Positions 1-64,000 are shown, counted from the first letter of the stretch. The stretch: DNA of 64,000 nt from Candidatus Magnetomicrobium cryptolimnococcus (GCA_018606805.1 JAGYWI010000009.1:1-64000), one strand, 5' to 3'. Notes: generated by a model not told the origin, from the sequence alone. Translations and numbers: made by a program.

Positions 1-1
1 T

Positions 2-103
2 GAAAAGTTAGCAATTCCTATAATCCTTACTCCTTCTCCTGTAGCAAATGACATACTTTCTGTATTAAACATACAATTACCTAAGCCTAAAAAAGCCGCT
101 TAA
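2..103 (+). CDS. C-terminal tail of an unidentified protein (partial)
   Basis: An open frame enters from the left edge and runs 33 codons to a TAA at 101-103. The tail ends in a Lys/Pro-rich stretch (PKPKKAA), as many soluble proteins do. The piece is too short for family assignment. It could equally be a chance open frame, and no gene context is visible to the left. Confidence 0.25.
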   Translation, partial: EKLAIPIILTPSPVANDILSVLNIQLPKPKKAA

Positions 104-166
104 ATAGTTTTTGCCCACTACCACAATCATTTTAGTTACATAACCAATTGATTTATAATATTTATT

Positions 167-404
167 TTAATTGATTATATTTTTGTTAGCCAACATCCGT
201 TGCAGCCACACAGAAGAATTGCTCGCACCATTATGTATAAGGCTTTCAATTTGATTTACATTTGGTAGTACCCAATCGTTATATCCGAGATAGTTATTAT
301 TATTTAGACAGGTTACATAATCTATGGCATCTGACCATGTTTTAGCTCCACCATTGCATGAACCTACAGTAGGAGTTGAGGCATCTTGTGCCCACATCAG
401 CCCT
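167..404 (-). pseudogene. DUF1566 (Lcl C-terminal) fragment, 5' end replaced by a palindromic repeat
   Basis: The peptide has the DUF1566 signature: TGLMWAQ, then a WSDAIDYV segment, LGYNDWVLPN and an SLIHNGASN stretch. Proteins of this family are usually secreted and contain one or more of these roughly 100-residue domains. Here the frame starts abruptly at TGLMWAQ. Everything upstream (405 onward) is an inverted-repeat element, through which the frame stays open by chance to 475 (a spurious start). The natural signal peptide and N-terminal half are missing, so this is a remnant. It shows that the repeat sits at the breakpoint. Confidence 0.65.
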
Positions 405-543
405 GTGAGGAGCGTGAACGACGAAGCAATCCCGCCTTTTATGGAGAGAGATTGCAGGGAGGTGTGCCTCCACACCCTTCGTCGCTTACGCTCCTCACAA
501 TGACAAATTTGTTATCTAACACTATCTATTAGGACTACCCTTT
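405..543. repeat. Palindromic dispersed element (family A) with attached unique-looking tail
   Basis: Arms of 22 nt at 405-426 and 477-498 are inverted copies of each other with one mismatch (core GGAGCGT / ACGCTCC). The copy carries a short GGGAGGTGTGCC hairpin between the arms. The tail 499-543 is repeated almost exactly at 58607-58652, and another palindrome of the family lies at 44701-44775. The element has no coding capacity. Confidence 0.75.
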
Positions 544-573
544 TTCTTTCCTTCCTTTTTTTCTTCTTTTCTT

Positions 574-972
574 TTATTTAACTTCTATTTTTCTTGTCTT
601 AGCGGCTTCAGCCTTTGGTAGTACCAAGGTCAAAACACCATTTTGTATAGTTGCCTCTATTTTATCTCTAGCCACCTCATCTGAGAGTGTGAAGCTTCTT
701 TTATAGTCGCCAACGCCGTATTCCTCATATGCCAATTTAAAGCCTTCTGGCACTTCTGGTGTAACGTATCCATATATGGTTAAGACATTTTTTTCAAGTG
801 TTATGTCCACTGAGTTTTTGTCTACACCGGGCATATCCGCTGTTATTAGCACATCGCCGTTTCTTTCAACTATATCAACTACTGGAGAGTAAATTCTTCC
901 AGCTCTTATATGTTCAACTCCCTCTGGTATATCTACCTCTTTTTTTTGAACTTTTTTTTCTTCATTTAACAT
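574..972 (-). CDS. Small heat-shock protein Hsp20, second copy
   Basis: This 132-residue protein consists almost entirely of an alpha-crystallin domain (about residues 25-125). It has the family's ADMPGV motif, a GVLTLVLPK C-terminal strand and a short charged tail ending in IEV, the IxI/V-type anchor used for oligomer assembly. Hsp20 proteins are ATP-independent cytosolic holdases that bind unfolding proteins. It lies 14 nt downstream of another hsp20 in the same direction, so the two are surely one operon. The short divergent N-terminal arm (a Lys/Glu-rich start) differs from its partner, which suggests hetero-oligomers or different clients. Confidence 0.92.
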   Translation of the reverse strand: MLNEEKKVQKKEVDIPEGVEHIRAGRIYSPVVDIVERNGDVLITADMPGVDKNSVDITLEKNVLTIYGYVTPEVPEGFKLAYEEYGVGDYKRSFTLSDEVARDKIEATIQNGVLTLVLPKAEAAKTRKIEVK

Positions 973-986
973 GGTTTAATACCTCC

Positions 987-1454
987 TTATGCAGTTTTAA
1001 TTTCAACTTTTTTAGGTTTATCGCTTTCAATCTTTGGTAAGAATAGATACAGTATGCCATTTGAAAATTTAGCTGTAACCTTCTCTGAATCTACGTTAAA
1101 TGGCACATCAATGCTTCTTGAGTATTTACCGTACCAGCGTTCTTGCCGATGAAAAGACTCGTTTTCAGTTACCTCTAACGGTTTTCTTTCCAGAGTTACA
1201 GTTACAGTATTTCCAACTACGGATACATCAATATCCTTAGGTTGTAGGCCCGGTATTTCAGCTGTTAACACAACACCTTCTGAGCGTCCATATACATTAA
1301 AGGCTGGGAATGCTGTTTGCTGTTGACGTTCATAAACGGAAAACTGTTTATTTAACTTGTCTTGCATTTGCCTTAGCTGTTCGTGCAATGTATCATACCA
1401 ACCGAATTGGTTGTGTAAGCCTCTGTGAAATCTTCCAAAATCTGTCCATAACAT
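987..1454 (-). CDS. Small heat-shock protein Hsp20, first copy
   Basis: This is a 155-residue alpha-crystallin-domain chaperone. The N-terminal arm begins MLWTDFGRF, and the domain runs from about residue 50 to 145 with AEIPGL and NGILYLFLPK. The C-terminus carries a VEIK anchor. The frame is open up to 1556, but the ATG at 1452-1454 has a strong ribosome site (GGAGGA, 8 nt away) and gives the usual Hsp20 N-terminus, so I chose it. It is first gene of the hsp20 pair and is separated from the sigma-54 activator gene (also minus strand, upstream) by about 140 bp, which holds a possible sigma-54 promoter. Confidence 0.93.
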   Translation of the reverse strand: MLWTDFGRFHRGLHNQFGWYDTLHEQLRQMQDKLNKQFSVYERQQQTAFPAFNVYGRSEGVVLTAEIPGLQPKDIDVSVVGNTVTVTLERKPLEVTENESFHRQERWYGKYSRSIDVPFNVDSEKVTAKFSNGILYLFLPKIESDKPKKVEIKTA

Positions 1455-1499
1455 GGTGTTATCCTCCTGTTTCTTTTTTTTGTTGCTATTTACTATATA

Positions 1500-1515
1500 A
1501 TCAAAATGTATGCCA
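1500..1515 (-). promoter_or_regulatory. Possible sigma-54 promoter of the hsp20 pair
   Basis: Read on the minus strand, TGGCAT-N5-TTGAT matches the -24/-12 consensus (TGGCAC-N5-TTGCW) in spacing and in most bases. The usually invariant GC of the -12 element is GA here, so the site is weak or false. It lies about 46 nt before the hsp20 start, and the next gene upstream encodes a sigma-54 activator. Confidence 0.3.
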
Positions 1516-1596
1516 GCTGTAAAACCGTACAGATAGTAGGTTTCAGGTTTATACAATATAGGTCATTATGGCCGCTGTGGTATTATTGGCCTATGC

Positions 1597-2976
1597 TTAT
1601 TGGGTATTCAGTTTTCTTCTAAGTGTTCTAAGGCCAATGCCAAGGAGTTTAGCTGTTTGGGTGCGGTTGCCGTTTGTATATTTTAGTGTTGCATCTATTA
1701 AAGCCTTTTCGGCCTTGTCAATGGTTGTGCCTATTGGGATGAATATGCCTTGTGTGCTGTTTTGCATGTCATCTGAGGGTACGCTGGTGTCTTCGATATA
1801 AGGCAGTATGTGGGTTGGGAGTACTTTCTTGACGTTACCTGGTATGAGGGTTGCAACCCGAGTCATGAGGTTTCTTAGCTCTCGCACGTTACCCTTCCAT
1901 GGTAGGCGTTCTAGTAATGTAATTGTAGCTGTTGATAGTGTAGGGTGTGGAGGTAGATATTCCATTTCTCCTCTGGCACGTTCAAAAAAATGTACTGACA
2001 GGTGAGCTATGTCTTCAATGCGTTTTCTGAGGGGTGGGAGGTATATGTTTAGTACGTTTAAACGATAGTACAGGTCATCGCGAAAGAGACCGCTTTCCAT
2101 GTATTGCAAAAGACATCTTCTTGTTGCGGCTATTATGCGTACGTCTATTGGGATAGGGGTTTCAGCACCTACTCTAAAAAGCTGTCCTTCTTCAAGTACT
2201 CGGAGGAGGCGTACTTGTAAGTTTAGGGGCATATCTCCGATTTCATCGAGAAATATTGTGCCCTTATTGGCTACCTCAAACTTTCCCTTACGGAGTTTAT
2301 ATGCGCCAGTAAAAGAGCCTTTTTCATGACCAAATAGCTCTCCTTCTATGAGACTTTCCGGTATGGCACCACAGTTTACGGCAATAAATGGGTCTCCTGA
2401 GCGGCGGCTTAGCATGTGTATTGCATGTGAGATGATTTCCTTGCCTGTACCTGTTTCACCGGTAATAAGTACAGGGTGATTGGATTTGGCGATTACGGGT
2501 AGGTTTTCTAAAGCTTTAAGCATAGCTGGTGAGCGGAAATGAAAGTATGGACGGGTTGAGCTTATTATTGGGTCTACGCGAGTAAGTGCCCGTGAGTTTT
2601 CATTGTTTTTATCTATACAGTGTGCTATCATATCGGTAAATTTCTCAGGCTCTACAGAGCGCTGTATGTAGTCGTCAACGTTTGAGCTGGACAATATGTC
2701 TATGGGGATTAGGGCAATATTGTCGGTTAGTATGTAAAATAGACTATCTTTATTTATTGATCTAAAGTAATTTAAAAATTCAAACCCTCTTCCTTCAAAT
2801 ACGCTTATTTCAGCCAGTATTACATCTACTTGGTTATTGTCAATAAGCGTTATGCTGCTTTCATAGTTAGATGAGACTAAAAGATTTGCCCCCAAACCTT
2901 TTAATGCTTTTTGCATTTTTTGGATAAAGGCAATATTGTTGTCTATAATGGCTATTGTTATGTCTTGTAGATTCAT
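1597..2976 (-). CDS. NtrC-family sigma-54-dependent activator with degenerate receiver
   Basis: This is a 459-residue regulator. The receiver-like domain spans residues 5-120, the AAA+ activator domain about 145-375 and a Fis-type helix-turn-helix about 415-457. The AAA+ part has Walker A GETGTGKE (173-180), a GSFTGA sigma-54 contact loop (220-225, a variant of GAFTGA) and Walker B IFLDEIG. In the receiver, the phospho-acceptor Asp is replaced by Glu (E56, in DVILAEI) and the conserved Lys by Arg (R106), so classical phosphorylation is unlikely. Glu may mimic the phosphorylated state, or the domain may sense a protein partner. No histidine kinase is adjacent. Position next to the hsp20 pair suggests a role in stress-gene control, which is inference. 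Confidence 0.88.
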   Translation of the reverse strand: MNLQDITIAIIDNNIAFIQKMQKALKGLGANLLVSSNYESSITLIDNNQVDVILAEISVFEGRGFEFLNYFRSINKDSLFYILTDNIALIPIDILSSSNVDDYIQRSVEPEKFTDMIAHCIDKNNENSRALTRVDPIISSTRPYFHFRSPAMLKALENLPVIAKSNHPVLITGETGTGKEIISHAIHMLSRRSGDPFIAVNCGAIPESLIEGELFGHEKGSFTGAYKLRKGKFEVANKGTIFLDEIGDMPLNLQVRLLRVLEEGQLFRVGAETPIPIDVRIIAATRRCLLQYMESGLFRDDLYYRLNVLNIYLPPLRKRIEDIAHLSVHFFERARGEMEYLPPHPTLSTATITLLERLPWKGNVRELRNLMTRVATLIPGNVKKVLPTHILPYIEDTSVPSDDMQNSTQGIFIPIGTTIDKAEKALIDATLKYTNGNRTQTAKLLGIGLRTLRRKLNTQ

Positions 2977-3049
2977 ATATTATATTTATAAGCATTTTTA
3001 GGTTATACTAACACAATGTACATAATATTGTTAATGAAAGAAAAGAGCG

Positions 3050-3122
3050 GTCAGAAACCCTTTTAGGCAAAAGGGGTCCACATTAGCGTATATAGTGCAT
3101 TTCGATTGGGACGTAAAAACAA
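3050..3122. repeat. Composite dispersed repeat (families B and C fragments)
   Basis: 3050-3075 carries the AAACCCTTTTAGGCAAAAGGG palindrome type found at 8764, 25115, 34503, 39645, 45850, 47053 and 53759. 3088-3122 is a minus-strand copy of the CAAATCGAAATGC...CTATA end present at 10575, 18177, 42190 and 58662. It sits between the activator gene and the antitoxin remnant. Confidence 0.6.
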
Positions 3123-3131
3123 TGCGCCAAT

Positions 3132-3375
3132 CTACCAATCTAAGCGCTCACGGCATGCCTCAACAGGTGTGTTTATTCCTTGAATAATGGATTCTCTCAT
3201 ACCCGGAATAGATATAAGATATAATGTTTCCTGTATTGAACGCCACTCTTCCTCTGACACAAGCACTGCGGATACCTTATTGCCTCTTATTTGGACAGGG
3301 CTTATGAGATATTACTGTATCTTCTAAAATATTATCTAAATCTGCTTTTACCTGAGCTGATGTAAGTATTTTCAA
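3132..3375 (-). pseudogene. Phd/YefM-type antitoxin, frameshifted
   Basis: Read on the minus strand from TTG 3375, the first frame gives KILTSAQVKADLDNI, typical of the Phd/YefM DNA-binding N-terminus. After about codon 28 it hits a stop. One extra C in a CCC run (near 3290) explains this. The shifted frame continues as RGNKVSAVLVSEEEWRSIQ and ends SIPGMRESIIQGI, the classic Phd/YefM body and toxin-binding tail. A GGGGG ribosome site precedes the TTG. No toxin gene follows. It could be a true pseudogene or a homopolymer sequencing error. Confidence 0.7.
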
Positions 3376-3634
3376 CCTTAAACCCCCTTTTTACTTTTTA
3401 TATCACATTATTATATGAAGATCAAGACATTTTTTGATTGTAATGATATTTTGGTGCAATTAGGCTACTATAATGGATACGGACTTTGGGTATGTATTAC
3501 TTTTTTTTAATAACCATCGTGTTTTTTTAAGTTATACTAACTATATGAGAGTTTTTATAAAAGACACGGCAAAAAAAGGGGGGTACAAAATACGCACAAT
3601 ATTGTTTGAGTGTGGGTTTGTATTATAGACTTTA

Positions 3635-6600
3635 ATGAAGGCTAAGAGGAAATCAGTTTTTTATAAGCTGTTGTTTTGTTCAGTTGCCGTTAATTTGTTT
3701 GTTATCCTAACGGTGGCTGGTTTTTATCTTATATATAGTACAAAATTGTTAAAAATTAATGCAAAGGAGGCTGTTGATAGTTCTGTAAATTTGTCCAAAC
3801 ATTATTTTGACAAAGTATACGGGGAAACAATTATAAAAGATTTGTACTTTATAATGTCTGCACCATACTTGACGGAGTTTTTTCTTGCTACAGATGGTGA
3901 AGGTGAGGCGATTAAAAAAGAGCTTACAAAAAATTTGCTAAATATAGCAAGTATGTCGAAAGGATTATATATTTCGCTTAGACTGATGGATAGTGCTGGA
4001 GTAGAGCGAGTCGTTGTTAGTGGTAAACAATATATGGGGACTGATGTGTCTTTAAATGGTGATATTCAAAAGGGTATAGGGATGCTTTATAGTAGGTTAA
4101 AGACAGGGGCGGCTAATAGTGTCTTATTTGAAGGGCCTTTTAGAAATACAGCTGGTACTACCTTTATAGTGGGGGCGGCAAGGCATGCTGAGTTTAATAG
4201 ATTTGAAGGGGCTTTGATTTTACACGTTAGTTTGAATGAGTTTTTTAATTATTTTTCTAAATTACGAGTATTTGGTAAACCTGCTGTATGGATTGTTGAT
4301 AATAAAAATAATGTGCTTTTTGCACCTGAACAAAAAAACGTGGCTATTGATGATATGATTATTACTTCTAATGCTTATAAAATCTCTTCTATGGATAAAC
4401 ACTTATTGCGCGTGATTTATGGTATATCAAAAAGCGCACTATCTTTACAGTTAAAGGAACTTATAATTATAACAGTGTTTATATTGCTAATGGCGTTATC
4501 GTTATCTATAGGGCTTGCATATTTTATCTCCATGTATATATCAAAACCGTTATTAATGCTGGCTAAGGCAAGCAGGGCTATTAGTGAGGGTAACTTTGGC
4601 ACAGTTGTACAAATTAATGGAGAGGACGAGATAGGAAGGCTGGCTTTTGCATTTAATGAAATGTCTAAGAGATTGCACAATTATAAGAAAGAGCTTGAAT
4701 ATAACTATTATTCTAAAAATGCCTTAAATACCGTCTTAGAGCTATCGTTAAAGCATTTATCGTTAAGCGAATTATTACATGACATACTTGAAGTTATAAT
4801 AAACCTAAACTGGCTTATGTTAAAACCAAAAGGAGGGATTTATCTTGTTGATGATAATCAGCAAGTGCTTTTACTGAGTGCGCAGGTTGGCTTTTCTGAT
4901 GGACATTTAAAAAAATGTAATACAGTACCTATTGGGGTGTGTATTTGTGGAAAGGCGGTGGCAAGTGCGCGGGTGATTTATGCAGATTGCACAAACCCAG
5001 CACATAAGGTCTTTATGGATGATGTTGAATTCCATGGGCATTATTGCATACCAATAGTGTTTGATTTAAAAGTGATAGGGGTTATTAATCTGTACACGAA
5101 TAAAGAGCATGAAAGAAACCCAAAGGTAGAAGATTTTCTGGCATCTTTAGCTAATACGCTAGCTGGCATAATACAGAGGAAAAAGGCTGAGGAATACCTT
5201 GAAAAATTTAAAATGATGATAGAATCTGCAAACGACATAATATTTTTTAAGGATTTAGAAAGTCGCTATATTATAGTAAACCATAGGGCTGTTGACTTTT
5301 TTCAGCTACCAAAGGAGTACGTTATTGGTAGGGACGATTATGAGGTGAGGCTTGACATGGGTGAGGCAGAAAGGGACATTGATGATGATAAGTATGTGTT
5401 TAGTTCTGGCCATGTTAAAGAGACAGTGCGTACTGTTGTGTTTAAAAATGGTCAACGCCACTGGTTTCAATCAATAAAGGTGCCGCATTTTGGTATAAAT
5501 GGCAAAATAGAGGGACTTGTTGGTATTGTACGCGACATAACCAATTTAAAAAAGATAGAGGAGGCATTACGGGAAAACGAGCAACGCTTTCGTAAGGTAT
5601 TTGAAGAAGGACCGCTTGGGATTTGTCTTGTAAATAGTGCCTATCAGTTTTTAGAGGTTAACGAGATGCTTTGTAAGATTACCGGCTACCCGGAGGAGGA
5701 GTTGAGGCAGCTCACTTTTACAGATATTACTCACCCTGACGATACCAGCATAGAGATGGCATTAGTTGGAAAACTGGATATGAAGATAGTACCCAAGATT
5801 AAGGTAGATAAACGTTACATTAAAAAAGATGGCAGCATTATATGGGTTAATTATACGGCATCGGCAATTTATGATGATAGTGGAAAGTTTATGTATTACA
5901 TAGCAATGATAGAGGATATTACGGAGCAAAAGAACTTAATGGTTAAACTTGAAGAGCTTGCCCACTATGATATGTTAAGCGGGCTGCCAAATCGCAGTTT
6001 ATTTTACGAGCGGTTACATCAGATACGCTCAATGTCTGAGCGCAATATGCGCAAGTTTGCTATTTTATATCTGGATTTGGACAGATTTAAATTCATAAAC
6101 GATACCTACGGACATGACATCGGCGACTTGCTTATTAAAGAGGTAAGCAGGAGGCTTCTGACTATCGTGCGTCAGTCTGATACGGTGGCTCGCTTAGGCG
6201 GAGATGAGTTTGTTATTATACTTACGAATATGGATAGAAATTTGGATGCCGCAGTGGCAGCTCAAAAGATTATTAAAACAATAGCAGAGCCTTTCCAACT
6301 AAAAGGGCATGAGTGTTTTATTGGTGTTAGTATTGGTATAACAGTTTACCCGGATGATGATATTAATGTGGAAAATCTGCTTAAAAACGCCGATACCGCG
6401 ATGTATCATGCTAAAAGTGAAACTGGCAGTAATTACAAGTTCTATTCGCAAGAGATGGACATTGCTGCAAGTGAGCGGGTTTCTATTGAAAATAAATTGC
6501 ACTACGCTATGGAAAAGGATGAGTTTAAGGTATTTTATCAACCGATAGTGGACTTGAAAACCTTCAAGGTTGTGGGGGTGGAGGCTCTTTTGCGGTGGCA

Positions 6601-7261
6601 GGTAGATGGAAAAATTATAGAGCCAAGTCGCTTTTTGTACATAGCGGAAGAAGTCGGTATGCTTATTGATATAGGGAAGTGGGTTTTAGATAACGCCTGC
6701 TCGGATTTAAAGTATTTGCACGATAAGGGATATGTCAACTTATCTCTTTTAATTAATCTACCTATTAGTCAATTGCTTAAAGGTTCTAATTTTGTAGATA
6801 TTATTAATTCTGCACTGTCAACGTATCGTTTAAATGCAAAAGATATTATTCTTGAATTAACCGAAACGCTTTGCTTTAAGTCCTTTGAAGGTGCTAATCT
6901 TATTATTGAAAAACTGAGCGCTATTGGTATTAAGCTTGTTATAGATGACTTTGGCGGAGGGCGCTCGTCGCTAAGTTGTTTAAAATATCTGCCAATAGAG
7001 GCTATAAAGATAGACCGTACTTTTTTGAGTAATATAGATACTGATAAAAATAGCGCTGATATAGTAAAGGCTATTATTGTTATGGCACATACCATGAACT
7101 TAACGGTGATTGCCGAATCTGTTGAAACTAAGCCACAATTGGATTTTTTAAATACCATTGATTGCGATAACGCACAAGGGGTGGTTTTCAGTAATCCGAT
7201 GACTATAGATGAACTGGAGAGGAAGATGCACATAAGAAATGGCGATATTTATTTACTGTAG
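3635..7261 (+). CDS. Membrane sensor with HAMP, GAF, two PAS, GGDEF and EAL domains
   Basis: This 1208-residue protein makes and/or degrades cyclic di-GMP. Order: TM1 (about 10-33), a periplasmic sensor region of about 240 residues, TM2 (about 275-300), HAMP (about 300-355), GAF (about 370-520), PAS (about 530-650), PAS with PAC (about 655-775), GGDEF (about 785-940) and EAL (about 950-1200). The cyclase signature GGDEF (855-859) is intact and preceded by an RQSD inhibitory site (846-849). The phosphodiesterase keeps EAL (983-985), the LELTET strand, DDFGGG and AESVET, so both activities look possible. There is no clear ribosome site before the ATG. The next gene starts at the base after its stop, so the two are probably co-translated. 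Confidence 0.93.
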   Translation: MKAKRKSVFYKLLFCSVAVNLFVILTVAGFYLIYSTKLLKINAKEAVDSSVNLSKHYFDKVYGETIIKDLYFIMSAPYLTEFFLATDGEGEAIKKELTKNLLNIASMSKGLYISLRLMDSAGVERVVVSGKQYMGTDVSLNGDIQKGIGMLYSRLKTGAANSVLFEGPFRNTAGTTFIVGAARHAEFNRFEGALILHVSLNEFFNYFSKLRVFGKPAVWIVDNKNNVLFAPEQKNVAIDDMIITSNAYKISSMDKHLLRVIYGISKSALSLQLKELIIITVFILLMALSLSIGLAYFISMYISKPLLMLAKASRAISEGNFGTVVQINGEDEIGRLAFAFNEMSKRLHNYKKELEYNYYSKNALNTVLELSLKHLSLSELLHDILEVIINLNWLMLKPKGGIYLVDDNQQVLLLSAQVGFSDGHLKKCNTVPIGVCICGKAVASARVIYADCTNPAHKVFMDDVEFHGHYCIPIVFDLKVIGVINLYTNKEHERNPKVEDFLASLANTLAGIIQRKKAEEYLEKFKMMIESANDIIFFKDLESRYIIVNHRAVDFFQLPKEYVIGRDDYEVRLDMGEAERDIDDDKYVFSSGHVKETVRTVVFKNGQRHWFQSIKVPHFGINGKIEGLVGIVRDITNLKKIEEALRENEQRFRKVFEEGPLGICLVNSAYQFLEVNEMLCKITGYPEEELRQLTFTDITHPDDTSIEMALVGKLDMKIVPKIKVDKRYIKKDGSIIWVNYTASAIYDDSGKFMYYIAMIEDITEQKNLMVKLEELAHYDMLSGLPNRSLFYERLHQIRSMSERNMRKFAILYLDLDRFKFINDTYGHDIGDLLIKEVSRRLLTIVRQSDTVARLGGDEFVIILTNMDRNLDAAVAAQKIIKTIAEPFQLKGHECFIGVSIGITVYPDDDINVENLLKNADTAMYHAKSETGSNYKFYSQEMDIAASERVSIENKLHYAMEKDEFKVFYQPIVDLKTFKVVGVEALLRWQVDGKIIEPSRFLYIAEEVGMLIDIGKWVLDNACSDLKYLHDKGYVNLSLLINLPISQLLKGSNFVDIINSALSTYRLNAKDIILELTETLCFKSFEGANLIIEKLSAIGIKLVIDDFGGGRSSLSCLKYLPIEAIKIDRTFLSNIDTDKNSADIVKAIIVMAHTMNLTVIAESVETKPQLDFLNTIDCDNAQGVVFSNPMTIDELERKMHIRNGDIYLL

Positions 7262-8080
7262 ATGATAATATCAGCTAGCAGACGGACAGATATACCGGCT
7301 TTTTATGCGGAGTGGTTTATGGAGTGCCTTCATCAAGGTTACGTGGATGTCCAAAACCCCTTTAATCCGGCGCATATAAGCCGGGTTTCACTCTTACCCG
7401 ATGCGGTTGATGTGATAGTGTTTTGGACAAAAAACCCTCGTCCTATTATAAAACACTTAAAAGAACTAGACAGGCTTGGTGTTAAGTACTATTTTTTGTT
7501 TACCCTAAATGGCTATTCAAAGGCTATAGAGCCTTACGTGCCAGCCTTAGAGCAAGCTATTGCAACCTTTAGGGAGCTATCAATGCTTATTGGTATTGAC
7601 AGGGTTATATGGCGGTTTGACCCGATATTAATAACCGATGTAACAGATGAGAAATATATCGTGAAACACTTTTATAAACTTGCCGGATTTCTTCAAGGTT
7701 ATACGAGGCGCATTATATTTAGTTTTGCAGAAATTAATCGCTATAAAAAAGTATTGAATAAAATGAACAAACAAAATATTAAATTTTATGATATTACCAA
7801 CGACATAGAAATTGTGCAGCGCATTGCACTTGGAATTGCCGACATAGCACAAAAACACTCAATCGCAGCGTACAATTGTGCTCAACCATATGATTTCTCT
7901 GCATATGGCGTTATGCCCAGTAAGTGCATAGACGATAAGCTAATAAAAGAGATATTTGGCATCTCTTTAAACGCACTAAAAGATAAGAGCCAACGCCCAC
8001 ACTGTGGTTGTGTGTTAAGTAAAGATATTGGCCGCTACAAAACCTGTAAGCACGGGTGTGTTTATTGCTATGCGGCATAG
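7262..8080 (+). CDS. DUF1848 protein with C-terminal CX3CX2C cluster
   Basis: This 272-residue protein begins MIISASRRTDIPAFY, the family hallmark, and continues with VFWTKNP and an RFDPI segment. The fold is probably TIM-barrel-like. The last 25 residues hold CGC and then CKHGCVYC, a CX3CX2C arrangement like a radical-SAM [4Fe-4S] motif but at the C-terminus rather than the N-terminus. Function of the family is unknown; an iron-sulfur enzyme is plausible. Its ATG directly follows the stop of the c-di-GMP gene. The following methyltransferase lies 27 nt on, with its own GGAG site. Confidence 0.85.
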   Translation: MIISASRRTDIPAFYAEWFMECLHQGYVDVQNPFNPAHISRVSLLPDAVDVIVFWTKNPRPIIKHLKELDRLGVKYYFLFTLNGYSKAIEPYVPALEQAIATFRELSMLIGIDRVIWRFDPILITDVTDEKYIVKHFYKLAGFLQGYTRRIIFSFAEINRYKKVLNKMNKQNIKFYDITNDIEIVQRIALGIADIAQKHSIAAYNCAQPYDFSAYGVMPSKCIDDKLIKEIFGISLNALKDKSQRPHCGCVLSKDIGRYKTCKHGCVYCYAA

Positions 8081-8107
8081 AAGATTTATAAAAGGAGACA
8101 AGTACGT

Positions 8108-8671
8108 ATGAAATCTAATGTATGTCCATGGTGGCAGGCTTATTTTTTTGATAATAAACTAAGAAATCTAATACACAGTCCTGAAAGGCTTTTAAGTAAA
8201 TATGTAAAGGAAGGGATGGTTGTACTTGACGTTGGCTGCGGTATGGGATACTTTTCTATAGGTATGGCAAAACTTGTAGGGCATAGTGGGTGCGTCATAT
8301 CGGCAGATTTACAGCCGCAGATGCTTGAAGTGTTAAGCAAAAGGGCACAAAAGGCAAATGTTTTTAATAACATACGGCCAAGACTCTGTAAACCTGATAG
8401 TATCGAGGTTACCGAGTCAGTTGATTTTGTGCTGGCTTTTTGGATGGTACATGAGGTGCCAAATACAAGTGAGTTTTTTAGACAAATTGTTAATATATTG
8501 AAACCAGAAGGGAATATGCTTATTGCCGAACCCAAAATTCATGTATCATTTGATAGGTTTATGGAAATTGTTGCTATTGCTAAGGATGTTGGGTTTCAAA
8601 TTATAGAAAGCCCAAGTATAAGGTTTAGTCGTAGCGTATTATTAAAAAGCGTAGAAGGGCAGAAAGGATAG
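8108..8671 (+). CDS. Class I SAM-dependent methyltransferase (Methyltransf_11/31 type)
   Basis: This is a 187-residue cytosolic enzyme. SAM-binding motif I is VLDVGCGMGYF (about residues 38-48), with an acidic SADLQ after strand 2 and the post-motif FVLAFWMVHEVP. The small size and CPWWQAYF start resemble UbiE-like orphan methyltransferases of anaerobes. The substrate cannot be told from sequence. It has a GGAGA ribosome site and is probably the last gene of the GGDEF/EAL-DUF1848 transcript, with a repeat element directly after it. Confidence 0.85.
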   Translation: MKSNVCPWWQAYFFDNKLRNLIHSPERLLSKYVKEGMVVLDVGCGMGYFSIGMAKLVGHSGCVISADLQPQMLEVLSKRAQKANVFNNIRPRLCKPDSIEVTESVDFVLAFWMVHEVPNTSEFFRQIVNILKPEGNMLIAEPKIHVSFDRFMEIVAIAKDVGFQIIESPSIRFSRSVLLKSVEGQKG

Positions 8672-8678
8672 AGATTAA

Positions 8679-8794
8679 AGGTGCGTAGGCGCACTCCCGT
8701 ATAGGGTGCGGGGGTTTGGGAGTGCGTTTAACGGGAGTGCGCCCCCGCACCTACGCACCTTTTTCTTGAAAAGGGTTTCCCCCCGCAGCTATTT
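8679..8794. repeat. GC-rich palindromic repeat (family B)
   Basis: Imperfect inverted repeat with arms AGGTGCGTAGGCGCACTCCC (8679 onward) and its complement ending near 8760, followed by the AAAAGGGTTTCCCCCC tail. The same modules (GGGAGGTGCG, GGGTGCGGGGG, AAAAGGGTTTCCCCC) recur in nearly every larger intergenic gap of the window. It may also act as a terminator between the convergent methyltransferase and GlcF-like genes. Confidence 0.75.
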
Positions 8795-8819
8795 TTTCAT
8801 TTTTTATTTTTTCAATTTG

Positions 8820-9980
8820 CTACAAAAGGGCTTCTTCAATTACCTCAATGATATGATAAATGGGTTTATCTCCAATTTGCTTACTTAATTGCAAAATACA
8901 GTTAGGGCAGCCAGTTACTATAGAAGAAGCTCCTGTGTTATTTAAATTATGGATTGATGCTTGGAGGATGGCCTTTGAGGTTTGTTTAAAAAAGAAACTG
9001 AAAGTGCCGCCAAAGCCGCAGCATATACTCTTATCTGGTTCAACCACCTCTGCCCCTACTGATTTTAGTAGTTGTCTTGGTTCATGTTTTGTGTTGAGGA
9101 TATTTATACTATGACAGGGGTCGTGGTATGTTACCTTTTGTTCAAAAGGTTTTGTAGCGGCTTTTATTTTATCTATAAGGAAGGTAGATACATCATAAAT
9201 ATTATCACTGAAGGATTCACCTAAAAGCTTAGGATAGTACATTTTTAGGGCAACAACGCAGGTAGGGCATAAAGATACAATCGCATCAACATTAAGATGT
9301 CTGAAAATATCGTAATTTTTTCTTGCATATTTTTTAGCGGTATCGTCCATTCCAAGGCTTCTAAAAGGAGCGCCACAGCAGACCTCAGCATTAGGAAACA
9401 CTACTTCATAGTTATGAAAGGAAAGGACGTGTCCGAGGGAAAAGGCAAGCTCAGGGTAAACGTGTTTAACGGTGCAGCCGGAAAATACGGCAACCCTACC
9501 GATTTTATCATCTTTAGCGCGAAAGACGCCGGTTTTTTGAAATGGCGTTTCGCAGTACTCAATATCTTTTGGCAACAGTCCTTTATGGATGAGGCTTCTG
9601 TTTATTATTTTATGAAAGGGTTTTGATATGGCGATACTCATATCAGTGTTTTGAAACGCAAATTTTGAAAAAAGGCGAAATAGGTTGCGTTTTTTATCCG
9701 TTTTTTGAAGCAGATTTCGTCCGTAGTAAAAAACCTCTTCAAGGTTAATACCAAGTGGGCAAAGCGTTTTACATTTGCCGCACAAAAGGCAGCTAAACAT
9801 AATATCGTTTAGTTTAGGTGTGGGATGGAGTTTGCCACCGATATAGTATCTTAAAGCCTGCACCCTTCCCCTTGGAGATTGTGTTTCGGTATGTAGAGCA
9901 TTAAACGTGGGACATTGAGATTTACATACTCCACATTTAACGCAAAGATTGAGTGATTCTATAAATTCCTGTTCCGTCAA
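8820..9980 (-). CDS. GlcF-like (Fe-S)-binding protein with two CCG domains
   Basis: This 386-residue protein resembles the iron-sulfur subunit of glycolate oxidase (GlcF), LutA and HdrD-type proteins. Two ferredoxin-type [4Fe-4S] motifs lie at the N-terminus (CVKCGVCKSQCP, about residues 13-24; CLLCGKCKTLCP, about 64-75). Two cysteine-rich CCG domains follow (CCGAPF, about 202; CCGFGGTF, about 322). The family passes electrons from hydroxyacid oxidation to a membrane quinone or heterodisulfide. No glcD-type flavin subunit is next to it here, so the partner must be elsewhere. It is transcribed convergently to the methyltransferase. Confidence 0.85.
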   Translation of the reverse strand: MTEQEFIESLNLCVKCGVCKSQCPTFNALHTETQSPRGRVQALRYYIGGKLHPTPKLNDIMFSCLLCGKCKTLCPLGINLEEVFYYGRNLLQKTDKKRNLFRLFSKFAFQNTDMSIAISKPFHKIINRSLIHKGLLPKDIEYCETPFQKTGVFRAKDDKIGRVAVFSGCTVKHVYPELAFSLGHVLSFHNYEVVFPNAEVCCGAPFRSLGMDDTAKKYARKNYDIFRHLNVDAIVSLCPTCVVALKMYYPKLLGESFSDNIYDVSTFLIDKIKAATKPFEQKVTYHDPCHSINILNTKHEPRQLLKSVGAEVVEPDKSICCGFGGTFSFFFKQTSKAILQASIHNLNNTGASSIVTGCPNCILQLSKQIGDKPIYHIIEVIEEALL

Positions 9981-10106
9981 CTTACTCTCTATGCGAGTTC
10001 TTCAAAAAAAGACATAACACAGCCAATGTGTATTATACACTATACACTTTATAAAAATGTTATTGATCGTTTATTATTTAATAAAAGATATAAGGAGGTT
10101 TATAAA

Positions 10107-10484
10107 ATGCCTACAATAGTACACTTTGAGATACCGGCAGATGACATCGAAAGAACTATGAACTTTTATCGGGAGATATTTGGTTGGAAGTTTGAAAAAT
10201 GCGCAGGGCCTATGGATTATTGGCTAATAACCACTACAAACGAGCAAGGGGAAAACGCAATGATGGGTGGGGTCATAAAAAGACAACATCCACAGCATAC
10301 TATTATAAATTATATAGATGTCCCCTCTGCAGATGAATATGCAAAGAAGATAGAGGCTTTAGGTGGCAAAATATTGGTTACTAAGACACTAGTGCCGGAA
10401 ACTGGATACTTTGTTATTTGCATGGATACCGAAAAGAATGTTTTTGCTATATGGGAGCAGATTTGTAATAAGACAAAACAGTAA
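10107..10484 (+). CDS. VOC-superfamily (glyoxalase-like) protein
   Basis: This is a 125-residue single VOC domain. It starts MPTIVHFEIPADD, has the FYREIFGWKFEK beta-alpha unit and ends with EKNVFAIWE, typical of small glyoxalase/bleomycin-resistance/extradiol dioxygenase-type proteins. Metal-binding positions would be H6 and the C-terminal E. The frame is open from 10026, but the ATG at 10107 has an ideal AAGGAGG site and starts exactly at the domain. The substrate is unknown. It stands alone, divergent from the GlcF-like gene. Confidence 0.85.
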   Translation: MPTIVHFEIPADDIERTMNFYREIFGWKFEKCAGPMDYWLITTTNEQGENAMMGGVIKRQHPQHTIINYIDVPSADEYAKKIEALGGKILVTKTLVPETGYFVICMDTEKNVFAIWEQICNKTKQ

Positions 10485-10498
10485 TACGTTATAAAAGT

Positions 10499-10612
10499 GC
10501 TTGCCCCTAGGTTAGCCCCTACAAAAATCCGTGTATCGTAGGGGCAGACCTATGAGGCTCCCCTGTTTTTAGTGTTCTTATCAAATCGAAACGCTCTATA
10601 ATAAAAATAATT
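10499..10612 (+). repeat. Dispersed repeat family C (GGGGCAGACC...CTATAAT)
   Basis: Contains an imperfect inverted repeat (GCCCCTA...TAGGGGC) and ends TTATCAAATCGAAACGCTCTATAAT. Related copies lie at 18077-18198 and 42119-42211, with ends only at 58652-58688 and 3088-3122 (minus). No coding capacity was seen. Confidence 0.75.
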
Positions 10613-10709
10613 ATAGTGTATTGAGAATATGTGTAGTATAATAAAATTAATAATTATCATAAAAATTTATGAATTATTATAGCCCACAATAATTAAAAGG
10701 TGGATTCCA

Positions 10710-10956
10710 ATGCCGAAGGTGATTGAGGTAATTTTTTGGAATGGTATATTTAAACCATTGGAAAAAGTAAATATGCCAGAAGGGGAAAAAAGCTAAAGTA
10801 ATATGTGAAGATGAACCATCAGAAAAAGATTTGGATTTAAAAGACGAGCTTTGGGAGAAAGACCCAATCTTTCAAATGGCTGGAGTTATAGATGGGGAAA
10901 GTGATTTATCTGAAAATCACGATAAGTATCTCTATAGTTCTAAAAGAAATTTTTAA
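10710..10956 (+). pseudogene. AF2212/DUF104-type antitoxin, frameshifted
   Basis: The first frame, [20 protein letters not shown], is the DUF104 (AF2212-like) antitoxin signature, but it stops after EGEKS. One extra A in an A6 run near 10793 is the cause. The next frame carries on with AKVICEDE and an acidic linker and ends GVIDGESDLSENHDKYLY, the toxin-binding tail usual for this family. A ribosome site is weak. Its expected PIN-domain toxin is absent. As with the Phd remnant, either real decay or a homopolymer read error would explain it. Confidence 0.75.
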
Positions 10957-11018
10957 ACAAGCTCATCTACAAGGTGATGACATTTTGGAGATTGTCTTTA
11001 AAAATGTGTCCATCTTGC

Positions 11019-11073
11019 TTGACAATTTAAAAAACACAATATATAATAATAGATATTGAAATTGGATTTCAAT
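11019..11073 (+). promoter_or_regulatory. fur promoter with Fur-box-like operator
   Basis: TTGACA (11019-11024), a 17-bp spacer and TATAAT (11042-11047) make a consensus sigma-70 promoter. Just downstream, over the expected start of transcription, lies the perfect palindrome ATTGAAAT-TGG-ATTTCAAT (11055-11073). The same TTGAAAT-N3-ATTTCAA motif precedes feoB, so this looks like Fur autoregulation. Confidence 0.75.
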
Positions 11074-11086
11074 TAGAAGAAAACCT

Positions 11087-11512
11087 ATGACAATTGAAGC
11101 TAAAGAAAGATTTGATCAATATTTATCGAAGAAAAATTTAAAGAAAACTCATCAAAGAGGCCTTATTGTTGATATATTCCTCAAAAGTGCTAAGCACTTA
11201 ACCTATGAAGAGCTCTATGAGGTGGTCAAAGCTAAGGATAAAACCATTGGGCTTACTACTGTTTACAGGACATTAAAGTTACTAACGGAGTCAGGCATTG
11301 CAAAGACAGTTGACTTTGGTGATAGGGTCATACGTTATGAAAACACCTTCTGCAGTGGACACCACGACCACTTGATATGTATACGGTGTGGCAAAAATAT
11401 TGAAATATTAGACGAAAATATCGAAAAACTGCAAAGAGAAATAGCTAATAGGTATGGCTTTACACTTAAAGATCATACAATGTCTCTCTACGGGATATGT
11501 AATGAATGTTAA
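11087..11512 (+). CDS. fur: Ferric uptake regulator (Fur family)
   Basis: This 141-residue DNA-binding metalloregulator has an N-terminal winged helix (about 1-80, with GLTTVYRTLKLL as the recognition region) and a dimerisation domain with SGHHDHLIC, CIRCG and a terminal CNEC. The two CxxC pairs would hold structural zinc, and the His-rich segment the regulatory metal. Fur, PerR and Zur share this plan. Location immediately upstream of feoAB and the fez-like genes, and Fur-type palindromes at all three promoters, favour iron sensing. It was probably acting as an iron-dependent repressor of the whole locus. Confidence 0.88.
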   Translation: MTIEAKERFDQYLSKKNLKKTHQRGLIVDIFLKSAKHLTYEELYEVVKAKDKTIGLTTVYRTLKLLTESGIAKTVDFGDRVIRYENTFCSGHHDHLICIRCGKNIEILDENIEKLQREIANRYGFTLKDHTMSLYGICNEC

Positions 11513-11553
11513 TGGGATGTCGTTTTTTTAGAGGTATTTTTTTCGGCATTTAG

Positions 11554-11570
11554 TTGAAATTAAATTTCAA
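11554..11570 (+). promoter_or_regulatory. Fur-box-like operator upstream of feoB
   Basis: Perfect palindrome TTGAAAT-TAA-ATTTCAA, with the same half-sites and 3-nt spacing as the fur operator at 11055-11073. It lies 38 nt before the chosen GTG start of feoB. An ATG-led reading of the frame from 11554 would put coding sequence across this operator, which argues for the downstream start. Confidence 0.7.
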
Positions 11571-11607
11571 TTTCTATGTCGTTATAAATTTCTGGAGGTA
11601 TTATAAG

Positions 11608-14025
11608 GTGACGGTAGCATCGCTTAAGCCCGGTGAAAAAGGCAAAATTAAAAAAATCATAGTAGATGGACCAATGAAGCGGCGACTTATGGACATGGGA
11701 TTACTTGTTAATGAGGAAATAGAGGTGGAAAGAGTCGCCCCCTTTGGCGGTCCCATTGAAGTAATCGTTAAAGGGTACAGTTTGTCTATTAGAAGAAAAG
11801 AAGCACGGGAAATATTAATAGACACTATACATGATAATAGCTATATTGATGAAAGCCAAGGTAAGGCTATAACGATAGCAATAACAGGTAACCCTAACTC
11901 AGGCAAGTCCACTTTGATTAACTCAATAGCAGGCACGAGGCTTCAAGTTGGCAACTGGCCGGGTGTTACTATTGACAAAAAAGAGGCATTTATAACACAC
12001 AAAGATAACACCATCAAACTCATAGACTTGCCAGGAACATATAGTCTAAGCCCCTACACTCAAGAACAGTTGATAGCCAGAGATTACCTGATTAACTCCA
12101 AACCGGACCTGATAATCAACGTAATTGATGCAACAAATCTGGAAAGGAGCCTGTTTTTTACAATTCAACTGCTTGAGCTTAACTTACCCGTAATTGTTGC
12201 CCTAAATATGTTTGACGAGGTGGAAAAGAAGGGGTATAAGATTGACATTAAAAAAATACAACAAATATTGGGTGTAAAGGTTATTCCGACTGTTTCTACA
12301 AAGAAAAAAGGTCTTAATGAACTGATGGATGCGGTATTAGAAGTCGCTGAAAACAAAACGCAATATTTGCCAAAACACTTAAATTATGACGAAGATATTG
12401 AAACAGCCATAAAAGAAATAACCAGTATAATTGTCAATGATTTTCCTACTTTAACAGCAGATAGTCCTATAAGGTGGCTTGTTATAAAATTAATAGAGCA
12501 TGACAGGTATGTACTTAAGGAGACAAATATTCCCATAGACAGCATCTACAAAAGTACGGCAATCAAGCATCTACAAAAGGCACACGGTGATGATTTAGAG
12601 ACCATTATAGCCGACGCCAGATACGCCAAGGCCACAGGTCTTGTGCACGAGGTGCTTGAAAGACCCGGTCTTAAAAAAACAGAGGTTACGAAACGCATTG
12701 ATGCCATTGTTTTAAATAAGGTGTTAGGGTTACCAATATTTTTTGTAGCCATGTGGCTAATGTTTAAGCTAACTTTTGATCTATCAGCACCGTTTGTAGA
12801 TTGGATAGATGCTGCAACGGCAGGTCCGATAAATCGCTGGTCTTCTGAGCTATTGGCCACCATTGGGGTATCTCAGTGGTTAGTGTCGCTAATTACGGAT
12901 GGCATTATCGGCGGGGTAGGCTTTGTTATGGTATTTATACCAGTGATAGCGGCTATGATGTTTTTTATCACATTTTTAGAAGGAAGCGGCTATATGGCAC
13001 GTGCTGCCTTTGTTATGGATAGGGCTATGCACAGCATGGGATTGCATGGTAACTCGTTTATACCGATGATACTTGGCTTTGGCTGTAATGTGCCAGCAAT
13101 CTATGCTACAAGGACGTTAGAAAATCCACAAGATAGGATACTCACCTCGTTACTTATTCCGTTAATTTCCTGTGGGGCTCGATTGCCGGTTTACGTATTA
13201 TTTACCGGGGCCTTTTTCCAAGACTCCGCCGCTATTGTCTTGTGGTCTATATATGTTATAGGCATATTTTTGGCTGTAGTTATGGGGATTTTTTTTAGAA
13301 AGACCATATTTCATGGTGACTCCCCGATGTTTATTTTAGAGCTTCCACCATACAGAATCCCCACTTTTCGTAACCTTATGATACACACATGGGAAAAATC
13401 TAAACATTTTGTCGTAAAGGCCGGTACGTACATACTTGCAGCTTCCATTATTGTATGGTTTTTATTTAATCTGCCGTGGGGGGTTGAACACAAGAAGGAC
13501 TCTTTGCTTGGAAAGGCTGGACAAACAATTGCTCCGATTTTTAAACCGCTTGGCTTTGGCACTTGGGAGGCTACATCGAGTTTGCTGACTGGCATTGTAG
13601 CAAAGGAAATAGTGGTAGGCACAATGGGGGAAATTTACGCTAAAGAGGCAGCACTAAAAGACGATGAAACACCAAGTTTTAGCGACGATTTAAAGCTTCT
13701 TGGCACTTCCTTTATGGATGCGGCTAAAGATGCGGTATCAAACGTTGTATCCACTTTCGGCATTTCTTCGTTTTCAACAGAGGCAGATGAACAAACCACT
13801 GGCGTAATCCCTTATGTGCGAAAGACCTTTACTCCGCTGTCGGCTTATGCTTTTATGGTATTTGTGCTTTTGTACATGCCATGCCTTGTAACCGCTTTTG
13901 CCTTTAAACAGGAATTTGGCACATGGAAGTGGTTTGGCGTAGCCCTTATCTACGGATTTACGTTAGCTTGGGGTATGGCGTTTATTATTTATCAAGGTGG
14001 AACTCTTTTAGGTATAGGCGCTTAG
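11608..14025 (+). CDS. feoB: FeoA-FeoB fusion, ferrous iron transporter
   Basis: This is an 805-residue inner-membrane Fe(II) importer. A FeoA (SH3-like) domain occupies about residues 1-75. The GTPase follows with G1 GNPNSGKST (94-102), DLPGTYSL and NMFDE. A helical GDI region precedes two Gate domains and about 10 membrane segments (about 365-800), including SGYMARAAFVMDR and GFGCNVPAI. I chose GTG 11608 because of its TCTGGAGG site. The longer frame from 11554 reads through the operator and adds a non-family extension. Fusion of FeoA to FeoB is known in several phyla. It lies downstream of fur and upstream of the ferrosome-like genes. Confidence 0.95.
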   Translation: MTVASLKPGEKGKIKKIIVDGPMKRRLMDMGLLVNEEIEVERVAPFGGPIEVIVKGYSLSIRRKEAREILIDTIHDNSYIDESQGKAITIAITGNPNSGKSTLINSIAGTRLQVGNWPGVTIDKKEAFITHKDNTIKLIDLPGTYSLSPYTQEQLIARDYLINSKPDLIINVIDATNLERSLFFTIQLLELNLPVIVALNMFDEVEKKGYKIDIKKIQQILGVKVIPTVSTKKKGLNELMDAVLEVAENKTQYLPKHLNYDEDIETAIKEITSIIVNDFPTLTADSPIRWLVIKLIEHDRYVLKETNIPIDSIYKSTAIKHLQKAHGDDLETIIADARYAKATGLVHEVLERPGLKKTEVTKRIDAIVLNKVLGLPIFFVAMWLMFKLTFDLSAPFVDWIDAATAGPINRWSSELLATIGVSQWLVSLITDGIIGGVGFVMVFIPVIAAMMFFITFLEGSGYMARAAFVMDRAMHSMGLHGNSFIPMILGFGCNVPAIYATRTLENPQDRILTSLLIPLISCGARLPVYVLFTGAFFQDSAAIVLWSIYVIGIFLAVVMGIFFRKTIFHGDSPMFILELPPYRIPTFRNLMIHTWEKSKHFVVKAGTYILAASIIVWFLFNLPWGVEHKKDSLLGKAGQTIAPIFKPLGFGTWEATSSLLTGIVAKEIVVGTMGEIYAKEAALKDDETPSFSDDLKLLGTSFMDAAKDAVSNVVSTFGISSFSTEADEQTTGVIPYVRKTFTPLSAYAFMVFVLLYMPCLVTAFAFKQEFGTWKWFGVALIYGFTLAWGMAFIIYQGGTLLGIGA

Positions 14026-14041
14026 GCTTATACTTAAATTC

Positions 14042-14209
14042 TATACCAAAAAAAATATGGTTTGCAAATCTTTATATCAAAGAAAAGGACTAAAGAATGA
14101 GGGCGCTGCCCTCATTCTCCCGCCAAAGGGACTCGTCCCTTTGGAATCCCATATCTGGAAATCCATACTTTACTCATTATTTTTCGCAAACCTAGTTTAT
14201 TTGAGTATA
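14042..14209. mobile_element. MITE, TIR family TATACC...GGTTTGCAA (copy 1, 168 bp)
   Basis: Ends are TATACCAAAAAAAATATGGT and the inverse of TATACTCAAATAAACTAGGT, giving inverted termini of about 26 bp. The interior holds GC-rich hairpins (GGGCGCTGCCC and GGGACTCGTCCC) and no gene. Related copies are at 17839 (right end lost), 46708-46941 and 51060-51295. A 2-bp TA target is likely. This copy sits between feoB and the fez-like promoter. Confidence 0.8.
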
Positions 14210-14218
14210 GAAATTTTA

Positions 14219-14249
14219 TATAATAGATGAAATTAATGTTCAATTTCAT
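14219..14249 (+). promoter_or_regulatory. fez-like operon -10 and Fur-like operator
   Basis: TATAAT lies at 14219-14224, followed by the palindrome ATGAAATT-N7-AATTTCAT (14227-14249). The half-sites match those at fur and feoB, but the spacing is 7 rather than 3, which may mean overlapping Fur sites. Any -35 would fall inside the right end of the MITE and is poor. Confidence 0.6.
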
Positions 14250-14262
14250 GAAGGAGAACGAA

Positions 14263-14691
14263 ATGGTCGTAAGCTTTATAGATGGTAGATTGAGAGTAAG
14301 AGACGAAGCGCTAAAAATACCTATTATGGCTTATAAACTTAAAGATAAGCTCATGACTATTAACGGTGTAATAGATGTTTCAGTTAGTTACAAAGTAGGC
14401 AGCCTTTTGATTATTTATAATGCCCCAGCACTAAACATAGATATGCTCATGGAAGTCATTGCTCCATATGTGTCAACAAAGGACAATTACAAATCTGTTA
14501 CGAAAAATAGTAGCATACAACCCTTGCTTATCAATAGACATGTCATCAACACGGGCATGCTTCTTTCATTAACAGTAAATATTGTTAGTGCACTATCAGG
14601 TATTAAAAGCCTACATATAAGTTCAGGGATTGCGTTTTTAATGTTTTGTTTAAATCATATCTACAAACACAGACGTTTATTATTTGCATAA
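14263..14691 (+). CDS. HMA-like membrane protein of the ferrosome-like operon (FezC-like)
   Basis: This is a 142-residue protein. The N-terminal HMA-like fold (about 1-75) carries an arginine-rich GRLRVR (8-13) where metal-binding CxxC would be in ordinary HMA domains. Two hydrophobic segments follow (about 100-120 and 122-138), so it is probably membrane-anchored with the HMA part in the cytosol. HMA-like proteins with Arg motifs accompany the P1B-6 ATPase FezB in ferrosome clusters. I chose ATG 14263 (AAGGAGA site) because the frame start at 14227 lies inside the operator. It is first gene of a tight five-gene operon. Confidence 0.7.
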   Translation: MVVSFIDGRLRVRDEALKIPIMAYKLKDKLMTINGVIDVSVSYKVGSLLIIYNAPALNIDMLMEVIAPYVSTKDNYKSVTKNSSIQPLLINRHVINTGMLLSLTVNIVSALSGIKSLHISSGIAFLMFCLNHIYKHRRLLFA

Positions 14692-14704
14692 GGAGACAGT
14701 ACTT

Positions 14705-15103
14705 ATGATAACTACTAGTGTATTGCCAGGCAGAGTTAGGTTTGAGATACCTACTATAAAGGGACAGCTCAACTCGTGTACATACCTGCAAGATAAACTT
14801 ATGAACACACAAGGTGTATTTCATGTATCAACTAATCATAGGACAGGACGGCTACTTATCAAATTTGATGAAAAAGTACTAAGCCCACATATATTAAAAA
14901 CTCACATAAACGCTATTTTTAAATCACATTCAAGTCATGTAGAAGATGAAGCACAGCAAATAAATAGCCCTATTAGCCACGGCAACTATGGTGATTCTAT
15001 TGTAAGCACATTGCTAAATGTGGCAGTACACGCCTTACTGCCTAAGCCCCTTGACGTACTATTTCCCATAGCCATGAGGTTTGTAAAATCAGCCGATAGC
15101 TGA
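14705..15103 (+). CDS. HMA-like protein with PGRVR motif (second FezC-like)
   Basis: This 132-residue protein begins with an HMA-like domain (about 1-75) bearing LPGRVRFEIP (7-16). This is the same Arg-rich replacement of CxxC as in the gene before and in the ATPase N-terminus. A weakly hydrophobic C-terminal stretch (TLLNVAVHALLPKPLDVLF) could associate with the membrane. The ATG has an AAGGAG site overlapping the previous stop. The three related HMA-like units in a row suggest duplication within the operon and a structural or regulatory role with the ATPase. No exact function is assigned. Confidence 0.65.
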   Translation: MITTSVLPGRVRFEIPTIKGQLNSCTYLQDKLMNTQGVFHVSTNHRTGRLLIKFDEKVLSPHILKTHINAIFKSHSSHVEDEAQQINSPISHGNYGDSIVSTLLNVAVHALLPKPLDVLFPIAMRFVKSADS

Positions 15104-15141
15104 TTATCTACATACATAATAATTTAAATGGAGGAGTGCAA

Positions 15142-15537
15142 ATGCTTGATGAAAATAATAATGAACAACATACGGACAATAATAATGAACAAGGTGAACA
15201 TGATATGGATGGATGGGTTATCAGCAAAAAGAGCCTGTGGTTAACGGCCGCAGGGGCCTTTGGTGCTCTGGGTGCAATAGCGCTTGCTAAGCTATCTAAT
15301 AAGATGAGGCCTGCTGTGGTTGGTACGGTTAAGGAGGGGTATGCCTTTAAAGAGTGGATGGCTTCAAAAGCCGCCAAGACTAAGGAGGACGTTGAGGATA
15401 TAATCGAGGAGGCTAAATATGCGTATACTAAAGACCTTGAGTCAGCCTCGGATACCGTGCGACGGGAAAAAGAGATATTAGAAAAGATAGAAAAAAAAGT
15501 TGAAGCCCAAATTGCTAAGAATAAGGAGGAAAACTAA
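15142..15537 (+). CDS. Small membrane protein with acidic head and coiled coil, fez-like operon
   Basis: This 131-residue protein has an Asn/Glu-rich N-terminus (1-27), one Ala/Gly-rich membrane segment (about 35-55, LTAAGAFGALGAIALA) and a charged helical tail (about 75-131, Lys/Glu heptads). GAGGAG lies 5 nt before ATG 15142. Ferrosome clusters encode small hydrophobic proteins of this kind (for example FezA of Clostridioides difficile), which makes a membrane-shaping or scaffold role attractive. I do not claim orthology. Confidence 0.55.
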   Translation: MLDENNNEQHTDNNNEQGEHDMDGWVISKKSLWLTAAGAFGALGAIALAKLSNKMRPAVVGTVKEGYAFKEWMASKAAKTKEDVEDIIEEAKYAYTKDLESASDTVRREKEILEKIEKKVEAQIAKNKEEN

Positions 15538-15539
15538 TC

Positions 15540-15731
15540 ATGGATTCTAAGAGTAAGACCAAGGGATACTTTCGTGGGGCTTTAAATATTCTTGTTGGTA
15601 TAGGCTCCGTAGTTGTTGGCTCGTATGTCTTTTCAAGGATTAACGAAAAACAAGACACTCAGACCAGACTAGAAAGAATGGAAAGCATACTCGATAAACT
15701 TGAACAAAACGATGGACACGATAACAAATGA
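15540..15731 (+). CDS. 63-residue single-span membrane protein, fez-like operon
   Basis: A short basic N-terminus is followed by one membrane helix (about 10-31, rich in Gly/Val) and a polar helix with heptad pattern (about 36-56). The ribosome site AAGGAGG lies inside the end of the previous gene and its stop overlaps the ATPase start (ATGA), so translation is coupled. This is an organisation expected for a subunit or assembly factor of the ATPase. I know no named family for it. Confidence 0.55.
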   Translation: MDSKSKTKGYFRGALNILVGIGSVVVGSYVFSRINEKQDTQTRLERMESILDKLEQNDGHDNK

Positions 15732-17875
15732 ACTACGTTATAACACATGAGTTGCCCAAAAGACTAAGGCTAAGTCTTATAATGCCAAAGAGGATTATTT
15801 TAGATACCATTCAAATAGAAACTCCGCTTACCACTTTAAATGGAGTTAAGAAGGTATCGTTTAATCATAAAACACTGAACTTGTTAATACTATATAACGG
15901 AAGCCACTCAGTTAAAGCGACACTTTTAAAGGCAATCCATGATATTCCATTAACCATAGGTAGAAAACAGGCACAAAAACCAACCACTCTTAGTAAGAAA
16001 AGGGCTGCTGTCATTATTTCAGGCAGCCTCTTAGCCCTACGGCCGCTCATCCCCCTACAGGTGCGTCCTTTTATAACCTTTTATGGAGCCATTCCTATAT
16101 TCAAAAAGGCAATAAGGGAACTTTTTAATAAACGGTTAAACGTAGACGTCCTTGACTCCACAGCTATAGCCAGCGCTATGCTAACAAAAGAATATCTAAC
16201 GGCCAGCGTTATATCATTTTTGTTAAAGGTCAGTGAGTATTTCGAGGAATGGACAAGACACAGGGCAAGAACTAATCTTAGGGGGGTTTTTGATTTTCAT
16301 GGAAGACGCTCATGGGTACATAGAAATGGCATAGAGGAAGAAATTGACACAAAAGACATCAAAATAGGAGACATCGTTGTAGTAAGGGCAGGGGCTCATA
16401 TACCAATAGACGGCATTATAATAAAAGGCGAGGCTATGATTAATCAGGCATCTTTAACAGGCGAGCCACTGTCTGTTATAAAGCGCACAGGAGTCACGGT
16501 ATACGCCGGTACAGTAGTAGAGCAAGGCTGGATTTTGATAAAGACGACAAAGACAATAGACGAAACACGCATATCCAAGATGATTGCCCTAATAGAGGAT
16601 TCTGAACGGCTTAAGGCAGACGTCCAAAGCTATTCTGAGCGCCTTGCTGATAGAATTGTACCATATACTTTTTTCTTTAGCGGTATAGTATATCTTTTTA
16701 CAGGTAATAGCATTAAGGCTGCATCAGTACTAATTGTAGATTACTCATGTGCCATTAAACTGTCAACACCTCTAACGATAAGGTCTGCACTAACTGATGC
16801 CTTAAAACAGGGCGCTTTTATCAAAGGTGGAAAGTTTATAGAAAAGCTAGCAATAGCGAATACTTTTATATTCGATAAAACAGGGACACTCACTGAAGCA
16901 AGGCCTAAGGTTGTTGATGTAAGAGCATTTAATGGATACAGTAGAGACTATATATTAAGAAATGCCGCCTGCGTAGAAGAACACTTCCCGCACCCAGTAG
17001 CCAGCGCAGTTGTTAAAAAGGCACAAGAGGAAGGCTTAATTCATCATGAAAACCACTCAGAGGTGGAATATATCATAGCCCACGGTATAGCGTCCAAGAT
17101 AGACGGTAAGCGCATTCTTGTTGGCAGCCGACACTTTATACATGAGGATAATCAAATCAGTGTAGAAGGAGCTGAGCATATTATAAAGGACTCGGCACAA
17201 AGCGGCCACTCTATCTTATACATAACTATAGGGGATGAGTTGGCAGGCGTTATCACCGTTAATGACCCTGTAAGAGCCGAATCTTATAATTTCCTCCAAT
17301 ACCTAAAGGATGATAATACAGTAGAGCGGATAATCATGCTTACAGGCGACCATAGAGTATCTGCAAAATACGTAGCCCACAAACTCGGTATAAACGAATA
17401 CTACAGCCAAATGTCTCCAGAGGATAAGCTCGACATAATTCAAGGGCTTCAAAATCAAGGTCATACCGTTATAATGGTTGGTGATGGAATAAACGACTCC
17501 CCCGCCCTATCACTTGCGGATGTAGGTGTATCAATGAAACAAGGAGCAGATATAGCAAAGGAAACATGTAATGTTGTACTTTTAGATGGCAATCTGGAGA
17601 AAATTCTCATATCACGCACTATAGCTAGAAATGCCATGCTGCGCATTAAACAGCACTTTCGATATATTATTGGAACCAACACCTTTCTTATATGCTTTGG
17701 ATTAATAGGGGTGTTACCTCCTGTGTTTTCAGCTTTAATACATAATAGTACCACTGTAGCCGTGGCTGTTAATTCCTTACAACCATTAAAGATAAAAAAA
17801 AAGAGAAAAGACAAAAAAAATAGCGGGGATAAACCTTTTATACCCAAACAAATTAGGTTTACAAACCACTATTAA
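15728..17875 (+). CDS. fezB: P1B-6-type metal P-type ATPase, ferrosome-like FezB
   Basis: This 715-residue ATPase has an N-terminal HMA-like domain (about 1-75) with the Arg motif PKRLRLS (10-16) instead of CxxC. Membrane segments follow, then the actuator TGEP (244-247), the transport-site motif SCA (340-342) in place of CPC, the phosphorylation site DKTGTLT (D383) and hinge GDGIND (585-590). It ends with two membrane helices closing at HNSTTV...NSL. SCA plus an Arg-rich N-terminus fits the P1B-6 class, whose member FezB builds iron-storing ferrosomes. It overlaps the 63-residue gene by 4 nt. The last about 13 residues (after KPF) are encoded by a MITE that inserted at the 3' end. Confidence 0.8.
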   Translation: MNYVITHELPKRLRLSLIMPKRIILDTIQIETPLTTLNGVKKVSFNHKTLNLLILYNGSHSVKATLLKAIHDIPLTIGRKQAQKPTTLSKKRAAVIISGSLLALRPLIPLQVRPFITFYGAIPIFKKAIRELFNKRLNVDVLDSTAIASAMLTKEYLTASVISFLLKVSEYFEEWTRHRARTNLRGVFDFHGRRSWVHRNGIEEEIDTKDIKIGDIVVVRAGAHIPIDGIIIKGEAMINQASLTGEPLSVIKRTGVTVYAGTVVEQGWILIKTTKTIDETRISKMIALIEDSERLKADVQSYSERLADRIVPYTFFFSGIVYLFTGNSIKAASVLIVDYSCAIKLSTPLTIRSALTDALKQGAFIKGGKFIEKLAIANTFIFDKTGTLTEARPKVVDVRAFNGYSRDYILRNAACVEEHFPHPVASAVVKKAQEEGLIHHENHSEVEYIIAHGIASKIDGKRILVGSRHFIHEDNQISVEGAEHIIKDSAQSGHSILYITIGDELAGVITVNDPVRAESYNFLQYLKDDNTVERIIMLTGDHRVSAKYVAHKLGINEYYSQMSPEDKLDIIQGLQNQGHTVIMVGDGINDSPALSLADVGVSMKQGADIAKETCNVVLLDGNLEKILISRTIARNAMLRIKQHFRYIIGTNTFLICFGLIGVLPPVFSALIHNSTTVAVAVNSLQPLKIKKKRKDKKNSGDKPFIPKQIRFTNHY

Positions 17876-18070
17876 AAATAATCAGGAAACAAATACAAAG
17901 TGAGGGCGCTGCCCTAACACTCCCGCCGAAGGTGCGGCAGCACAACAGGGAGGTGTGCCTACACAACAGGGAGGTGTGCCTACACACCAGGGAGGTGTGC
18001 CTACACACCCCTTGAACCCCAAAAAACACTATTTTCGTGAGGTATAAAAAAACACCACTATTATTTTTCG
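17839..18070. mobile_element. MITE, TIR family TATACC...GGTTTGCAA (copy 2, right end lost)
   Basis: The left end TATACCCAAACAAATTAGGT lies inside the last codons of the fezB-like gene and supplies its stop. The interior has three tandem GGGAGGTGTGCCTACACA units. The right terminus is missing and the sequence merges near 18070 with a family C repeat. Confidence 0.75.
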
Positions 18071-18076
18071 AAAATT

Positions 18077-18198
18077 AAGGGCTTGCCCTTAGGTTCACCC
18101 CTACAAAAATACGGGTATTGTAGGGGCAGACCTTTCGAGTGTCTGCCTTATTTTATTATCTACACTTTGTGTACTTATCAAATCGAAATGCGCTATAA
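18077..18198 (+). repeat. Dispersed repeat family C
   Basis: Shares the CCCCTACAAAAATACG, TAGGGGCAGACC and TTATCAAATCGAAATGCGCTATAA modules with 10499-10612 and 42119-42211. With the MITE and the transposase scrap it fills most of the 713-bp gap before the pyrimidine operon. Confidence 0.7.
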
Positions 18199-18225
18199 AT
18201 TTGTGAAACTTTATTTGAGCAATAT

Positions 18226-18338
18226 TTATGCCAAACGGTATTGGTTATTTCCTTCTCTATAATCAGGAAAATCTTTTATTGCTTCTTTTAACTTTTCTAC
18301 TAACCAATCAAAGCTTATATTTACCCCATCTGACTCAC
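18226..18338 (-). pseudogene. Transposase N-terminus remnant
   Basis: On the minus strand the peptide NISFDWLVEKLKEAIKDFPD, then YREGNNQYRLA, resembles the start of a widespread transposase family (a Phe-Asp-rich N-terminus, a Pro-Asp-x-R element and an RLAD-type start of the next helix). One missing G after a GTG start at 18338 breaks the frame, and the rest of the gene is gone. Assignment rests on pattern alone. Confidence 0.35.
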
Positions 18339-18424
18339 CTCTTTTAAACTATTCGTTTTATTTTAACATAAGTCTCTCCTCTTATTTTATTCAAAATGAG
18401 AATCGCTGGGCATTGCGTTTATAC

Positions 18425-18454
18425 TTGACAGAAATATGCTACTTATGCTTTAAT
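18425..18454 (+). promoter_or_regulatory. Promoter of the pyrimidine operon
   Basis: TTGACA (18425-18430), an 18-bp spacer and TTTAAT (18449-18454) form a good sigma-70 promoter. Transcription would start near 18461, giving a leader of about 128 nt before the first structural gene. Confidence 0.6.
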
Positions 18455-18491
18455 GAATAGCTTCTATGTTGTTTGCACTAAGGAGACTTGA

Positions 18492-18515
18492 GTGATAAAT
18501 TATTATAAAATATGA
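18492..18515 (+). CDS. Seven-codon leader peptide
   Basis: GTG ATA AAT TAT TAT AAA ATA TGA is preceded by AAGGAG at proper spacing. It reads MINYYKI and its stop touches the base of the terminator hairpin. A ribosome finishing this peptide would hinder the hairpin, the layout of a pyrBI-like or amino-acid-type attenuator. It is too short to prove by coding statistics. Confidence 0.4.
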   Translation: MINYYKI

Positions 18516-18548
18516 CCTTCCACAAATTAAGGTGGAAGGTTTTTTTTT
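18515..18548 (+). terminator. Intrinsic terminator/attenuator in the pyrimidine leader
   Basis: Stem ACCTTCCAC / GTGGAAGGT (9 bp, 8-nt loop), followed at once by nine T. It lies after the promoter and 40 nt before the first structural ATG with no gene ending before it, so it should act as an attenuator. Confidence 0.75.
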
Positions 18549-18588
18549 GAAGTATTATAACAATAAATTAATAGAAGGAGTTTTGAAT

Positions 18589-20022
18589 ATGGAAAAATTA
18601 GATACAACTATTGAGATGCTTTCGTTTAATCTAAAACTCCTCGCTAACAAGAGTAAAAAAAATATTCTCATTAGTGCTGGCAAGGTTTCTGATAAGCAAA
18701 AGATGCTACCAGCGGTACAAAAACTCTTAAACCTCAATATTGTTATTTATGCAACTAAGGGCACAAGCCTCTTTTTTAACGAAAACGGTATACCTAACAT
18801 AGAGATTTTCAAAATAGCTGAAACGAAAGAACCTAACATTATGTCTTTTTTGAAAAATGACAGATTCGATATAGTTGTCAACATACTTACTGGTAATAAT
18901 GATTATGATGAGGCATCCGATAGTAACCTAATAAGGAAGCTTTCCATTGAAAATGGCATACCGCTCATTACGGATGTGGACGTTGCTATAATGACAATAG
19001 AGCAGATGGTTGAACGACGGCAGCGGTCTATTTCCCGGTACAAGATTGTAGATGGCAGTGAGCCTTGGAATTTGAAGCTGGAGTTTTTTCAACTGATAGA
19101 CAAACTTGGTGGCTTTGCTTGTTATCATGCCCATTTCGATAAGGCATACTTGATAAATATGGAAAATCTGAAACTTGGGCACGTTGATATGAAAAAGAAG
19201 TGGGAGCTTTACAGGTATTTAAAAGAAAATTATACGCCTGAGGACCTTGTGCAGAGAATATCGAGGGCTCTTAATAAAATGATAGAGCAAGGGGTTACTT
19301 ACTGCCGTACCTTTGTTGATGCCGATAAGACCGTTAAGCTGCTTCCTTTGCAAGCTGCCTTGACTGTTAAGGAGGCGTATAAGGGGAAGATTTATTTTGA
19401 AATAGGCGTGCAACCGCTTGAAGGGGTTTTAAATAGTGAGGGACGTAAGCACTTTTTCGATGCCTGTGTTAAGGCGGATGTCATTGGCGGGCTGCCTTCT
19501 CGGGATAGACCGCGTATGGAAAACCACTTGGATATTATAATGCGTATGGCAAAGGATTTGAATAAGCGCCTTGATGTTCATGTTGACCAAGAAAATAATC
19601 CCTATGAGGACGAGACAGAGCTTTTAGCCAAAAAGACTATTCAGTACGGCCTTGAGGGGCGCGTTAGTGCTGTGCATGCCATTTCTGTTGCTGCTAAACC
19701 GGAGATGGAGATGAACAGGATTATTGGGCTTATTAAAGATGCTGGGCTTAACATTATTGTGTGTCCGTCGGCAGCACTTAGTATGAAGCCGCTTTCAAAC
19801 ATAAACGCCCCCATACATAATTCCATAGCACCTGTTGTTCGGTTTATTGAGGCAGGGATACCAGTATATATTGGTACTGATAACATTAATGACCTATTTA
19901 TGCCCGTTTCGGATGGCGATATGTGGTTTGAGTGCAGACTTTTAATGGAGGCTTGCAGGTACTATGATGTAGAAAAAATAGCTCAGATTGCTACTGATAA
20001 ACGGGGTTTTACAGCAATATAG
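18589..20022 (+). CDS. MGS-like regulatory domain fused to a cytosine-deaminase-like amidohydrolase
   Basis: This is a 477-residue protein. Residues about 18-140 resemble the methylglyoxal-synthase-like (MGS) fold that forms the allosteric C-terminus of CarB (KNILISAGK, YATKGTSLFF, INGIPLITDV-like strands). Residues about 165-477 are an amidohydrolase barrel of cytosine-deaminase (CodA) type with HAH (H180, H182), H331, H363 and D431. The position of CodA's catalytic Glu is Gln (Q334, in HVDQEN), so activity may differ. I chose ATG 18589 (GAAGGAG site); a GTG at 18532 falls in the terminator. It lies 52 bp before carA, after an attenuator. I infer a pyrimidine role, perhaps nucleotide-regulated salvage. 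I know no published example of this fusion. Confidence 0.7.
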   Translation: MEKLDTTIEMLSFNLKLLANKSKKNILISAGKVSDKQKMLPAVQKLLNLNIVIYATKGTSLFFNENGIPNIEIFKIAETKEPNIMSFLKNDRFDIVVNILTGNNDYDEASDSNLIRKLSIENGIPLITDVDVAIMTIEQMVERRQRSISRYKIVDGSEPWNLKLEFFQLIDKLGGFACYHAHFDKAYLINMENLKLGHVDMKKKWELYRYLKENYTPEDLVQRISRALNKMIEQGVTYCRTFVDADKTVKLLPLQAALTVKEAYKGKIYFEIGVQPLEGVLNSEGRKHFFDACVKADVIGGLPSRDRPRMENHLDIIMRMAKDLNKRLDVHVDQENNPYEDETELLAKKTIQYGLEGRVSAVHAISVAAKPEMEMNRIIGLIKDAGLNIIVCPSAALSMKPLSNINAPIHNSIAPVVRFIEAGIPVYIGTDNINDLFMPVSDGDMWFECRLLMEACRYYDVEKIAQIATDKRGFTAI

Positions 20023-20074
20023 CTCCATCGCATGGAGTTAATTGATTATATCAAAAAAAAAACAGCAGGGATAG

Positions 20075-21223
20075 ATGAAAAAGGCCTTTCTTATATTAAA
20101 AGACGGTACTGTTTTTGAAGGAAAACCTTTTGGTGCTACAGGCATATGTCTTGGTGAGGTGGTTTTTAATACTTCCATGTCCGGCTACCAAGAGATACTG
20201 ACAGACCCTTCATACAAAGGCCAGATTGTTACTATGACGTACACTCAAATCGGTAACTATGGCATCAATAGTCAAGATATAGAGTCTAACGGTAGCCTAA
20301 AGGCGGAGGTGCGCCTCCGCACCGTTGAAGGTTTTGTTATTAAAGAAGGTTTTACTTTTTACAGTAATTGGCGCGCTGAGGACAGTTTGCATCACTACCT
20401 ACAAAAAAACAATATAGTAGCTATTCAGTCCATAGACACAAGGGCGCTTACGCGCCACCTACGCGATCATGGCGCTCAGATGGGTATAATCTCTTCAACT
20501 GTATCAGATGTCGGCAAACTATACAATATGCTCCAGTCGTACCCGTCTATTGATGGCAGGGATATGGTGCAAGACGTAACCGTTAGAAGCGCATATAAAT
20601 GGCAGGAAAATGGGCTTTGGGGTATCAACCGTATGGAGAGTCAGCCGCAAGCCAAGCGGTATACAATCGTTGCTTATGACTTTGGCATAAAGAAAAACAT
20701 ACTACGCCACTTAAGCAACACAGGTTTTGACATACAGGTAGTGCCGGCATGGACACACTTTGAAGAGGTGCTTGATATGAAACCAGCTGGGGTTTTTCTT
20801 AGTAACGGGCCTGGAGACCCTGCCGCCGTAACCTATGGAGTAGCAAATGCCAAAGGCTTGCTTGGCAAAGTACCGATTTTTGGCATCTGTCTAGGCCACC
20901 AGTTGCTCGGTCTTGCCCTTGGTGGCAACACCTATAAGCTTAAGTTTGGCCATCACGGTGGTAACCACCCGGTTATAGACCTAACTACCGGTAAGGTCGA
21001 AATCACTGCTCAAAACCATAACTACTGCGTTGATGTCAAGGGGCTAAAGGACAAGGTGGTGTTAACCCATACAAACCTATACGACGGTACGGAAGAGGGC
21101 ATGAGACATACGGAGTTCCCAATGTTTTCCGTGCAGTATCATCCGGAGGCTGCACCCGGACCTAATGACTCAACTTATCTTTTTAGCCGCTTTCGACAAT
21201 TAATCGAAAAGGGACTTTTCTAG
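20075..21223 (+). CDS. carA: Carbamoyl-phosphate synthase small subunit
   Basis: This 382-residue glutaminase subunit feeds ammonia to CarB for arginine and pyrimidine synthesis. The N-terminal CPSase_sm_chain domain starts MKKAFLILKDGTVFEG. The class I amidotransferase contains the nucleophile in GICLGHQLLG (C272) and the HPE triad end QYHPEAAPGP. Between ESNG and VEGFV there are about nine extra residues (KAEVRLRT) compared with usual CarA. These are encoded by a palindromic repeat inserted in frame. It is followed by carB after 41 bp. Confidence 0.97.
   Translation: MKKAFLILKDGTVFEGKPFGATGICLGEVVFNTSMSGYQEILTDPSYKGQIVTMTYTQIGNYGINSQDIESNGSLKAEVRLRTVEGFVIKEGFTFYSNWRAEDSLHHYLQKNNIVAIQSIDTRALTRHLRDHGAQMGIISSTVSDVGKLYNMLQSYPSIDGRDMVQDVTVRSAYKWQENGLWGINRMESQPQAKRYTIVAYDFGIKKNILRHLSNTGFDIQVVPAWTHFEEVLDMKPAGVFLSNGPGDPAAVTYGVANAKGLLGKVPIFGICLGHQLLGLALGGNTYKLKFGHHGGNHPVIDLTTGKVEITAQNHNYCVDVKGLKDKVVLTHTNLYDGTEEGMRHTEFPMFSVQYHPEAAPGPNDSTYLFSRFRQLIEKGLF
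20303..20323 (+). repeat. Palindromic repeat inserted in frame within carA
   Basis: GCGGAGG-TGCG-CCTCCGC (perfect 7-bp stem) followed by ACC is the same GGAGGTGCGCCTCCGCACC core as in the intergenic family B repeats (for example near 34489 and 47040). It lies where CarA proteins normally have only a short loop. Confidence 0.65.
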
Positions 21224-21264
21224 TATTTTACTACTATCACAATACTTACTAATGAAGAAGGACT

Positions 21265-24200
21265 ATGCCAAAAAGGACAGACGTACATAAAATACTAATA
21301 ATAGGCTCAGGGCCTATTATCATAGGACAGGCTTGTGAATTTGACTACTCAGGCACTCAGGCTTGTAAGGCCTTGCGGGAGGAAGGCTTTGAGGTAGTAC
21401 TTGTCAACTCCAACCCGGCCACCATTATGACTGACCCGGAAACCGCTAACTCCACATACATAGAGCCACTTACCGTTGACATACTTGAGATGATAATACA
21501 AAAGGAAAGACCGGATGCCCTTATGCCAACTATGGGCGGCCAGACTGCCTTAAACTTAACTGTTGAACTTGCTAACGAAGGCGTTCTTGACCTATACGGC
21601 GTTAAACTACTTGGCGCTAACCTTGAAGCTATTCAAAAAGCCGAAGATAGAAAGCTATTCAAAGCAGCTATGGAGCATATCGGCCTACAAGTGCCCCTTA
21701 GCGCTGCCGTGTACACCTACGACGAGGGGGCTCACGCAATAAACACCATAGGCTTTCCATGTATACTGCGCCCAGCCTTTACACTTGGCGGCACTGGCGG
21801 CGGGGTTGCTTATAACATGGAAGAGTTTGAACTAATGCTTAAAAAAGGCCTCGACCTTAGCCCCGCACGTCAAGTACTTATCGAACAGTCCATCATAGGA
21901 TGGAAGGAATACGAACTTGAAGTCATGAGAGATAATGCGGATAATGTGGTTATCATATGCTCCATTGAAAACTTTGACCCAATGGGCATACATACCGGCG
22001 ACTCCATAACGGTAGCGCCAGCTCAAACACTTACTGATAAAGAATACCAGATTATGCGCGATGCCTCTATTGCTATCATACGGGAAATCGGCGTAGACAC
22101 TGGCGGCAGCAACATCCAGTTTGCCATAAACCCCAAAGACGGCAACATGATGGTTATTGAGATGAATCCGCGTGTGTCGCGTAGCTCTGCTCTTGCCAGT
22201 AAGGCAACTGGCTTTCCTATTGCTAAAATAGCCGCAAAACTTGCCGTTGGCCTACGCCTTAACGAAATCTCTAACGATATTACTAAGGAAACACCAGCAT
22301 CTTTCGAACCAACCATAGACTACGTTGTAACAAAGATACCACGCTTTACCTTTGAAAAATTCCCAGATGCCAACACCACCCTAACCACTCAGATGAAATC
22401 CGTTGGCGAGGTCATGGCAATAGGGCGCACTTTTAAAGAATCGCTCCAAAAAGCCCTCCGCAGCCTTGAGCTTGACCTGTACGGTTTTGACGAGATTAAA
22501 AACCCACCACAAACCCACGATGCCCTCAAATACGTCTTAAAATCCGCAAAGGCTGACAGGATTTTATACGTAGCCCATGCCCTTAGAAACGCTATGAGCG
22601 TTGAGGAAATCTACTCACTTACAGGGATAGACCCATGGTTTTTACATAATATAAAAGAAATCCTTGATATGGAAAAAACCCTCGCTACCGAAACCATTGC
22701 AACAGCCACAATTAGACAAGCTAAAGAAATGGGCTTTTCAGATAGAACACTAGCCTCACTCTTCCAGACTACCGAAAAGGCCGTCAGAACCAGACGCCAC
22801 GAACTTGGCATAACGCCGGTTTATAAAATGGTGGATACCTGCGCTGCCGAATTTGAAGCAAAAACCCCATACCTGTACTCAACCTACGAAACACCGTTTT
22901 ATAGCATAAAGGTTGGCTCAAATAACGTCATAGAGGCAACAAGTCCAAAAGCACAGTGCGAAGCCCCACCAACCGAGCGCAAAAAGATTGTCATACTTGG
23001 CTCCGGCCCTAATAGAATAGGACAAGGCATTGAGTTTGATTACTGCTGCGTGCACGCCGTATACGCCCTAAAAGAGCTTGGCTATGAGACCATCATGGTT
23101 AATTGCAACCCTGAAACCGTTAGCACAGACTACGATACCTCAGATAGGCTATACTTTGAACCCCTAACTATCGAAGACGTCCTTGCTATTATTGAAAGAG
23201 AACACCCAGAAGGCGTCATAGTCCAGTTTGGAGGCCAAACACCACTGAAGCTGGCCGTCCCGCTTGAAACTGAAGGCGTTACAATCCTCGGTACCTCCCC
23301 CGATGCCATAGACCGCGCAGAAGACAGAAAACGCTTTAATGAGCTTATACACAAACTGCAACTAAAACAACCAGAAAGCGGCACTGCCATGTCAACCCCT
23401 GAAGCTATAAGCTGTGCTCAAAGAATAGGCTACCCCGTCATGGTGCGCCCATCCTACGTGCTTGGCGGTAGAGCCATGGAAATCGTCTACGACGAACAAT
23501 CCATGGTATCATACATGGAACGCGCCGTAAGCGTTTCACCAAAACACCCTGTGTTGATAGATAAATTCCTTGAAGACGCCATAGAGGTAGACCTCGATGC
23601 CGTATCAGACGGCGTTGATGTTATCGTTGGTGGCGTTATGCAACATATAGAAGAAGCTGGTATACACTCCGGCGACTCAGCATGTTCTTTGCCCTCCTAC
23701 TCACTGCCTGAAACTCTCATCCAAAACATAAAAGACCAAGCCATACTCATAGCAACAGAGCTTGGCGTCATAGGCTTAATGAACATACAGTTTGCCGTTA
23801 AAGCAGATGACATTTATATTTTAGAAGTAAACCCAAGGGCTTCTAGAACAATTCCATACGTCAGTAAAGCAATAGGCATACCACTTGCGAAGGTGGCCGC
23901 TAAGGTCATGACTGGTGTTAAACTCAAAGCACTGTCAATACCGGAAAGCTTTACTATCAAACACGTGGCTGTCAAAGAATCAGTGTTTCCATTTGACAGA
24001 TTCTTTGGCGTAGATACCCTGCTTGGCCCCGAAATGAAATCCACAGGCGAGGTCATGGGTATTGATGAGAATTTCGGCCTTGCATTTGCAAAGGCTCAAA
24101 TAGCCAGCAATAACGCTATCCCCCTTGACGGTAAAATCTTCCTAAGCGTAAGAGATAAGGATAAACCAGCACTCATTGAAATCGTTTCTATACTCGCTAC

Positions 24201-24531
24201 CCACGGCTTTACACTGTCAGCTACAAGCGGTACTGCCAAATACCTCAAAGAGGCCGGCTTCATTGTCGAAACAATCAATAAGGTGGACGAGGGCAGGCCA
24301 CACATAGTTGACTTAATAAAAAATAAAGAAATATGCTATATAATAAATACTGTGGCCGACGCTAAAGCCAAAAAAGACTCCCTGTCTATACGTACAACCG
24401 CCTTACAATATAAAGTGCCATACTCTACAACAATAGCAGGCGCTAAGGCAGTAGCACTGGCTATCGAAAACCTCCGCTCTAAAAAGTTAGAAATTAAATC
24501 CATTCAAGAATACCATCAAAAAGAAAAATAA
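21265..24531 (+). CDS. carB: Carbamoyl-phosphate synthase large subunit
   Basis: This is a 1088-residue synthetase of full length. Two CPSase repeats, each with a nucleotide-binding start ([19 protein letters not shown], about 10; [17 protein letters not shown], about 575) and ATP-grasp fold, flank an oligomerisation region. A complete MGS-type allosteric domain occupies about 955-1070 ([19 protein letters not shown]). The carbamoyl-phosphate pathway therefore has its own regulator domain, besides that fused to the amidohydrolase upstream. It is last gene of the operon, with an array of hairpins after the stop. Confidence 0.97.
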
Positions 24532-24687
24532 AAATAAAAATAAAAAGATAGAAGATAGAAGAAAAAGGGGGAAGGACTCTGTCCTTCCCCCTTTTAAACC
24601 CCCTACCTGCAAGGGGTCGAATGACCCCTTGACCCCTTAAGTGCTTAGTGGGTTGGGTATCTTAATCACTGTACTTACATAACAACT

Positions 24688-24773
24688 AAAGCGTTTATTG
24701 GGGAAAGCGTACGGCCTAAAGAAAGCCAAAAAGACGGCTTTCTTTAGGCCGTGCCATTTCCCCATAGACGCTT
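24688..24773. repeat. Long hairpin with perfect 16-bp inner stem
   Basis: The inner arms CGGCCTAAAGAAAGCC (24712-24727) and its exact complement (24736-24751) enclose an 8-nt loop. Outer arms AAAGCGT/ACGCTTT and TGGGGA/TCCCCA extend the structure. Confidence 0.85.
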
Positions 24774-24939
24774 TGGTGTAATCAGGGGGAGAAAAAAACA
24801 CTCCCCCTGAGAAAAGACCCCCTCTGACTCTTTTTTTTGCTGGTGCGTAAACGCACCAGGGGTGCTACCACTGTAGAGTCTCTGCGTGGCTCCAAAGTAT
24901 CAAGGGGGATTTAAAGGGGGAACTCCCCCTTTTAGCACC

Positions 24940-25004
24940 AAATCGGCGAATGGAAAGACAACCCCCGTTCTTTTTGGGGGGGTTGTCTTTCCATTCGCCG
25001 ATTT
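24940..25004. repeat. Perfect 27-bp inverted repeat
   Basis: Left arm 24940-24966 begins AAATCGGCGAATGG and ends CCCCC. The right arm 24978-25004 is its exact complement, with an 11-nt loop. No T tract follows, so it is unlike an ordinary terminator. Confidence 0.9.
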
Positions 25005-25233
25005 ACTCGTTATGCCTGCACAAGCTTTGGGAAAAAAGTATCATCCTACCACAGTGTACAGCATTTAGCACTTATTAGCAGGATAAAAGTTTTAGGAAAG
25101 GGGGTGCGGGGGGACAACCCTTTTACCTAAAAGGGTTTCCCCCCGCTCTTCTATCTGTTATCTTCTATCTTCTATCTTCTATCTTCTATCTTTTTTCTTT
25201 TCTCTTTTCTTGTTTTCTCTTTTTCTTCTTTCT

Positions 25234-26919
25234 TTAAAAATCAATATCTTCAACCTGTCGTTTAAGTACTGCTTTATTATACGCAGTGATGACATCACCT
25301 CGTTTTAGCATACCTACGACCTTTTTAGGGGTTTTAGACTCCACAACTGGGATTTCGTCCACATCTTCATATGAAAAGTATTCTAATGCGGTTTTTAAGT
25401 TATCGGCTGTTTTTAAAGTTATAGCATCTTCTGTTGCTAGGGAGCCGGCCTTTACTATACCTTTAATATAGCTATCAAGCATAACGGACTTAATATCTTG
25501 CATTGAGATAACCCCCATTAGTTCATTATCAGCGGTTACTACTGGAAAATAAAAGCCTTTACCTTCGATAACCATTTGTGAAACGACAGCGATTGGGTCA
25601 TTTTCGTTTATTGTTTGAAAGTCTTTTTTCATAATTTCATTAACAAATATAGACTGTAGGATTGCTGTTTCCATATTAGTGCGTAGATTAATTCCTCTCC
25701 TTGATAACTCGGCTGTATCAATGGAATCAGGGGAAAGGCTTTTGGCGGTAAACACACCGGCAATACTTGCAAACATTATGGGCAGCATTATTTTATAGTT
25801 ACCAGTCATTTCAAATAACAAAAACATACCTGTTAACGGTGCATGGGTTGTCGCAGCTAAGAAAGCGCCAACGCCTACGGTTGCATAAGCAGCGGGTGTT
25901 GAGGTATATAGTGGAAAGAGTGTTTTTACGATAACGCCATAAGCGCCGCCGGCCATTGCGCCAATGAATAGAGCTGGTGCAAATACCCCGCCAGCACCGC
26001 CAGAGCCTAAGGTTATGGATGTGGCTACAATCTTTAAAGCTGTTAATACAATGAAAACCCAGAAAACGTAATGGCCTTTTAAGGCTTCCGCTATTACTTC
26101 GTATCCATCGCTCATTATATGCGGAAAAAAAATCCCTATTGCTCCAACTAAGAGAGCGCCTATTAGGGGTTTTAGTTGGGTATTGACGGGTAGTTTTTCA
26201 AATACATCACGTACTTTGTAGAAAAACTTTATGTATAAAACGGCAAGTACGCCTAATAAAAATCCAAGCACAAGGTAAAAAGGTGTTTCATAGACCCCTG
26301 CTATATCGTAGTCTGGTACGATAAAGGCTGGATTTGCTCCATGATATGCCCTAGATACGGCTGTTGCCATACCGGCTGAAATAACGACAGCGCCAAAAGA
26401 GACAAGTTCGTAGTTACCAAGCAGGATGATTTCAATAGCAAACATAACGCCTGCTATTGGTGCGTTAAAGGATGCTGCTATTGTGCCGGCGGCTCCTGCT
26501 GCTATCATGACCGTTATGGATTTACCTGAAAGACCGAGGTGGCGACCAAATATATAGCCTAAGCCACCGCCTATGGCTGCCGAGGGTCCTTCAACGCCGG
26601 CAGAACCACCTGTGCCTATTGTTAACGATGGTGCTAACATTTTTAAAAAAACCGACCTAAGTGGTATTTTACTATTTCTTAGATTGACGGTTTCTAAAAA
26701 TTTAGGAAACCCGTAACCGTTCACCTCACCGGGATATTTCAAAGACAGGGGGATTAATAGTAATGCGCCTAATACTGGCAAGAGTGGCAACAAAAGTCTT
26801 GAATCAAGTGAACTACCTATATGAAGTATTTCTTTACCGGATTCAAATACGTGTTCTTTTATAAATTCAAGTAGTGTTGTAAATGCTATGCTGGCTATTC
26901 CACTTAATATACCTATCAT
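25234..26919 (-). CDS. ClC-family chloride channel/antiporter with CBS pair
   Basis: This 561-residue membrane protein has about 10-11 membrane helices and a C-terminal pair of CBS domains (about 440-550). The gating-Glu motif is GVEGP (usually GREGP), and the first selectivity motif is GYGFP instead of GSGIP. The chloride-coordinating Ser is Tyr, so ion selectivity is open. Coding-like sequence continues 24 codons upstream of the first ATG (VFALRYDKHTKTILIA fits the family), but no ATG/GTG/TTG lies there. A GGGGG site stands 5 nt before an ATA at 26991. Translation may start at that ATA, giving 585 residues. It follows the acyltransferase gene closely. Confidence 0.9.
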   Translation of the reverse strand: MIGILSGIASIAFTTLLEFIKEHVFESGKEILHIGSSLDSRLLLPLLPVLGALLLIPLSLKYPGEVNGYGFPKFLETVNLRNSKIPLRSVFLKMLAPSLTIGTGGSAGVEGPSAAIGGGLGYIFGRHLGLSGKSITVMIAAGAAGTIAASFNAPIAGVMFAIEIILLGNYELVSFGAVVISAGMATAVSRAYHGANPAFIVPDYDIAGVYETPFYLVLGFLLGVLAVLYIKFFYKVRDVFEKLPVNTQLKPLIGALLVGAIGIFFPHIMSDGYEVIAEALKGHYVFWVFIVLTALKIVATSITLGSGGAGGVFAPALFIGAMAGGAYGVIVKTLFPLYTSTPAAYATVGVGAFLAATTHAPLTGMFLLFEMTGNYKIMLPIMFASIAGVFTAKSLSPDSIDTAELSRRGINLRTNMETAILQSIFVNEIMKKDFQTINENDPIAVVSQMVIEGKGFYFPVVTADNELMGVISMQDIKSVMLDSYIKGIVKAGSLATEDAITLKTADNLKTALEYFSYEDVDEIPVVESKTPKKVVGMLKRGDVITAYNKAVLKRQVEDIDF

Positions 26920-27001
26920 TAGGGCTATTAGAATTGTTTTGGTATGTTTATCGTATCTAAGAGCAAATACGCTTTTTATAAATTTGAATATTTTAACCCC
27001 C

Positions 27002-28021
27002 TTAAAAAGTAGCGCCTTTTTTCTTAATTAACATTGTCAATAAGATTGATGACATTAATACATAAGTAAAAAAGCATAATCTGCACGGTATGTAGTCCCT
27101 AAAAAGTACCATCATAAATGGGTGTAGACAGTACAGGGCAAGTGAGTGGTCTGATAAAAATTTAATAATAAAAACGGATGGCTTTTTTATATAAAAAGAT
27201 AATAAAAACAAAAGCGTGCTACCAAATACTACAGATAGCCTCGCATACGGTGGTAGGGCATAGCCGTTTGCTATCCAGAAATTGACGTGTACTAAGTATT
27301 GCCACTCATAAATAGTGCTCAGTAGGTATGCAATACTTAGGTAGATTATGTAGTTTTTAAGTTTTTTATAGAAATACGCTGCATTTTCTGTATAACTTTT
27401 GGCAACTACTGTGGCTATTAGAAGATATGGCAAGTAGTTTAACGGGTTTAGATAGTTTACTAATATAAATAGTTTTTTAGTTGCAAGTACTATACATGGA
27501 AATAGGGCTATAAATAAGATTGAGTATACTATCATTAGCTTTAAATATTTATATGGGAGTTTGTACACGTATTTTGAAATAGCGCTTAGGAGTATTAGAA
27601 AGTTTATAAAATAAAATACACCAAAATCAGAGCCAAGCAGCACCCTTATTATGCTTTTATAATCATAGGAGAGGAGTTTACCAAACCAATGAATGCCGTG
27701 GTTATATAAAATCCACATTAATGACCAAAAAATGTACAGATACACTAATCTGCGCAGCCGCTCCCTATAGTATGTTGGTTTAACCATTAATTTTTTAACT
27801 GTTAAAAAAAGTGCTATCAGATAAAAAATAGGAACGGCTAATAACTGGAAATTAAAGTTCATTATATCCGAAAAAATGATGTCTATATTCCATAACTCAT
27901 AGCCAAATATCTTGGTATTGCCAAGAACAAGACCTGTATGCCATGCTATTATGGAAACAGACATGACGGCTCGTAGATAATCAAAACCGCTGTAGTGTTG
28001 TTGGGTTGTGATGCTGTTCAT
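27002..28021 (-). CDS. Acyltransferase 3 family membrane protein
   Basis: This 339-residue integral membrane protein (about 10 helices) begins with the acyltransferase-3 signature FDYLRAVMSVSIIAWHTG, whose Arg and His are the conserved catalytic-region residues. Such enzymes O-acetylate or otherwise acylate LPS, exopolysaccharide or peptidoglycan sugars. The frame is open from 28078, overlapping ubiB by 40 nt. The ATG at 28021 avoids the overlap and starts right before the motif, so I prefer it. The sugar target is unknown. Confidence 0.75.
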   Translation of the reverse strand: MNSITTQQHYSGFDYLRAVMSVSIIAWHTGLVLGNTKIFGYELWNIDIIFSDIMNFNFQLLAVPIFYLIALFLTVKKLMVKPTYYRERLRRLVYLYIFWSLMWILYNHGIHWFGKLLSYDYKSIIRVLLGSDFGVFYFINFLILLSAISKYVYKLPYKYLKLMIVYSILFIALFPCIVLATKKLFILVNYLNPLNYLPYLLIATVVAKSYTENAAYFYKKLKNYIIYLSIAYLLSTIYEWQYLVHVNFWIANGYALPPYARLSVVFGSTLLFLLSFYIKKPSVFIIKFLSDHSLALYCLHPFMMVLFRDYIPCRLCFFTYVLMSSILLTMLIKKKGATF

Positions 28022-28038
28022 TTTATATGTTGTTTTAT

Positions 28039-29748
28039 TCAGAGCCTTCCGGAGCGCAGTATAGATATTAAAAGCCAAACGCCTAGGAAAAACGCCATTA
28101 TAAAACCAACGGTGCCAATGGCTGGCATGTCAAATATCCTGCCGCCAACGCCTGAAAGCGTTAGTATTGAAGAACTCAATATGATAGAGGCAACTATTAT
28201 GCTAAAAGCCAGACGGTTTGTTGAGCGGTCAATATCCCTAATCATACGTTCGATGCCAACTAAGTTAATTTTCATAGCAAACTCATTATTAATCATGCGG
28301 CGCAAAAGTAGGCGTACCTTTTTAGGTGTAGCTATTAGGGAATCGCTAAGTTCGGTCATATGGCGTTCTATTTTAGTAAACATACGCTTAGGTCCGTATC
28401 TTTTGCGTATGAGCGCTGCCGTATAGGGTGTGGCTGCTGTTATGACGTTGAAATTGTTGTCAAGTTCACGCACGATTTTTTCCACTATTAGCAAACATTT
28501 ATCAATAAGAATCATAGATGAGGGGATTTGCAGCTTATGTTTAACGGAGATACGGGTTACGGCATCAAGGTATTCGGCAACGTTTATCTCTGTTAAAGGG
28601 GACTCATATAGTGGGACTAAGATTTCAATGAGGTCAGACATAAAGCCACCTCTTATCTTTTCAAAATCCATCTCATCCGTTATCATACCAAGCTCAATGA
28701 ACTGGTCTATTAGGGCATTGTAATCCTTCCTGACTACGGCAACAAGCATAGCAGCTATACTTTCCATAACATCCGGCGTTAGCCATGCGGCCATACCAAA
28801 ATCCACAATGCCGATAGTGCCATCTTGTAGAACAAATAAGTTACCGGGGTGCGGGTCTGCATGGAAAAACCCATCCTCAAGTATCATCTTAAAGTAACTA
28901 TCAACAAGTACTTGTGCTACGTCGTGCTTATTAATCCCGCGTTTTTCCAACTCCGGTATGTTATCAATCCTTGTGCCCTCAATCCACTCCATAACAATCA
29001 CGTGTGTTGAAATGTACTCAGAGTACACCGTTGGTATTTTGACCTTGCTTACATTTTTAAAATTCTTAGCAAATATCTTAATATTTTTGGTTTCCTCTAT
29101 AAAGTTGAGCTCCTTTCTGATAGCCTTTGAAAATTCCTCAACAATGCCCACAGGGTTAAACATCTCGGATTCCGGTATATACTTAACCATTAAATTAGCG
29201 ATTGTACGCATTATGCTAATGTCTTTTTCAATGATAACGGCTATGTTTGGTCTTTGCACCTTGACAACAACGCTGCTGCCGTCTTTAAGTATTGCCTTAT
29301 GGACTTGCCCTATGGAGGCTGCTGCTATGGGGATTTCATCAATTTCTATGAACATTTCATCTAAACGTTTTCCTATATCTCTTTCTATAATGTTTTTAAC
29401 ATCGGCAAAGGGAAATGGCGGTACCCTATCTTGCAGCTTACTGAACTCCTCTGCGTATCGCTCGGTTATGAGGTCTGGCCTTGTTGATAAGAGCTGTGCT
29501 AGTTTTATATAAGAAGGTCCTAGCTCTGTAAATGCTATACGTAGTTTTTCAGCCATTGAGGTAGACTCTGGGATGCCACCTTCTGTTATTATCTTAATTC
29601 TTTTTCTAAAAGGTATCAGTCTGTGGAGATTTAATACTTCTATGAATTGACCAAATCCGTGTTTTATGAATACATTTAGAATTTGGCTTATTCTGCTTAT
29701 ATTTTTATAAGTTGCCCTTATTTTTAAAATATCACTTAAATTTGGCAT
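28039..29748 (-). CDS. ubiB: UbiB/ABC1 family atypical protein kinase-like ATPase
   Basis: This is a 569-residue protein of the ABC1/ADCK/UbiB family that supports quinone biosynthesis or lipid handling at the membrane. It carries a KxGQ-type helix GPSYIKLAQLLSTRPD, an Ala-rich P-loop (PIAAASIGQVH), the invariant VVVKVQRP lysine, HADPHPGN and IVDFGM. The C-terminus has two membrane helices (about 510-565), as in the long UbiB form. I chose ATG 29748 because GGAAGGA precedes it. The neighbour upstream is a phasin-like protein, a frequent pairing with ubiB in Gram-negative anaerobes. Confidence 0.93.
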   Translation of the reverse strand: MPNLSDILKIRATYKNISRISQILNVFIKHGFGQFIEVLNLHRLIPFRKRIKIITEGGIPESTSMAEKLRIAFTELGPSYIKLAQLLSTRPDLITERYAEEFSKLQDRVPPFPFADVKNIIERDIGKRLDEMFIEIDEIPIAAASIGQVHKAILKDGSSVVVKVQRPNIAVIIEKDISIMRTIANLMVKYIPESEMFNPVGIVEEFSKAIRKELNFIEETKNIKIFAKNFKNVSKVKIPTVYSEYISTHVIVMEWIEGTRIDNIPELEKRGINKHDVAQVLVDSYFKMILEDGFFHADPHPGNLFVLQDGTIGIVDFGMAAWLTPDVMESIAAMLVAVVRKDYNALIDQFIELGMITDEMDFEKIRGGFMSDLIEILVPLYESPLTEINVAEYLDAVTRISVKHKLQIPSSMILIDKCLLIVEKIVRELDNNFNVITAATPYTAALIRKRYGPKRMFTKIERHMTELSDSLIATPKKVRLLLRRMINNEFAMKINLVGIERMIRDIDRSTNRLAFSIIVASIILSSSILTLSGVGGRIFDMPAIGTVGFIMAFFLGVWLLISILRSGRL

Positions 29749-29796
29749 TATCCTTCCGTTTCGTACCAAAGGAGCTCTGGCATATATAGTTCCTTA

Positions 29797-30123
29797 TTAG
29801 CTTGACTTGTCTTTATCTAAAGCTGCCTTATCTTCTTCTAACCGACTAACCCGCGCTGAAAGGGCATTTATCTTAGAGTTTAATTTTTCAATATCCTCTA
29901 ACGTAGGGAGATTCATTTTTTCAAGGGCTTTATTTAAAATTTCAGATATATTGAAAATTTCAGCCCCCTTTTTAGCAGTTTTTTCCGACCATTCCTTTAT
30001 AAGCTTTGTACCCTCTGAGGAGCTTATTTCTCCTTTTTTGACAAGTTCATCAATCATTTTTTTTAAGCTCTCCTGTACCCCTATGCCAGCCAAAACCGTA
30101 TTTCTTAATACATCAAATAACAT
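29797..30123 (-). CDS. Phasin-like coiled-coil protein
   Basis: This 108-residue protein has a hydrophobic N-terminal helix (about 5-17), a KKGEISSSEG turn and a heptad-patterned coiled coil (about 78-103). It resembles the PhaI/PhaF-type polyhydroxyalkanoate-associated family that is often annotated next to ubiB. No PHA synthase is in the window, so granule binding is not shown. The more general role could be a membrane-associated adaptor of UbiB. GGGGGG precedes the ATG. It lies 26 bp after alaS. Confidence 0.7.
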   Translation of the reverse strand: MLFDVLRNTVLAGIGVQESLKKMIDELVKKGEISSSEGTKLIKEWSEKTAKKGAEIFNISEILNKALEKMNLPTLEDIEKLNSKINALSARVSRLEEDKAALDKDKSS

Positions 30124-30148
30124 GACGTGTCCCCCCTTATAATTAAAA

Positions 30149-32779
30149 TTAGGATTTTATTATATCAATAAAGCTGCTTAAAGCCCCATCCACCTTGTCT
30201 ATATCCTTTGTGCCTCCTTGAGCCATATTAGCCTTGCCACCACCTCTGCCACCTGCTATTGCCGCCACTTTTTTTAATAGCTTACCGGCATCAAAGCGTT
30301 TTGTAAGCTCCTTTGTTACAAGCAATATGAAGTTAGCCTGCTCATCTTTTACAGAGACTATAAATATAATGCCTGAGCCAAGCCGCTCTCTTAGTATATC
30401 TGAAAAGCTCCTTAATTCCTTTTGTTCAAGCCCATCTTTTCTTATAGAAAGGACATTGACCCCTTGCACTTTAATAGCCGAGTCTATTATTTCCGTTATG
30501 TCCTTTACCATATCCTTTTGCTTGAGTCTTTCAAGCTCCTTTTCAACGTCCTTCATCTGTTTAACCATTGTCTGGAGTTTATCTAAAGAGTTTTCTGTCT
30601 TTAATATCTCGGCAATAGCCTTAAGCTCCTCCCCCTGCCGTCTAAATATTTCAAGGAAGGCTGTCCCCGTAACAGCCTCAATACGTCTTACGCCGGAGGC
30701 TATGCTGCTTTCCGATAAAACGTAAAACCCGCCAATTTCCCCACTAAAGCTGCAATGCGTACCACCACAAAGCTCCTTACTGTAATCCCCGATTTCAACA
30801 ACCCGCACTTGAGCACCATATTTTTCATCAAAAAGTGCCATAGCACCTGTTTGCACTGCCTCATCGAAATCCATGATGGTTGTCTTTACTGGCAGGTTTG
30901 CAAGGATTTTAGCATTAACCATATCTTCAATAATATACCGCTCATTAGCCCCCACGGGTAGGAAGTGTGTAAAGTCAAAACGTAGGCGCTCACTTGTAAC
31001 AAGAGAGCCTGCCTGTTTTACGTGCTCACCAAGTACGTTTCTTAATGCCGCATGGAGCATATGCGTAGCCGTATGGTTTCGCATCGTGGAGCGTCTTACC
31101 GCCTCATTTATATGGCAAAGGATTGTACTATTAGGAGTGAAAGCACCTTTTTCAACCTGCACGTAGTGGACGTGTATGTTATTTGACATCTTTTTAGTAT
31201 CAAGCACTGAGGCATTGGCCGTATTTGTTGACACGAGCCCTGTATCGCCAACTTGGCCGCCAGACTCTGCATAAAACGGTGTAGCGTCTAAGATAAGCTC
31301 TGCCCTTTCACCTTCTTTTACGTGGTTAACAATCCCCCCATTTTGGATAATGGCAACTACTGTTGCCTGACGCTCCATCGTATCATATCCGCAAAAAAGC
31401 GTCTGTCCGCTATTGGCTGCAATGTTACTATATAATGCTAAGGCATCGGCTGAGCCACTTTCTTCTACCCATGATGCCTTACCGCGTATTTTCTGGTTTT
31501 CCATCTCCCGATTAAACCCATCATCATCTGTAATTAAACCACGCTCCCGTGCAATATCCTTTGTTATATCTGGCGGAAAACCGTAGGTATCGTAGAGCTT
31601 GAATATCTCCTCACCCGGAATAACATTGATGTTTGTCTTGGTAGCCGAGCTTATAATGCCATCAAGCATCTCAAGCCCCTTATCAAGGGTCTTGGCAAAG
31701 CGCTCTTCTTCAAACAATACGGTTCGTTTTACAGAGTTAATGTCCTTGGCAAGTTCCAAATAAAGGTCTGAGTACGATTCCACGCAAGGTTCAACCAATG
31801 TGTGTAGAAATGGAGCACTGACGCCAAGCATTCTAGCATGGCGTGAAGCCCTTCGGATGATTCTTCTAAGCACGTAGCCTCTGCCTTCATTAGATGGCAA
31901 GAGCCCCTCGGAAAGAAGAAATGTAATAGCTCTTATATGGTCAGCAATAACCCTTATTGATACGTCCGTTGAGTGTTGTGCATTATATGAAACGCCGGTT
32001 TTTTGCGTTATTGCTTTAATTATAGTTTCAAATATATCTGTATCATAGTTATTGAGTTTACCTTGTAGGATTGCGCATATGCGCTCAAGCCCCATACCAG
32101 TATCAATACTTGGACTTGGCAGCGGTAAAAGCGTACCATCTTCCTTTCTATCGTATTGCATAAAGACAAGGTTCCAAATCTCTAAAAACCTGTCGCAATC
32201 ACACCCAACCGCACACTGTGGGCGACCGCATCCAACAGCCTCACCTTGGTCTATTAATATTTCTGAGCACGGTCCACAGGGCCCGGTGTCTCCCATTTGC
32301 CAAAAATTATCCTTAGCCCCCATCCGTACAATTCTATCCTTTGGCATTTCCGTGTGATTCAGCCAAAGAGAGACCGCCTCGTCGTCATCCTCGTAGACAG
32401 TAACCCACATCTTGTCTTTTGGAAGCCCAAAGTGCTGGGTGAGCAGTTGCCAAGCATATTCAATAGCCTCTTTTTTAAAATAATCCCCAAAGGAGAAATT
32501 TCCGAGCATTTCAAAAAAACTATGATGCCGTGCCGTATAGCCAATATTATCAAGGTCGTTGTGTTTACCGCCGGCACGCACGCACTTTTGACATGTTGCA
32601 GCCCTTTTTTCTAACCGGTTTTCTAAGCCCAAAAACACCGATTTAAACTGCACCATTCCAGCATTTGTAAATAAAAGCGTATTATCTCCCACTGGCAGAA
32701 GCGATGAACTTTTAACTATTTCATGATTTTTTGATTGAAAAAAACTGATAAACCGCTCTCTTACCTCTTTACTTTTCAT
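30149..32779 (-). CDS. alaS: Alanyl-tRNA synthetase
   Basis: This 876-residue cytosolic class II synthetase charges tRNA-Ala. The class II catalytic domain starts KSKEVRERFISFF and has HHSFFEMLGNFSFGDYFKK. The editing domain has HTATHMLH and CGGTH for zinc. The DHHA1 C-terminal domain ends with GGRGGGKANMAQGG, typical of AlaRS. Length is normal for the bacterial enzyme. It lies in the common order recA-recX-alaS, 29 bp after recX and probably cotranscribed. Confidence 0.97.
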   Translation of the reverse strand: MKSKEVRERFISFFQSKNHEIVKSSSLLPVGDNTLLFTNAGMVQFKSVFLGLENRLEKRAATCQKCVRAGGKHNDLDNIGYTARHHSFFEMLGNFSFGDYFKKEAIEYAWQLLTQHFGLPKDKMWVTVYEDDDEAVSLWLNHTEMPKDRIVRMGAKDNFWQMGDTGPCGPCSEILIDQGEAVGCGRPQCAVGCDCDRFLEIWNLVFMQYDRKEDGTLLPLPSPSIDTGMGLERICAILQGKLNNYDTDIFETIIKAITQKTGVSYNAQHSTDVSIRVIADHIRAITFLLSEGLLPSNEGRGYVLRRIIRRASRHARMLGVSAPFLHTLVEPCVESYSDLYLELAKDINSVKRTVLFEEERFAKTLDKGLEMLDGIISSATKTNINVIPGEEIFKLYDTYGFPPDITKDIARERGLITDDDGFNREMENQKIRGKASWVEESGSADALALYSNIAANSGQTLFCGYDTMERQATVVAIIQNGGIVNHVKEGERAELILDATPFYAESGGQVGDTGLVSTNTANASVLDTKKMSNNIHVHYVQVEKGAFTPNSTILCHINEAVRRSTMRNHTATHMLHAALRNVLGEHVKQAGSLVTSERLRFDFTHFLPVGANERYIIEDMVNAKILANLPVKTTIMDFDEAVQTGAMALFDEKYGAQVRVVEIGDYSKELCGGTHCSFSGEIGGFYVLSESSIASGVRRIEAVTGTAFLEIFRRQGEELKAIAEILKTENSLDKLQTMVKQMKDVEKELERLKQKDMVKDITEIIDSAIKVQGVNVLSIRKDGLEQKELRSFSDILRERLGSGIIFIVSVKDEQANFILLVTKELTKRFDAGKLLKKVAAIAGGRGGGKANMAQGGTKDIDKVDGALSSFIDIIKS

Positions 32780-32808
32780 GAAAAGTGTTTTCCCTTTTAT
32801 ATTTTTTA

Positions 32809-33288
32809 TTAACCTTCAGACGAGTCCTCTTGCCTATACTCCTGTTTAATAATTTCCGAAATAACCGCACTATCAAAACCACGTCTTTGCAAAAACCCGT
32901 AGAGTTTTTTTATCCCATCCACCCCTTCGTATTTTGCTAAATAAGCACGTTTTTTTTCAAGCAGTTTTTTTGCCTTTTCAAATTCCTTATCCTGTGGAAA
33001 GTTTATTTCTTCTATAACTGCCTTGTCAATCTCAAGATTTCGCATGTAATTTATACAGCCGCGAGCCCCCAAAGACTTCACATAGCATGTGTGCTCCACT
33101 AGCTCCTTGGCAAATAAACGGTCATTCACAAACCCGTGCTCCTTTAGATATTCAATAACCAAATCCGTATCTTCTGGACTAAATCCCTTCTGATTAATCC
33201 GCCGTCTTAATTCGGCCTCACTCCTGCCCCTTACACTAAGCAATCTAAGGGCATAGTTTTTAATATTTTTGTCAAGCGTTTTGCTCAT
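32809..33288 (-). CDS. recX: RecA modulator RecX
   Basis: This is a 159-residue all-helical protein of three RecX tandem three-helix repeats, starting AL(R)[16 protein letters not shown] and including [20 protein letters not shown]. RecX binds and limits growth of RecA filaments. Its start overlaps the end of recA by 17 nt, so coupling is expected. The size is at the lower end for the family. Confidence 0.93.
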
Positions 33289-34339
33289 TGGCTGGTTTAC
33301 TAACCGGAACCGGCTTTATTAATCCGCGTTTTTCTAAGATCAGCTGTTCAATTTCAGCAAATGTGCCTTCATTTTCAATAAGGTATTTGCGCACATTGTC
33401 TCTGCCCTGACCAAGCCTATTTCCCTTGTAGCTATACCATGTACCGGCTTTTTCAATAATGTTATCCTCAACCCCTAAATCCAACACCTCGCCTGCCTTA
33501 GAAATTCCATAGTTATAAATCACATCAAACTCAACTTGCTTAAAAGGTGGAGCAACCTTATTTTTGACAACCTTCACCTTCACCCTTATACCATTAATTT
33601 CCTGGTTGTCCTTAACATTGTCTATTTTACGAATATCTAATCTCATGGAGGCATAAAATTTCAGGGCATTACCCCCAGTGGTAGTTTCGGGACTACCAAA
33701 CATAACGCCAATTTTTTGCCTAATCTGATTTATAAAAACAATGGCCGTAGATGATTTAGAAATAACCGCAGTAAGCTTTCTCATAGCTTGGCTCATAAGT
33801 CTTGCTTGGAGGCCGGGCAGGGAATCTCCCATTTCTCCTTCTATCTCCGCCTTTGGTACTAAAGCTGCTACCGAGTCCACCACTATTATATCAAGAGCCC
33901 CACTTCTTACCAGAGTTTCAGCTACTTCTAAGGCCTGTTCACCACTATCTGGTTGTGATACAAGAAGCTCTGCTACGTTTACACCCAAACGTCCCGCATA
34001 ATTTATATCAAGGGCATGCTCAGCATCTATGAAAGCAGCGACGCCACCCAATTTTTGTGCTTGTGCTATGGTGCTAAGGGCAAGTGTTGTTTTTCCGGAA
34101 GACTCAGGCCCGTATATCTCAGTTATCCTTCCCCGCGGTATACCACCTACGCCCGATGCAATGTCAAGAGAGAGCGAACCTGTGGATATTACCTTTATCC
34201 CCTCAGCAATGGAATCCTCCCCAAGTTTCATAATAGCACCTTTACCAAAGGCCTTTTCTATCTGGGCAATGGCAGCCTCTAGCGCCTTTGTCTTGTCTTT
34301 GAATGTATCTGGCGCTGTCTTTTCTTTATCTTTTAACAT
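33272..34339 (-). CDS. recA: RecA recombinase
   Basis: This 355-residue ATPase drives homologous recombination and the SOS response. It has the small N-terminal domain, Walker [10 protein letters not shown], a [18 protein letters not shown] stretch, L2 loop [14 protein letters not shown] and the C-terminal domain. The frame stays open to 34534, but ATG 34339 has an AGGAGG site and starts with a short charged arm as normal RecA does; the extra 65 residues are not RecA-like. No clear LexA box was recognised in the upstream region. Confidence 0.97.
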
Positions 34340-34462
34340 TACCCCTCCTTTTTTGTATAGTAGCACTAAATAATGGAAAAAATAAATGAGGAGTAACAAA
34401 AAGATATTAAAAATTGTCTTGACAAAGGGGTCCACCGTAATGTTGTAATATGCAAGCAAAAC

Positions 34463-34535
34463 AAGGGCGAAGATGCGAAGGCGCACAGGGAGGTGCGCCT
34501 TCGCACCCATTTTGTCTAAAAGGGGTTTCCCCACA
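34463..34535. repeat. GC-rich palindromic repeat (family B)
   Basis: Contains GCGAAGGCGCACAGGGAGGTGCGCCTTCGC (stem of 8 bp with inner loop) and the AAAAGGGGTTTCCCC tail. 34411-34441 (TTGACAAAGGGGTCCACC) is in turn shared with 58558-58577. It sits between recA and the TMTC-like gene. Confidence 0.75.
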
Positions 34536-34553
34536 CTCTTTTCTTTCTTTTGG

Positions 34554-36356
34554 TTACCTTTTAATTTTTCCTTTATCTATTAGTTGTTTTACTGTCTCAA
34601 TATCTGCTAAGAAACTAGCGGATTCTTCAGCAAGTACACTTTGCGGGTCATCTCTGATGACTTCTTTGAAGTATTTTTCAGCTTCTACCAATTGTGCCTT
34701 TGTTAAATAACTTAAGCCTAGATTATATTTAGGCTGTATAAATTCCGGTGAATATTTTAAGGCTAGTTGAAAGTATTCTATTGCTTTATCTATATTAGCC
34801 TTATCAAGATAAGCAATATTCATATTAGTATCCTGTCTTAGTTTATTAAATTTATCATAGTATAAAGTCCCCAAATCGTTGTAAACGCCGGAACTTTTAG
34901 GATATGCCTTAACTGAAGCGTTGAAATATTCTTCTGCTTTTTCCGAATTACCTGTATCAAACTCTGTTTTCCCGAGATAGTGCAAAATTTTAGCAGCATA
35001 TATAAAATCAAGGTTTTTGACTTGTAAGATTTTTAACATATATTCTCTAGCCTTATCGTATTCTTTTTCGCGAAATAGGGCTGAGGCGTAGTTCAGAGCA
35101 GGGGTTATAGATGCTGGATTTTGCTTAACTGTTACCTCCCAAAGCGTTTTATCATCCTTCCAGTCTTTTAATCTATCAACGGTTACAACTGTGTAAGATA
35201 TAGCAATAAATGAAAGAATAATAATAGTTATTCGTTTACTCTTTAAATTTGAAAGCATCATAACAATAAACAACGTAAAACCAACGCTTGATGTGTATAA
35301 GTACCGTTCAGCTATGGGTAGAGCTATTTGAGTATACAAAATAGCAAGGGATGGTATCAGTGCTAAAAATCCCCAACTAAACATAAAAGCCTCAAGTCGC
35401 AGCTTTTTAATATATAAAACAATACCTATAATAAACGGGATAACAAATAATAAGTAATATACAGGATTATTAGGTATGTTTGGCATTAAATTTAGATTAA
35501 TCGGTAAAACCAGTTTTTCAAAATAATAACCGGTTGCAAATATAAACCGGTTGATAATTTCTACAAGATTAAGCCCCTCTGCTAAAAAGGCATCTGCTGA
35601 GCCGGGGGTTTCTACAAGTTCTCGAATGCCGCCACCTTTTCTAAATACTATAAAGTATATTGCCGTAATAAACAGTAGTAAACCGATGGACATTATAAAT
35701 TGTTTTTTGGCTGCCTTCATAATAATACAGTAAGCAAAGGCTAATATAATAAGAGCAATGGCATTTTCTTTACTAAAAAGGCCAAAAAGAAAAAATATGC
35801 CCACCAATACAAAACTAACGCCACTCATTGTTCTTAAGTAAATTGTCAATGAAAGAAACGCTGCTATTATCATAAGTGTTGCAAGGGGATCGGTTCTACC
35901 TGATATCCATGCAATAGATTCAACATGCAGGGGATTTACCGTAAATAATATCGCACTTAAAAAGGATAGAATGTATATATATTTCAAGTCAAATTGCTCT
36001 GATAACTTAACTTTCGATTCCGACTCTTTTTTATATTTTAAAAAATATAGCGAAAAGACAAACATAAGAAATGAGTTAAAGGTATTAATTACTATATTTG
36101 TAATATGCCAACCTCTTGGGTCGAGATGCCATATACTGTAGTCAAATGTATTTACAACATGTATAAACGGCCTATAGTATACGCCCCAACCAAAAAAATA
36201 CTTATATGGTGTTTCCCCCATCTTTAGCGGCAACAGAAGAAACTGTAAGTCATCCCATATAAAACCGCTTTGAATAGTAGGCAAATATATGATAACTGTG
36301 CCTACTATTAATATGCTTATTAAAACAGCAACATATTTTCTTTGCATATCCGACAC
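34554..36356 (-). CDS. TMTC-like membrane glycosyltransferase with TPR tail
   Basis: This is a 600-residue protein. About 11 membrane helices (residues 10-390) form a GT-C-type fold, with an acidic first loop motif (FIWDDLQF) like that of protein O-mannosyltransferases and TMTC proteins. The C-terminal part (about 410-590) holds four to five TPR repeats. Bacterial members are thought to transfer sugars from polyprenyl-phosphate donors to surface or periplasmic proteins, with the TPRs holding the acceptor, but substrates are unproven. It lies next to pilin and could modify it; this is only a suggestion from neighbourhood. Confidence 0.8.
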
Positions 36357-36437
36357 CCTCGTTGTATAATGTATACAACAGTTTTTTTATTTGTAATAAC
36401 CTGTGGTGGATTGTACCATTTAAATAGTTTTTAAAGC

Positions 36438-36470
36438 AAAAAAGGCGGGTACCTCACGGTCCCGCCTTTT
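36438..36470 (-). terminator. Intrinsic terminator after pilA
   Basis: Read on the minus strand, AAGGCGGGA / ACCCGCCTT form the stem and T residues follow. It lies about 25 nt after the pilin stop. Confidence 0.75.
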
Positions 36471-36495
36471 GACTCCTAACTTTTTACGTTGTATA

Positions 36496-37038
36496 CTATC
36501 TGGCCGTTACAACTGTGCTAAATATAGGTGTTGAAGTACTTTCAGCATAACCGCTTATCTTTATTGAACGTGCACCATTTGATTCTACAACACAAGTACC
36601 GGATGTACCAGCTGTTGCTACGAAAAGGCTCTGATTTGCATTGTACGGGCTCTTTTCTAACTTACCTTGATGGTGAGCTATAATTATATCAAGTATCGTT
36701 GATATATCAGCATTATCATAGGTACCAGAGCTCGCTTGATTATAAATAGCGCTACAGGTCTTACCATTAGCTGTTTCATAACATCCTTCACCACCTGTTG
36801 AATCTAATGCAAGAAATGGGTCCAACGATACAAACGCATCCAACCAACCCTGCACCTCAGACACTGCTCCCTTACACCCTGACTCAACGGCTCTCACCTT
36901 AGCCTTTTCCCTGTTACCAAGAAATGCCGGCACTGCTATTGCTGTCAATATACCGATGATAGCGATAACTATCAAAAGCTCAATAAGCGTAAAACCTCTT
37001 TCATCTCTTTCTTTCATATTTTGGATTACTCTAAACAT
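36496..37038 (-). CDS. pilA: Type IV major pilin-like prepilin
   Basis: This 180-residue protein has a short leader, the processing site RG|FTLIELL and the hydrophobic alpha-1 helix (VIAIIGILTAIAVPAF). A globular domain follows with four cysteines (about residues 56, 87, 95 and 143) that could give two disulfides. It is exported, cleaved and methylated by PilD and assembled into pili. I chose ATG 37038 because GGAGGG precedes it; the ATG at 37050 lies upstream of that site. An intrinsic terminator follows. No pil assembly genes flank it, but a PilB/GspE ATPase begins at 62978. Confidence 0.9.
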   Translation of the reverse strand: MFRVIQNMKERDERGFTLIELLIVIAIIGILTAIAVPAFLGNREKAKVRAVESGCKGAVSEVQGWLDAFVSLDPFLALDSTGGEGCYETANGKTCSAIYNQASSGTYDNADISTILDIIIAHHQGKLEKSPYNANQSLFVATAGTSGTCVVESNGARSIKISGYAESTSTPIFSTVVTAR

Positions 37039-37265
37039 AGTACCCTCCAAACTTTTTATCTCTGTTTTCTTTTAGGCGGTTAAAAACCACCTGTTTTGTA
37101 TCAATTAACAAAACACCCTTTTTTCCACTACCTAATATTACTATTTTTTAAAATTCCCTTACCCCCTTTACTTTCACCTCCTCCTCGACTCTTACTTAGT
37201 ATCTGCCTATAATAAAGCATTTTCCATGCCAAAGATTAAATAAAAAAACACATGGTTTTTGCCAA

Positions 37266-37342
37266 AAAATAGGCTCTAAAAGTGTCAAATTATGTCATCA
37301 CATGACAAAACCTGTCAGCATTCGTTTAGTTGAGCCTATTTT
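37266..37342. repeat. Nested inverted repeat between nrdJ and pilA
   Basis: Outer arms AAAATAGGCTC (37266-37276) and its exact complement (37332-37342) flank an inner palindrome TGTCAT-CAC-ATGACA (37302-37316). It may terminate nrdJ or bind a dimeric regulator. The rest of the gap 37051-37360 shows nothing clear. Confidence 0.7.
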
Positions 37343-37360
37343 GTACATTATCCGTTAACT

Positions 37361-39586
37361 TTATGAGCATTTAGTATAACCGCAGTCGTGGCAAACGGCA
37401 CAGCCCCCTTCGTATTCAACGGCACCGCCGCACTCCGGACAAGCACCCATTATAAGTGATGTGTTGTGAACCTTTACGGGCACGCCTGAGTGTTTACGGC
37501 AGTAGCCCTCCATGGCTTTGGCTATGGCATCGGCACAGGAGGAGATTTTGCCACCGTTTGCCCAAATCGGCTGATGACAGGAAATCCCCTTCAGTTGACC
37601 AATCAGTTCTTCGTACGCTATATTGCAGCGCAGCGCCAAAGACACAAGCCGTCCGATAGCCTCCGACTGGCTTGCCGCACACCCGCCAGCCTTGCCCATT
37701 TGGTTAAACACCTCAAAGGGCATCCCGCGTTCATCTTCATTTATAGTAATGTACAAATTGCCACAGCCGGTTAGCATACACTGCGTTGTGCCTTTCATAA
37801 CCGACGGCCTTTGGCGTGGCACTATTTTTTGGTATGTTGTTGTTGTGGTTTTTTTTGTATCACACTTGTTTACTGAAAGCACCTGTTCTTGTCTAGAGCC
37901 GTCTCTATAAACAGTAACCCCTTTACAGTTAGTTGTGTAGGCAAGCATAAAAACCTTCTTAACGTCCTCAGTGGAGGCTTCCTTTGGGAAATTAACCGTC
38001 TTTGACACAGCATTATCCACGTATTTTTGAAACGCTGACTGCATTTTTATATGGGCATTGGGCTCCACGTCGTGAGCTGTTACAAAAATCTGCCTAATTG
38101 CCACAGGCAGCTCGCCAAAGCCAGCTAACGACGACCGCTCCGCTATGCGCTCCATGAGCGTTTCTGAGTAAAACCCCTGCGCCTTAGCCATTTGTTCAAA
38201 GTACGGGTTTACCTCTATAAGTTTTGTACTATCCATTATGTTTCTAATGTACGATACGGCAAATATTGGCTCAATGCCTGACGAACAGCCAGCTATTATA
38301 GATAGGCTGCCTGTTGGCGCTATTGTTGTTACGGTGGCGTTTCGCATCTTACGTACGCTGCTGTATATGCTTTCGCTGTGCTTTGGGAAAGAGCCTCTCT
38401 GTTCGGCAAGCCGTTCTGAGGCATTGTGGCTTTCTGTATTTATGTAAGCCATGAGTTTTTCGGCAAGTGCTAACGCCTGCTCGCTATTGTAAGGTATGCC
38501 AAGCTGTATGAGCATATCAGCCCAGCCCATAATGCCAAGCCCTATTTTCCGATATAAACGTGTCGTCTCCTCTATCTTTGTTATTGGGTATTTATTTACA
38601 TCTATAACATTATCAAGAAAATGTACTGCCTTCCAGATAGTTTTACTCAGACGCTCCCAATCTACATCTGTATTATCATAACTTGTAACCATATGTGCAA
38701 GGTTGATAGAACCAAGATTGCAGGACTCATAAGGCAGCAGTGGTTGCTCGCCACAGGGGTTGGTTGATTCTATCTGTCCAGCTGCGGGGGTGGGGTTGCT
38801 TTCATTTATTTTATCTATAAAGACAATGCCGGGCTCTCCGTTTTGCCAGGCATTTTTTACTATGAGATCAAGCACATATCTTGCCCGCAGGCGTTTCGTT
38901 GGTGCGCCATCCCTTGGATTTACAAGCTCGTATTCTTCGTCTTTGTCAACAGCATCCATAAATTTATTAGTAAGGGCTACGGATATATTAAAATTATTTA
39001 ACTTTGTGGTGTTTTCCTTGCACTTGATAAACTCCAATATATCTTGGTGGTCAACGCGCAATATTGCCATATTAGCCCCGCGTCGAGTGCCCCCTTGCTT
39101 AACCGCCTCCGTTGCTGTATCAAAGACTGTCATAAAGGAAACCGGCCCAGAGGAGACCCCCTTTGTAGAGCCCACCATATCACCCTTTGGCCTTAGTCTT
39201 GAAAAACTAAAGCCCGTCCCGCCTCCGGATTTATGAATAAGGGCCGCATTTTTAACTGCCTCAAAAATACTTTCCATTGAATCTTCTATCGGAATTACAA
39301 AACAAGCGCTCAACTGCCCAAGACGTCTACCGGCGTTCATAAGGGTTGGACTATTTGGCAAAAAGTCCAGCTCCGTCATTAAGCTATAAAATTCCTCCTC
39401 AAGAGCCTCTACCTCCAAGTAGGTTTTACCATAGCCTAAGTCAGCCGAGGCTATAGCCTTAGCTACCCTCTCAAACATATCCGCAGGCGTTTCTATCACC
39501 TGACCGTTTTCACTTTTTTTAAGGTATCTTCTTTCAAGTACCTTTAGTGCATTTGGTGTTAATTTTAGTTCATTTATATTTTCCAT
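37361..39586 (-). CDS. nrdJ: Vitamin B12-dependent (class II) ribonucleotide reductase
   Basis: This 741-residue enzyme reduces ribonucleotides to deoxyribonucleotides with adenosylcobalamin. It has an N-terminal ATP-cone-like part, the catalytic barrel with NPCGEQPLLPYESCNLGS, the radical-relay region, TSCPD-type C-terminal segment (about 580-690, GGCAASQSEAIG) and a Cys-rich tail (CPECGGA and CAVCHDCG) that serves as zinc/redox tail. Class II enzymes work with or without oxygen. A cobalamin riboswitch was looked for upstream and not recognised. Confidence 0.96.
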   Translation of the reverse strand: MENINELKLTPNALKVLERRYLKKSENGQVIETPADMFERVAKAIASADLGYGKTYLEVEALEEEFYSLMTELDFLPNSPTLMNAGRRLGQLSACFVIPIEDSMESIFEAVKNAALIHKSGGGTGFSFSRLRPKGDMVGSTKGVSSGPVSFMTVFDTATEAVKQGGTRRGANMAILRVDHQDILEFIKCKENTTKLNNFNISVALTNKFMDAVDKDEEYELVNPRDGAPTKRLRARYVLDLIVKNAWQNGEPGIVFIDKINESNPTPAAGQIESTNPCGEQPLLPYESCNLGSINLAHMVTSYDNTDVDWERLSKTIWKAVHFLDNVIDVNKYPITKIEETTRLYRKIGLGIMGWADMLIQLGIPYNSEQALALAEKLMAYINTESHNASERLAEQRGSFPKHSESIYSSVRKMRNATVTTIAPTGSLSIIAGCSSGIEPIFAVSYIRNIMDSTKLIEVNPYFEQMAKAQGFYSETLMERIAERSSLAGFGELPVAIRQIFVTAHDVEPNAHIKMQSAFQKYVDNAVSKTVNFPKEASTEDVKKVFMLAYTTNCKGVTVYRDGSRQEQVLSVNKCDTKKTTTTTYQKIVPRQRPSVMKGTTQCMLTGCGNLYITINEDERGMPFEVFNQMGKAGGCAASQSEAIGRLVSLALRCNIAYEELIGQLKGISCHQPIWANGGKISSCADAIAKAMEGYCRKHSGVPVKVHNTSLIMGACPECGGAVEYEGGCAVCHDCGYTKCS

Positions 39587-39634
39587 GTTAAAAAAGCATC
39601 TCCCTATTTTAAAAAATTAAGTAAAAAAAAAAGA

Positions 39635-39665
39635 AGAACGGGGGGAAACCCTTTTGCCTAAAACT
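39635..39665. repeat. Family B palindrome fragment
   Basis: Minus-oriented copy of the GGGGGGAAACCCTTTTGCC module, which is found at many gaps of this window. It lies between divergent nrdJ and kdsC and could affect either promoter. Confidence 0.6.
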
Positions 39666-39774
39666 TTTAACCTGTCAGCGACTTGGTTGTCCTTCTCTTT
39701 GTTAATACATTATTACCTCTTGTGCGATAGTATTATACCAAAAAACAATTTGTTAATTGATTAAAACCATCGTT

Positions 39775-40329
39775 ATGTGTAAAATACTTACTATGCAAAT
39801 GTCTGAATCACTAAAGAATATAGCTAAAAAGATTAAGCTCCTTATGCTTGATGTGGATGGTGTCCTAACGGATGGCACCATATATATTGATAGCAAAGGT
39901 GAGGAGCTAAAGGCGTTTAATGTACGGGATGGACAGGGCATTAAGCTACTTATGCAAAATGGTGTGGCTGTTGCCATAGTAAGTGCTAGAGGGTCAAAGG
40001 CCTTAGAGCGGCGCACAACAGAGCTTGGTATTTTAGAGTTATACCAAAACTGTACAGATAAGCTTGAGGCTTATAGGCTATTAAAGGAGCGATATGCGTT
40101 AAAAGATAGTGAAATAGCATATATGGGTGATGACATAGTGGATATTGGGGTTTTAAGAGTAGTTGGCTTACCAATAACTGTAGCAGATGCCAAGCTGTAT
40201 GTAAAAAAACATGTATTAATGGTTACAGAGGAAGAAGGTGGGCACGGCGCTGTGCGTGAGGTGGCTGACTTTATTCTTGCAAGTAAGGGGATTTTAGAGA
40301 GGATTTTAAATGAATACAATCGTTTTTAA
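39775..40329 (+). CDS. kdsC: 3-deoxy-D-manno-octulosonate 8-phosphate phosphatase (HAD, KdsC type)
   Basis: This roughly 184-residue HAD phosphatase makes KDO for lipopolysaccharide cores. It has DVDGVLTDG (nucleophile and general-acid Asp), no C1 cap, the SARGSKALE loop (substrate/His region of the tetrameric KdsC type) and MGDDIVDIG. Several in-frame ATGs (39775, 39793, 39799) exist and no ribosome site decides among them. The downstream pgsA starts inside this gene's end (20-nt overlap), so the genes are one operon. Presence of KdsC supports a Gram-negative envelope. Confidence 0.92.
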   Translation: MCKILTMQMSESLKNIAKKIKLLMLDVDGVLTDGTIYIDSKGEELKAFNVRDGQGIKLLMQNGVAVAIVSARGSKALERRTTELGILELYQNCTDKLEAYRLLKERYALKDSEIAYMGDDIVDIGVLRVVGLPITVADAKLYVKKHVLMVTEEEGGHGAVREVADFILASKGILERILNEYNRF

Positions 40330-40843
40330 TGTGCCAACCATATTAACCCTAAGTCGTATCTTCATGATACCTATTTTTATATGGATAACGCCGGGGCATC
40401 TGTTTCTTGGGGCTTTGGTGTTTGGGTTAGCATCTGTAACAGATTTTCTGGATGGGTACTTGGCTAGAAAGTCCGGTCAAGTAACTAGTTTTGGGATAAT
40501 CATGGACCCGATAGCGGATAAGTTTTTAGTTATATCGGCACTTGTCTTACTTGTAGATATGTCTATTTTAAGTGTGTGGCCTGCTGCTATTATAATAGTG
40601 CGGGAGTTTTTGATAACCGCCTTGAGGGCTGTCGCACTTTCGCGTGATATTGTGATAAAGGCCGAAATGGGCGGTAAGCTTAAAACTGGTGCGCAGATAA
40701 CAGGCGTCATTTGTCTCATATTGCAAGATGAACTTTTTGGTATCAATTTGGATATGGTAGGGCAGGTGTTTATCTGGTTATCCATAGTGCTTGGTGTATT
40801 GTCGGCTGTGCAATATACGGTGGGGTTTTGGAAAAAGATATGA
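40310..40843 (+). CDS. pgsA: CDP-diacylglycerol-glycerol-3-phosphate phosphatidyltransferase
   Basis: This is a 177-residue membrane enzyme (about 5-6 helices) committing CDP-DAG to phosphatidylglycerol. It has the full CDP-alcohol phosphotransferase signature D-G-x2-A-R-x8-G-x3-D-x3-D in DFLDGYLARKSG...GIIMDPIADK (about residues 45-70). It overlaps kdsC and plsY at its two ends. The next gene, plsY, adds the first acyl group in the same phospholipid pathway. Confidence 0.93.
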   Translation: MNTIVFNVPTILTLSRIFMIPIFIWITPGHLFLGALVFGLASVTDFLDGYLARKSGQVTSFGIIMDPIADKFLVISALVLLVDMSILSVWPAAIIIVREFLITALRAVALSRDIVIKAEMGGKLKTGAQITGVICLILQDELFGINLDMVGQVFIWLSIVLGVLSAVQYTVGFWKKI

Positions 40844-41421
40844 TAAACATTTCACTTATAATATTTTCATATTTATTAGGCTCTATACCGACAGGGCTTT
40901 TAATAGCGAAAATGAGAGGCGTAGACCTCAGGGCTGTTGGCAGCAAAAATATCGGCGCTACAAATGTCTTACGTGCTGTTGGTAAAACGGAGGCACTCTT
41001 TACACTTTTAGGGGATATGCTAAAAGGTGTGGCAGCTGTGCTAATTGGCAGATACACGGGGGTGGATGGTTTTTTGTGCGGATTAGCGGCTATACTTGGG
41101 CATGATTTTTCAATATTTTTACGCCTTAAAGGCGGCAAAGGGGTTGCTACAAGCTTAGGGGTGGTCTTGGCAGCCTATCCAGTAGTTGGCGTTATATGTG
41201 CTGCTGCATGGCTTTTAACTGCCTCTATTACTAAGTACTCATCGTTTTCAGCCTTAATGGCATTTACAACACTGCCCTTTATTGTTTATTTTATAAAAGG
41301 TGGCAGCACGGATTTTATCATTAGTATTATAATAACAGCGCTTATTTATTGTAAACACCGACAAAACATAGTGCGTCTTTTACGTGGTGAGGAATCTAAG
41401 ATAGGCAAAATGGGTGATTAA
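40840..41421 (+). CDS. plsY: Acyl-phosphate:glycerol-3-phosphate acyltransferase PlsY
   Basis: This 193-residue inner-membrane enzyme transfers acyl from acyl-phosphate to glycerol-3-phosphate. It has SYLLGSIPTGLLIAK, GSKNIGATNVLRAVGK and LKGGKGVATSLG, the PlsY hallmarks. ATG 40840 overlaps the pgsA stop (ATGA). A TTG at 40828 in the same frame is an unlikely alternative. The pairing with pgsA puts early phospholipid synthesis in one operon. Confidence 0.93.
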   Translation: MINISLIIFSYLLGSIPTGLLIAKMRGVDLRAVGSKNIGATNVLRAVGKTEALFTLLGDMLKGVAAVLIGRYTGVDGFLCGLAAILGHDFSIFLRLKGGKGVATSLGVVLAAYPVVGVICAAAWLLTASITKYSSFSALMAFTTLPFIVYFIKGGSTDFIISIIITALIYCKHRQNIVRLLRGEESKIGKMGD

Positions 41422-41427
41422 GCTTAA

Positions 41428-42111
41428 GTGGACAAAAAAAGCGCTATTATACTTTTAAGCGGCGGCGTAGATTCAGTAACCGCTATGGCTTATGCTAAAC
41501 GTGAGGGTTTAAGACTCCATGCCCTTAGTTTTGACTACGGGCAGGTGCACAGACTTGAACTTGAATCAGCTAAGTGGCAGGCAATATCTATGGGAGCTGC
41601 AACTCATAGGATTATTGCGTTTAACATGCGGGATATTGGCGGCTCTGCCCTTACTGGCCAAATGGATATACCACTTAACAGAGATATAGAAAAAGAAGGC
41701 CTTGAAATACCAAAAACCTATGTACCGGCAAGAAACACCATATTCTTATCCTTTGCCCTCTCCCTTTGGGAAGTAACCGAAGCGCAGTACATATACACAG
41801 GGTTTAATGCTGTAGATTATAGTGGCTATCCGGATTGCCGCCCTGAGTATGTCCGTGCATTTGAAAATATGGCAAATCTGGCAACAAAGGCCGCTATTGA
41901 AGGCAAACGCTCCGTAGAAATTCAAACACCACTTATAAACCTAACAAAGGGGGAAATTATACAACTTGGAATGACACTTGGCGTTAATTACGCTAAGACA
42001 TGGAGCTGTTACAATCCTGTAAATAACAACGTGCCATGCGGCAGATGTGATAGTTGTCAGTATAGGAAAAAAGGATTTACAGAAGCTGCAATAGTAGACC
42101 CTTTAATATAA
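41428..42111 (+). CDS. queC: 7-cyano-7-deazaguanine synthase QueC
   Basis: This 227-residue PP-loop ATPase makes preQ0 for queuosine tRNA modification. It has LLSGGVDSVTAMAYA (PP-loop), FDYGQVH and the zinc site near the end (CYNPVNNNVPCGRCDSC). The start is GTG 41428, 6 bp after plsY, with a weak site AAGCTTAA, so translation is probably reinitiated. A family C repeat follows the stop. Confidence 0.95.
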   Translation: MDKKSAIILLSGGVDSVTAMAYAKREGLRLHALSFDYGQVHRLELESAKWQAISMGAATHRIIAFNMRDIGGSALTGQMDIPLNRDIEKEGLEIPKTYVPARNTIFLSFALSLWEVTEAQYIYTGFNAVDYSGYPDCRPEYVRAFENMANLATKAAIEGKRSVEIQTPLINLTKGEIIQLGMTLGVNYAKTWSCYNPVNNNVPCGRCDSCQYRKKGFTEAAIVDPLI

Positions 42112-42118
42112 GAAACCA

Positions 42119-42211
42119 ACAAAAATACGTGTATCGTAGGGTCAGACCTATGTGTCTGCCCGCTTATTATCTATACTTTGTGTTTTTATCGAATCTAAAT
42201 GCGCTATAATG
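42119..42211 (+). repeat. Dispersed repeat family C
   Basis: AAAAATACGTGTATCGTAGG, the CAGACC...GTCTGCCC palindrome and AATGCGCTATAAT end. Its CTATAAT end lies just ahead of the small genes at 42222 and 42319. Confidence 0.7.
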
Positions 42212-42221
42212 ATACAAAAGG

Positions 42222-42410
42222 TTGTTTAGTCATTTCAAGCATATTGATAGGCTTGAAAGGCAAAATGACAGGCTTATGAGCCTTATGTTTGAACTTATTA
42301 AAGATAGAAGGAGCAAACATGACAATAAAATCATTAATAGAGATATTCCTTTTTCTCTTGGCAATTGTGATATGGATATTGACAGAAAGAAGGATAAAGA
42401 AGACAGATAA
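42222..42410 (+). CDS. Small hypothetical protein
   Basis: A TTG-started frame of 62 codons with a charged helical first half (DRLERQNDRLMSLMFELI). Its second half overlaps the better-supported 41-residue gene at 42319 in another frame. The first half may be a real short coiled-coil peptide, with chance open frame after it. No family is recognised. Confidence 0.3.
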   Translation: MFSHFKHIDRLERQNDRLMSLMFELIKDRRSKHDNKIINRDIPFSLGNCDMDIDRKKDKEDR

Positions 42411-42444
42411 ACTTTTAGATGAGCTTGGTAAACATATAAATTGA
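42319..42444 (+). CDS. 41-residue single-span membrane protein
   Basis: AGAAGGAG lies 6-7 nt before the ATG. The peptide has a short polar start, one hydrophobic helix (about 6-22, IEIFLFLLAIVIWIL) and a Lys/Arg-rich helix. The ribosome site and the classic membrane-microprotein layout make this a more likely gene than the frame it overlaps. No function is recognised; small regulators, type I toxins and phage accessory proteins share the plan. Confidence 0.5.
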   Translation: MTIKSLIEIFLFLLAIVIWILTERRIKKTDKLLDELGKHIN

Positions 42445-43186
42445 CACTTTTTTTGATTATTAATTTGTTATTTTTGATTGTGTTAAATTAAGCTTACTGG
42501 AAGTTTCAATTTAAAGAATCCAAAAAAGTATAAAGCCAAACCACTAGCGGTTCTTTTATAGCAGATTTCATTTTGATTAAAGACATTATAGGGGAACCCT
42601 TATATTAATCTTTCTCTCCACTTGGAATATTAACTCTTAATACTACCCAACCTCAATGACAAAATATGGACTGAACTACTACAAAAAAATAGACCGTATA
42701 AATCATTATATTTCTCTATTAAGGCAAACGTTGTAGTTAATTTCATTTAAAAAGTAATGTGCACATGGTAAACCACATATTTTTCAATATAATACAAGAA
42801 ATTATCTTACTTAATAAAATGCGAATTTATATAAGTGTCATCTAAAAGAGGCGTATTATAACGGATATATTGGATTATTAATTAAGCTTAACCTAAACAT
42901 TGCTTTAAAGTAATTATTAAATATGCTAAAGTTATGATTTATATATAAATAGTTATAAATAATAGTAAATAAATATATATATATATATATCATATAATCA
43001 TAATTTTTATTTCATAATAATAATCATATTTTATTTATAATATTGACATTTATGACATAGATATTACAGAGTAATGTATGATTAGTTATAGACGAAAATA
43101 GTATAAATAACGTATATAGATATATGTAAGTATATTTTAAAATGATAAACTGAAAGTAGCAAAAACAATTATTTTGGAGGAATAAA
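42445..43186. other. 742-bp AT-rich intergenic stretch with TA microsatellite
   Basis: No gene or RNA was recognised. Contains an 18-nt (TA)n run at 42973-42990 and generally very low G+C, unlike both neighbours on the left. It opens an AT-rich island that extends to 45726. A GGAGGA site for the next gene ends the stretch. Confidence 0.7.
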
Positions 43187-44101
43187 ATGTGGAAAGATAT
43201 ATTAGTGCAGGTATTTGTTTCTGTAATAGCAGGTATAGTTTCAACAATTGTATTGAAAAGAAGGGGTTGGGTTTGGCTATGTAACATATTAAGAAGATTT
43301 ATCGGATTAATAGTCGGATTAATAGAAAGAACAAATATTGATATATTGAGAAGAGTCATCGTAGGAGTAAGAAAATATAGATATATAATGACAGGAATTC
43401 TAATTACTCCAATTGTATTTATATATATTTTTAATTTATCACCATATGACATTGAAGGGGGAGCTATTAATTGGTGTAGTCTTGGAACGTATGGAAATGT
43501 GAGAATAGCTGGTAAATTAGTTAGAAGTTTTTCAGGAGTATCTATTTCTCCACAAGATGTAGTACAAGATGTAATGTTAGTACTTAACCGCTATGACAGT
43601 GAAAGTGCTAATAATGTTGGAGGTGGATGGATAGCAGAAAAAACAGTCAATATGCAACTCCATGGAAAAGGAGATTTGGTGTTTCAAAGTATGTTGTCAA
43701 GCATAAAAGATAGAAACATATATGAGGTTATTTTTGCATATAAATATAATACGTTGTTTTTTGGAGAAAAGTTTTATGCGAAAAATTTTACATTGCCTCT
43801 ACCTCCGTCTAAGTGTATGGATTTAGGTGTTCCTAATGATATACTAGCCCTAAATAATGTACCACCACAAACAGGAGATGCTCTCAAAACTATGTTCAAG
43901 GAGGCCGATGACCGCTGTTCTGCTGGTTTATATCAGAGTGGTGCGCAAATGTATAATGATGCTTTTAAACAGCTTTTAGGCCAAAATATAGCTATAGATC
44001 AATCTTTACAAAAGATTTTGGAATTAGCACAAAATGATCCTCAGGGAGCTTGCACTTTATATAGAGAATATTATGGGAGACATAGTAGGCAAAATCAGTA
44101 A
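43187..44101 (+). CDS. Hypothetical membrane protein
   Basis: This 304-residue protein has an N-terminal hydrophobic segment (about 5-24), a basic amphipathic stretch, a second membrane helix (about 68-88) and a large probably extracytoplasmic domain (about 90-304). The domain has no motif I recognise; a VSISPQDVVQDVMLVLNRYD segment and a Cys near 260 can be seen. The ribosome site TTGGAGGA is strong. It is followed at 76 bp by a secreted protein, probably in the same unit. Confidence 0.65.
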   Translation: MWKDILVQVFVSVIAGIVSTIVLKRRGWVWLCNILRRFIGLIVGLIERTNIDILRRVIVGVRKYRYIMTGILITPIVFIYIFNLSPYDIEGGAINWCSLGTYGNVRIAGKLVRSFSGVSISPQDVVQDVMLVLNRYDSESANNVGGGWIAEKTVNMQLHGKGDLVFQSMLSSIKDRNIYEVIFAYKYNTLFFGEKFYAKNFTLPLPPSKCMDLGVPNDILALNNVPPQTGDALKTMFKEADDRCSAGLYQSGAQMYNDAFKQLLGQNIAIDQSLQKILELAQNDPQGACTLYREYYGRHSRQNQ

Positions 44102-44177
44102 TTTTTATTATGGAACTTTTTTTCTTAAAATATAGAGACATATAGTCTCTTAATAAAACCATAAGGAGGATTTAATA

Positions 44178-44663
44178 ATGATACAAAGCAAAAAAAGACA
44201 AGGGAAAGTAGGATGTATATTATTGTTAACACTGCTGTTTCAATTATTTATAAGCTCTTTGGTTTTTGGCCAGGAAGGTAATAAAAATCAGGTAACGATA
44301 TCAAGCCCCGCAGATGGCAGTAATGTTGCTTGTAAAGTAGGTGTTAAAGGAACTGTTACGCGTGCTCCTGGCAATTCTGACGAGGTTGTAGTATTTGTGC
44401 ATAGGGCAGATTTCGTAACAGAATGGTGGCCACAATCAAAGATAATAGACAGTAATGGTAATTGGAGTGTTATGGCATATGCTGGTATAATAGATGATAT
44501 TAACTTTGATTTTGAGATAGCGGCTATGACAGTTAGTACTTCTGACAGGAATGATTTAGACGATTACCGACAGAAAGATCGCGGGGATTCAATAACACTT
44601 CCTGAACCAACATCTAATTTTGTTAAAATAAAGGTAAAGAAAACATCTCATGATTGCAAATAG
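44178..44663 (+). CDS. Secreted protein, Ig-like fold likely
   Basis: This 161-residue protein has a signal peptide (basic start, LLLTLLFQLFISSLVFG, cleavage near residue 32). The mature part begins with VTISSPADGSNVACKVGVKG, a pattern typical of beta-sandwich Ig/Gmad2-like modules. Two cysteines (about 50 and 160) could close a disulfide. AAGGAGG precedes the ATG. Role unknown; position between a membrane protein and an outer-membrane-type protein suggests an envelope complex. Confidence 0.65.
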   Translation: MIQSKKRQGKVGCILLLTLLFQLFISSLVFGQEGNKNQVTISSPADGSNVACKVGVKGTVTRAPGNSDEVVVFVHRADFVTEWWPQSKIIDSNGNWSVMAYAGIIDDINFDFEIAAMTVSTSDRNDLDDYRQKDRGDSITLPEPTSNFVKIKVKKTSHDCK

Positions 44664-44700
44664 CTCTTTTTTTTTGTAATATTTCAGCCCGCTGGATAGT

Positions 44701-44775
44701 CATTGTAAGGAGCGTAAGCGACGAAGCAATCTTGTCTTTACCAAAGAGAGATTGCCTCGCTACGCTCACAATGAC
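44701..44775. repeat. Palindromic dispersed element (family A)
   Basis: Starts CATTGTAAGGAGCGTAAGCG and ends with CGCTACGCTCACAATG, an inverted repeat like the element at 405-498. It precedes the outer-membrane protein gene and causes a spurious longer open frame there. Confidence 0.75.
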
Positions 44776-44820
44776 AAATCAGCTCACTATAATATGTTAA
44801 GTAATATGGAGGAACCGACA

Positions 44821-45726
44821 ATGAGGCATTCTTTAAAAAAGATTAGTGTTTTTATAATTTTGGAAACTTTTTTCTGTTTTGCAATTTTTATTATTATATC
44901 AAATGTATACGCTGATGAAGCGTCTGAAGAAAAATCATGTAGTAATAATCTTGATATATCAACATATGGAGATTTTGCTTACCGTAAAACTAATTTTTCT
45001 AAAAACGATTACAAAAATATAAGTGGATGGGCTGAGGTAAAGATTGTTTTAAAAAATACTTTAAAATTAAATCCTTACATAAAGCTAACCCCATCATATA
45101 GTGGAACTGAAAATTCATGGGAAAGTGTATTTGTCTATGGAGGAGGTTTAGAGTACAGACCTTTTGAAGATGTCGGAAGTCTAAATGATGTTAAGTTTGA
45201 ATGGATTAAGTCTTTTAGACTATACGCAGAATACCTTACTCTTGGACATATGAAAGATGAAGGCGATCAGTATAAACATGATATGAGAGCTGGAATAGAT
45301 ATATGGAAGGAATGGGGTGCTTCAAATAGAAATAGTGGACTAATATATGGGGAATTATACTCAGACCTATCATGGCGGAAAACAAATTTTTCTTTTGAGA
45401 AGTATAAAACGCATAGCTTTACAATTGTAGGTAAAATCGGTGTAAAAACTATAGATATTACTAAACAACTTCCTCTTATCTTATATGCAATTGGAGAACT
45501 TTCAACAACAGGTAAAGGTTCTTTTTGGGAAAATAATGTAAAAACAGGATTGGGTGTACGAGTCATACCTATTATAAAAAAACCTTTCAATATTAATAGC
45601 GATATAATTTTAAGGGTTTATGCGGAAGGACTAAGGGTAGTAGAATATTTGAAAGACGAACAGCTGCCAAATACTCCAGATTATGACCTGAGGGCTGGAA
45701 TTAACTTTTCTATTTCGAGACATTAA
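44821..45726 (+). CDS. Outer-membrane beta-barrel-like protein
   Basis: This is a 301-residue protein with a signal peptide (VFIILETFFCFAIFIIISNVYA, cleavage near 31). It is followed by alternating polar/aromatic strands, as in an outer-membrane barrel (repeated YRKTNFSKNDY and WRKTNFSFEKY units, about residue 53 and 185). The last strand ends FSISRH. Such a repeat of a strand pair hints at internal duplication. It resembles the C-terminal barrel of NfrA-type proteins, but I cannot place it firmly. ATG 44821 has GGAGGA; the longer frame from 44752 is repeat DNA. Confidence 0.65.
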   Translation: MRHSLKKISVFIILETFFCFAIFIIISNVYADEASEEKSCSNNLDISTYGDFAYRKTNFSKNDYKNISGWAEVKIVLKNTLKLNPYIKLTPSYSGTENSWESVFVYGGGLEYRPFEDVGSLNDVKFEWIKSFRLYAEYLTLGHMKDEGDQYKHDMRAGIDIWKEWGASNRNSGLIYGELYSDLSWRKTNFSFEKYKTHSFTIVGKIGVKTIDITKQLPLILYAIGELSTTGKGSFWENNVKTGLGVRVIPIIKKPFNINSDIILRVYAEGLRVVEYLKDEQLPNTPDYDLRAGINFSISRH

Positions 45727-45780
45727 TACCCAAGCACAACAATATTTATAGAGCATTTCTATTTAATAGGTAACAAAAAT

Positions 45781-45875
45781 TAAGGGCGAAGGCGCACCGG
45801 GAGGTGTGCCTACACACCTTCCCTCACATAGGTTCGCCCCCGCATCCTTTTGTCAAAAAAGGTTTTCCCCCGCAT
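45781..45875. repeat. GC-rich palindromic repeat (family B)
   Basis: GAAGGCGCACCGGGAGGTGTGCC, ACACACC and the AAAAAAGGTTTTCCCCCGC tail. Its right part provides the last codons and stop of the truncated sensor gene on the minus strand. Confidence 0.75.
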
Positions 45876-46656
45876 TATTCCAGCGAGTTGGCAATATGTA
45901 CTTACTGTTAAAAATCCCATACCCAGTGCTTTCCACTAACTTAGCCAAAACCCCTATACGATTTGCCAAACCAGCACTTATAATAAAAGTAACCCCACTT
46001 CCTATAATAAAAAACATTGGTAAAAAAATAACTATACCCGCCTGAGATAAATGAATAACATCATCCACATTATTTCTTGCTACACTGTCAAGTTCACTAG
46101 ACATATTAACAATGCGCTCACCAATCTTTCGTACATCTTCTATCTGAAGCTCAAAAGCAGCGAGACTCTCCAAAATCCCACGACTAACAAGCGCACTTCC
46201 CGCCAGATACTCACTTATCCTACGAGGGTGCTCCATGAACGAGAGATTCAAAAACTGTACACAACAACTCATACTGTCAACACCGTCTATCTGCTTAATA
46301 CTATCGGAAATCCTATGCGCATTTAGGTCTAATTCCTTAAAATTTGCCTCATACCCCCTTACAAGGAGTTTTAAATCTATTAATTTACTGGTTTTATACT
46401 TAGCATTGCCTAAAATATGCTTAAGCTCATTAATATATTTATAAACTTTTTCTGATTGTAGTGCTGAACTATAAAGAAAATAGTTTTTTTCATGGCGTCT
46501 CAACTGTAAAGATTTACCTCTAATTGTATCAGTTAGCTCTAAAAATTCCACCTCTTGTTTTATTTTAAAAAAATTATAGTATTCAAATATGGAAATTATT
46601 ATTATAAAAAGCGAGGTAATATAAAAATTTATAAGTATTTTTTTCTTAATATACAT
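45853..46656 (-). pseudogene. Truncated membrane sensor (sensor region and start of HAMP only)
   Basis: A 267-codon frame encodes TM1 (about 5-24), a helical periplasmic sensor (about 30-210) and TM2 (about 212-235). It then enters the first HAMP helix (GLANRIGVLAKLVEST). Soon after, the frame enters the family B repeat and ends NAGENLF. A histidine kinase or chemoreceptor output domain should follow and is missing, so the protein cannot signal in the normal way. Confidence 0.65.
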
Positions 46657-46707
46657 AAGTAATATTATATACTAAAACAAAAATACAGATAGAAGAAAAA
46701 GTCATTA

Positions 46708-46941
46708 TATGCCCAAACAAATTAGGTTTGCACGACATTATTAAAAATAATAAGGAAACAAATACATAGTGAGGGCACTGCCCTCACACTCCCGCCAAAG
46801 ATGCGTAGGCGCACAGGGAGGTGCGGGGGCGCACTCCCGTAAAGTGTGCCTACACACCCTTGAACCTCAAAAACACTATTTCATGAGACATAATAAAAAA
46901 TACTGCTATTATTTTTTGCAAACCGTTTTTATTTTGGTATA
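46708..46941. mobile_element. MITE, TIR family TATACC...GGTTTGCAA (copy 3, 234 bp)
   Basis: Left end TATGCCCAAACAAATTAGGT, right end the complement of TATACCAAAATAAAAACGGT. The interior has GGGCACTGCCC, GTGCGTAGGCGCAC-type hairpins and the TGAACCTCAAAAACACTATT stretch found in copies 2 and 4. No transposase gene is in the window. Confidence 0.85.
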
Positions 46942-46996
46942 AATGTAGCAAAAGATAATAAAAATAGCTAATAAATTGCAGGCCAAAAATTTTAGG

Positions 46997-47144
46997 AAGT
47001 GCGTAGGCGCACTCCCGTAAGGGGTGCGGGGGTTTGGGAGTGCGCCTCCGCACCCCTTTTACCTAAAAGGGTTTCCCCCTGCTCTTCTCTTTCCTTAACT
47101 TAATGACATTGGTGCGTAAGCGCACCTCCCTGTTTTCCCCCGCT
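46997..47144. repeat. GC-rich palindromic repeat (family B)
   Basis: AAGTGCGTAGGCGCACTCCC, GGGTGCGGGGGTTTGGGAGTG and the CCTTTTACCTAAAAGGGTTTCC palindrome, followed by another GTGCGTAAGCGCACCTCCC unit. With the MITE this fills the 622-bp gap 46657-47278. Confidence 0.75.
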
Positions 47145-47278
47145 CTTTTATCTTCTATCTTTTTTCTTTGCTAACAGATTTCTATAATTTTTTATAATAC
47201 GCCTTTTCTATATTAAATGCAGAGTGTTATAATGAATAGATATGAAGAAAATTGATTTTATATTTAGGGGGTTTGGAA

Positions 47279-47632
47279 GTGGATAAAGAAAGCAAGGCTC
47301 AGTTTATACTGAACATGGCCAAAGAGCTTGTGCTTTCTGGTAAATATCCGATACCCAAAAGGAGCATTGTTTTATCGGGCAGAATATTGCTTCCGAAAAT
47401 AGAGACAACAAAAGAGAGTATTGAAGAAAGGCAGTCTGCTTTTTTAAAAGGTTATAAAGAGCTTGTTCGACTTCTGGAAAGTCTGTACGATGAGTTGGTA
47501 TTGCCATCTGATAGCAGGGATGTTAGTAGTCAATTGACTCATCAAATCACTGAACAAAAGCTGAAGAATTTGCAACCGGTTGTTCAACGAGTTAAGAATC
47601 AGGCAAAGAAAAAAAGAAATAAAAAGAAATAA
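47279..47632 (+). CDS. Small hypothetical protein
   Basis: This 117-residue soluble protein is helical and charged, with a C-terminal Lys-rich tail (KNQAKKKRNKKK). I chose GTG 47279 because GGGGG lies upstream and a TATAAT is at 47228-47233; the frame from 47252 has no site. No family is recognised. The basic tail suggests nucleic-acid or ribosome contact, which is inference. It is convergent with gspH. Confidence 0.5.
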   Translation: MDKESKAQFILNMAKELVLSGKYPIPKRSIVLSGRILLPKIETTKESIEERQSAFLKGYKELVRLLESLYDELVLPSDSRDVSSQLTHQITEQKLKNLQPVVQRVKNQAKKKRNKKK

Positions 47633-47642
47633 AGGTATTTTT

Positions 47643-48095
47643 TCATTGTGCAGTGTCCATCTTAACTTGCCGACTGTAGGGGTTGTACGTTAAGGTTATG
47701 GATTTGCCTTCTTGTATAAAAGATGCCTGGAATATCTCTATTAAGCCTTCGTAGCCAAAGGGCATTTTAATAGCACCTTCTGTAACTTCTCCCTTTGAGC
47801 TTAGGTAGATTTTTTGAAGAGATTTTAGTATCAGTGTTTTTTTACCATCAGGGCTATCGTAAGATACCTCTTTTCCAACTAAATTAATCTCCATTTCATA
47901 GACAATTTTTCTGTTAATGGAGCTATCATTAAGGTATCTTATTATAGATGCAAGGCGTTTTGCCTCACTTGATGCGCTATTATCAAGCACACTTAACGAG
48001 GGATATACAAGAGCAAGCAAGAGTGTTGTAATGAATATTACTAATATAAGTTCCATGAGTGTAAATGCGTTATTTTTCGATATTCCAGCTTTCAA
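47643..48095 (-). CDS. GspH/FimT-type pseudopilin
   Basis: This pseudopilin of about 150 residues has the prepilin site NNA|FTLMELILV and a single hydrophobic helix. The residue before the cut is Ala instead of the usual Gly, which PilD-type peptidases accept poorly or in special pilins. The TTG start at 48095 gives a normal 10-residue leader; the ATG at 48146 would give 27 residues. It overlaps gspG and would be a minor pseudopilin of type II secretion. Confidence 0.75.
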   Translation of the reverse strand: MKAGISKNNAFTLMELILVIFITTLLLALVYPSLSVLDNSASSEAKRLASIIRYLNDSSINRKIVYEMEINLVGKEVSYDSPDGKKTLILKSLQKIYLSSKGEVTEGAIKMPFGYEGLIEIFQASFIQEGKSITLTYNPYSRQVKMDTAQ

Positions 48096-48519
48096 TATCG
48101 CTGTCTTTCCCTTCACCGCCTTCTTGGCCGTCAGCGCCAAAGGCAATTATATCGTAATCACCGTGTGTGCCGGGACTTATGTAAACGTAGGGGTTGCCCC
48201 AGGCATCGAGCGGGATTTTGCTTTGTTCGAGATAACCGCCATCTTTATATTTTTTGGGGAGCATACCGACTGTTGGTTTTTCAATAAGAGCTTGCAGTCC
48301 CTGTTCTGTTGATGGATAGAAACCGTTATCCAGTTTAAATAGTTTTAATGCTGTTTCAAAATTTTTTATTTGTACCTTAGCCTCGGCTATACGGGCATCG
48401 TCGGTACGGCCTACTATTTTCGGTACTACTATTGCTGCAAGAAGGCTTAGGATAAATACTACAACTATTATTTCTATTAAGGTGAAACCTTGACTAGTAA
48501 ATGTTTTAACCATTTTCAT
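48070..48519 (-). CDS. gspG: Major pseudopilin GspG of type II secretion
   Basis: This 149-residue pseudopilin has a leader ending SQG|FTLIEIIVVV, a hydrophobic helix and the GspG calcium-binding C-terminus (PYVYISPGTHGDYDIIAFGADGQEGG). The DNGFYPSTEQGLQALI segment is diagnostic. It assembles the short periplasmic pseudopilus that pushes substrates through the outer-membrane secretin. The other gsp genes are not in this window. Confidence 0.95.
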   Translation of the reverse strand: MKMVKTFTSQGFTLIEIIVVVFILSLLAAIVVPKIVGRTDDARIAEAKVQIKNFETALKLFKLDNGFYPSTEQGLQALIEKPTVGMLPKKYKDGGYLEQSKIPLDAWGNPYVYISPGTHGDYDIIAFGADGQEGGEGKDSDIESWNIEK

Positions 48520-48555
48520 TAATAAAAATCTCCTAAATAATTTGTTGATTAATTT

Positions 48556-49572
48556 TTAAAGAGGCAGATATGCCTTTGGGGTTAAATTCATATTAGCAAA
48601 AAGTCCTTCTTGGTAGTAAAAATAGCCGGCAACGGCTATCATAGCGGCATTATCGGTACAAAGCTTTAATGGTGGTAAAAAAAGTGAAAAACCAGCCGCT
48701 TGTGAAAGTGCGGTCATTTTTTGTCTAAGTAAACTATTTGCCGCTACACCGCCTGCTAGGACTAATGAATAGATTTTTTCCATTTTAATAACATCGTCCA
48801 CTTTTTTCAGTAAAACGTCAATAACTGACTCTTGGAACGATGCACACACATCTTCAAGTGTAACTGCCTGAAACTCCTTAGCCGCTATGAAGCTTCTAAC
48901 AGCCGTTTTAAGCCCACTAAAGCTAAAATCCAAGCTGCCGTTTAAAAATGGTCTTGGAAACTTTATAGCTGAAGCATTACCCTTTTTCGCTAGACTATCT
49001 ATTATAGGTCCGCCCGGATAACTAAGGCCAAGCATCTTTGCAACCTTATCATAAGCCTCACCAACGGCATCATCCCTTGTTCTTCCAAGCTCCGAGTACC
49101 GTGCAAACCCCTCTACTCGGTACAAGCTTGTATGCCCACCGGACACTATTAGGCATATAAAAGGAAATGTTGGTCTTTCCTCTTTAGACAGGAACGGTGA
49201 AAACATATGTCCTTCAAGATGGTTTACGCCAATTAGCGGTTTGGACGCTGCATAGGCAAGTGCCTTAGCAAATGAAGAGCCCACTATCAACGAACCAATA
49301 AGACCCGGCCCATAACACACGCTTATGGCATTTAGCGCACTAAGTGTTATTTCTGCTGTTGACAGTGCCTCGTTAACCACTGGCCATATCAGCTCCATAT
49401 GCCTTCTTGAAGCAAGCTCTGGCACTATCCCGCCATATTTTCTGTGGATTTCGCTTTGACTTGACACTATATTTGAAAGCATATTAAAATCCTCACCACT
49501 AATAACAGCTGCAGACGTATCATCACAGGAAGTGTCAATTGCCAAAATAATTGTCTTGCGCTCTTTAGGCAT
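48556..49572 (-). CDS. tsaD: tRNA N6-threonylcarbamoyladenosine transferase subunit TsaD
   Basis: This 338-residue ASKHA-fold protein transfers threonylcarbamoyl to A37 of tRNAs. It has AIDTSCDDTSAAV, the metal site HLEGHMFSPFL, an ATP-binding SGGHTSLYRVEG and the GGVAANSLLRQ motif. Length is normal for the bacterial protein. It is in the same direction as gspG, 36 bp upstream of it, and 7 bp after the HD-GYP-PilZ gene. Confidence 0.96.
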   Translation of the reverse strand: MPKERKTIILAIDTSCDDTSAAVISGEDFNMLSNIVSSQSEIHRKYGGIVPELASRRHMELIWPVVNEALSTAEITLSALNAISVCYGPGLIGSLIVGSSFAKALAYAASKPLIGVNHLEGHMFSPFLSKEERPTFPFICLIVSGGHTSLYRVEGFARYSELGRTRDDAVGEAYDKVAKMLGLSYPGGPIIDSLAKKGNASAIKFPRPFLNGSLDFSFSGLKTAVRSFIAAKEFQAVTLEDVCASFQESVIDVLLKKVDDVIKMEKIYSLVLAGGVAANSLLRQKMTALSQAAGFSLFLPPLKLCTDNAAMIAVAGYFYYQEGLFANMNLTPKAYLPL

Positions 49573-49579
49573 AGCTAAA

Positions 49580-50929
49580 TTATATCGTCGTATATGCCCT
49601 GTCTAAAAACATCTTTATAAATTCCCGTACCCCTGCTTCTAACTGTACAAAGGAAGTACCAAATAAAACCGCACCATCTAACTCTTTATAGTGTCTAATC
49701 CTACACTGTATGTTTTTTAATACCTTATTCATTAACGTCATATCCATATAATATAATGAGTCAATATTTATACCGTTAGCAACACCGCGTTCAGCACGAA
49801 TGAGACAACCGCCCTCGCTCATATTAATAAGTACAACTTCAGATTTTAAGTGCGATTTTTTCTCTATAATTGTAGCCGCAATTTTAGTTTTAACTCGTTT
49901 AAATTTTCTCCTACAATATTTATTTTGCTTAAATGCCCCATATCCCCAAAGCAGATAAGGATTAATACCTACTTTAAAATTATCCGGCGGAATTACTTCC
50001 ACTACCGTGTATTCACTAATAGCAGTATCTCTTTTAATGGGTGAACTTGGCAGCTTACCATTTGAACGCAAAACCGTGTACACTATGGGTTTATCCGCCT
50101 CAAGCTCACAATTACTGATGACAACGCCAAGCTCATTATTTTTTAATTTAACATAAGTGCCCGGTGGATATATACCAAGGGTTTTCACTAATGAAAAGAT
50201 AATTCTTTTATCAATAGGGTCTTTTCTTTCAGCATATAGTTTTCTTATAATGTGTTGCGGTAAAAGAGCAGGCCTGTAGGCACGTGCTGATATTCCGACT
50301 AAGTAGTGGTCAACTATGTTAACAATACGCGCTGTGTCAACTATCCTCCTACCCTTTAGCCTTTGTGGATAGCCATAGCCATTAGCATTTTCATGGTGCT
50401 GATAAACAGTATCTAACCATAAAGAGTCCTCAACTCCATATTGTTTTAAAAGATTTATACATAAGGCGGGGTGATTATATATGATTTCCTTTTGGTCATC
50501 GTACGGTTGATTTATTTGTTTGTATAAGACATCCTGAGTTTCCTTCATAGCCATATTCATGGTTATTGCACCACAAATTAATGAAAGCCGTTTGTCGCTT
50601 TCTATGAGTAATTCCTTTGCGATTATCTCACATATGATAGCAGTTTGTATTGGATGTTTTACTGAATAATTTACCTCTTGGGACATGTGAATACAACCAA
50701 CAACAAAACTATAGTCTTCCATACAAATCTTCTGAATAGTCTTGGCTGATTCAATTACTCTTTTAGGAAAGTTCCGTAGCTCTACTGTACTTGCACTGAT
50801 TGTTTTATACCAGTTACTTAACTTTCTTTGTAAAAATAGTACTAAGTCGTACGGATTTTCTTTCTTTCGTGAATACTCATTAACAACATTTTCTCTTACA
50901 AAAGACCCACTGTCTGTATAATTATCCAA
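49580..50929 (-). CDS. Degenerate HD-GYP protein fused to a PilZ domain
   Basis: This 449-residue protein has an HD-GYP-like domain (about 75-260) that keeps H92, H153, HHEN (178-181) and GYGYP (184-188). It has lost the central HD pair, replaced by NM at 125-126 in GAITMNMAM. The C-terminal PilZ domain (about 338-445) has the c-di-GMP-binding RKFKR (341-345) and NMSEGG (369-374). I infer a c-di-GMP effector rather than a phosphodiesterase, with the GYGYP domain perhaps a protein-binding platform. It may connect the GGDEF/EAL gene at 3635 to motility or secretion. Confidence 0.85.
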   Translation of the reverse strand: MDNYTDSGSFVRENVVNEYSRKKENPYDLVLFLQRKLSNWYKTISASTVELRNFPKRVIESAKTIQKICMEDYSFVVGCIHMSQEVNYSVKHPIQTAIICEIIAKELLIESDKRLSLICGAITMNMAMKETQDVLYKQINQPYDDQKEIIYNHPALCINLLKQYGVEDSLWLDTVYQHHENANGYGYPQRLKGRRIVDTARIVNIVDHYLVGISARAYRPALLPQHIIRKLYAERKDPIDKRIIFSLVKTLGIYPPGTYVKLKNNELGVVISNCELEADKPIVYTVLRSNGKLPSSPIKRDTAISEYTVVEVIPPDNFKVGINPYLLWGYGAFKQNKYCRRKFKRVKTKIAATIIEKKSHLKSEVVLINMSEGGCLIRAERGVANGINIDSLYYMDMTLMNKVLKNIQCRIRHYKELDGAVLFGTSFVQLEAGVREFIKMFLDRAYTTI

Positions 50930-51059
50930 TTATTTAAAGTCTATCCCAAAAAAATATATATATTATAAAACACATCCTAAAAACATCTGCATTGTCCTAA
51001 TTTATACAAAACCACATAGTTTAGTCAAGTAACATTTAAATTTTTGTTTTTTAGTATTT

Positions 51060-51295
51060 TATACCCAAACAAATTAGGTTTGCAAGGCATCATTAAAATA
51101 ATAAGGAAACAAATACAGAATGAGGGCTCTGCCCTCACACTCCCGCCAAAGATGCGTAGGCGCACCTCCCTGGGACTCATCCCTTTGGCCTACCGCACAA
51201 GGGGCTTTGCCCCTTGAACCCCAAAACACCATTTTCATGAGGTATAATAAAAAATACAGCTATTATTTTTTACAAACCATTTTTCTTTTAGTATA
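51060..51295. mobile_element. MITE, TIR family TATACC...GGTTTGCAA (copy 4, 236 bp)
   Basis: Left end TATACCCAAACAAATTAGGT, right end the complement of TATACTAAAAGAAAAATGGT. The interior includes GGGCTCTGCCC, GGGACTCATCCC and TGAACCCCAAAACACCATTT. It occupies most of the 385-bp gap before the DUF29 gene and holds that gene's false upstream open frame. Confidence 0.85.
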
Positions 51296-51314
51296 TTGTA
51301 TGTTACAATATTTT

Positions 51315-51803
51315 ATGGACAATCCAAATACCATAACACATATAACCAACACAACCACAGAGCAATCATTATATGAGCGTGATTTTTATGAGTGGGGTTT
51401 GTATAACGCTGAACTATTGAGACAAGGTAGACTTAGCGAAATAGATATAGAAAACATAGCAGAGGAATTAGAAAGTATGAGCAGGAGGGACAAAAGAGAA
51501 GTAGGAAACCGACTAAAATTACTAATAGCGCACCTACTTAAATGGCAGTATCAATCAATTAGACGGTCAAATAGTTGGCGTTCAACCATTAGTGATCAAA
51601 GGGCACAAATTAAGTATTTAATTAAGGATAGTCCTAGTCTGAAACATAGTATAGAAGTAATTATATCTGAGTCATTTGAGGACGCAAAAGTATCTTTTGA
51701 AGATGAAACTGGTATTAGTCAAAAACACTTGCCTTTCAATTGTCCATACAGTTTTGAGCAAATGATGGATAACAGATTTTGGCCAGAAGAAACCATTATT
51801 TAG
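51315..51803 (+). CDS. DUF29 protein
   Basis: This is a 162-residue helical protein. The DUF29 signature starts at ERDFYEWGLYNAELLRQGRL and continues with DIENIAEELESM, RLKLLIAHLLKWQYQ and SWRSTI. The family is common in cyanobacteria and other bacteria with many repeats; its function is unknown. The frame is open from 51120 through a MITE. ATG 51315 is 20 bp after the MITE's right end and fits the family start, so I use it. A weak ribosome site only. Confidence 0.88.
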   Translation: MDNPNTITHITNTTTEQSLYERDFYEWGLYNAELLRQGRLSEIDIENIAEELESMSRRDKREVGNRLKLLIAHLLKWQYQSIRRSNSWRSTISDQRAQIKYLIKDSPSLKHSIEVIISESFEDAKVSFEDETGISQKHLPFNCPYSFEQMMDNRFWPEETII

Positions 51804-51852
51804 CAGTTAACCCAACAGTTTTTGAAGAAAAAATAAGCCTTGTGTCTTTAAT

Positions 51853-51928
51853 GAAATTCAGGTTTATCTTTATGCTGCTCATTTACTATTGTCAGGGGTT
51901 TACCATATTTCCAACCTTTCTCAAATGG
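51853..51928 (-). repeat. Direct duplicate of part of the TIR gene
   Basis: This 76-nt stretch repeats, with a small deletion and few changes, the segment 52456-52545 that encodes the EKGWKYGKPLAM...HKDKPEFL part of the TIR protein. It overlaps the stop of vapC. The vapC gene is therefore bracketed by two copies of one segment. Confidence 0.8.
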
Positions 51929-52343
51929 TTTCTTGTATAGAAATAATTTGTAATCCCACAATCCTATCAAAATGCTTGCGATTGTTGGTTAGCAATGTGA
52001 GATTATGGAAAAGAGCGGTAGACGCAATCATAAGATCAAAGTTATCAATACACTTTCCATTTCTTTTTAATTCATTCCCTGTTTGAGCAAAAATTTTACA
52101 AATTGCCTTCTCAATAGACAAAACCTTAAATACGGACAAAAAAGCTTCAAGTTGTTCTTCCTTTTTTTTACGCTTATCTTCTTCCGATATGTAATAAATA
52201 CCGCAATATAGTTCTGCTACAGAAATAATACTTATAGCAATCCCTGAAGAACGGAATTCTTTTATTTTATCCCTTACCTTTTCATTTTTACCTCGAAGGT
52301 GGTCTATTGCCCAGTCTGTATCAATTAAGTATTGCAATTCCAT
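51921..52343 (-). CDS. VapC-like PIN-domain ribonuclease
   Basis: This 140-residue PIN protein has LIDTD (D8, D10), SVAELYCG (E44), DNFDLMIA (D100, D103) and LTNNRKHFDRI, with all four acidic metal-binding positions. VapC toxins cut tRNA or rRNA. No VapB antitoxin gene precedes it; instead, the start overlaps the stop of the TIR gene (TGATG), so the two are translationally coupled. Its C-terminal codon region lies in the duplicated segment. It may be the second effector of a defence operon, with the TIR protein in the place of an antitoxin. Confidence 0.85.
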   Translation of the reverse strand: MELQYLIDTDWAIDHLRGKNEKVRDKIKEFRSSGIAISIISVAELYCGIYYISEEDKRKKKEEQLEAFLSVFKVLSIEKAICKIFAQTGNELKRNGKCIDNFDLMIASTALFHNLTLLTNNRKHFDRIVGLQIISIQETI

Positions 52344-53533
52344 CACTTTACTTGTTGGGCTAGTAGAACATGGCGATTGTTGTAGACTCTATCATCACAA
52401 GCGATATCTGCCCAAGCTCCAAAAGTGGTATCCAGCGGATCAGGTTCTTGTGGTAGAAATTCAGGTTTATCTTTATGCTGCTCATTTCCCATTTTCAGGG
52501 GCATTGCCAGGGGTTTACCATATTTCCAACCTTTCTCAAAATGAGCCTCAATGTATTGATTATAAATATCTGAGTCATCAGATGTTTTTTTTACTATTAA
52601 AGAAAAACATTTGTGGGCTGGTATTCCGTAAGGATAAGGATTTAGCAACATATGAGTTGAGGTAGCTATAGCAGATACAGTTGGAGTACCACCATAGAGC
52701 TTAATACAATCAGTTGGTACTTTGTACGTCTCCATTAATTTCTTTAATGAAGCAAGAATTTCTTGTTCAATTTGTCCCTTGCCCTTCTCCTCCGGCTTTT
52801 CTCTGTAATGTGAAATATCAGGATCAGTCAAAAGGACACGCAGACACTGTGGTGTCCTTACTTTCTCTATTGCGTCAAAAATAGTATATCTGTTGGCGCC
52901 CCCTACATCAAAGCCCTGTAGGGACGAACCAATAATCCAAAGCCGCTTATTAGGTCCTTGTGATTCAGCTTCTGCACGTAAATATTGAACAAACCAATCA
53001 TACCCATCACTACGGTTTTTAAAGATTCCTTCCACACCTAATGGGTACTGTATTTTATTTATATTATTATGCATAGCACCATTGATTCTATGATCAGCGG
53101 TTGGCCAGAAGGTATCAAATCTAGTTTCAAGAATTTCCTTCTCAATAACAGAACCGTTTGCTAAGTCAAGAGCTTTCAATAGTTTTAAAGTTCCATCTCT
53201 ATCAGCAGTACAAACCTGATATTGTTTCAAAGGACCTGGTAGTTTATCAGTAGATATGCCAACCAAGTATGGAATGAGATTTTTAGCTTTTAACATTGCG
53301 CCCGCCTCGAATAAAAGCCATGGTGAAGAAAGATTCTCAGCTGTAATACAAACAATACCCACACTAGCCTTTTCTAAATGATTTTCTATCTCAAAATACC
53401 ATTTAGTACCCGCCTCCATATCAACATGAGATGTCCAAACATTTATTGGGGCTAAACAGCCTTTTATAAGTTCACGAAGAGAACTTGCTGTTTCCCTGCT
53501 CTTATCTTTAGACCAAGATATGAAAACATTCAT
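52343..53533 (-). CDS. TIR-domain protein with PLD-like C-terminal domain
   Basis: This is a 396-residue protein. The TIR_2 domain (1-125) begins MNVFISWSKDKS and has the NADase-type catalytic Glu in SPWLLFEAGAM (E76). Residues about 165-370 form a second domain with KRLWIIGSSLQGF (197-208), a LRVLLTDPD strand (231-239) and a HKCFSLIVKK...HFEKGW end, reminiscent of PLD-like ligand-binding or hydrolase domains but without a clear HKD motif. TIR effectors deplete NAD+ on sensing phage. The protein overlaps vapC. I infer a defence role; I cannot name the system. Confidence 0.8.
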   Translation of the reverse strand: MNVFISWSKDKSRETASSLRELIKGCLAPINVWTSHVDMEAGTKWYFEIENHLEKASVGIVCITAENLSSPWLLFEAGAMLKAKNLIPYLVGISTDKLPGPLKQYQVCTADRDGTLKLLKALDLANGSVIEKEILETRFDTFWPTADHRINGAMHNNINKIQYPLGVEGIFKNRSDGYDWFVQYLRAEAESQGPNKRLWIIGSSLQGFDVGGANRYTIFDAIEKVRTPQCLRVLLTDPDISHYREKPEEKGKGQIEQEILASLKKLMETYKVPTDCIKLYGGTPTVSAIATSTHMLLNPYPYGIPAHKCFSLIVKKTSDDSDIYNQYIEAHFEKGWKYGKPLAMPLKMGNEQHKDKPEFLPQEPDPLDTTFGAWADIACDDRVYNNRHVLLAQQVK

Positions 53534-53642
53534 AATTTCAAGTGTTATACCCTTTATTAAATTTACATAAAAATAAATGCACTAAATTATTGTAACATAC
53601 TGTAAATACACCTGTCAATATGTGGCCAGCAGTGATTCAGAA

Positions 53643-53794
53643 ACTAAGGAAACAAACACACAGTGAGGGCGCTGCCCTCACACTCCCGCCAAAGATGCGA
53701 AGGCACACAAGGAGGGTGTGTAGGCACACCTCCCTGTGTGCCTACACACCCTCCGCACCCCTTTTGTCTAAAAGGGTTTTCCCCCTGCGCATCC
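53643..53794. repeat. GC-rich palindromic repeat (family B, with MITE interior)
   Basis: GGGCGCTGCCC and GATGCGAAGGCACAC as in MITE interiors, an inverted GGAGGGTGTGTAGGCACAC / GTGTGCCTACACACCCTCC and the AAAAGGGTTTTCCCCC tail. MITE ends are missing. It lies between the TIR gene and a secreted Cys-rich protein. Confidence 0.7.
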
Positions 53795-53817
53795 TTTTTT
53801 CTTATTTCTTTTTTTTC

Positions 53818-54138
53818 TTATTTGCACTCGTCCGTTTTAAATTCGTCGTAGCCGTATTTTTCCACACCATCAACGGCATCTCTGCATGCGTCATCGCACA
53901 GCTCAGACACTGCTGATGTTAGGGCTTCGTCTATTTTGCTATTGGCTTGTTTAATCAGTTCATTATACATATCATCACCGATCTTTTTGCAAGCATCCAA
54001 ACTCTTAATTTCTCCGCCTTTTTGATAACATATGTTGTACAGGTTAAATAACTCCTTACAATCATCTTCATCTACGGCATAAGCGTAACTACACATCAAC
54101 GATAATACTGCTAACATCACTAAAACCCTTTTGAACAT
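53818..54138 (-). CDS. Small cysteine-rich secreted protein
   Basis: This 106-residue protein has a signal peptide (VLVMLAVLSLMCSYAYA, cleavage near 22). The mature part is acidic and helical with six cysteines (about 27, 37, 50, 81, 85 and 105), suggesting three disulfides. GGAGGGAAA precedes the ATG. No family is recognised. It is upstream on the minus strand of nothing obvious and separated by a GC-rich repeat from the TIR gene. Confidence 0.7.
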   Translation of the reverse strand: MFKRVLVMLAVLSLMCSYAYAVDEDDCKELFNLYNICYQKGGEIKSLDACKKIGDDMYNELIKQANSKIDEALTSAVSELCDDACRDAVDGVEKYGYDEFKTDECK

Positions 54139-54229
54139 CCCTTTTCCCTCCTTTGGTTGGCGCGATATACGTTTAGTAACTAAAAACGGCTGTATTATAT
54201 CATAATTATTTTAGCATTTATAATAGTTT

Positions 54230-56176
54230 TTAATGTAAGCGCAAATTCATTATAATTAGCTTCAGTTCCTCTGCTATTTGTTGTTTGTTACTGATATTTG
54301 AAAAGCGATATGTATAGTGTAACATAACTATCTTTTTTATATCATCAGGTGCATTTTTTAAAATAGTACTTTTTTCAATACGTTTCATCCACTGTGCCAT
54401 ACTCTCCCAACTATATCTTGGAGGGGCAAGTTCTTGCAGCTTTTTAAAAATATAATCATTTGGTCTTTGGAGGCTGTCCTTGCTAAGTTTTTTGTTTACT
54501 TTTTTTAGTAAAAACACTGTAAACACCTTACTCCTTATCATCAAATAAAGTATCAGGGCTGCAATTGTGGCATATACAATATGCCTGTTTTTATTTATAC
54601 CGTCTTCCTTAACCCATCGTTTAAACGAAAATATCAGGTTTGAAAATGTATCAACAAAGGGAAGTAATTTAGGCACCCTTACAGATTCATATTCTACCCA
54701 TGATGAAGGCGTGTTATCAACGTTAATCCACTGTCCTTCATGCCATGCCACTGCCCAGGCGTGGGCATGACGTTTCCGCACTATATACAAGTTAAGGCTA
54801 CTATTGTACTCAAATACGGAATAACCGACGGCGTATCGTGCCGGTATGCCAAGGCTTCGCAGAATCAGCACTGTAGCTGTAGCAAAATATTCACAGTGCC
54901 CACTTTTGCTTGCTAATAAAAATTGTTTAAGTGGGGTGGCTGCTACATTAGCGCTTTCGTAATTTAAAGTATATTTGTAGTCTTTTTGGAATATCATATT
55001 AAGTCGCTTTATAATGTGTTTTTGTGGTACATCTTTTAAGTGGTGTTGTTCAATGAACTGGTCTATGGCAGCTTTTTCTATATTAGGCACGCTTACATCT
55101 GTTTTAGTTGGCAGCGTTGATAACGTATCTACATTAATATAGTTAAGGCGGTATTTTAAAAACCCCGGGGTTTTTTCTATTTTAATTAAGTTATAGGGGT
55201 TTATAAAAAGTGCTTTAGCATCCATGGCGTTTACCCAAAATGTGTTATTTGGGTGTGCAAGTACTGTGTTTTTGTTATTATGAGTAGTGTACACGGTAAG
55301 TGTGTCATAATGATTAACATCAGCCAGTTTACTATTTAAAAGCCATCCATTGCCTGCGGCAACAGCTTGCCACTGCCTATTTGATGTAAACCAGCCATGC
55401 TTAATGTACACATCATGCTCAGCCTCAAGAAGTAGCAGGGGGGCATCTGCCTTAACGCGCATGGCTATGCCATCTGATAGTTTAACGCTGCCTATCTTGC
55501 CTATCCACGTTGAGCTGCGCAGGGCATCCTCTTGTTTATTAAGATAGGACATGTATAGCATGATATCCAGTTCCTCTATAATTTGGCGTACTCGGTCTAT
55601 GGCAATCTGGTCTATGTAACCTAAGATAAAGACCGATACGGACAAAAAAAGCCACTCTATTAGAGAAAACCGTTTTTGTCTTACGACATATAGGCTAGAT
55701 AGCGTAATTAAGCTAAAGCCTATGTAAAACCACACAGTGCGCGTATCTGCTGTGCTTGCTGCAAAGATGCTCACGGCTATATACAGGTAGAGGAAGTCTA
55801 TGTATCTTTCTCGGTATTTGGTGTCTTTACGTTTTTTCCTTAAAGTGAAAAACAGGCTGCTTATTGGTAGTTTATTTTGTTGACTATAGATTTGCCCAAC
55901 TATAATAGGAAACAAAAAAACAGGTAGCCACCGCAAAAATATCTTAAACCAAAGACTATCCTCCGACTTAAAAAACAAAAGAATAAGTAAAGCGCCTATG
56001 CAGATAAGGACTGATAGGTCTACTATTTTATCGAATTTTTCATCTGTAATATGCAGTTTAAACTGTATAAAACCAGAGCTAAACGTTAGGGCGCTTAACA
56101 CTAAGCCAAGTGTAAGGTGATTTGTCTGCCACCCCCAAAAGCCAAGTGTAATGGATATTAACGCTCTATACAACAA
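54230..56176 (-). CDS. TgpA-like membrane transglutaminase
   Basis: This is a 648-residue protein with about six N-terminal membrane helices (about 1-200, DUF3488 type), a periplasmic transglutaminase core (about 340-500) and one membrane helix (about 540), then a cytosolic DUF4129-like tail. The catalytic triad is visible: C428 in SGHCEYFA, the His in RHAHAWAV and the Asp in VDNTPSSW. It lies 5 bp after DUF58 and with MoxR makes the conserved triplet. Its physiological role is not settled; cell-wall or envelope protein maturation is likely. Confidence 0.92.
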   Translation of the reverse strand: MLYRALISITLGFWGWQTNHLTLGLVLSALTFSSGFIQFKLHITDEKFDKIVDLSVLICIGALLILLFFKSEDSLWFKIFLRWLPVFLFPIIVGQIYSQQNKLPISSLFFTLRKKRKDTKYRERYIDFLYLYIAVSIFAASTADTRTVWFYIGFSLITLSSLYVVRQKRFSLIEWLFLSVSVFILGYIDQIAIDRVRQIIEELDIMLYMSYLNKQEDALRSSTWIGKIGSVKLSDGIAMRVKADAPLLLLEAEHDVYIKHGWFTSNRQWQAVAAGNGWLLNSKLADVNHYDTLTVYTTHNNKNTVLAHPNNTFWVNAMDAKALFINPYNLIKIEKTPGFLKYRLNYINVDTLSTLPTKTDVSVPNIEKAAIDQFIEQHHLKDVPQKHIIKRLNMIFQKDYKYTLNYESANVAATPLKQFLLASKSGHCEYFATATVLILRSLGIPARYAVGYSVFEYNSSLNLYIVRKRHAHAWAVAWHEGQWINVDNTPSSWVEYESVRVPKLLPFVDTFSNLIFSFKRWVKEDGINKNRHIVYATIAALILYLMIRSKVFTVFLLKKVNKKLSKDSLQRPNDYIFKKLQELAPPRYSWESMAQWMKRIEKSTILKNAPDDIKKIVMLHYTYRFSNISNKQQIAEELKLIIMNLRLH

Positions 56177-56181
56177 AATAC

Positions 56182-57528
56182 TTACCTAATTGACAGGCGC
56201 TTTAAATCTTCTAATGCCCTGTCAGTATGTATCATGTGCACTAAGCCATCAAAGGGTAATGCCTCATCTACATTATTTAGCTTTTTATCACACACAACTA
56301 TTACACGCACATCAAGGCCAGTGGCGCGCACTAAATCAACAAGCGCCTTACGCCTCTTATCCCACGCAAGAAACACAAATATAATGCTTGTCAGCAGGTG
56401 CACTCTACTTTCAACACTACTAACAAGTACGCTAAACCCCTTATCCTTACAAAGTGCTATACTGGCCAAAACCTCAATACTATTGATTTTATCCCCAAGC
56501 CCCCTGCCCATCGTAAAACAATATACGTCGTTTTCAACAAACATCAAATCAAGTAAACACTCGCTATCATCTATCGTAGCAATAAATGAAGCGGCTATGG
56601 AAACGCCAAGCTCAAATGCGGGCATTAAGCGTTCATCGCCAAAGGTGTCAAGCACAAGTGCGTGGCGGGCGAAGTACTCCTCTTGGTACTTTTTAACAAC
56701 AAGTTTGTCGGTTTTAGCTAAGCTCTTCCAGTCAATAAAACGCAGCTGCTCACCCGGCGTGTAGTCTTTTAACGAGTGAAACTCCTCCGAATCCCCCGTA
56801 AAGGCTGCCAAAGCAACACCGCCTCGATGGTATCTGCGTGAGCCTCTTAGCTTAAATTCCTCTATTTCATAGCGCTTAGGCAGCACTATAATAGAGTCTT
56901 CTAATTTGATTTTCCTAGTAGCACGAAATAAACCAAAAGGGTCCTTACGTGCTATTAATATAGTGGCAAACCCAAGTCTTCCGCGCACAGTGGGCGTTAA
57001 TTGCATTTGAACCTCTATGGTTTCACCCGGTAGGATGGTAGGCAGCTGGCGGGGAATTAAATCTACATTATGGGCTTTACGCTTTATAAGCCAGTGCCAA
57101 TTATGGTAGAGAAATGGTTGAAATCTACTATTCAGATTACTACCTATGAATTCATCAAACGTTGGCCGTAAATCCTTGAAAATATCAAGAATTTCAAGAC
57201 CTACTTCTTTCTTTTTTGAGATATTTTCGATTAATATCTTATAATATACAGGGTGCTCTACTGTGGCATATTTGGGTAGTAAACGTTTAATATGGAAATT
57301 TACCTTAAATGATAATGAATATAAAAAAGCTACCATAAGTATAACTGCTAAAAACCCTAATATCTGATATGCCATGCTCATTTTCGGATCAATGGAAAGT
57401 ACAACGGAAATAGCCATAGCTATAATTACGAAATAACCACTGTTTGTGAAATGCAGCCTTCTCCAAAGAACAGCCTTTGCATCGTTTAAGTATAGTATAT
57501 AAAGCAATTTTTGAAAAAACCTATACAT
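56182..57528 (-). CDS. DUF58 protein
   Basis: This 448-residue protein has two N-terminal membrane helices (about 30-75) and the DUF58 region with TGDSEEFHSLKDYTPGEQ and LRFIDWKSLAKTDKLVVKKY. The C-terminal vWA-like fold (about 270-445) keeps partial MIDAS-like acidic residues (LVLDTFGDE). DUF58 works with MoxR ATPases. The frame is open to 57618 inside moxR; ATG 57528, just after the moxR stop, avoids an 82-nt overlap. Confidence 0.9.
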   Translation of the reverse strand: MYRFFQKLLYILYLNDAKAVLWRRLHFTNSGYFVIIAMAISVVLSIDPKMSMAYQILGFLAVILMVAFLYSLSFKVNFHIKRLLPKYATVEHPVYYKILIENISKKKEVGLEILDIFKDLRPTFDEFIGSNLNSRFQPFLYHNWHWLIKRKAHNVDLIPRQLPTILPGETIEVQMQLTPTVRGRLGFATILIARKDPFGLFRATRKIKLEDSIIVLPKRYEIEEFKLRGSRRYHRGGVALAAFTGDSEEFHSLKDYTPGEQLRFIDWKSLAKTDKLVVKKYQEEYFARHALVLDTFGDERLMPAFELGVSIAASFIATIDDSECLLDLMFVENDVYCFTMGRGLGDKINSIEVLASIALCKDKGFSVLVSSVESRVHLLTSIIFVFLAWDKRRKALVDLVRATGLDVRVIVVCDKKLNNVDEALPFDGLVHMIHTDRALEDLKRLSIR

Positions 57529-57535
57529 TTGACTA

Positions 57536-58492
57536 TTAAAGTGGGCAAGGGACTGTTTGTAGGATGTCAAGCACAATATCCTTTGGTGTCCTGCCTTCAA
57601 AAATGACTTGGTGGTCAACTATAATTCTATGGGCAATGACATTAACGGCCAGCTCTTTGATATGGTCGGGATTTACAAAATCCATGCCATAAGTAAGCGC
57701 TAATGAGCGCGCCACTTCCATAAGCGTAATGGAAGCCCGTGGGCTAGCGCCCATCTTGACCCCGGCAGTTTTGCGTGTTTGGGCTATTAGGTCTACAATG
57801 TACTGGCAGAGCTCTTTCGAAATAAAGACCTTCTTAGCGGCAGCTCTTAAGGCCAACACCTCTTCAATAGAAACAGTGGCCGTAATGGAGTCTATCGGGT
57901 GGGTTTCAAGCTGTGAGAGTAAGATTTCAGTTTCCTTAAGGCTATCAATATAGCCAAGATTTAACTTCATAGTAAATCTATCAAGCAGTGCCTCAGACAG
58001 TGGATACGTACCGTAGAACTCCACCGGGTTTTGAGTGGCTATGACAAAAAACGGGTCATTTAACAAATAAGTTTTCTCATCAACAGTAACCTGCCTTTCC
58101 CCCATACACTCAAGCAGTGCAGATTGGGTACGGGGCGAGGTACGGTTAATTTCATCGGCAAGAAGTATATTCGTAAAGACCGGACCTCTACGAAACTGAA
58201 ACTGTTTGCGCTCAGGATTAAACATGGCAATACCAACGATGTCTGAAGGCAGTAAGTCGGGTGTAAACTGTATACGCTTAAACTCAGCTGCTATGGTTTT
58301 AGCAAAGCTACGTGATAGCATGGTTTTTCCAGTGCCCGGATAGTCTTCTAATAAGACATGCCCTCCTGCTGCAAAGGCTGCAATTAGTTTTCTTATGCTA
58401 TCGTCTTGCTCGATGATGACAGTTTTAAGATTTGTAAAGATTTTACTAATAGTTACACTTGCAAGACTAAATAACTGCTCTTTTGTCTTCAC
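57536..58492 (-). CDS. MoxR-family AAA+ ATPase
   Basis: This 318-residue ATPase has Walker A DYPGTGKTML, Walker B ILLADEINRT, sensor 1 FFVIATQNP and an arginine finger region ALLDRFTMKL. MoxR proteins act as chaperones that assemble metal or vWA protein complexes. It begins the moxR-DUF58-tgpA transcript. The upstream gap (58493-58816) holds repeats and a divergent start of the TPR gene. Confidence 0.93.
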   Translation of the reverse strand: MKTKEQLFSLASVTISKIFTNLKTVIIEQDDSIRKLIAAFAAGGHVLLEDYPGTGKTMLSRSFAKTIAAEFKRIQFTPDLLPSDIVGIAMFNPERKQFQFRRGPVFTNILLADEINRTSPRTQSALLECMGERQVTVDEKTYLLNDPFFVIATQNPVEFYGTYPLSEALLDRFTMKLNLGYIDSLKETEILLSQLETHPIDSITATVSIEEVLALRAAAKKVFISKELCQYIVDLIAQTRKTAGVKMGASPRASITLMEVARSLALTYGMDFVNPDHIKELAVNVIAHRIIVDHQVIFEGRTPKDIVLDILQTVPCPL

Positions 58493-58548
58493 ATTTTTTA
58501 TTATAACAGAAAGAAAGTATAATGGACTGAAGAATTTAGACAGGAAAA

Positions 58549-58688
58549 ATTAAAAAAAATGGTCTTGACAAATCAGTCCACCTTACCCTTCGTCGCTTAC
58601 GCTCCTCGCAATGACGAATTTGTTATCTAACACTATCTATTCAGGACTACCCAATTTGTGTCCTTATCAAATCGAAACGCTCTATAAT
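58549..58688. repeat. Composite repeat (family A tail plus family C end)
   Basis: TTGACAAATCAGTCCACCTT matches 34418 onward. CTTCGTCGCTTACGCTCCTC to 58652 repeats 477-543, and 58652-58688 is the family C end. An open frame on the minus strand (58633-58854) partly covers this and shows no recognisable family. No other gene was found in 58493-58816. Confidence 0.75.
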
Positions 58689-58816
58689 GGCATTGCCCTG
58701 TATACCCCCCTCTTTCCTTTACCACTTCTTCATACTTTACAAAATTCACTAAGGCTTTCTTGATTTTTTCTTGGATAATGCCATAAGATATACTTATCAA
58801 AGGATGATAAACGACG

Positions 58817-61800
58817 ATGAGTATAGTTAAAAGCTTTTTCAGGTCTATAGGCATGGATAGTAGGGGGAATTACGATACCTACTTTAGCAAGGCAAATGAG
58901 GCTATTAAAACTGGCAAGATAGACAAGGCGAGCAAATTTCTTCTTTTAGCGGTAGAGTCTTTAGAGCAAAAAGATGAGCTTACTGAAGAACAACGAAAGA
59001 TGCTTGGCAGTGCATATTTAATGCTGGCTGATTCATATTTACAAGCCAATGATAATAAAACAGCTCTTGATTATTATGTAAAGGCGCACGATAGTGCTGC
59101 GTCGTTGTCTGCTTTTTCGCAAGATGCCATTAAGATGTTAGCGCTGCGCTTAGGTAGTGAGGGAAAGCTTCGCAAAAAGGATGAATTTATTTTTCTTGAG
59201 TACATAAAATTAGCACCACGCATTGATGAAAATCAACCGGTTTATGCGTTTTTGGAAGCTGCTTGTGCTGACAAAAAGGTTAGGGTCTCTACCATTTATT
59301 ATTATATTGCACTTTCATTAATTAAAAAAGATGGTAATGCTTATGATTTTGAAAATACCCCAAAAGATGACCTTGAGAGAGCTAATTTGTACCTTGAGAC
59401 AGCGCTAAAGAGAAATGTTAAGAATAAGCAATACCTGCACTATCTTGCTATCATACAGAGCTATTTGCATCAAACCCAAAAGGCAATACAGTATTTGGTT
59501 GAACTGGTTGCGCTTTCGCCCAAAAATACTGAGTATCGTTTTCTATTAGCAAAGGAATATATAAAGATTAAAAAATATGCTGATGCTAAGGTTCAATTAG
59601 AAGAGCTTGTTAAACTTAAAAAAGACATAATGTCGCTTATGCTTTTAGCTCAAATGTATGTTATTGAAGAAAACTATGAATTTGCTCAGACTTCTTGTGA
59701 GGAGGCTATTGCTTTACTTAAAGAAGACGATTTTAACTTAATCTCACTTTACATCAATATTTTATATAAAGGGGAAAAGTATGCGCTCATTGTGGCTGCT
59801 ATTGAAAAATACACGGTTGATGATGAATTAATCAAGGCACATAAAAATATGATTTTTCATGTAGGGCGGGCATATCTTAATGTTGGAAGGTATAAAGAAA
59901 GTGCTACGTTATTTGAAAAACTGTTAAAGCTGAAGATTTACGAGCTTTATTACTACTATTATGGCTGTGCTTTAGCCAATGGTGGGCAGTTAAATGCGGC
60001 GCTTAATGTTTTTAATGAGCTTACGCAAAAGGGTACTAAGAATTTTATAGGTATTTCTTATTTACAGGGTGGTAACATTTTTTATAAATTAAATAACATA
60101 AATAAGGCTAAGGAGTATTATGAAAAGGCAGTTACGGTTGCTCCTGACAATATGGATATATGTCGTGTAGTTGTTAATTTTTATTACAATATTAATTTTT
60201 ATAAAAGGGCTCTTGAGCTAATACCGGAGCCGGCTGAAGATGGCCAATTTTATTTAATTAGAGGGCTTATTTACGAAAAGACGGCTAATTATGCTAAAGC
60301 TGCTGAGGCTTATGGCAAGGCCGCTGCGTATAGCGTGGTTGAAAGGGAAAGTCGGTGCCGTTTAGGTGTTGCACTTTGTAAAAATGCGGATTATGACTTA
60401 GCTTTTAAAGAACTAAAGCTCATATATGATAACGGGGAGCGTTCAAAGACTATTTTATACTATTTAGGGTTTTGTGCTTTTAAAATATCAGACTTTGAAA
60501 CAAGTTTTAGTGTATGGACGGAGCTTGCTGAAAGTGCTGCTGGGGAGTCGTCTTTAATTAAGAATTTGTGTGTGTTACATCATCAGCTGGGGCACAAATC
60601 CCTTGAAGGTGGTAACTATACTAAAGCTATTGAGCACTTTGAGCTTTATTTTAAAGATATTAATGATGAGACATATAAACAGATGCTGTTTAAGGAAATA
60701 TTTTTGCGTACGGGTATGAACTCTATAAAAAGAGGGGAGTACGCCGAGGCTGTCAAAGAGCTAAAAAGGGCGTTTGACTTTAGAAAAGATGCTATTTGCC
60801 TTTTCTACATTGGGCTTTGTAATATGAAAATAGGTAACCACGCCGAGTGCCTGCGTATTTTAGAAAGTTTAACGGGGAAATTGCCTGATGCTGATAAGCT
60901 CAATTATCATTTAGCGCTAACACATTTTAATCTTGGAAATGATGACAGGGCTATCAAATTACTTAATGAGATACTGGATAGTGTTAGCCATGAGAGTGTT
61001 TACATCTGGCATGCTGCTACCGTAGTTGCCAACGAGCATATAAGGCATAATAAATATGATTTGGCTGGTGAAGTATATAAAAATTTATTAGTATATATGG
61101 GTAAAGTAAGCAGTGTGCAAAAAAATATAGAAAACATAGTCCACCAGATATCGTCTTGTCTTGTCTTAACAGATGAATTAGGGCGACTGCGTGATTTAAT
61201 AGAGATTCAGATAATTAAAGAATATGAGATGCTGGTGCGGTATTATATATCGCTAGGGCATGCCATTGAGAAACGTGTGGATGAGGCCATTGTTGAAATT
61301 AAACTAGTTTTAGAGGTTGATTGGGAAAATATCTTTGCAAGAAGGCTTGCTTTTAAATTATACATGTATAAGGCAAAGGAAAGTATCCTTGAAGACAATC
61401 TTAGTGCTGCTGATGAATATATGAGGCTTGCCAGAGAGGTCAGTCTTAATGAAGAAGAACATCAAGAGGCACTGGCTGAGGTTAAAACAGAAAAACTAAG
61501 CGTATACCTAAAGGCAGGCAAGCGCGATGAAATATCTGCCCGGTGGAAACGTATGTACCAACAAAACCCACTGGATGCTATGACATTGCATGACCTTGCT
61601 ATACTTTATTTTTGGTGGGCTATGAATGCTGCTAAATTAAATGAAGAGTACTGGCAGCATGCCATAGGGTTTTGGGTTACCATTGAAAGTATGGATGCCT
61701 TCTGGGTTGATTGGCGACAGATACGACAGAAGGTGTATGCCTATAAAATAGCAGAGAAGGATGTCCGAAAGGTGCGTTATGATTTAGTTAATAGGTATAT

Positions 61801-62503
61801 TAAAGATTATTTGATTGATAATATGAACACCTATGCTAGAAAAGATGATAAGGAGCTTAAGGGCAAGTATGAGGAGTTAGCCCTTACGGTATGTTTTGAA
61901 CGGGTATCGGCTGCCTGTTATAAAGAAGTAATGGCGTTTTTGAAGGGGCTGCAAATTGGCACAGATGTGGGGGTTGGAATAGACAGCTTGATGAAACTTA
62001 TAAAAAGGGGGGAGCTCCGTAAGGCAGTTAAGGTGATTGATGAGTCTACTGAGGAGGCCTCAATGCTTTACTACGGTATACCTTATGGCGTAACTATGCT
62101 TAAGCTCATTAACTTATTTACTAAGGTAAAGACAATTATTGAGCTTTTGTCAAAGGTTGAGGAAAATACGAGTGTTGGCAAGATGAAGCTATACTTGTCT
62201 GATTTTGGAAGATATATGGCTTTAGTTGAATGCACTAAAAGCCAGCTCTATGTGCTTACAATACTTGATGCGGTGGCTAATGAGCAAAAGGGGACGTGGG
62301 AGTATAAAATTATAATGGCGCATTTATTTTTAAGAAAGGGGCTTACTGAGGTTACGTTTGAGCCGGCTACTGCACATGTCAGTTGGAATGAGGCCATTAG
62401 GTTTGCTAATGAGGCTTTACAGGTGATTAAAGAACCAGCGGTTACAAGCTTTATAAATGCAACTATAAAGGAAATAGAGGAAAACTTAGCCAAAAAGGAC
62501 TAA
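58817..62503 (+). CDS. Giant TPR protein
   Basis: This 1228-residue protein lacks a signal peptide and is made almost throughout of degenerate TPR hairpins (about 20 or more), e.g. ALDYYVKAHDSA, AKEYYEKAVTVAPDN and AAEAYGKAAAY. TPR scaffolds gather partners in secretion, polarity or pilus machines. The last 300 residues are less regular. The next gene lies 3 bp on, so TPR, J-like protein and PilB/GspE ATPase form one operon. The likely role is cytosolic scaffold of that secretion/pilus system, by context only. Confidence 0.85.
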   Translation: MSIVKSFFRSIGMDSRGNYDTYFSKANEAIKTGKIDKASKFLLLAVESLEQKDELTEEQRKMLGSAYLMLADSYLQANDNKTALDYYVKAHDSAASLSAFSQDAIKMLALRLGSEGKLRKKDEFIFLEYIKLAPRIDENQPVYAFLEAACADKKVRVSTIYYYIALSLIKKDGNAYDFENTPKDDLERANLYLETALKRNVKNKQYLHYLAIIQSYLHQTQKAIQYLVELVALSPKNTEYRFLLAKEYIKIKKYADAKVQLEELVKLKKDIMSLMLLAQMYVIEENYEFAQTSCEEAIALLKEDDFNLISLYINILYKGEKYALIVAAIEKYTVDDELIKAHKNMIFHVGRAYLNVGRYKESATLFEKLLKLKIYELYYYYYGCALANGGQLNAALNVFNELTQKGTKNFIGISYLQGGNIFYKLNNINKAKEYYEKAVTVAPDNMDICRVVVNFYYNINFYKRALELIPEPAEDGQFYLIRGLIYEKTANYAKAAEAYGKAAAYSVVERESRCRLGVALCKNADYDLAFKELKLIYDNGERSKTILYYLGFCAFKISDFETSFSVWTELAESAAGESSLIKNLCVLHHQLGHKSLEGGNYTKAIEHFELYFKDINDETYKQMLFKEIFLRTGMNSIKRGEYAEAVKELKRAFDFRKDAICLFYIGLCNMKIGNHAECLRILESLTGKLPDADKLNYHLALTHFNLGNDDRAIKLLNEILDSVSHESVYIWHAATVVANEHIRHNKYDLAGEVYKNLLVYMGKVSSVQKNIENIVHQISSCLVLTDELGRLRDLIEIQIIKEYEMLVRYYISLGHAIEKRVDEAIVEIKLVLEVDWENIFARRLAFKLYMYKAKESILEDNLSAADEYMRLAREVSLNEEEHQEALAEVKTEKLSVYLKAGKRDEISARWKRMYQQNPLDAMTLHDLAILYFWWAMNAAKLNEEYWQHAIGFWVTIESMDAFWVDWRQIRQKVYAYKIAEKDVRKVRYDLVNRYIKDYLIDNMNTYARKDDKELKGKYEELALTVCFERVSAACYKEVMAFLKGLQIGTDVGVGIDSLMKLIKRGELRKAVKVIDESTEEASMLYYGIPYGVTMLKLINLFTKVKTIIELLSKVEENTSVGKMKLYLSDFGRYMALVECTKSQLYVLTILDAVANEQKGTWEYKIIMAHLFLRKGLTEVTFEPATAHVSWNEAIRFANEALQVIKEPAVTSFINATIKEIEENLAKKD

Positions 62504-62506
62504 ACT

Positions 62507-62956
62507 ATGACAAAAGACCCTATGCACAAGAAAAAGAACCTGTATAGGTTTATGAAGTTAAAGCCGGATGCCAAGTTTTCGGATGTCCTGCGCTCATTTG
62601 TAAGTATTAAAAGAGAGGCGGAAAAGGCGGAAAAGATAGATTTTTTACTCTTAAATAAGGCTAAAAAACTTTTAAATCCGAAGGTGCGCTTTACACTGGA
62701 TTTTCTATACTATACCAAAGACATATTTGCTTATTATATAGAAACTCAAGAGCTTGAAGAATTTAATATAAAAGATGAATTAAAAAAATTCATAGATGTC
62801 CCTGTTTTAGAAAGGGAAGCATATTTTGATGATACGAAAAGTGATGACATGTCTAACTATTATGGTGAAATTAAATATAAGGATATATCCGTAGATGCGG
62901 TAGACTTATACGATGATTTAAATACTTATAAATTTGATATTAGTTTTGACAGATAA
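62507..62956 (+). CDS. J-domain-like protein without HPD
   Basis: This 149-residue protein has a first half (about 10-75) that follows the J-domain helix pattern (LYRFMKLKPDAKFSDVLRSF ... LLLNKAKKLLNPKVRFTLD). The HPD tripeptide needed to stimulate Hsp70 is absent, so it may be a type IV J-like adapter. The second half is acidic and shows no known fold. It sits between the TPR giant and the PilB/GspE ATPase, which suggests a complex with one of them. Confidence 0.55.
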   Translation: MTKDPMHKKKNLYRFMKLKPDAKFSDVLRSFVSIKREAEKAEKIDFLLLNKAKKLLNPKVRFTLDFLYYTKDIFAYYIETQELEEFNIKDELKKFIDVPVLEREAYFDDTKSDDMSNYYGEIKYKDISVDAVDLYDDLNTYKFDISFDR

Positions 62957-62977
62957 TCAACTGGAGGTGTTTTATAT

Positions 62978-64000
62978 ATGTCAACTACTGCAGAGGCAAT
63001 ACCTGAAGTAGGGCAGTTACTTATTAAAAATAATTTGGCCAACCAACAACAAATAGACCAGGCTATTCAAATACAAAAGACAAAGGGTGGTTTTATTGGC
63101 ACAATACTTGTTCAGAAAAATCAAATAAGACAAGACGTCTTGCTTGACTTTCTAAGTAAGCAATATAACTGTCCAATTGTAGACCTAGCAAAGGAAACCG
63201 TTGATGCTAATCTTCTATCTACACTGCCTCCTGCCTTGTCTATTGATAAGCTGAAAAAATATGAAATAGTCCCCATAGCTAAAGTGGGGGCTAATTTAAA
63301 AGTAGCTGTAGCGGACCCATCAAATAAGCAAGCCATCGGCGAGCTGGAAGCCCTTGCTAAGATGAAGTTTGTGATAAATGTCTCCGCTTCTGATAAAATA
63401 GCTAAGGCCATTGAAACAGCCAGCGCCAAAGGTAAGGTAGATGACAAAAAGCCCCCACAAAAAACCGCTCTCGGTAAAGAGGAACTCAGTAAGTTAATAA
63501 CGAGAGCAAAACAAAACGTACCGACAAAGGATGAAAAAAAGGACGAACCTATTAGCTTAAAAAGCACAGGGGACTCGCCGATAGTAACAATTGTTAATAA
63601 TATACTACTAAATGCCGTTTATGAAAGGGCTAGCGATATACACATAGAGCCAACGGAAACCAACCTACAGGTGCGATACCGGGTGGATGGTGTGCTTAGA
63701 CCGGGACTTGAAGAACCACTGCCGGATTCATTAAAAGGACCGCTTATTTCCCGATTAAAGATAATGTCCCGACTAGATATATCCGAAAGGCGGCTTCCGC
63801 AAGATGGCAGAATTAAGCTTAAATACGAAGGCGGCGATATAGATTTTCGAGTGTCAACCCTACCAGTGCTCTTTGGTGAGAAGGTTGTTATGAGGCTTTT
63901 AGATAAATCCAACCTACAGTTAGATTTAAAGGTGTTAGGCTTTGATGATAGACAGTTGGTAGACTTTCTTGAGGCAATAGAAAAGCCCTACGGTATGATA
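62978..64000 (+). CDS. PilB/GspE-type secretion ATPase (partial, runs off the window)
   Basis: The first 341 codons are present. The N-terminal MshEN/T2SSE_N domain (about 1-150; ADPSNKQAIGELEAL) may bind c-di-GMP in relatives. The N2 region of the ATPase follows, with SPIVTIVNNILLNA, RASDIHIEPTE, VRYRVDGVL and LPQDGRIKLKY. The Walker A loop lies beyond 64000. GGAGG precedes the ATG. It powers type IV pilus extension or type II secretion; pilin at 36496 and gspG at 48070 are candidate users. Confidence 0.92.
   Translation, partial: MSTTAEAIPEVGQLLIKNNLANQQQIDQAIQIQKTKGGFIGTILVQKNQIRQDVLLDFLSKQYNCPIVDLAKETVDANLLSTLPPALSIDKLKKYEIVPIAKVGANLKVAVADPSNKQAIGELEALAKMKFVINVSASDKIAKAIETASAKGKVDDKKPPQKTALGKEELSKLITRAKQNVPTKDEKKDEPISLKSTGDSPIVTIVNNILLNAVYERASDIHIEPTETNLQVRYRVDGVLRPGLEEPLPDSLKGPLISRLKIMSRLDISERRLPQDGRIKLKYEGGDIDFRVSTLPVLFGEKVVMRLLDKSNLQLDLKVLGFDDRQLVDFLEAIEKPYGMI

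Follow-up and report, generated by a model that had tools for sequence, protein, structure and literature searches.

The window analysed here is a stretch of 64,000 nucleotides from Candidatus Magnetomicrobium cryptolimnococcus (GCA_018606805.1 JAGYWI010000009.1:1-64000), which carries five genes, orf1 to orf5, on its plus strand at 14263-17875. A first-pass annotation, made from the sequence alone, had described these as tightly packed genes of a ferrosome-like (fez) operon next to fur and feoAB. The ORF calls bear out this arrangement, with fur and a feoA-feoB fusion lying directly upstream of orf1 (Table 1). The intergenic distances from orf1 to orf5 are 13, 38, 2, and -4 nt, the last being a 4-nt overlap of orf4 and orf5, and the five genes were read as a single operon with the order fezC-orf2-fezA-orf4-fezB. 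For orf1, the start at 14263 was chosen over a longer mechanical ORF from 14227, because a Shine-Dalgarno sequence (AAGGAG) lies ahead of it and the related proteins begin with M-I/V-x-S.

Table 1 Features of the fur-feoAB-fez region (positions counted from the first letter of the window).
Feature	Position	Strand	Remarks
Sigma-70-like promoter of fur	11019..11047	+	TTGACA-17-TATAAT, 12/12 match; consensus match only
Fur-box-like 7-1-7 palindrome, fur leader	11057..11071	+	TGAAATTGGATTTCA, 1 mismatch
fur, ferric uptake regulator family	11087..11512	+	PF01475, E=1e-35
Fur-box-like perfect palindrome, feoAB leader	11555..11569	+	TGAAATTAAATTTCA
feoA-feoB fusion, ferrous iron importer	11608..14025	+	Probable GTG start at 11608, preferred over TTG at 11554
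Dispersed palindromic repeat, upstream flanking copy	14081..14129	+	
Operator-like inverted repeat	14228..14248	+	TGAAATTaatgttcAATTTCA, immediately ahead of the ribosome-binding site of fezC
orf1 (fezC), 142 aa	14263..14691	+	HMA-fold domain and two-helix membrane segment, probable DUF4405-like cytochrome
orf2, accessory HMA_2 protein, 132 aa	14705..15103	+	HMA fold, without CxxC
orf3 (fezA), 131 aa	15142..15537	+	One membrane helix and charged helical tail; related to DUF6110 proteins
orf4, one-helix membrane protein, 63 aa	15540..15731	+	Marker of one FezB clade
orf5 (fezB), P1B-6-type ATPase, 715 aa	15728..17875	+	YSCA motif; N-terminal HMA_2 domain degenerate, with no CxxC
Dispersed palindromic repeat, downstream flanking copy	17884..17932	+	78% identical to the upstream copy

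The class of the ATPase could be read from its motifs. An SCA-type membrane motif, instead of CPC, CPH, SPC or TPC, marks the P1B-6 class of P-type ATPases. Besides DKTGT and GDGINDSP, orf5 carries VDYSCAIKLSTP ahead of DKTG, at the place where copper and zinc pumps carry CPC. The YSCA membrane motif is thus confirmed, as is the Arg-motif N-terminus that had also been noticed at first sight (LPKRLRLSLIMP, with no CxxC); this N-terminus is a degenerate domain resembling HMA_2, whose E value of 0.0035 falls short of the Pfam cut-off. Fe(II) is the substrate of P1B-6 ATPases (PMC7558416). orf5 is the sole SCA-type P-type ATPase found in the genome. Among solved structures, copper and zinc exporters come nearest to it, at about 250 bits, so that no close structure exists for it.

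A scan of a genome collection covering 84,980 species yielded 80 named relatives of orf5, and trees of 121, 77, and 23 sequences were built, the second of which leaves out three unrelated DKTG proteins that had spoiled the rooting of the first. In the 77-row tree, the SCA-type ATPases from the window, the S. magneticus locus, Lachnospiraceae and others fall on one side (support 92), 22 CPC ATPases split off at a support of 99, and orf5 sits in a 12-row clade (support 99), which comprises 13 rows in the 23-row tree (support 100/100). Over the three trees, the clade that holds orf5 has a support of 99 to 100. The members of this clade come from Nitrospira, a contig labelled Methanoperedens, Geobacter, Syntrophaceae, and Thermodesulfovibrionales; its next relatives are the FezBs of S. 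magneticus and Firmicutes, with the CPC pumps well apart. A position within another P1B class had been named beforehand as speaking against a ferrosome operon; instead, orf5 groups with the S. magneticus FezB, apart from the CPC-type ATPases. The ATPases of six family members (L008-L013), which are 35% identical to orf5, were rejected as FezB, given that their motif reads DFGTG and that they form their own branch at 100. These P1B-like proteins have no cysteine in the membrane motif, and in L008 the gene adjoins those for an HMA_2-like protein and small membrane proteins; they may belong to another metal or compartment system.

The partner proteins proved more specific than had been supposed. 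orf1 and orf2 had been taken for two HMA-like proteins with GRLRVR and PGRVR motifs, respectively, and both are indeed HMA_2 proteins (Pfam PF19991, E 5e-9 and 3e-13), but orf1 is more than an HMA partner and corresponds to FezC. It matches the FezC of the S. magneticus locus L108 (phmmer 1.8e-9), and both proteins hit the same two Pfam families, HMA_2 and, weakly, DUF4405; the DUF4405 hit of orf1 lies below the Pfam cut-off (E 0.058). The AlphaFold model of orf1 (mean pLDDT 85.5) consists of an HMA fold, with structural matches to MerP and CopZ-type HMA domains, and a two-helix hairpin. In the second helix of this predicted hairpin, which follows the HMA-fold domain, His118 and His132 stand 14 residues apart and are invariant in 19 FezC sequences. 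FezC has been described as a DUF4405-like heme protein, and that of Desulfurispirillum indicum binds heme b (PMC10979944); by analogy, the FezC of the window may bind heme as well. orf2 has the same HMA fold as orf1, without the hairpin. None of the HMA-type proteins of the window (orf1, orf2, and the N-terminus of orf5) has a CxxC motif, and they are thus unlikely to be classical metal chaperones.

The other two genes had been called small membrane proteins, which holds insofar as orf3 and orf4 have one predicted membrane segment each, but orf3 can now be named more precisely as FezA. It matches the L108 FezA with an E value of 7.6e-11. At nearly every locus whose flank was long enough, the orf3 profile also detected a homologue upstream of fezB. 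Homologues of orf4 were found only beside the FezBs of the orf5 clade, and on these comparisons orf4 is a marker of that one clade. With orf1 as FezC and orf3 as FezA, the set amounts to fezABC plus two accessory genes (orf2 and orf4). Homology and gene content mark it as a genuine ferrosome operon that varies on an established type.

Solidesulfovibrio magneticus is the species in which ferrosomes were discovered, and L108 was taken as its fez locus from the species label and the gene content. Both this locus and the window contain homologues of FezA, FezB, and FezC, with the SCA motif in FezB and with HMA_2 and a DUF4405-like hairpin in FezC, and S. magneticus also makes magnetosomes. In contrast, the order in L108 is FezA-FezB-FezC, as against C-orf2-A-orf4-B in the window, neither orf2 nor orf4 lies nearby, and the fez genes have cydAB and a gene with an HD domain as neighbours instead of fur-feoAB; the two FezB proteins are 45% identical. 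Closer in layout are two Geobacter MAGs (L045 and L049), in which all five families recur in an identical order (HMA_2, HMA_2, FezA, orf4, FezB), except that the first HMA_2 protein of L045 has no clear His-bearing hairpin in the alignment. Because the five genes recur there, the set represents a subtype and not a one-off. The impression that this gene set differs from those known was therefore partly right, but the arrangement is not unique. Related fez sets also occur in Nitrospira, Thermodesulfovibrionales, and others.

Grant is said to have described, in 2022, six-gene fez operons in R. palustris and S. putrefaciens, for which a six-gene set on an Azospirillum plasmid (L038) was used as a proxy. 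FezC, a second HMA_2 protein, small membrane proteins, and an SCA-type FezB are common to this set and the window. However, the Azospirillum operon has a YtxH/DUF5132-like protein where the window has a clear FezA, its FezB forms a separate branch of the FezB tree, and its two small proteins gave no usable match to orf4, so that a relationship between them and orf4 was discarded. With Clostridioides difficile-type fezAB, the window shares FezA (DUF6110) and an SCA-type FezB, a likeness drawn through Lachnospiraceae loci and not through C. difficile itself; in such loci, e.g., L120, no HMA_2 or orf4 genes were found. Some further features of the fez loci were seen on the way. In Solidesulfovibrio, and likewise in a relative from the Nitrospirota, fezC has an HD-domain (HD-GYP-like) gene as its neighbour (L108:8255-8947, L062:8308-9021, L168:3440-4099), which is a possible signalling link. 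A Nitrospira MAG contig (L043) contains two fez sets in opposite orientation, while a contig labelled Candidatus Methanoperedens, an archaeon (L042), contains a fez set of the orf5 clade, reflecting either gene transfer or a binning error.

Two findings go beyond the first-pass annotation, the first being an operator-like sequence shared by fur, feoAB, and fezC. In the whole genome (3.59 Mb), the sole 7-1-7 palindrome with no mismatch is that of feoAB, and the sole one with a single mismatch is that of fur. The fezC leader carries a Fur-box-like TGAAATTAATGTTCAATTTCA with two mismatches to this palindrome, a level at which the form is not rare (52 genome matches versus 36 for the reversed control). 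A shared 18-bp form, TGAAATTNNNNTTCAATT, occurs three times in 3.59 Mb, namely in the fur, feoAB, and fezC leaders, and its reversed control has 0 genome matches; since these three sites supplied the pattern, the evidence lies in its absence elsewhere and not in its presence here. The classical E. coli-type Fur box (TGATAATNATTATCA), whose 20 loose matches in the window include none at fezC, was dismissed in favour of the TGAAATT-type palindrome. Shuffled sequence holds as many promoter-like sites as the region itself. C. difficile fez is Fur-repressed (PMC12574912), and Fur may likewise bind the putative operators of the window.

In Nitrospirae bacterium MYbinv3 (G001), which is listed among the magnetotactic Nitrospirae, there is an orf2-fezA-orf4-fezB set (L007/L130) whose first gene is accompanied by TGATAATGAATTTCA, a sequence resembling the sites above; no fezC was found near this set or in the genome at E 0.001. 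In the 400 bp upstream of the Geobacter fez sets L045 and L049, no clear match to a Fur box was seen. The adjacency of fez to fur-feoAB was dropped as a conserved trait, because fez and feo lie on different contigs in G001.

These data also bear on a rival explanation, in which the genes form a metal-efflux operon whose ATPase exports Fe(II) or another metal over the cytoplasmic membrane for detoxification. The HMA_2 proteins would then be docking partners, and no organelle would be made. FezB is, after all, a P1B ATPase with Cu and Zn exporters as its nearest solved relatives, and there are P-type ATPases, such as that on a Priestia plasmid, that have HMA_2 neighbours but neither FezA nor FezC. 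Here, however, both ferrosome partners are present, and the operator-like sequence that fezC has in common with fur and feoAB would suit expression when iron is short, the wrong condition for an iron-efflux system; we therefore regard efflux as unlikely. That the operon at 14263-17875 builds ferrosomes is, in our estimate, about 85% probable. What the sequence shows is homology, operon layout, motifs, the shared operator-like sequence, and co-occurrence with magnetosome genes, while vesicle formation and Fe transport would follow those of the characterised systems.

The second new finding is that contig C68 of this genome, a contig other than that of the window, carries a magnetosome gene cluster (L128, C68:1-20000). 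Its MamK and MamM score 473.7 and 364 bits, above the NCBI cut-offs of 400 and 350, respectively; homologues of MamB, MamP, MamE, MamA, MamI, and MamQ are clear matches below their cut-offs, and the cluster also holds coiled-coil proteins. A magnetochrome domain was detected in all 13 family genomes tested versus none of the 8 genomes of other families. Together with the cluster, this indicates that the genome of the window is probably that of a magnetotactic Nitrospirota. A FezB of the orf5 kind is much scarcer: at the thresholds used, the family has it in 2 of 20 genomes and the phylum as a whole in 4 of 396. Such a patchy distribution suggests transfer or frequent loss. For the window and G001, the choice between common ancestry and independent gain of fez was given up, as the two are not joined in the trees, although a clade uniting them is not rejected (p-AU 0.138). 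Proteins of the ferritin family are encoded in the genome of the window as well, so that ferrosomes need not be the main iron store.

With a magnetosome cluster in the same genome, the fez operon could be thought to serve magnetosome formation, supplying iron to magnetosome vesicles with no separate ferrosomes being made. The distributions argue otherwise: magnetochrome in 13/13 family genomes against SCA-type FezB in only 2/20 indicates that magnetosomes do not need FezB. In addition, the fez operon and the magnetosome cluster lie on different contigs, and the ferrosomes of D. magneticus are separate from its magnetosomes (PMC9160268; PMC12748827). A magnetosome role thus appears very improbable.

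If the operon does build ferrosomes, its working can be envisaged as follows. In iron shortage, Fur would release the three operators (fur, feoAB, and fezC), and FeoAB would import Fe(II). FezA and FezC, together with the accessory membrane proteins, would make or coat membrane compartments, which FezB would load with Fe(II) using ATP. A FezC homodimer, as a probable b-type cytochrome, would act as an electron shuttle that adjusts the redox state of iron across the compartment membrane. More speculatively, orf2 might add one more HMA domain for docking or as a scaffold, while orf4 might be a small membrane organiser; both are candidate accessory genes for ferrosome assembly.

On the wider reading, we lean towards the view that uncultured magnetotactic Nitrospirota run magnetosomes as well as ferrosomes, the latter built by a fez subtype of its own kind. 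The additional components of this subtype (the second HMA_2 protein and orf4) would set apart a branch that evolves separately, and here Fur would control it together with feoAB. A single uncultured cell may thus sort iron between two compartments. As far as we found in the literature, the two organelles have been documented together in one cultured bacterium, D. magneticus, and a second, unrelated phylum with both gene sets raises the question of how one cell divides its iron between magnet and store. Uncultured Nitrospirota with large magnetosome loads would also gain a testable iron reserve.

Several minor features surround the operon. Copies of a dispersed palindromic repeat flank it on both sides, but the idea of a fez cassette moved by these repeats was abandoned, because both copies belong to a genome-wide family; with at least 26 exact copies of the core GAGGGCGCTGCCCT in the genome and further copies in the window at 46771, 51122, and 53665, such flanking is weak evidence and probably incidental. 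Just 3' of fezB, at 17930-18007, there are three similar 21-bp tandem units (AGGTGTGCCTACACACCAGGG). Farther downstream, at 18532-20022 and directly upstream of carA and carB, a single ORF fuses an MGS-like domain to an amidohydrolase, which is unusual.
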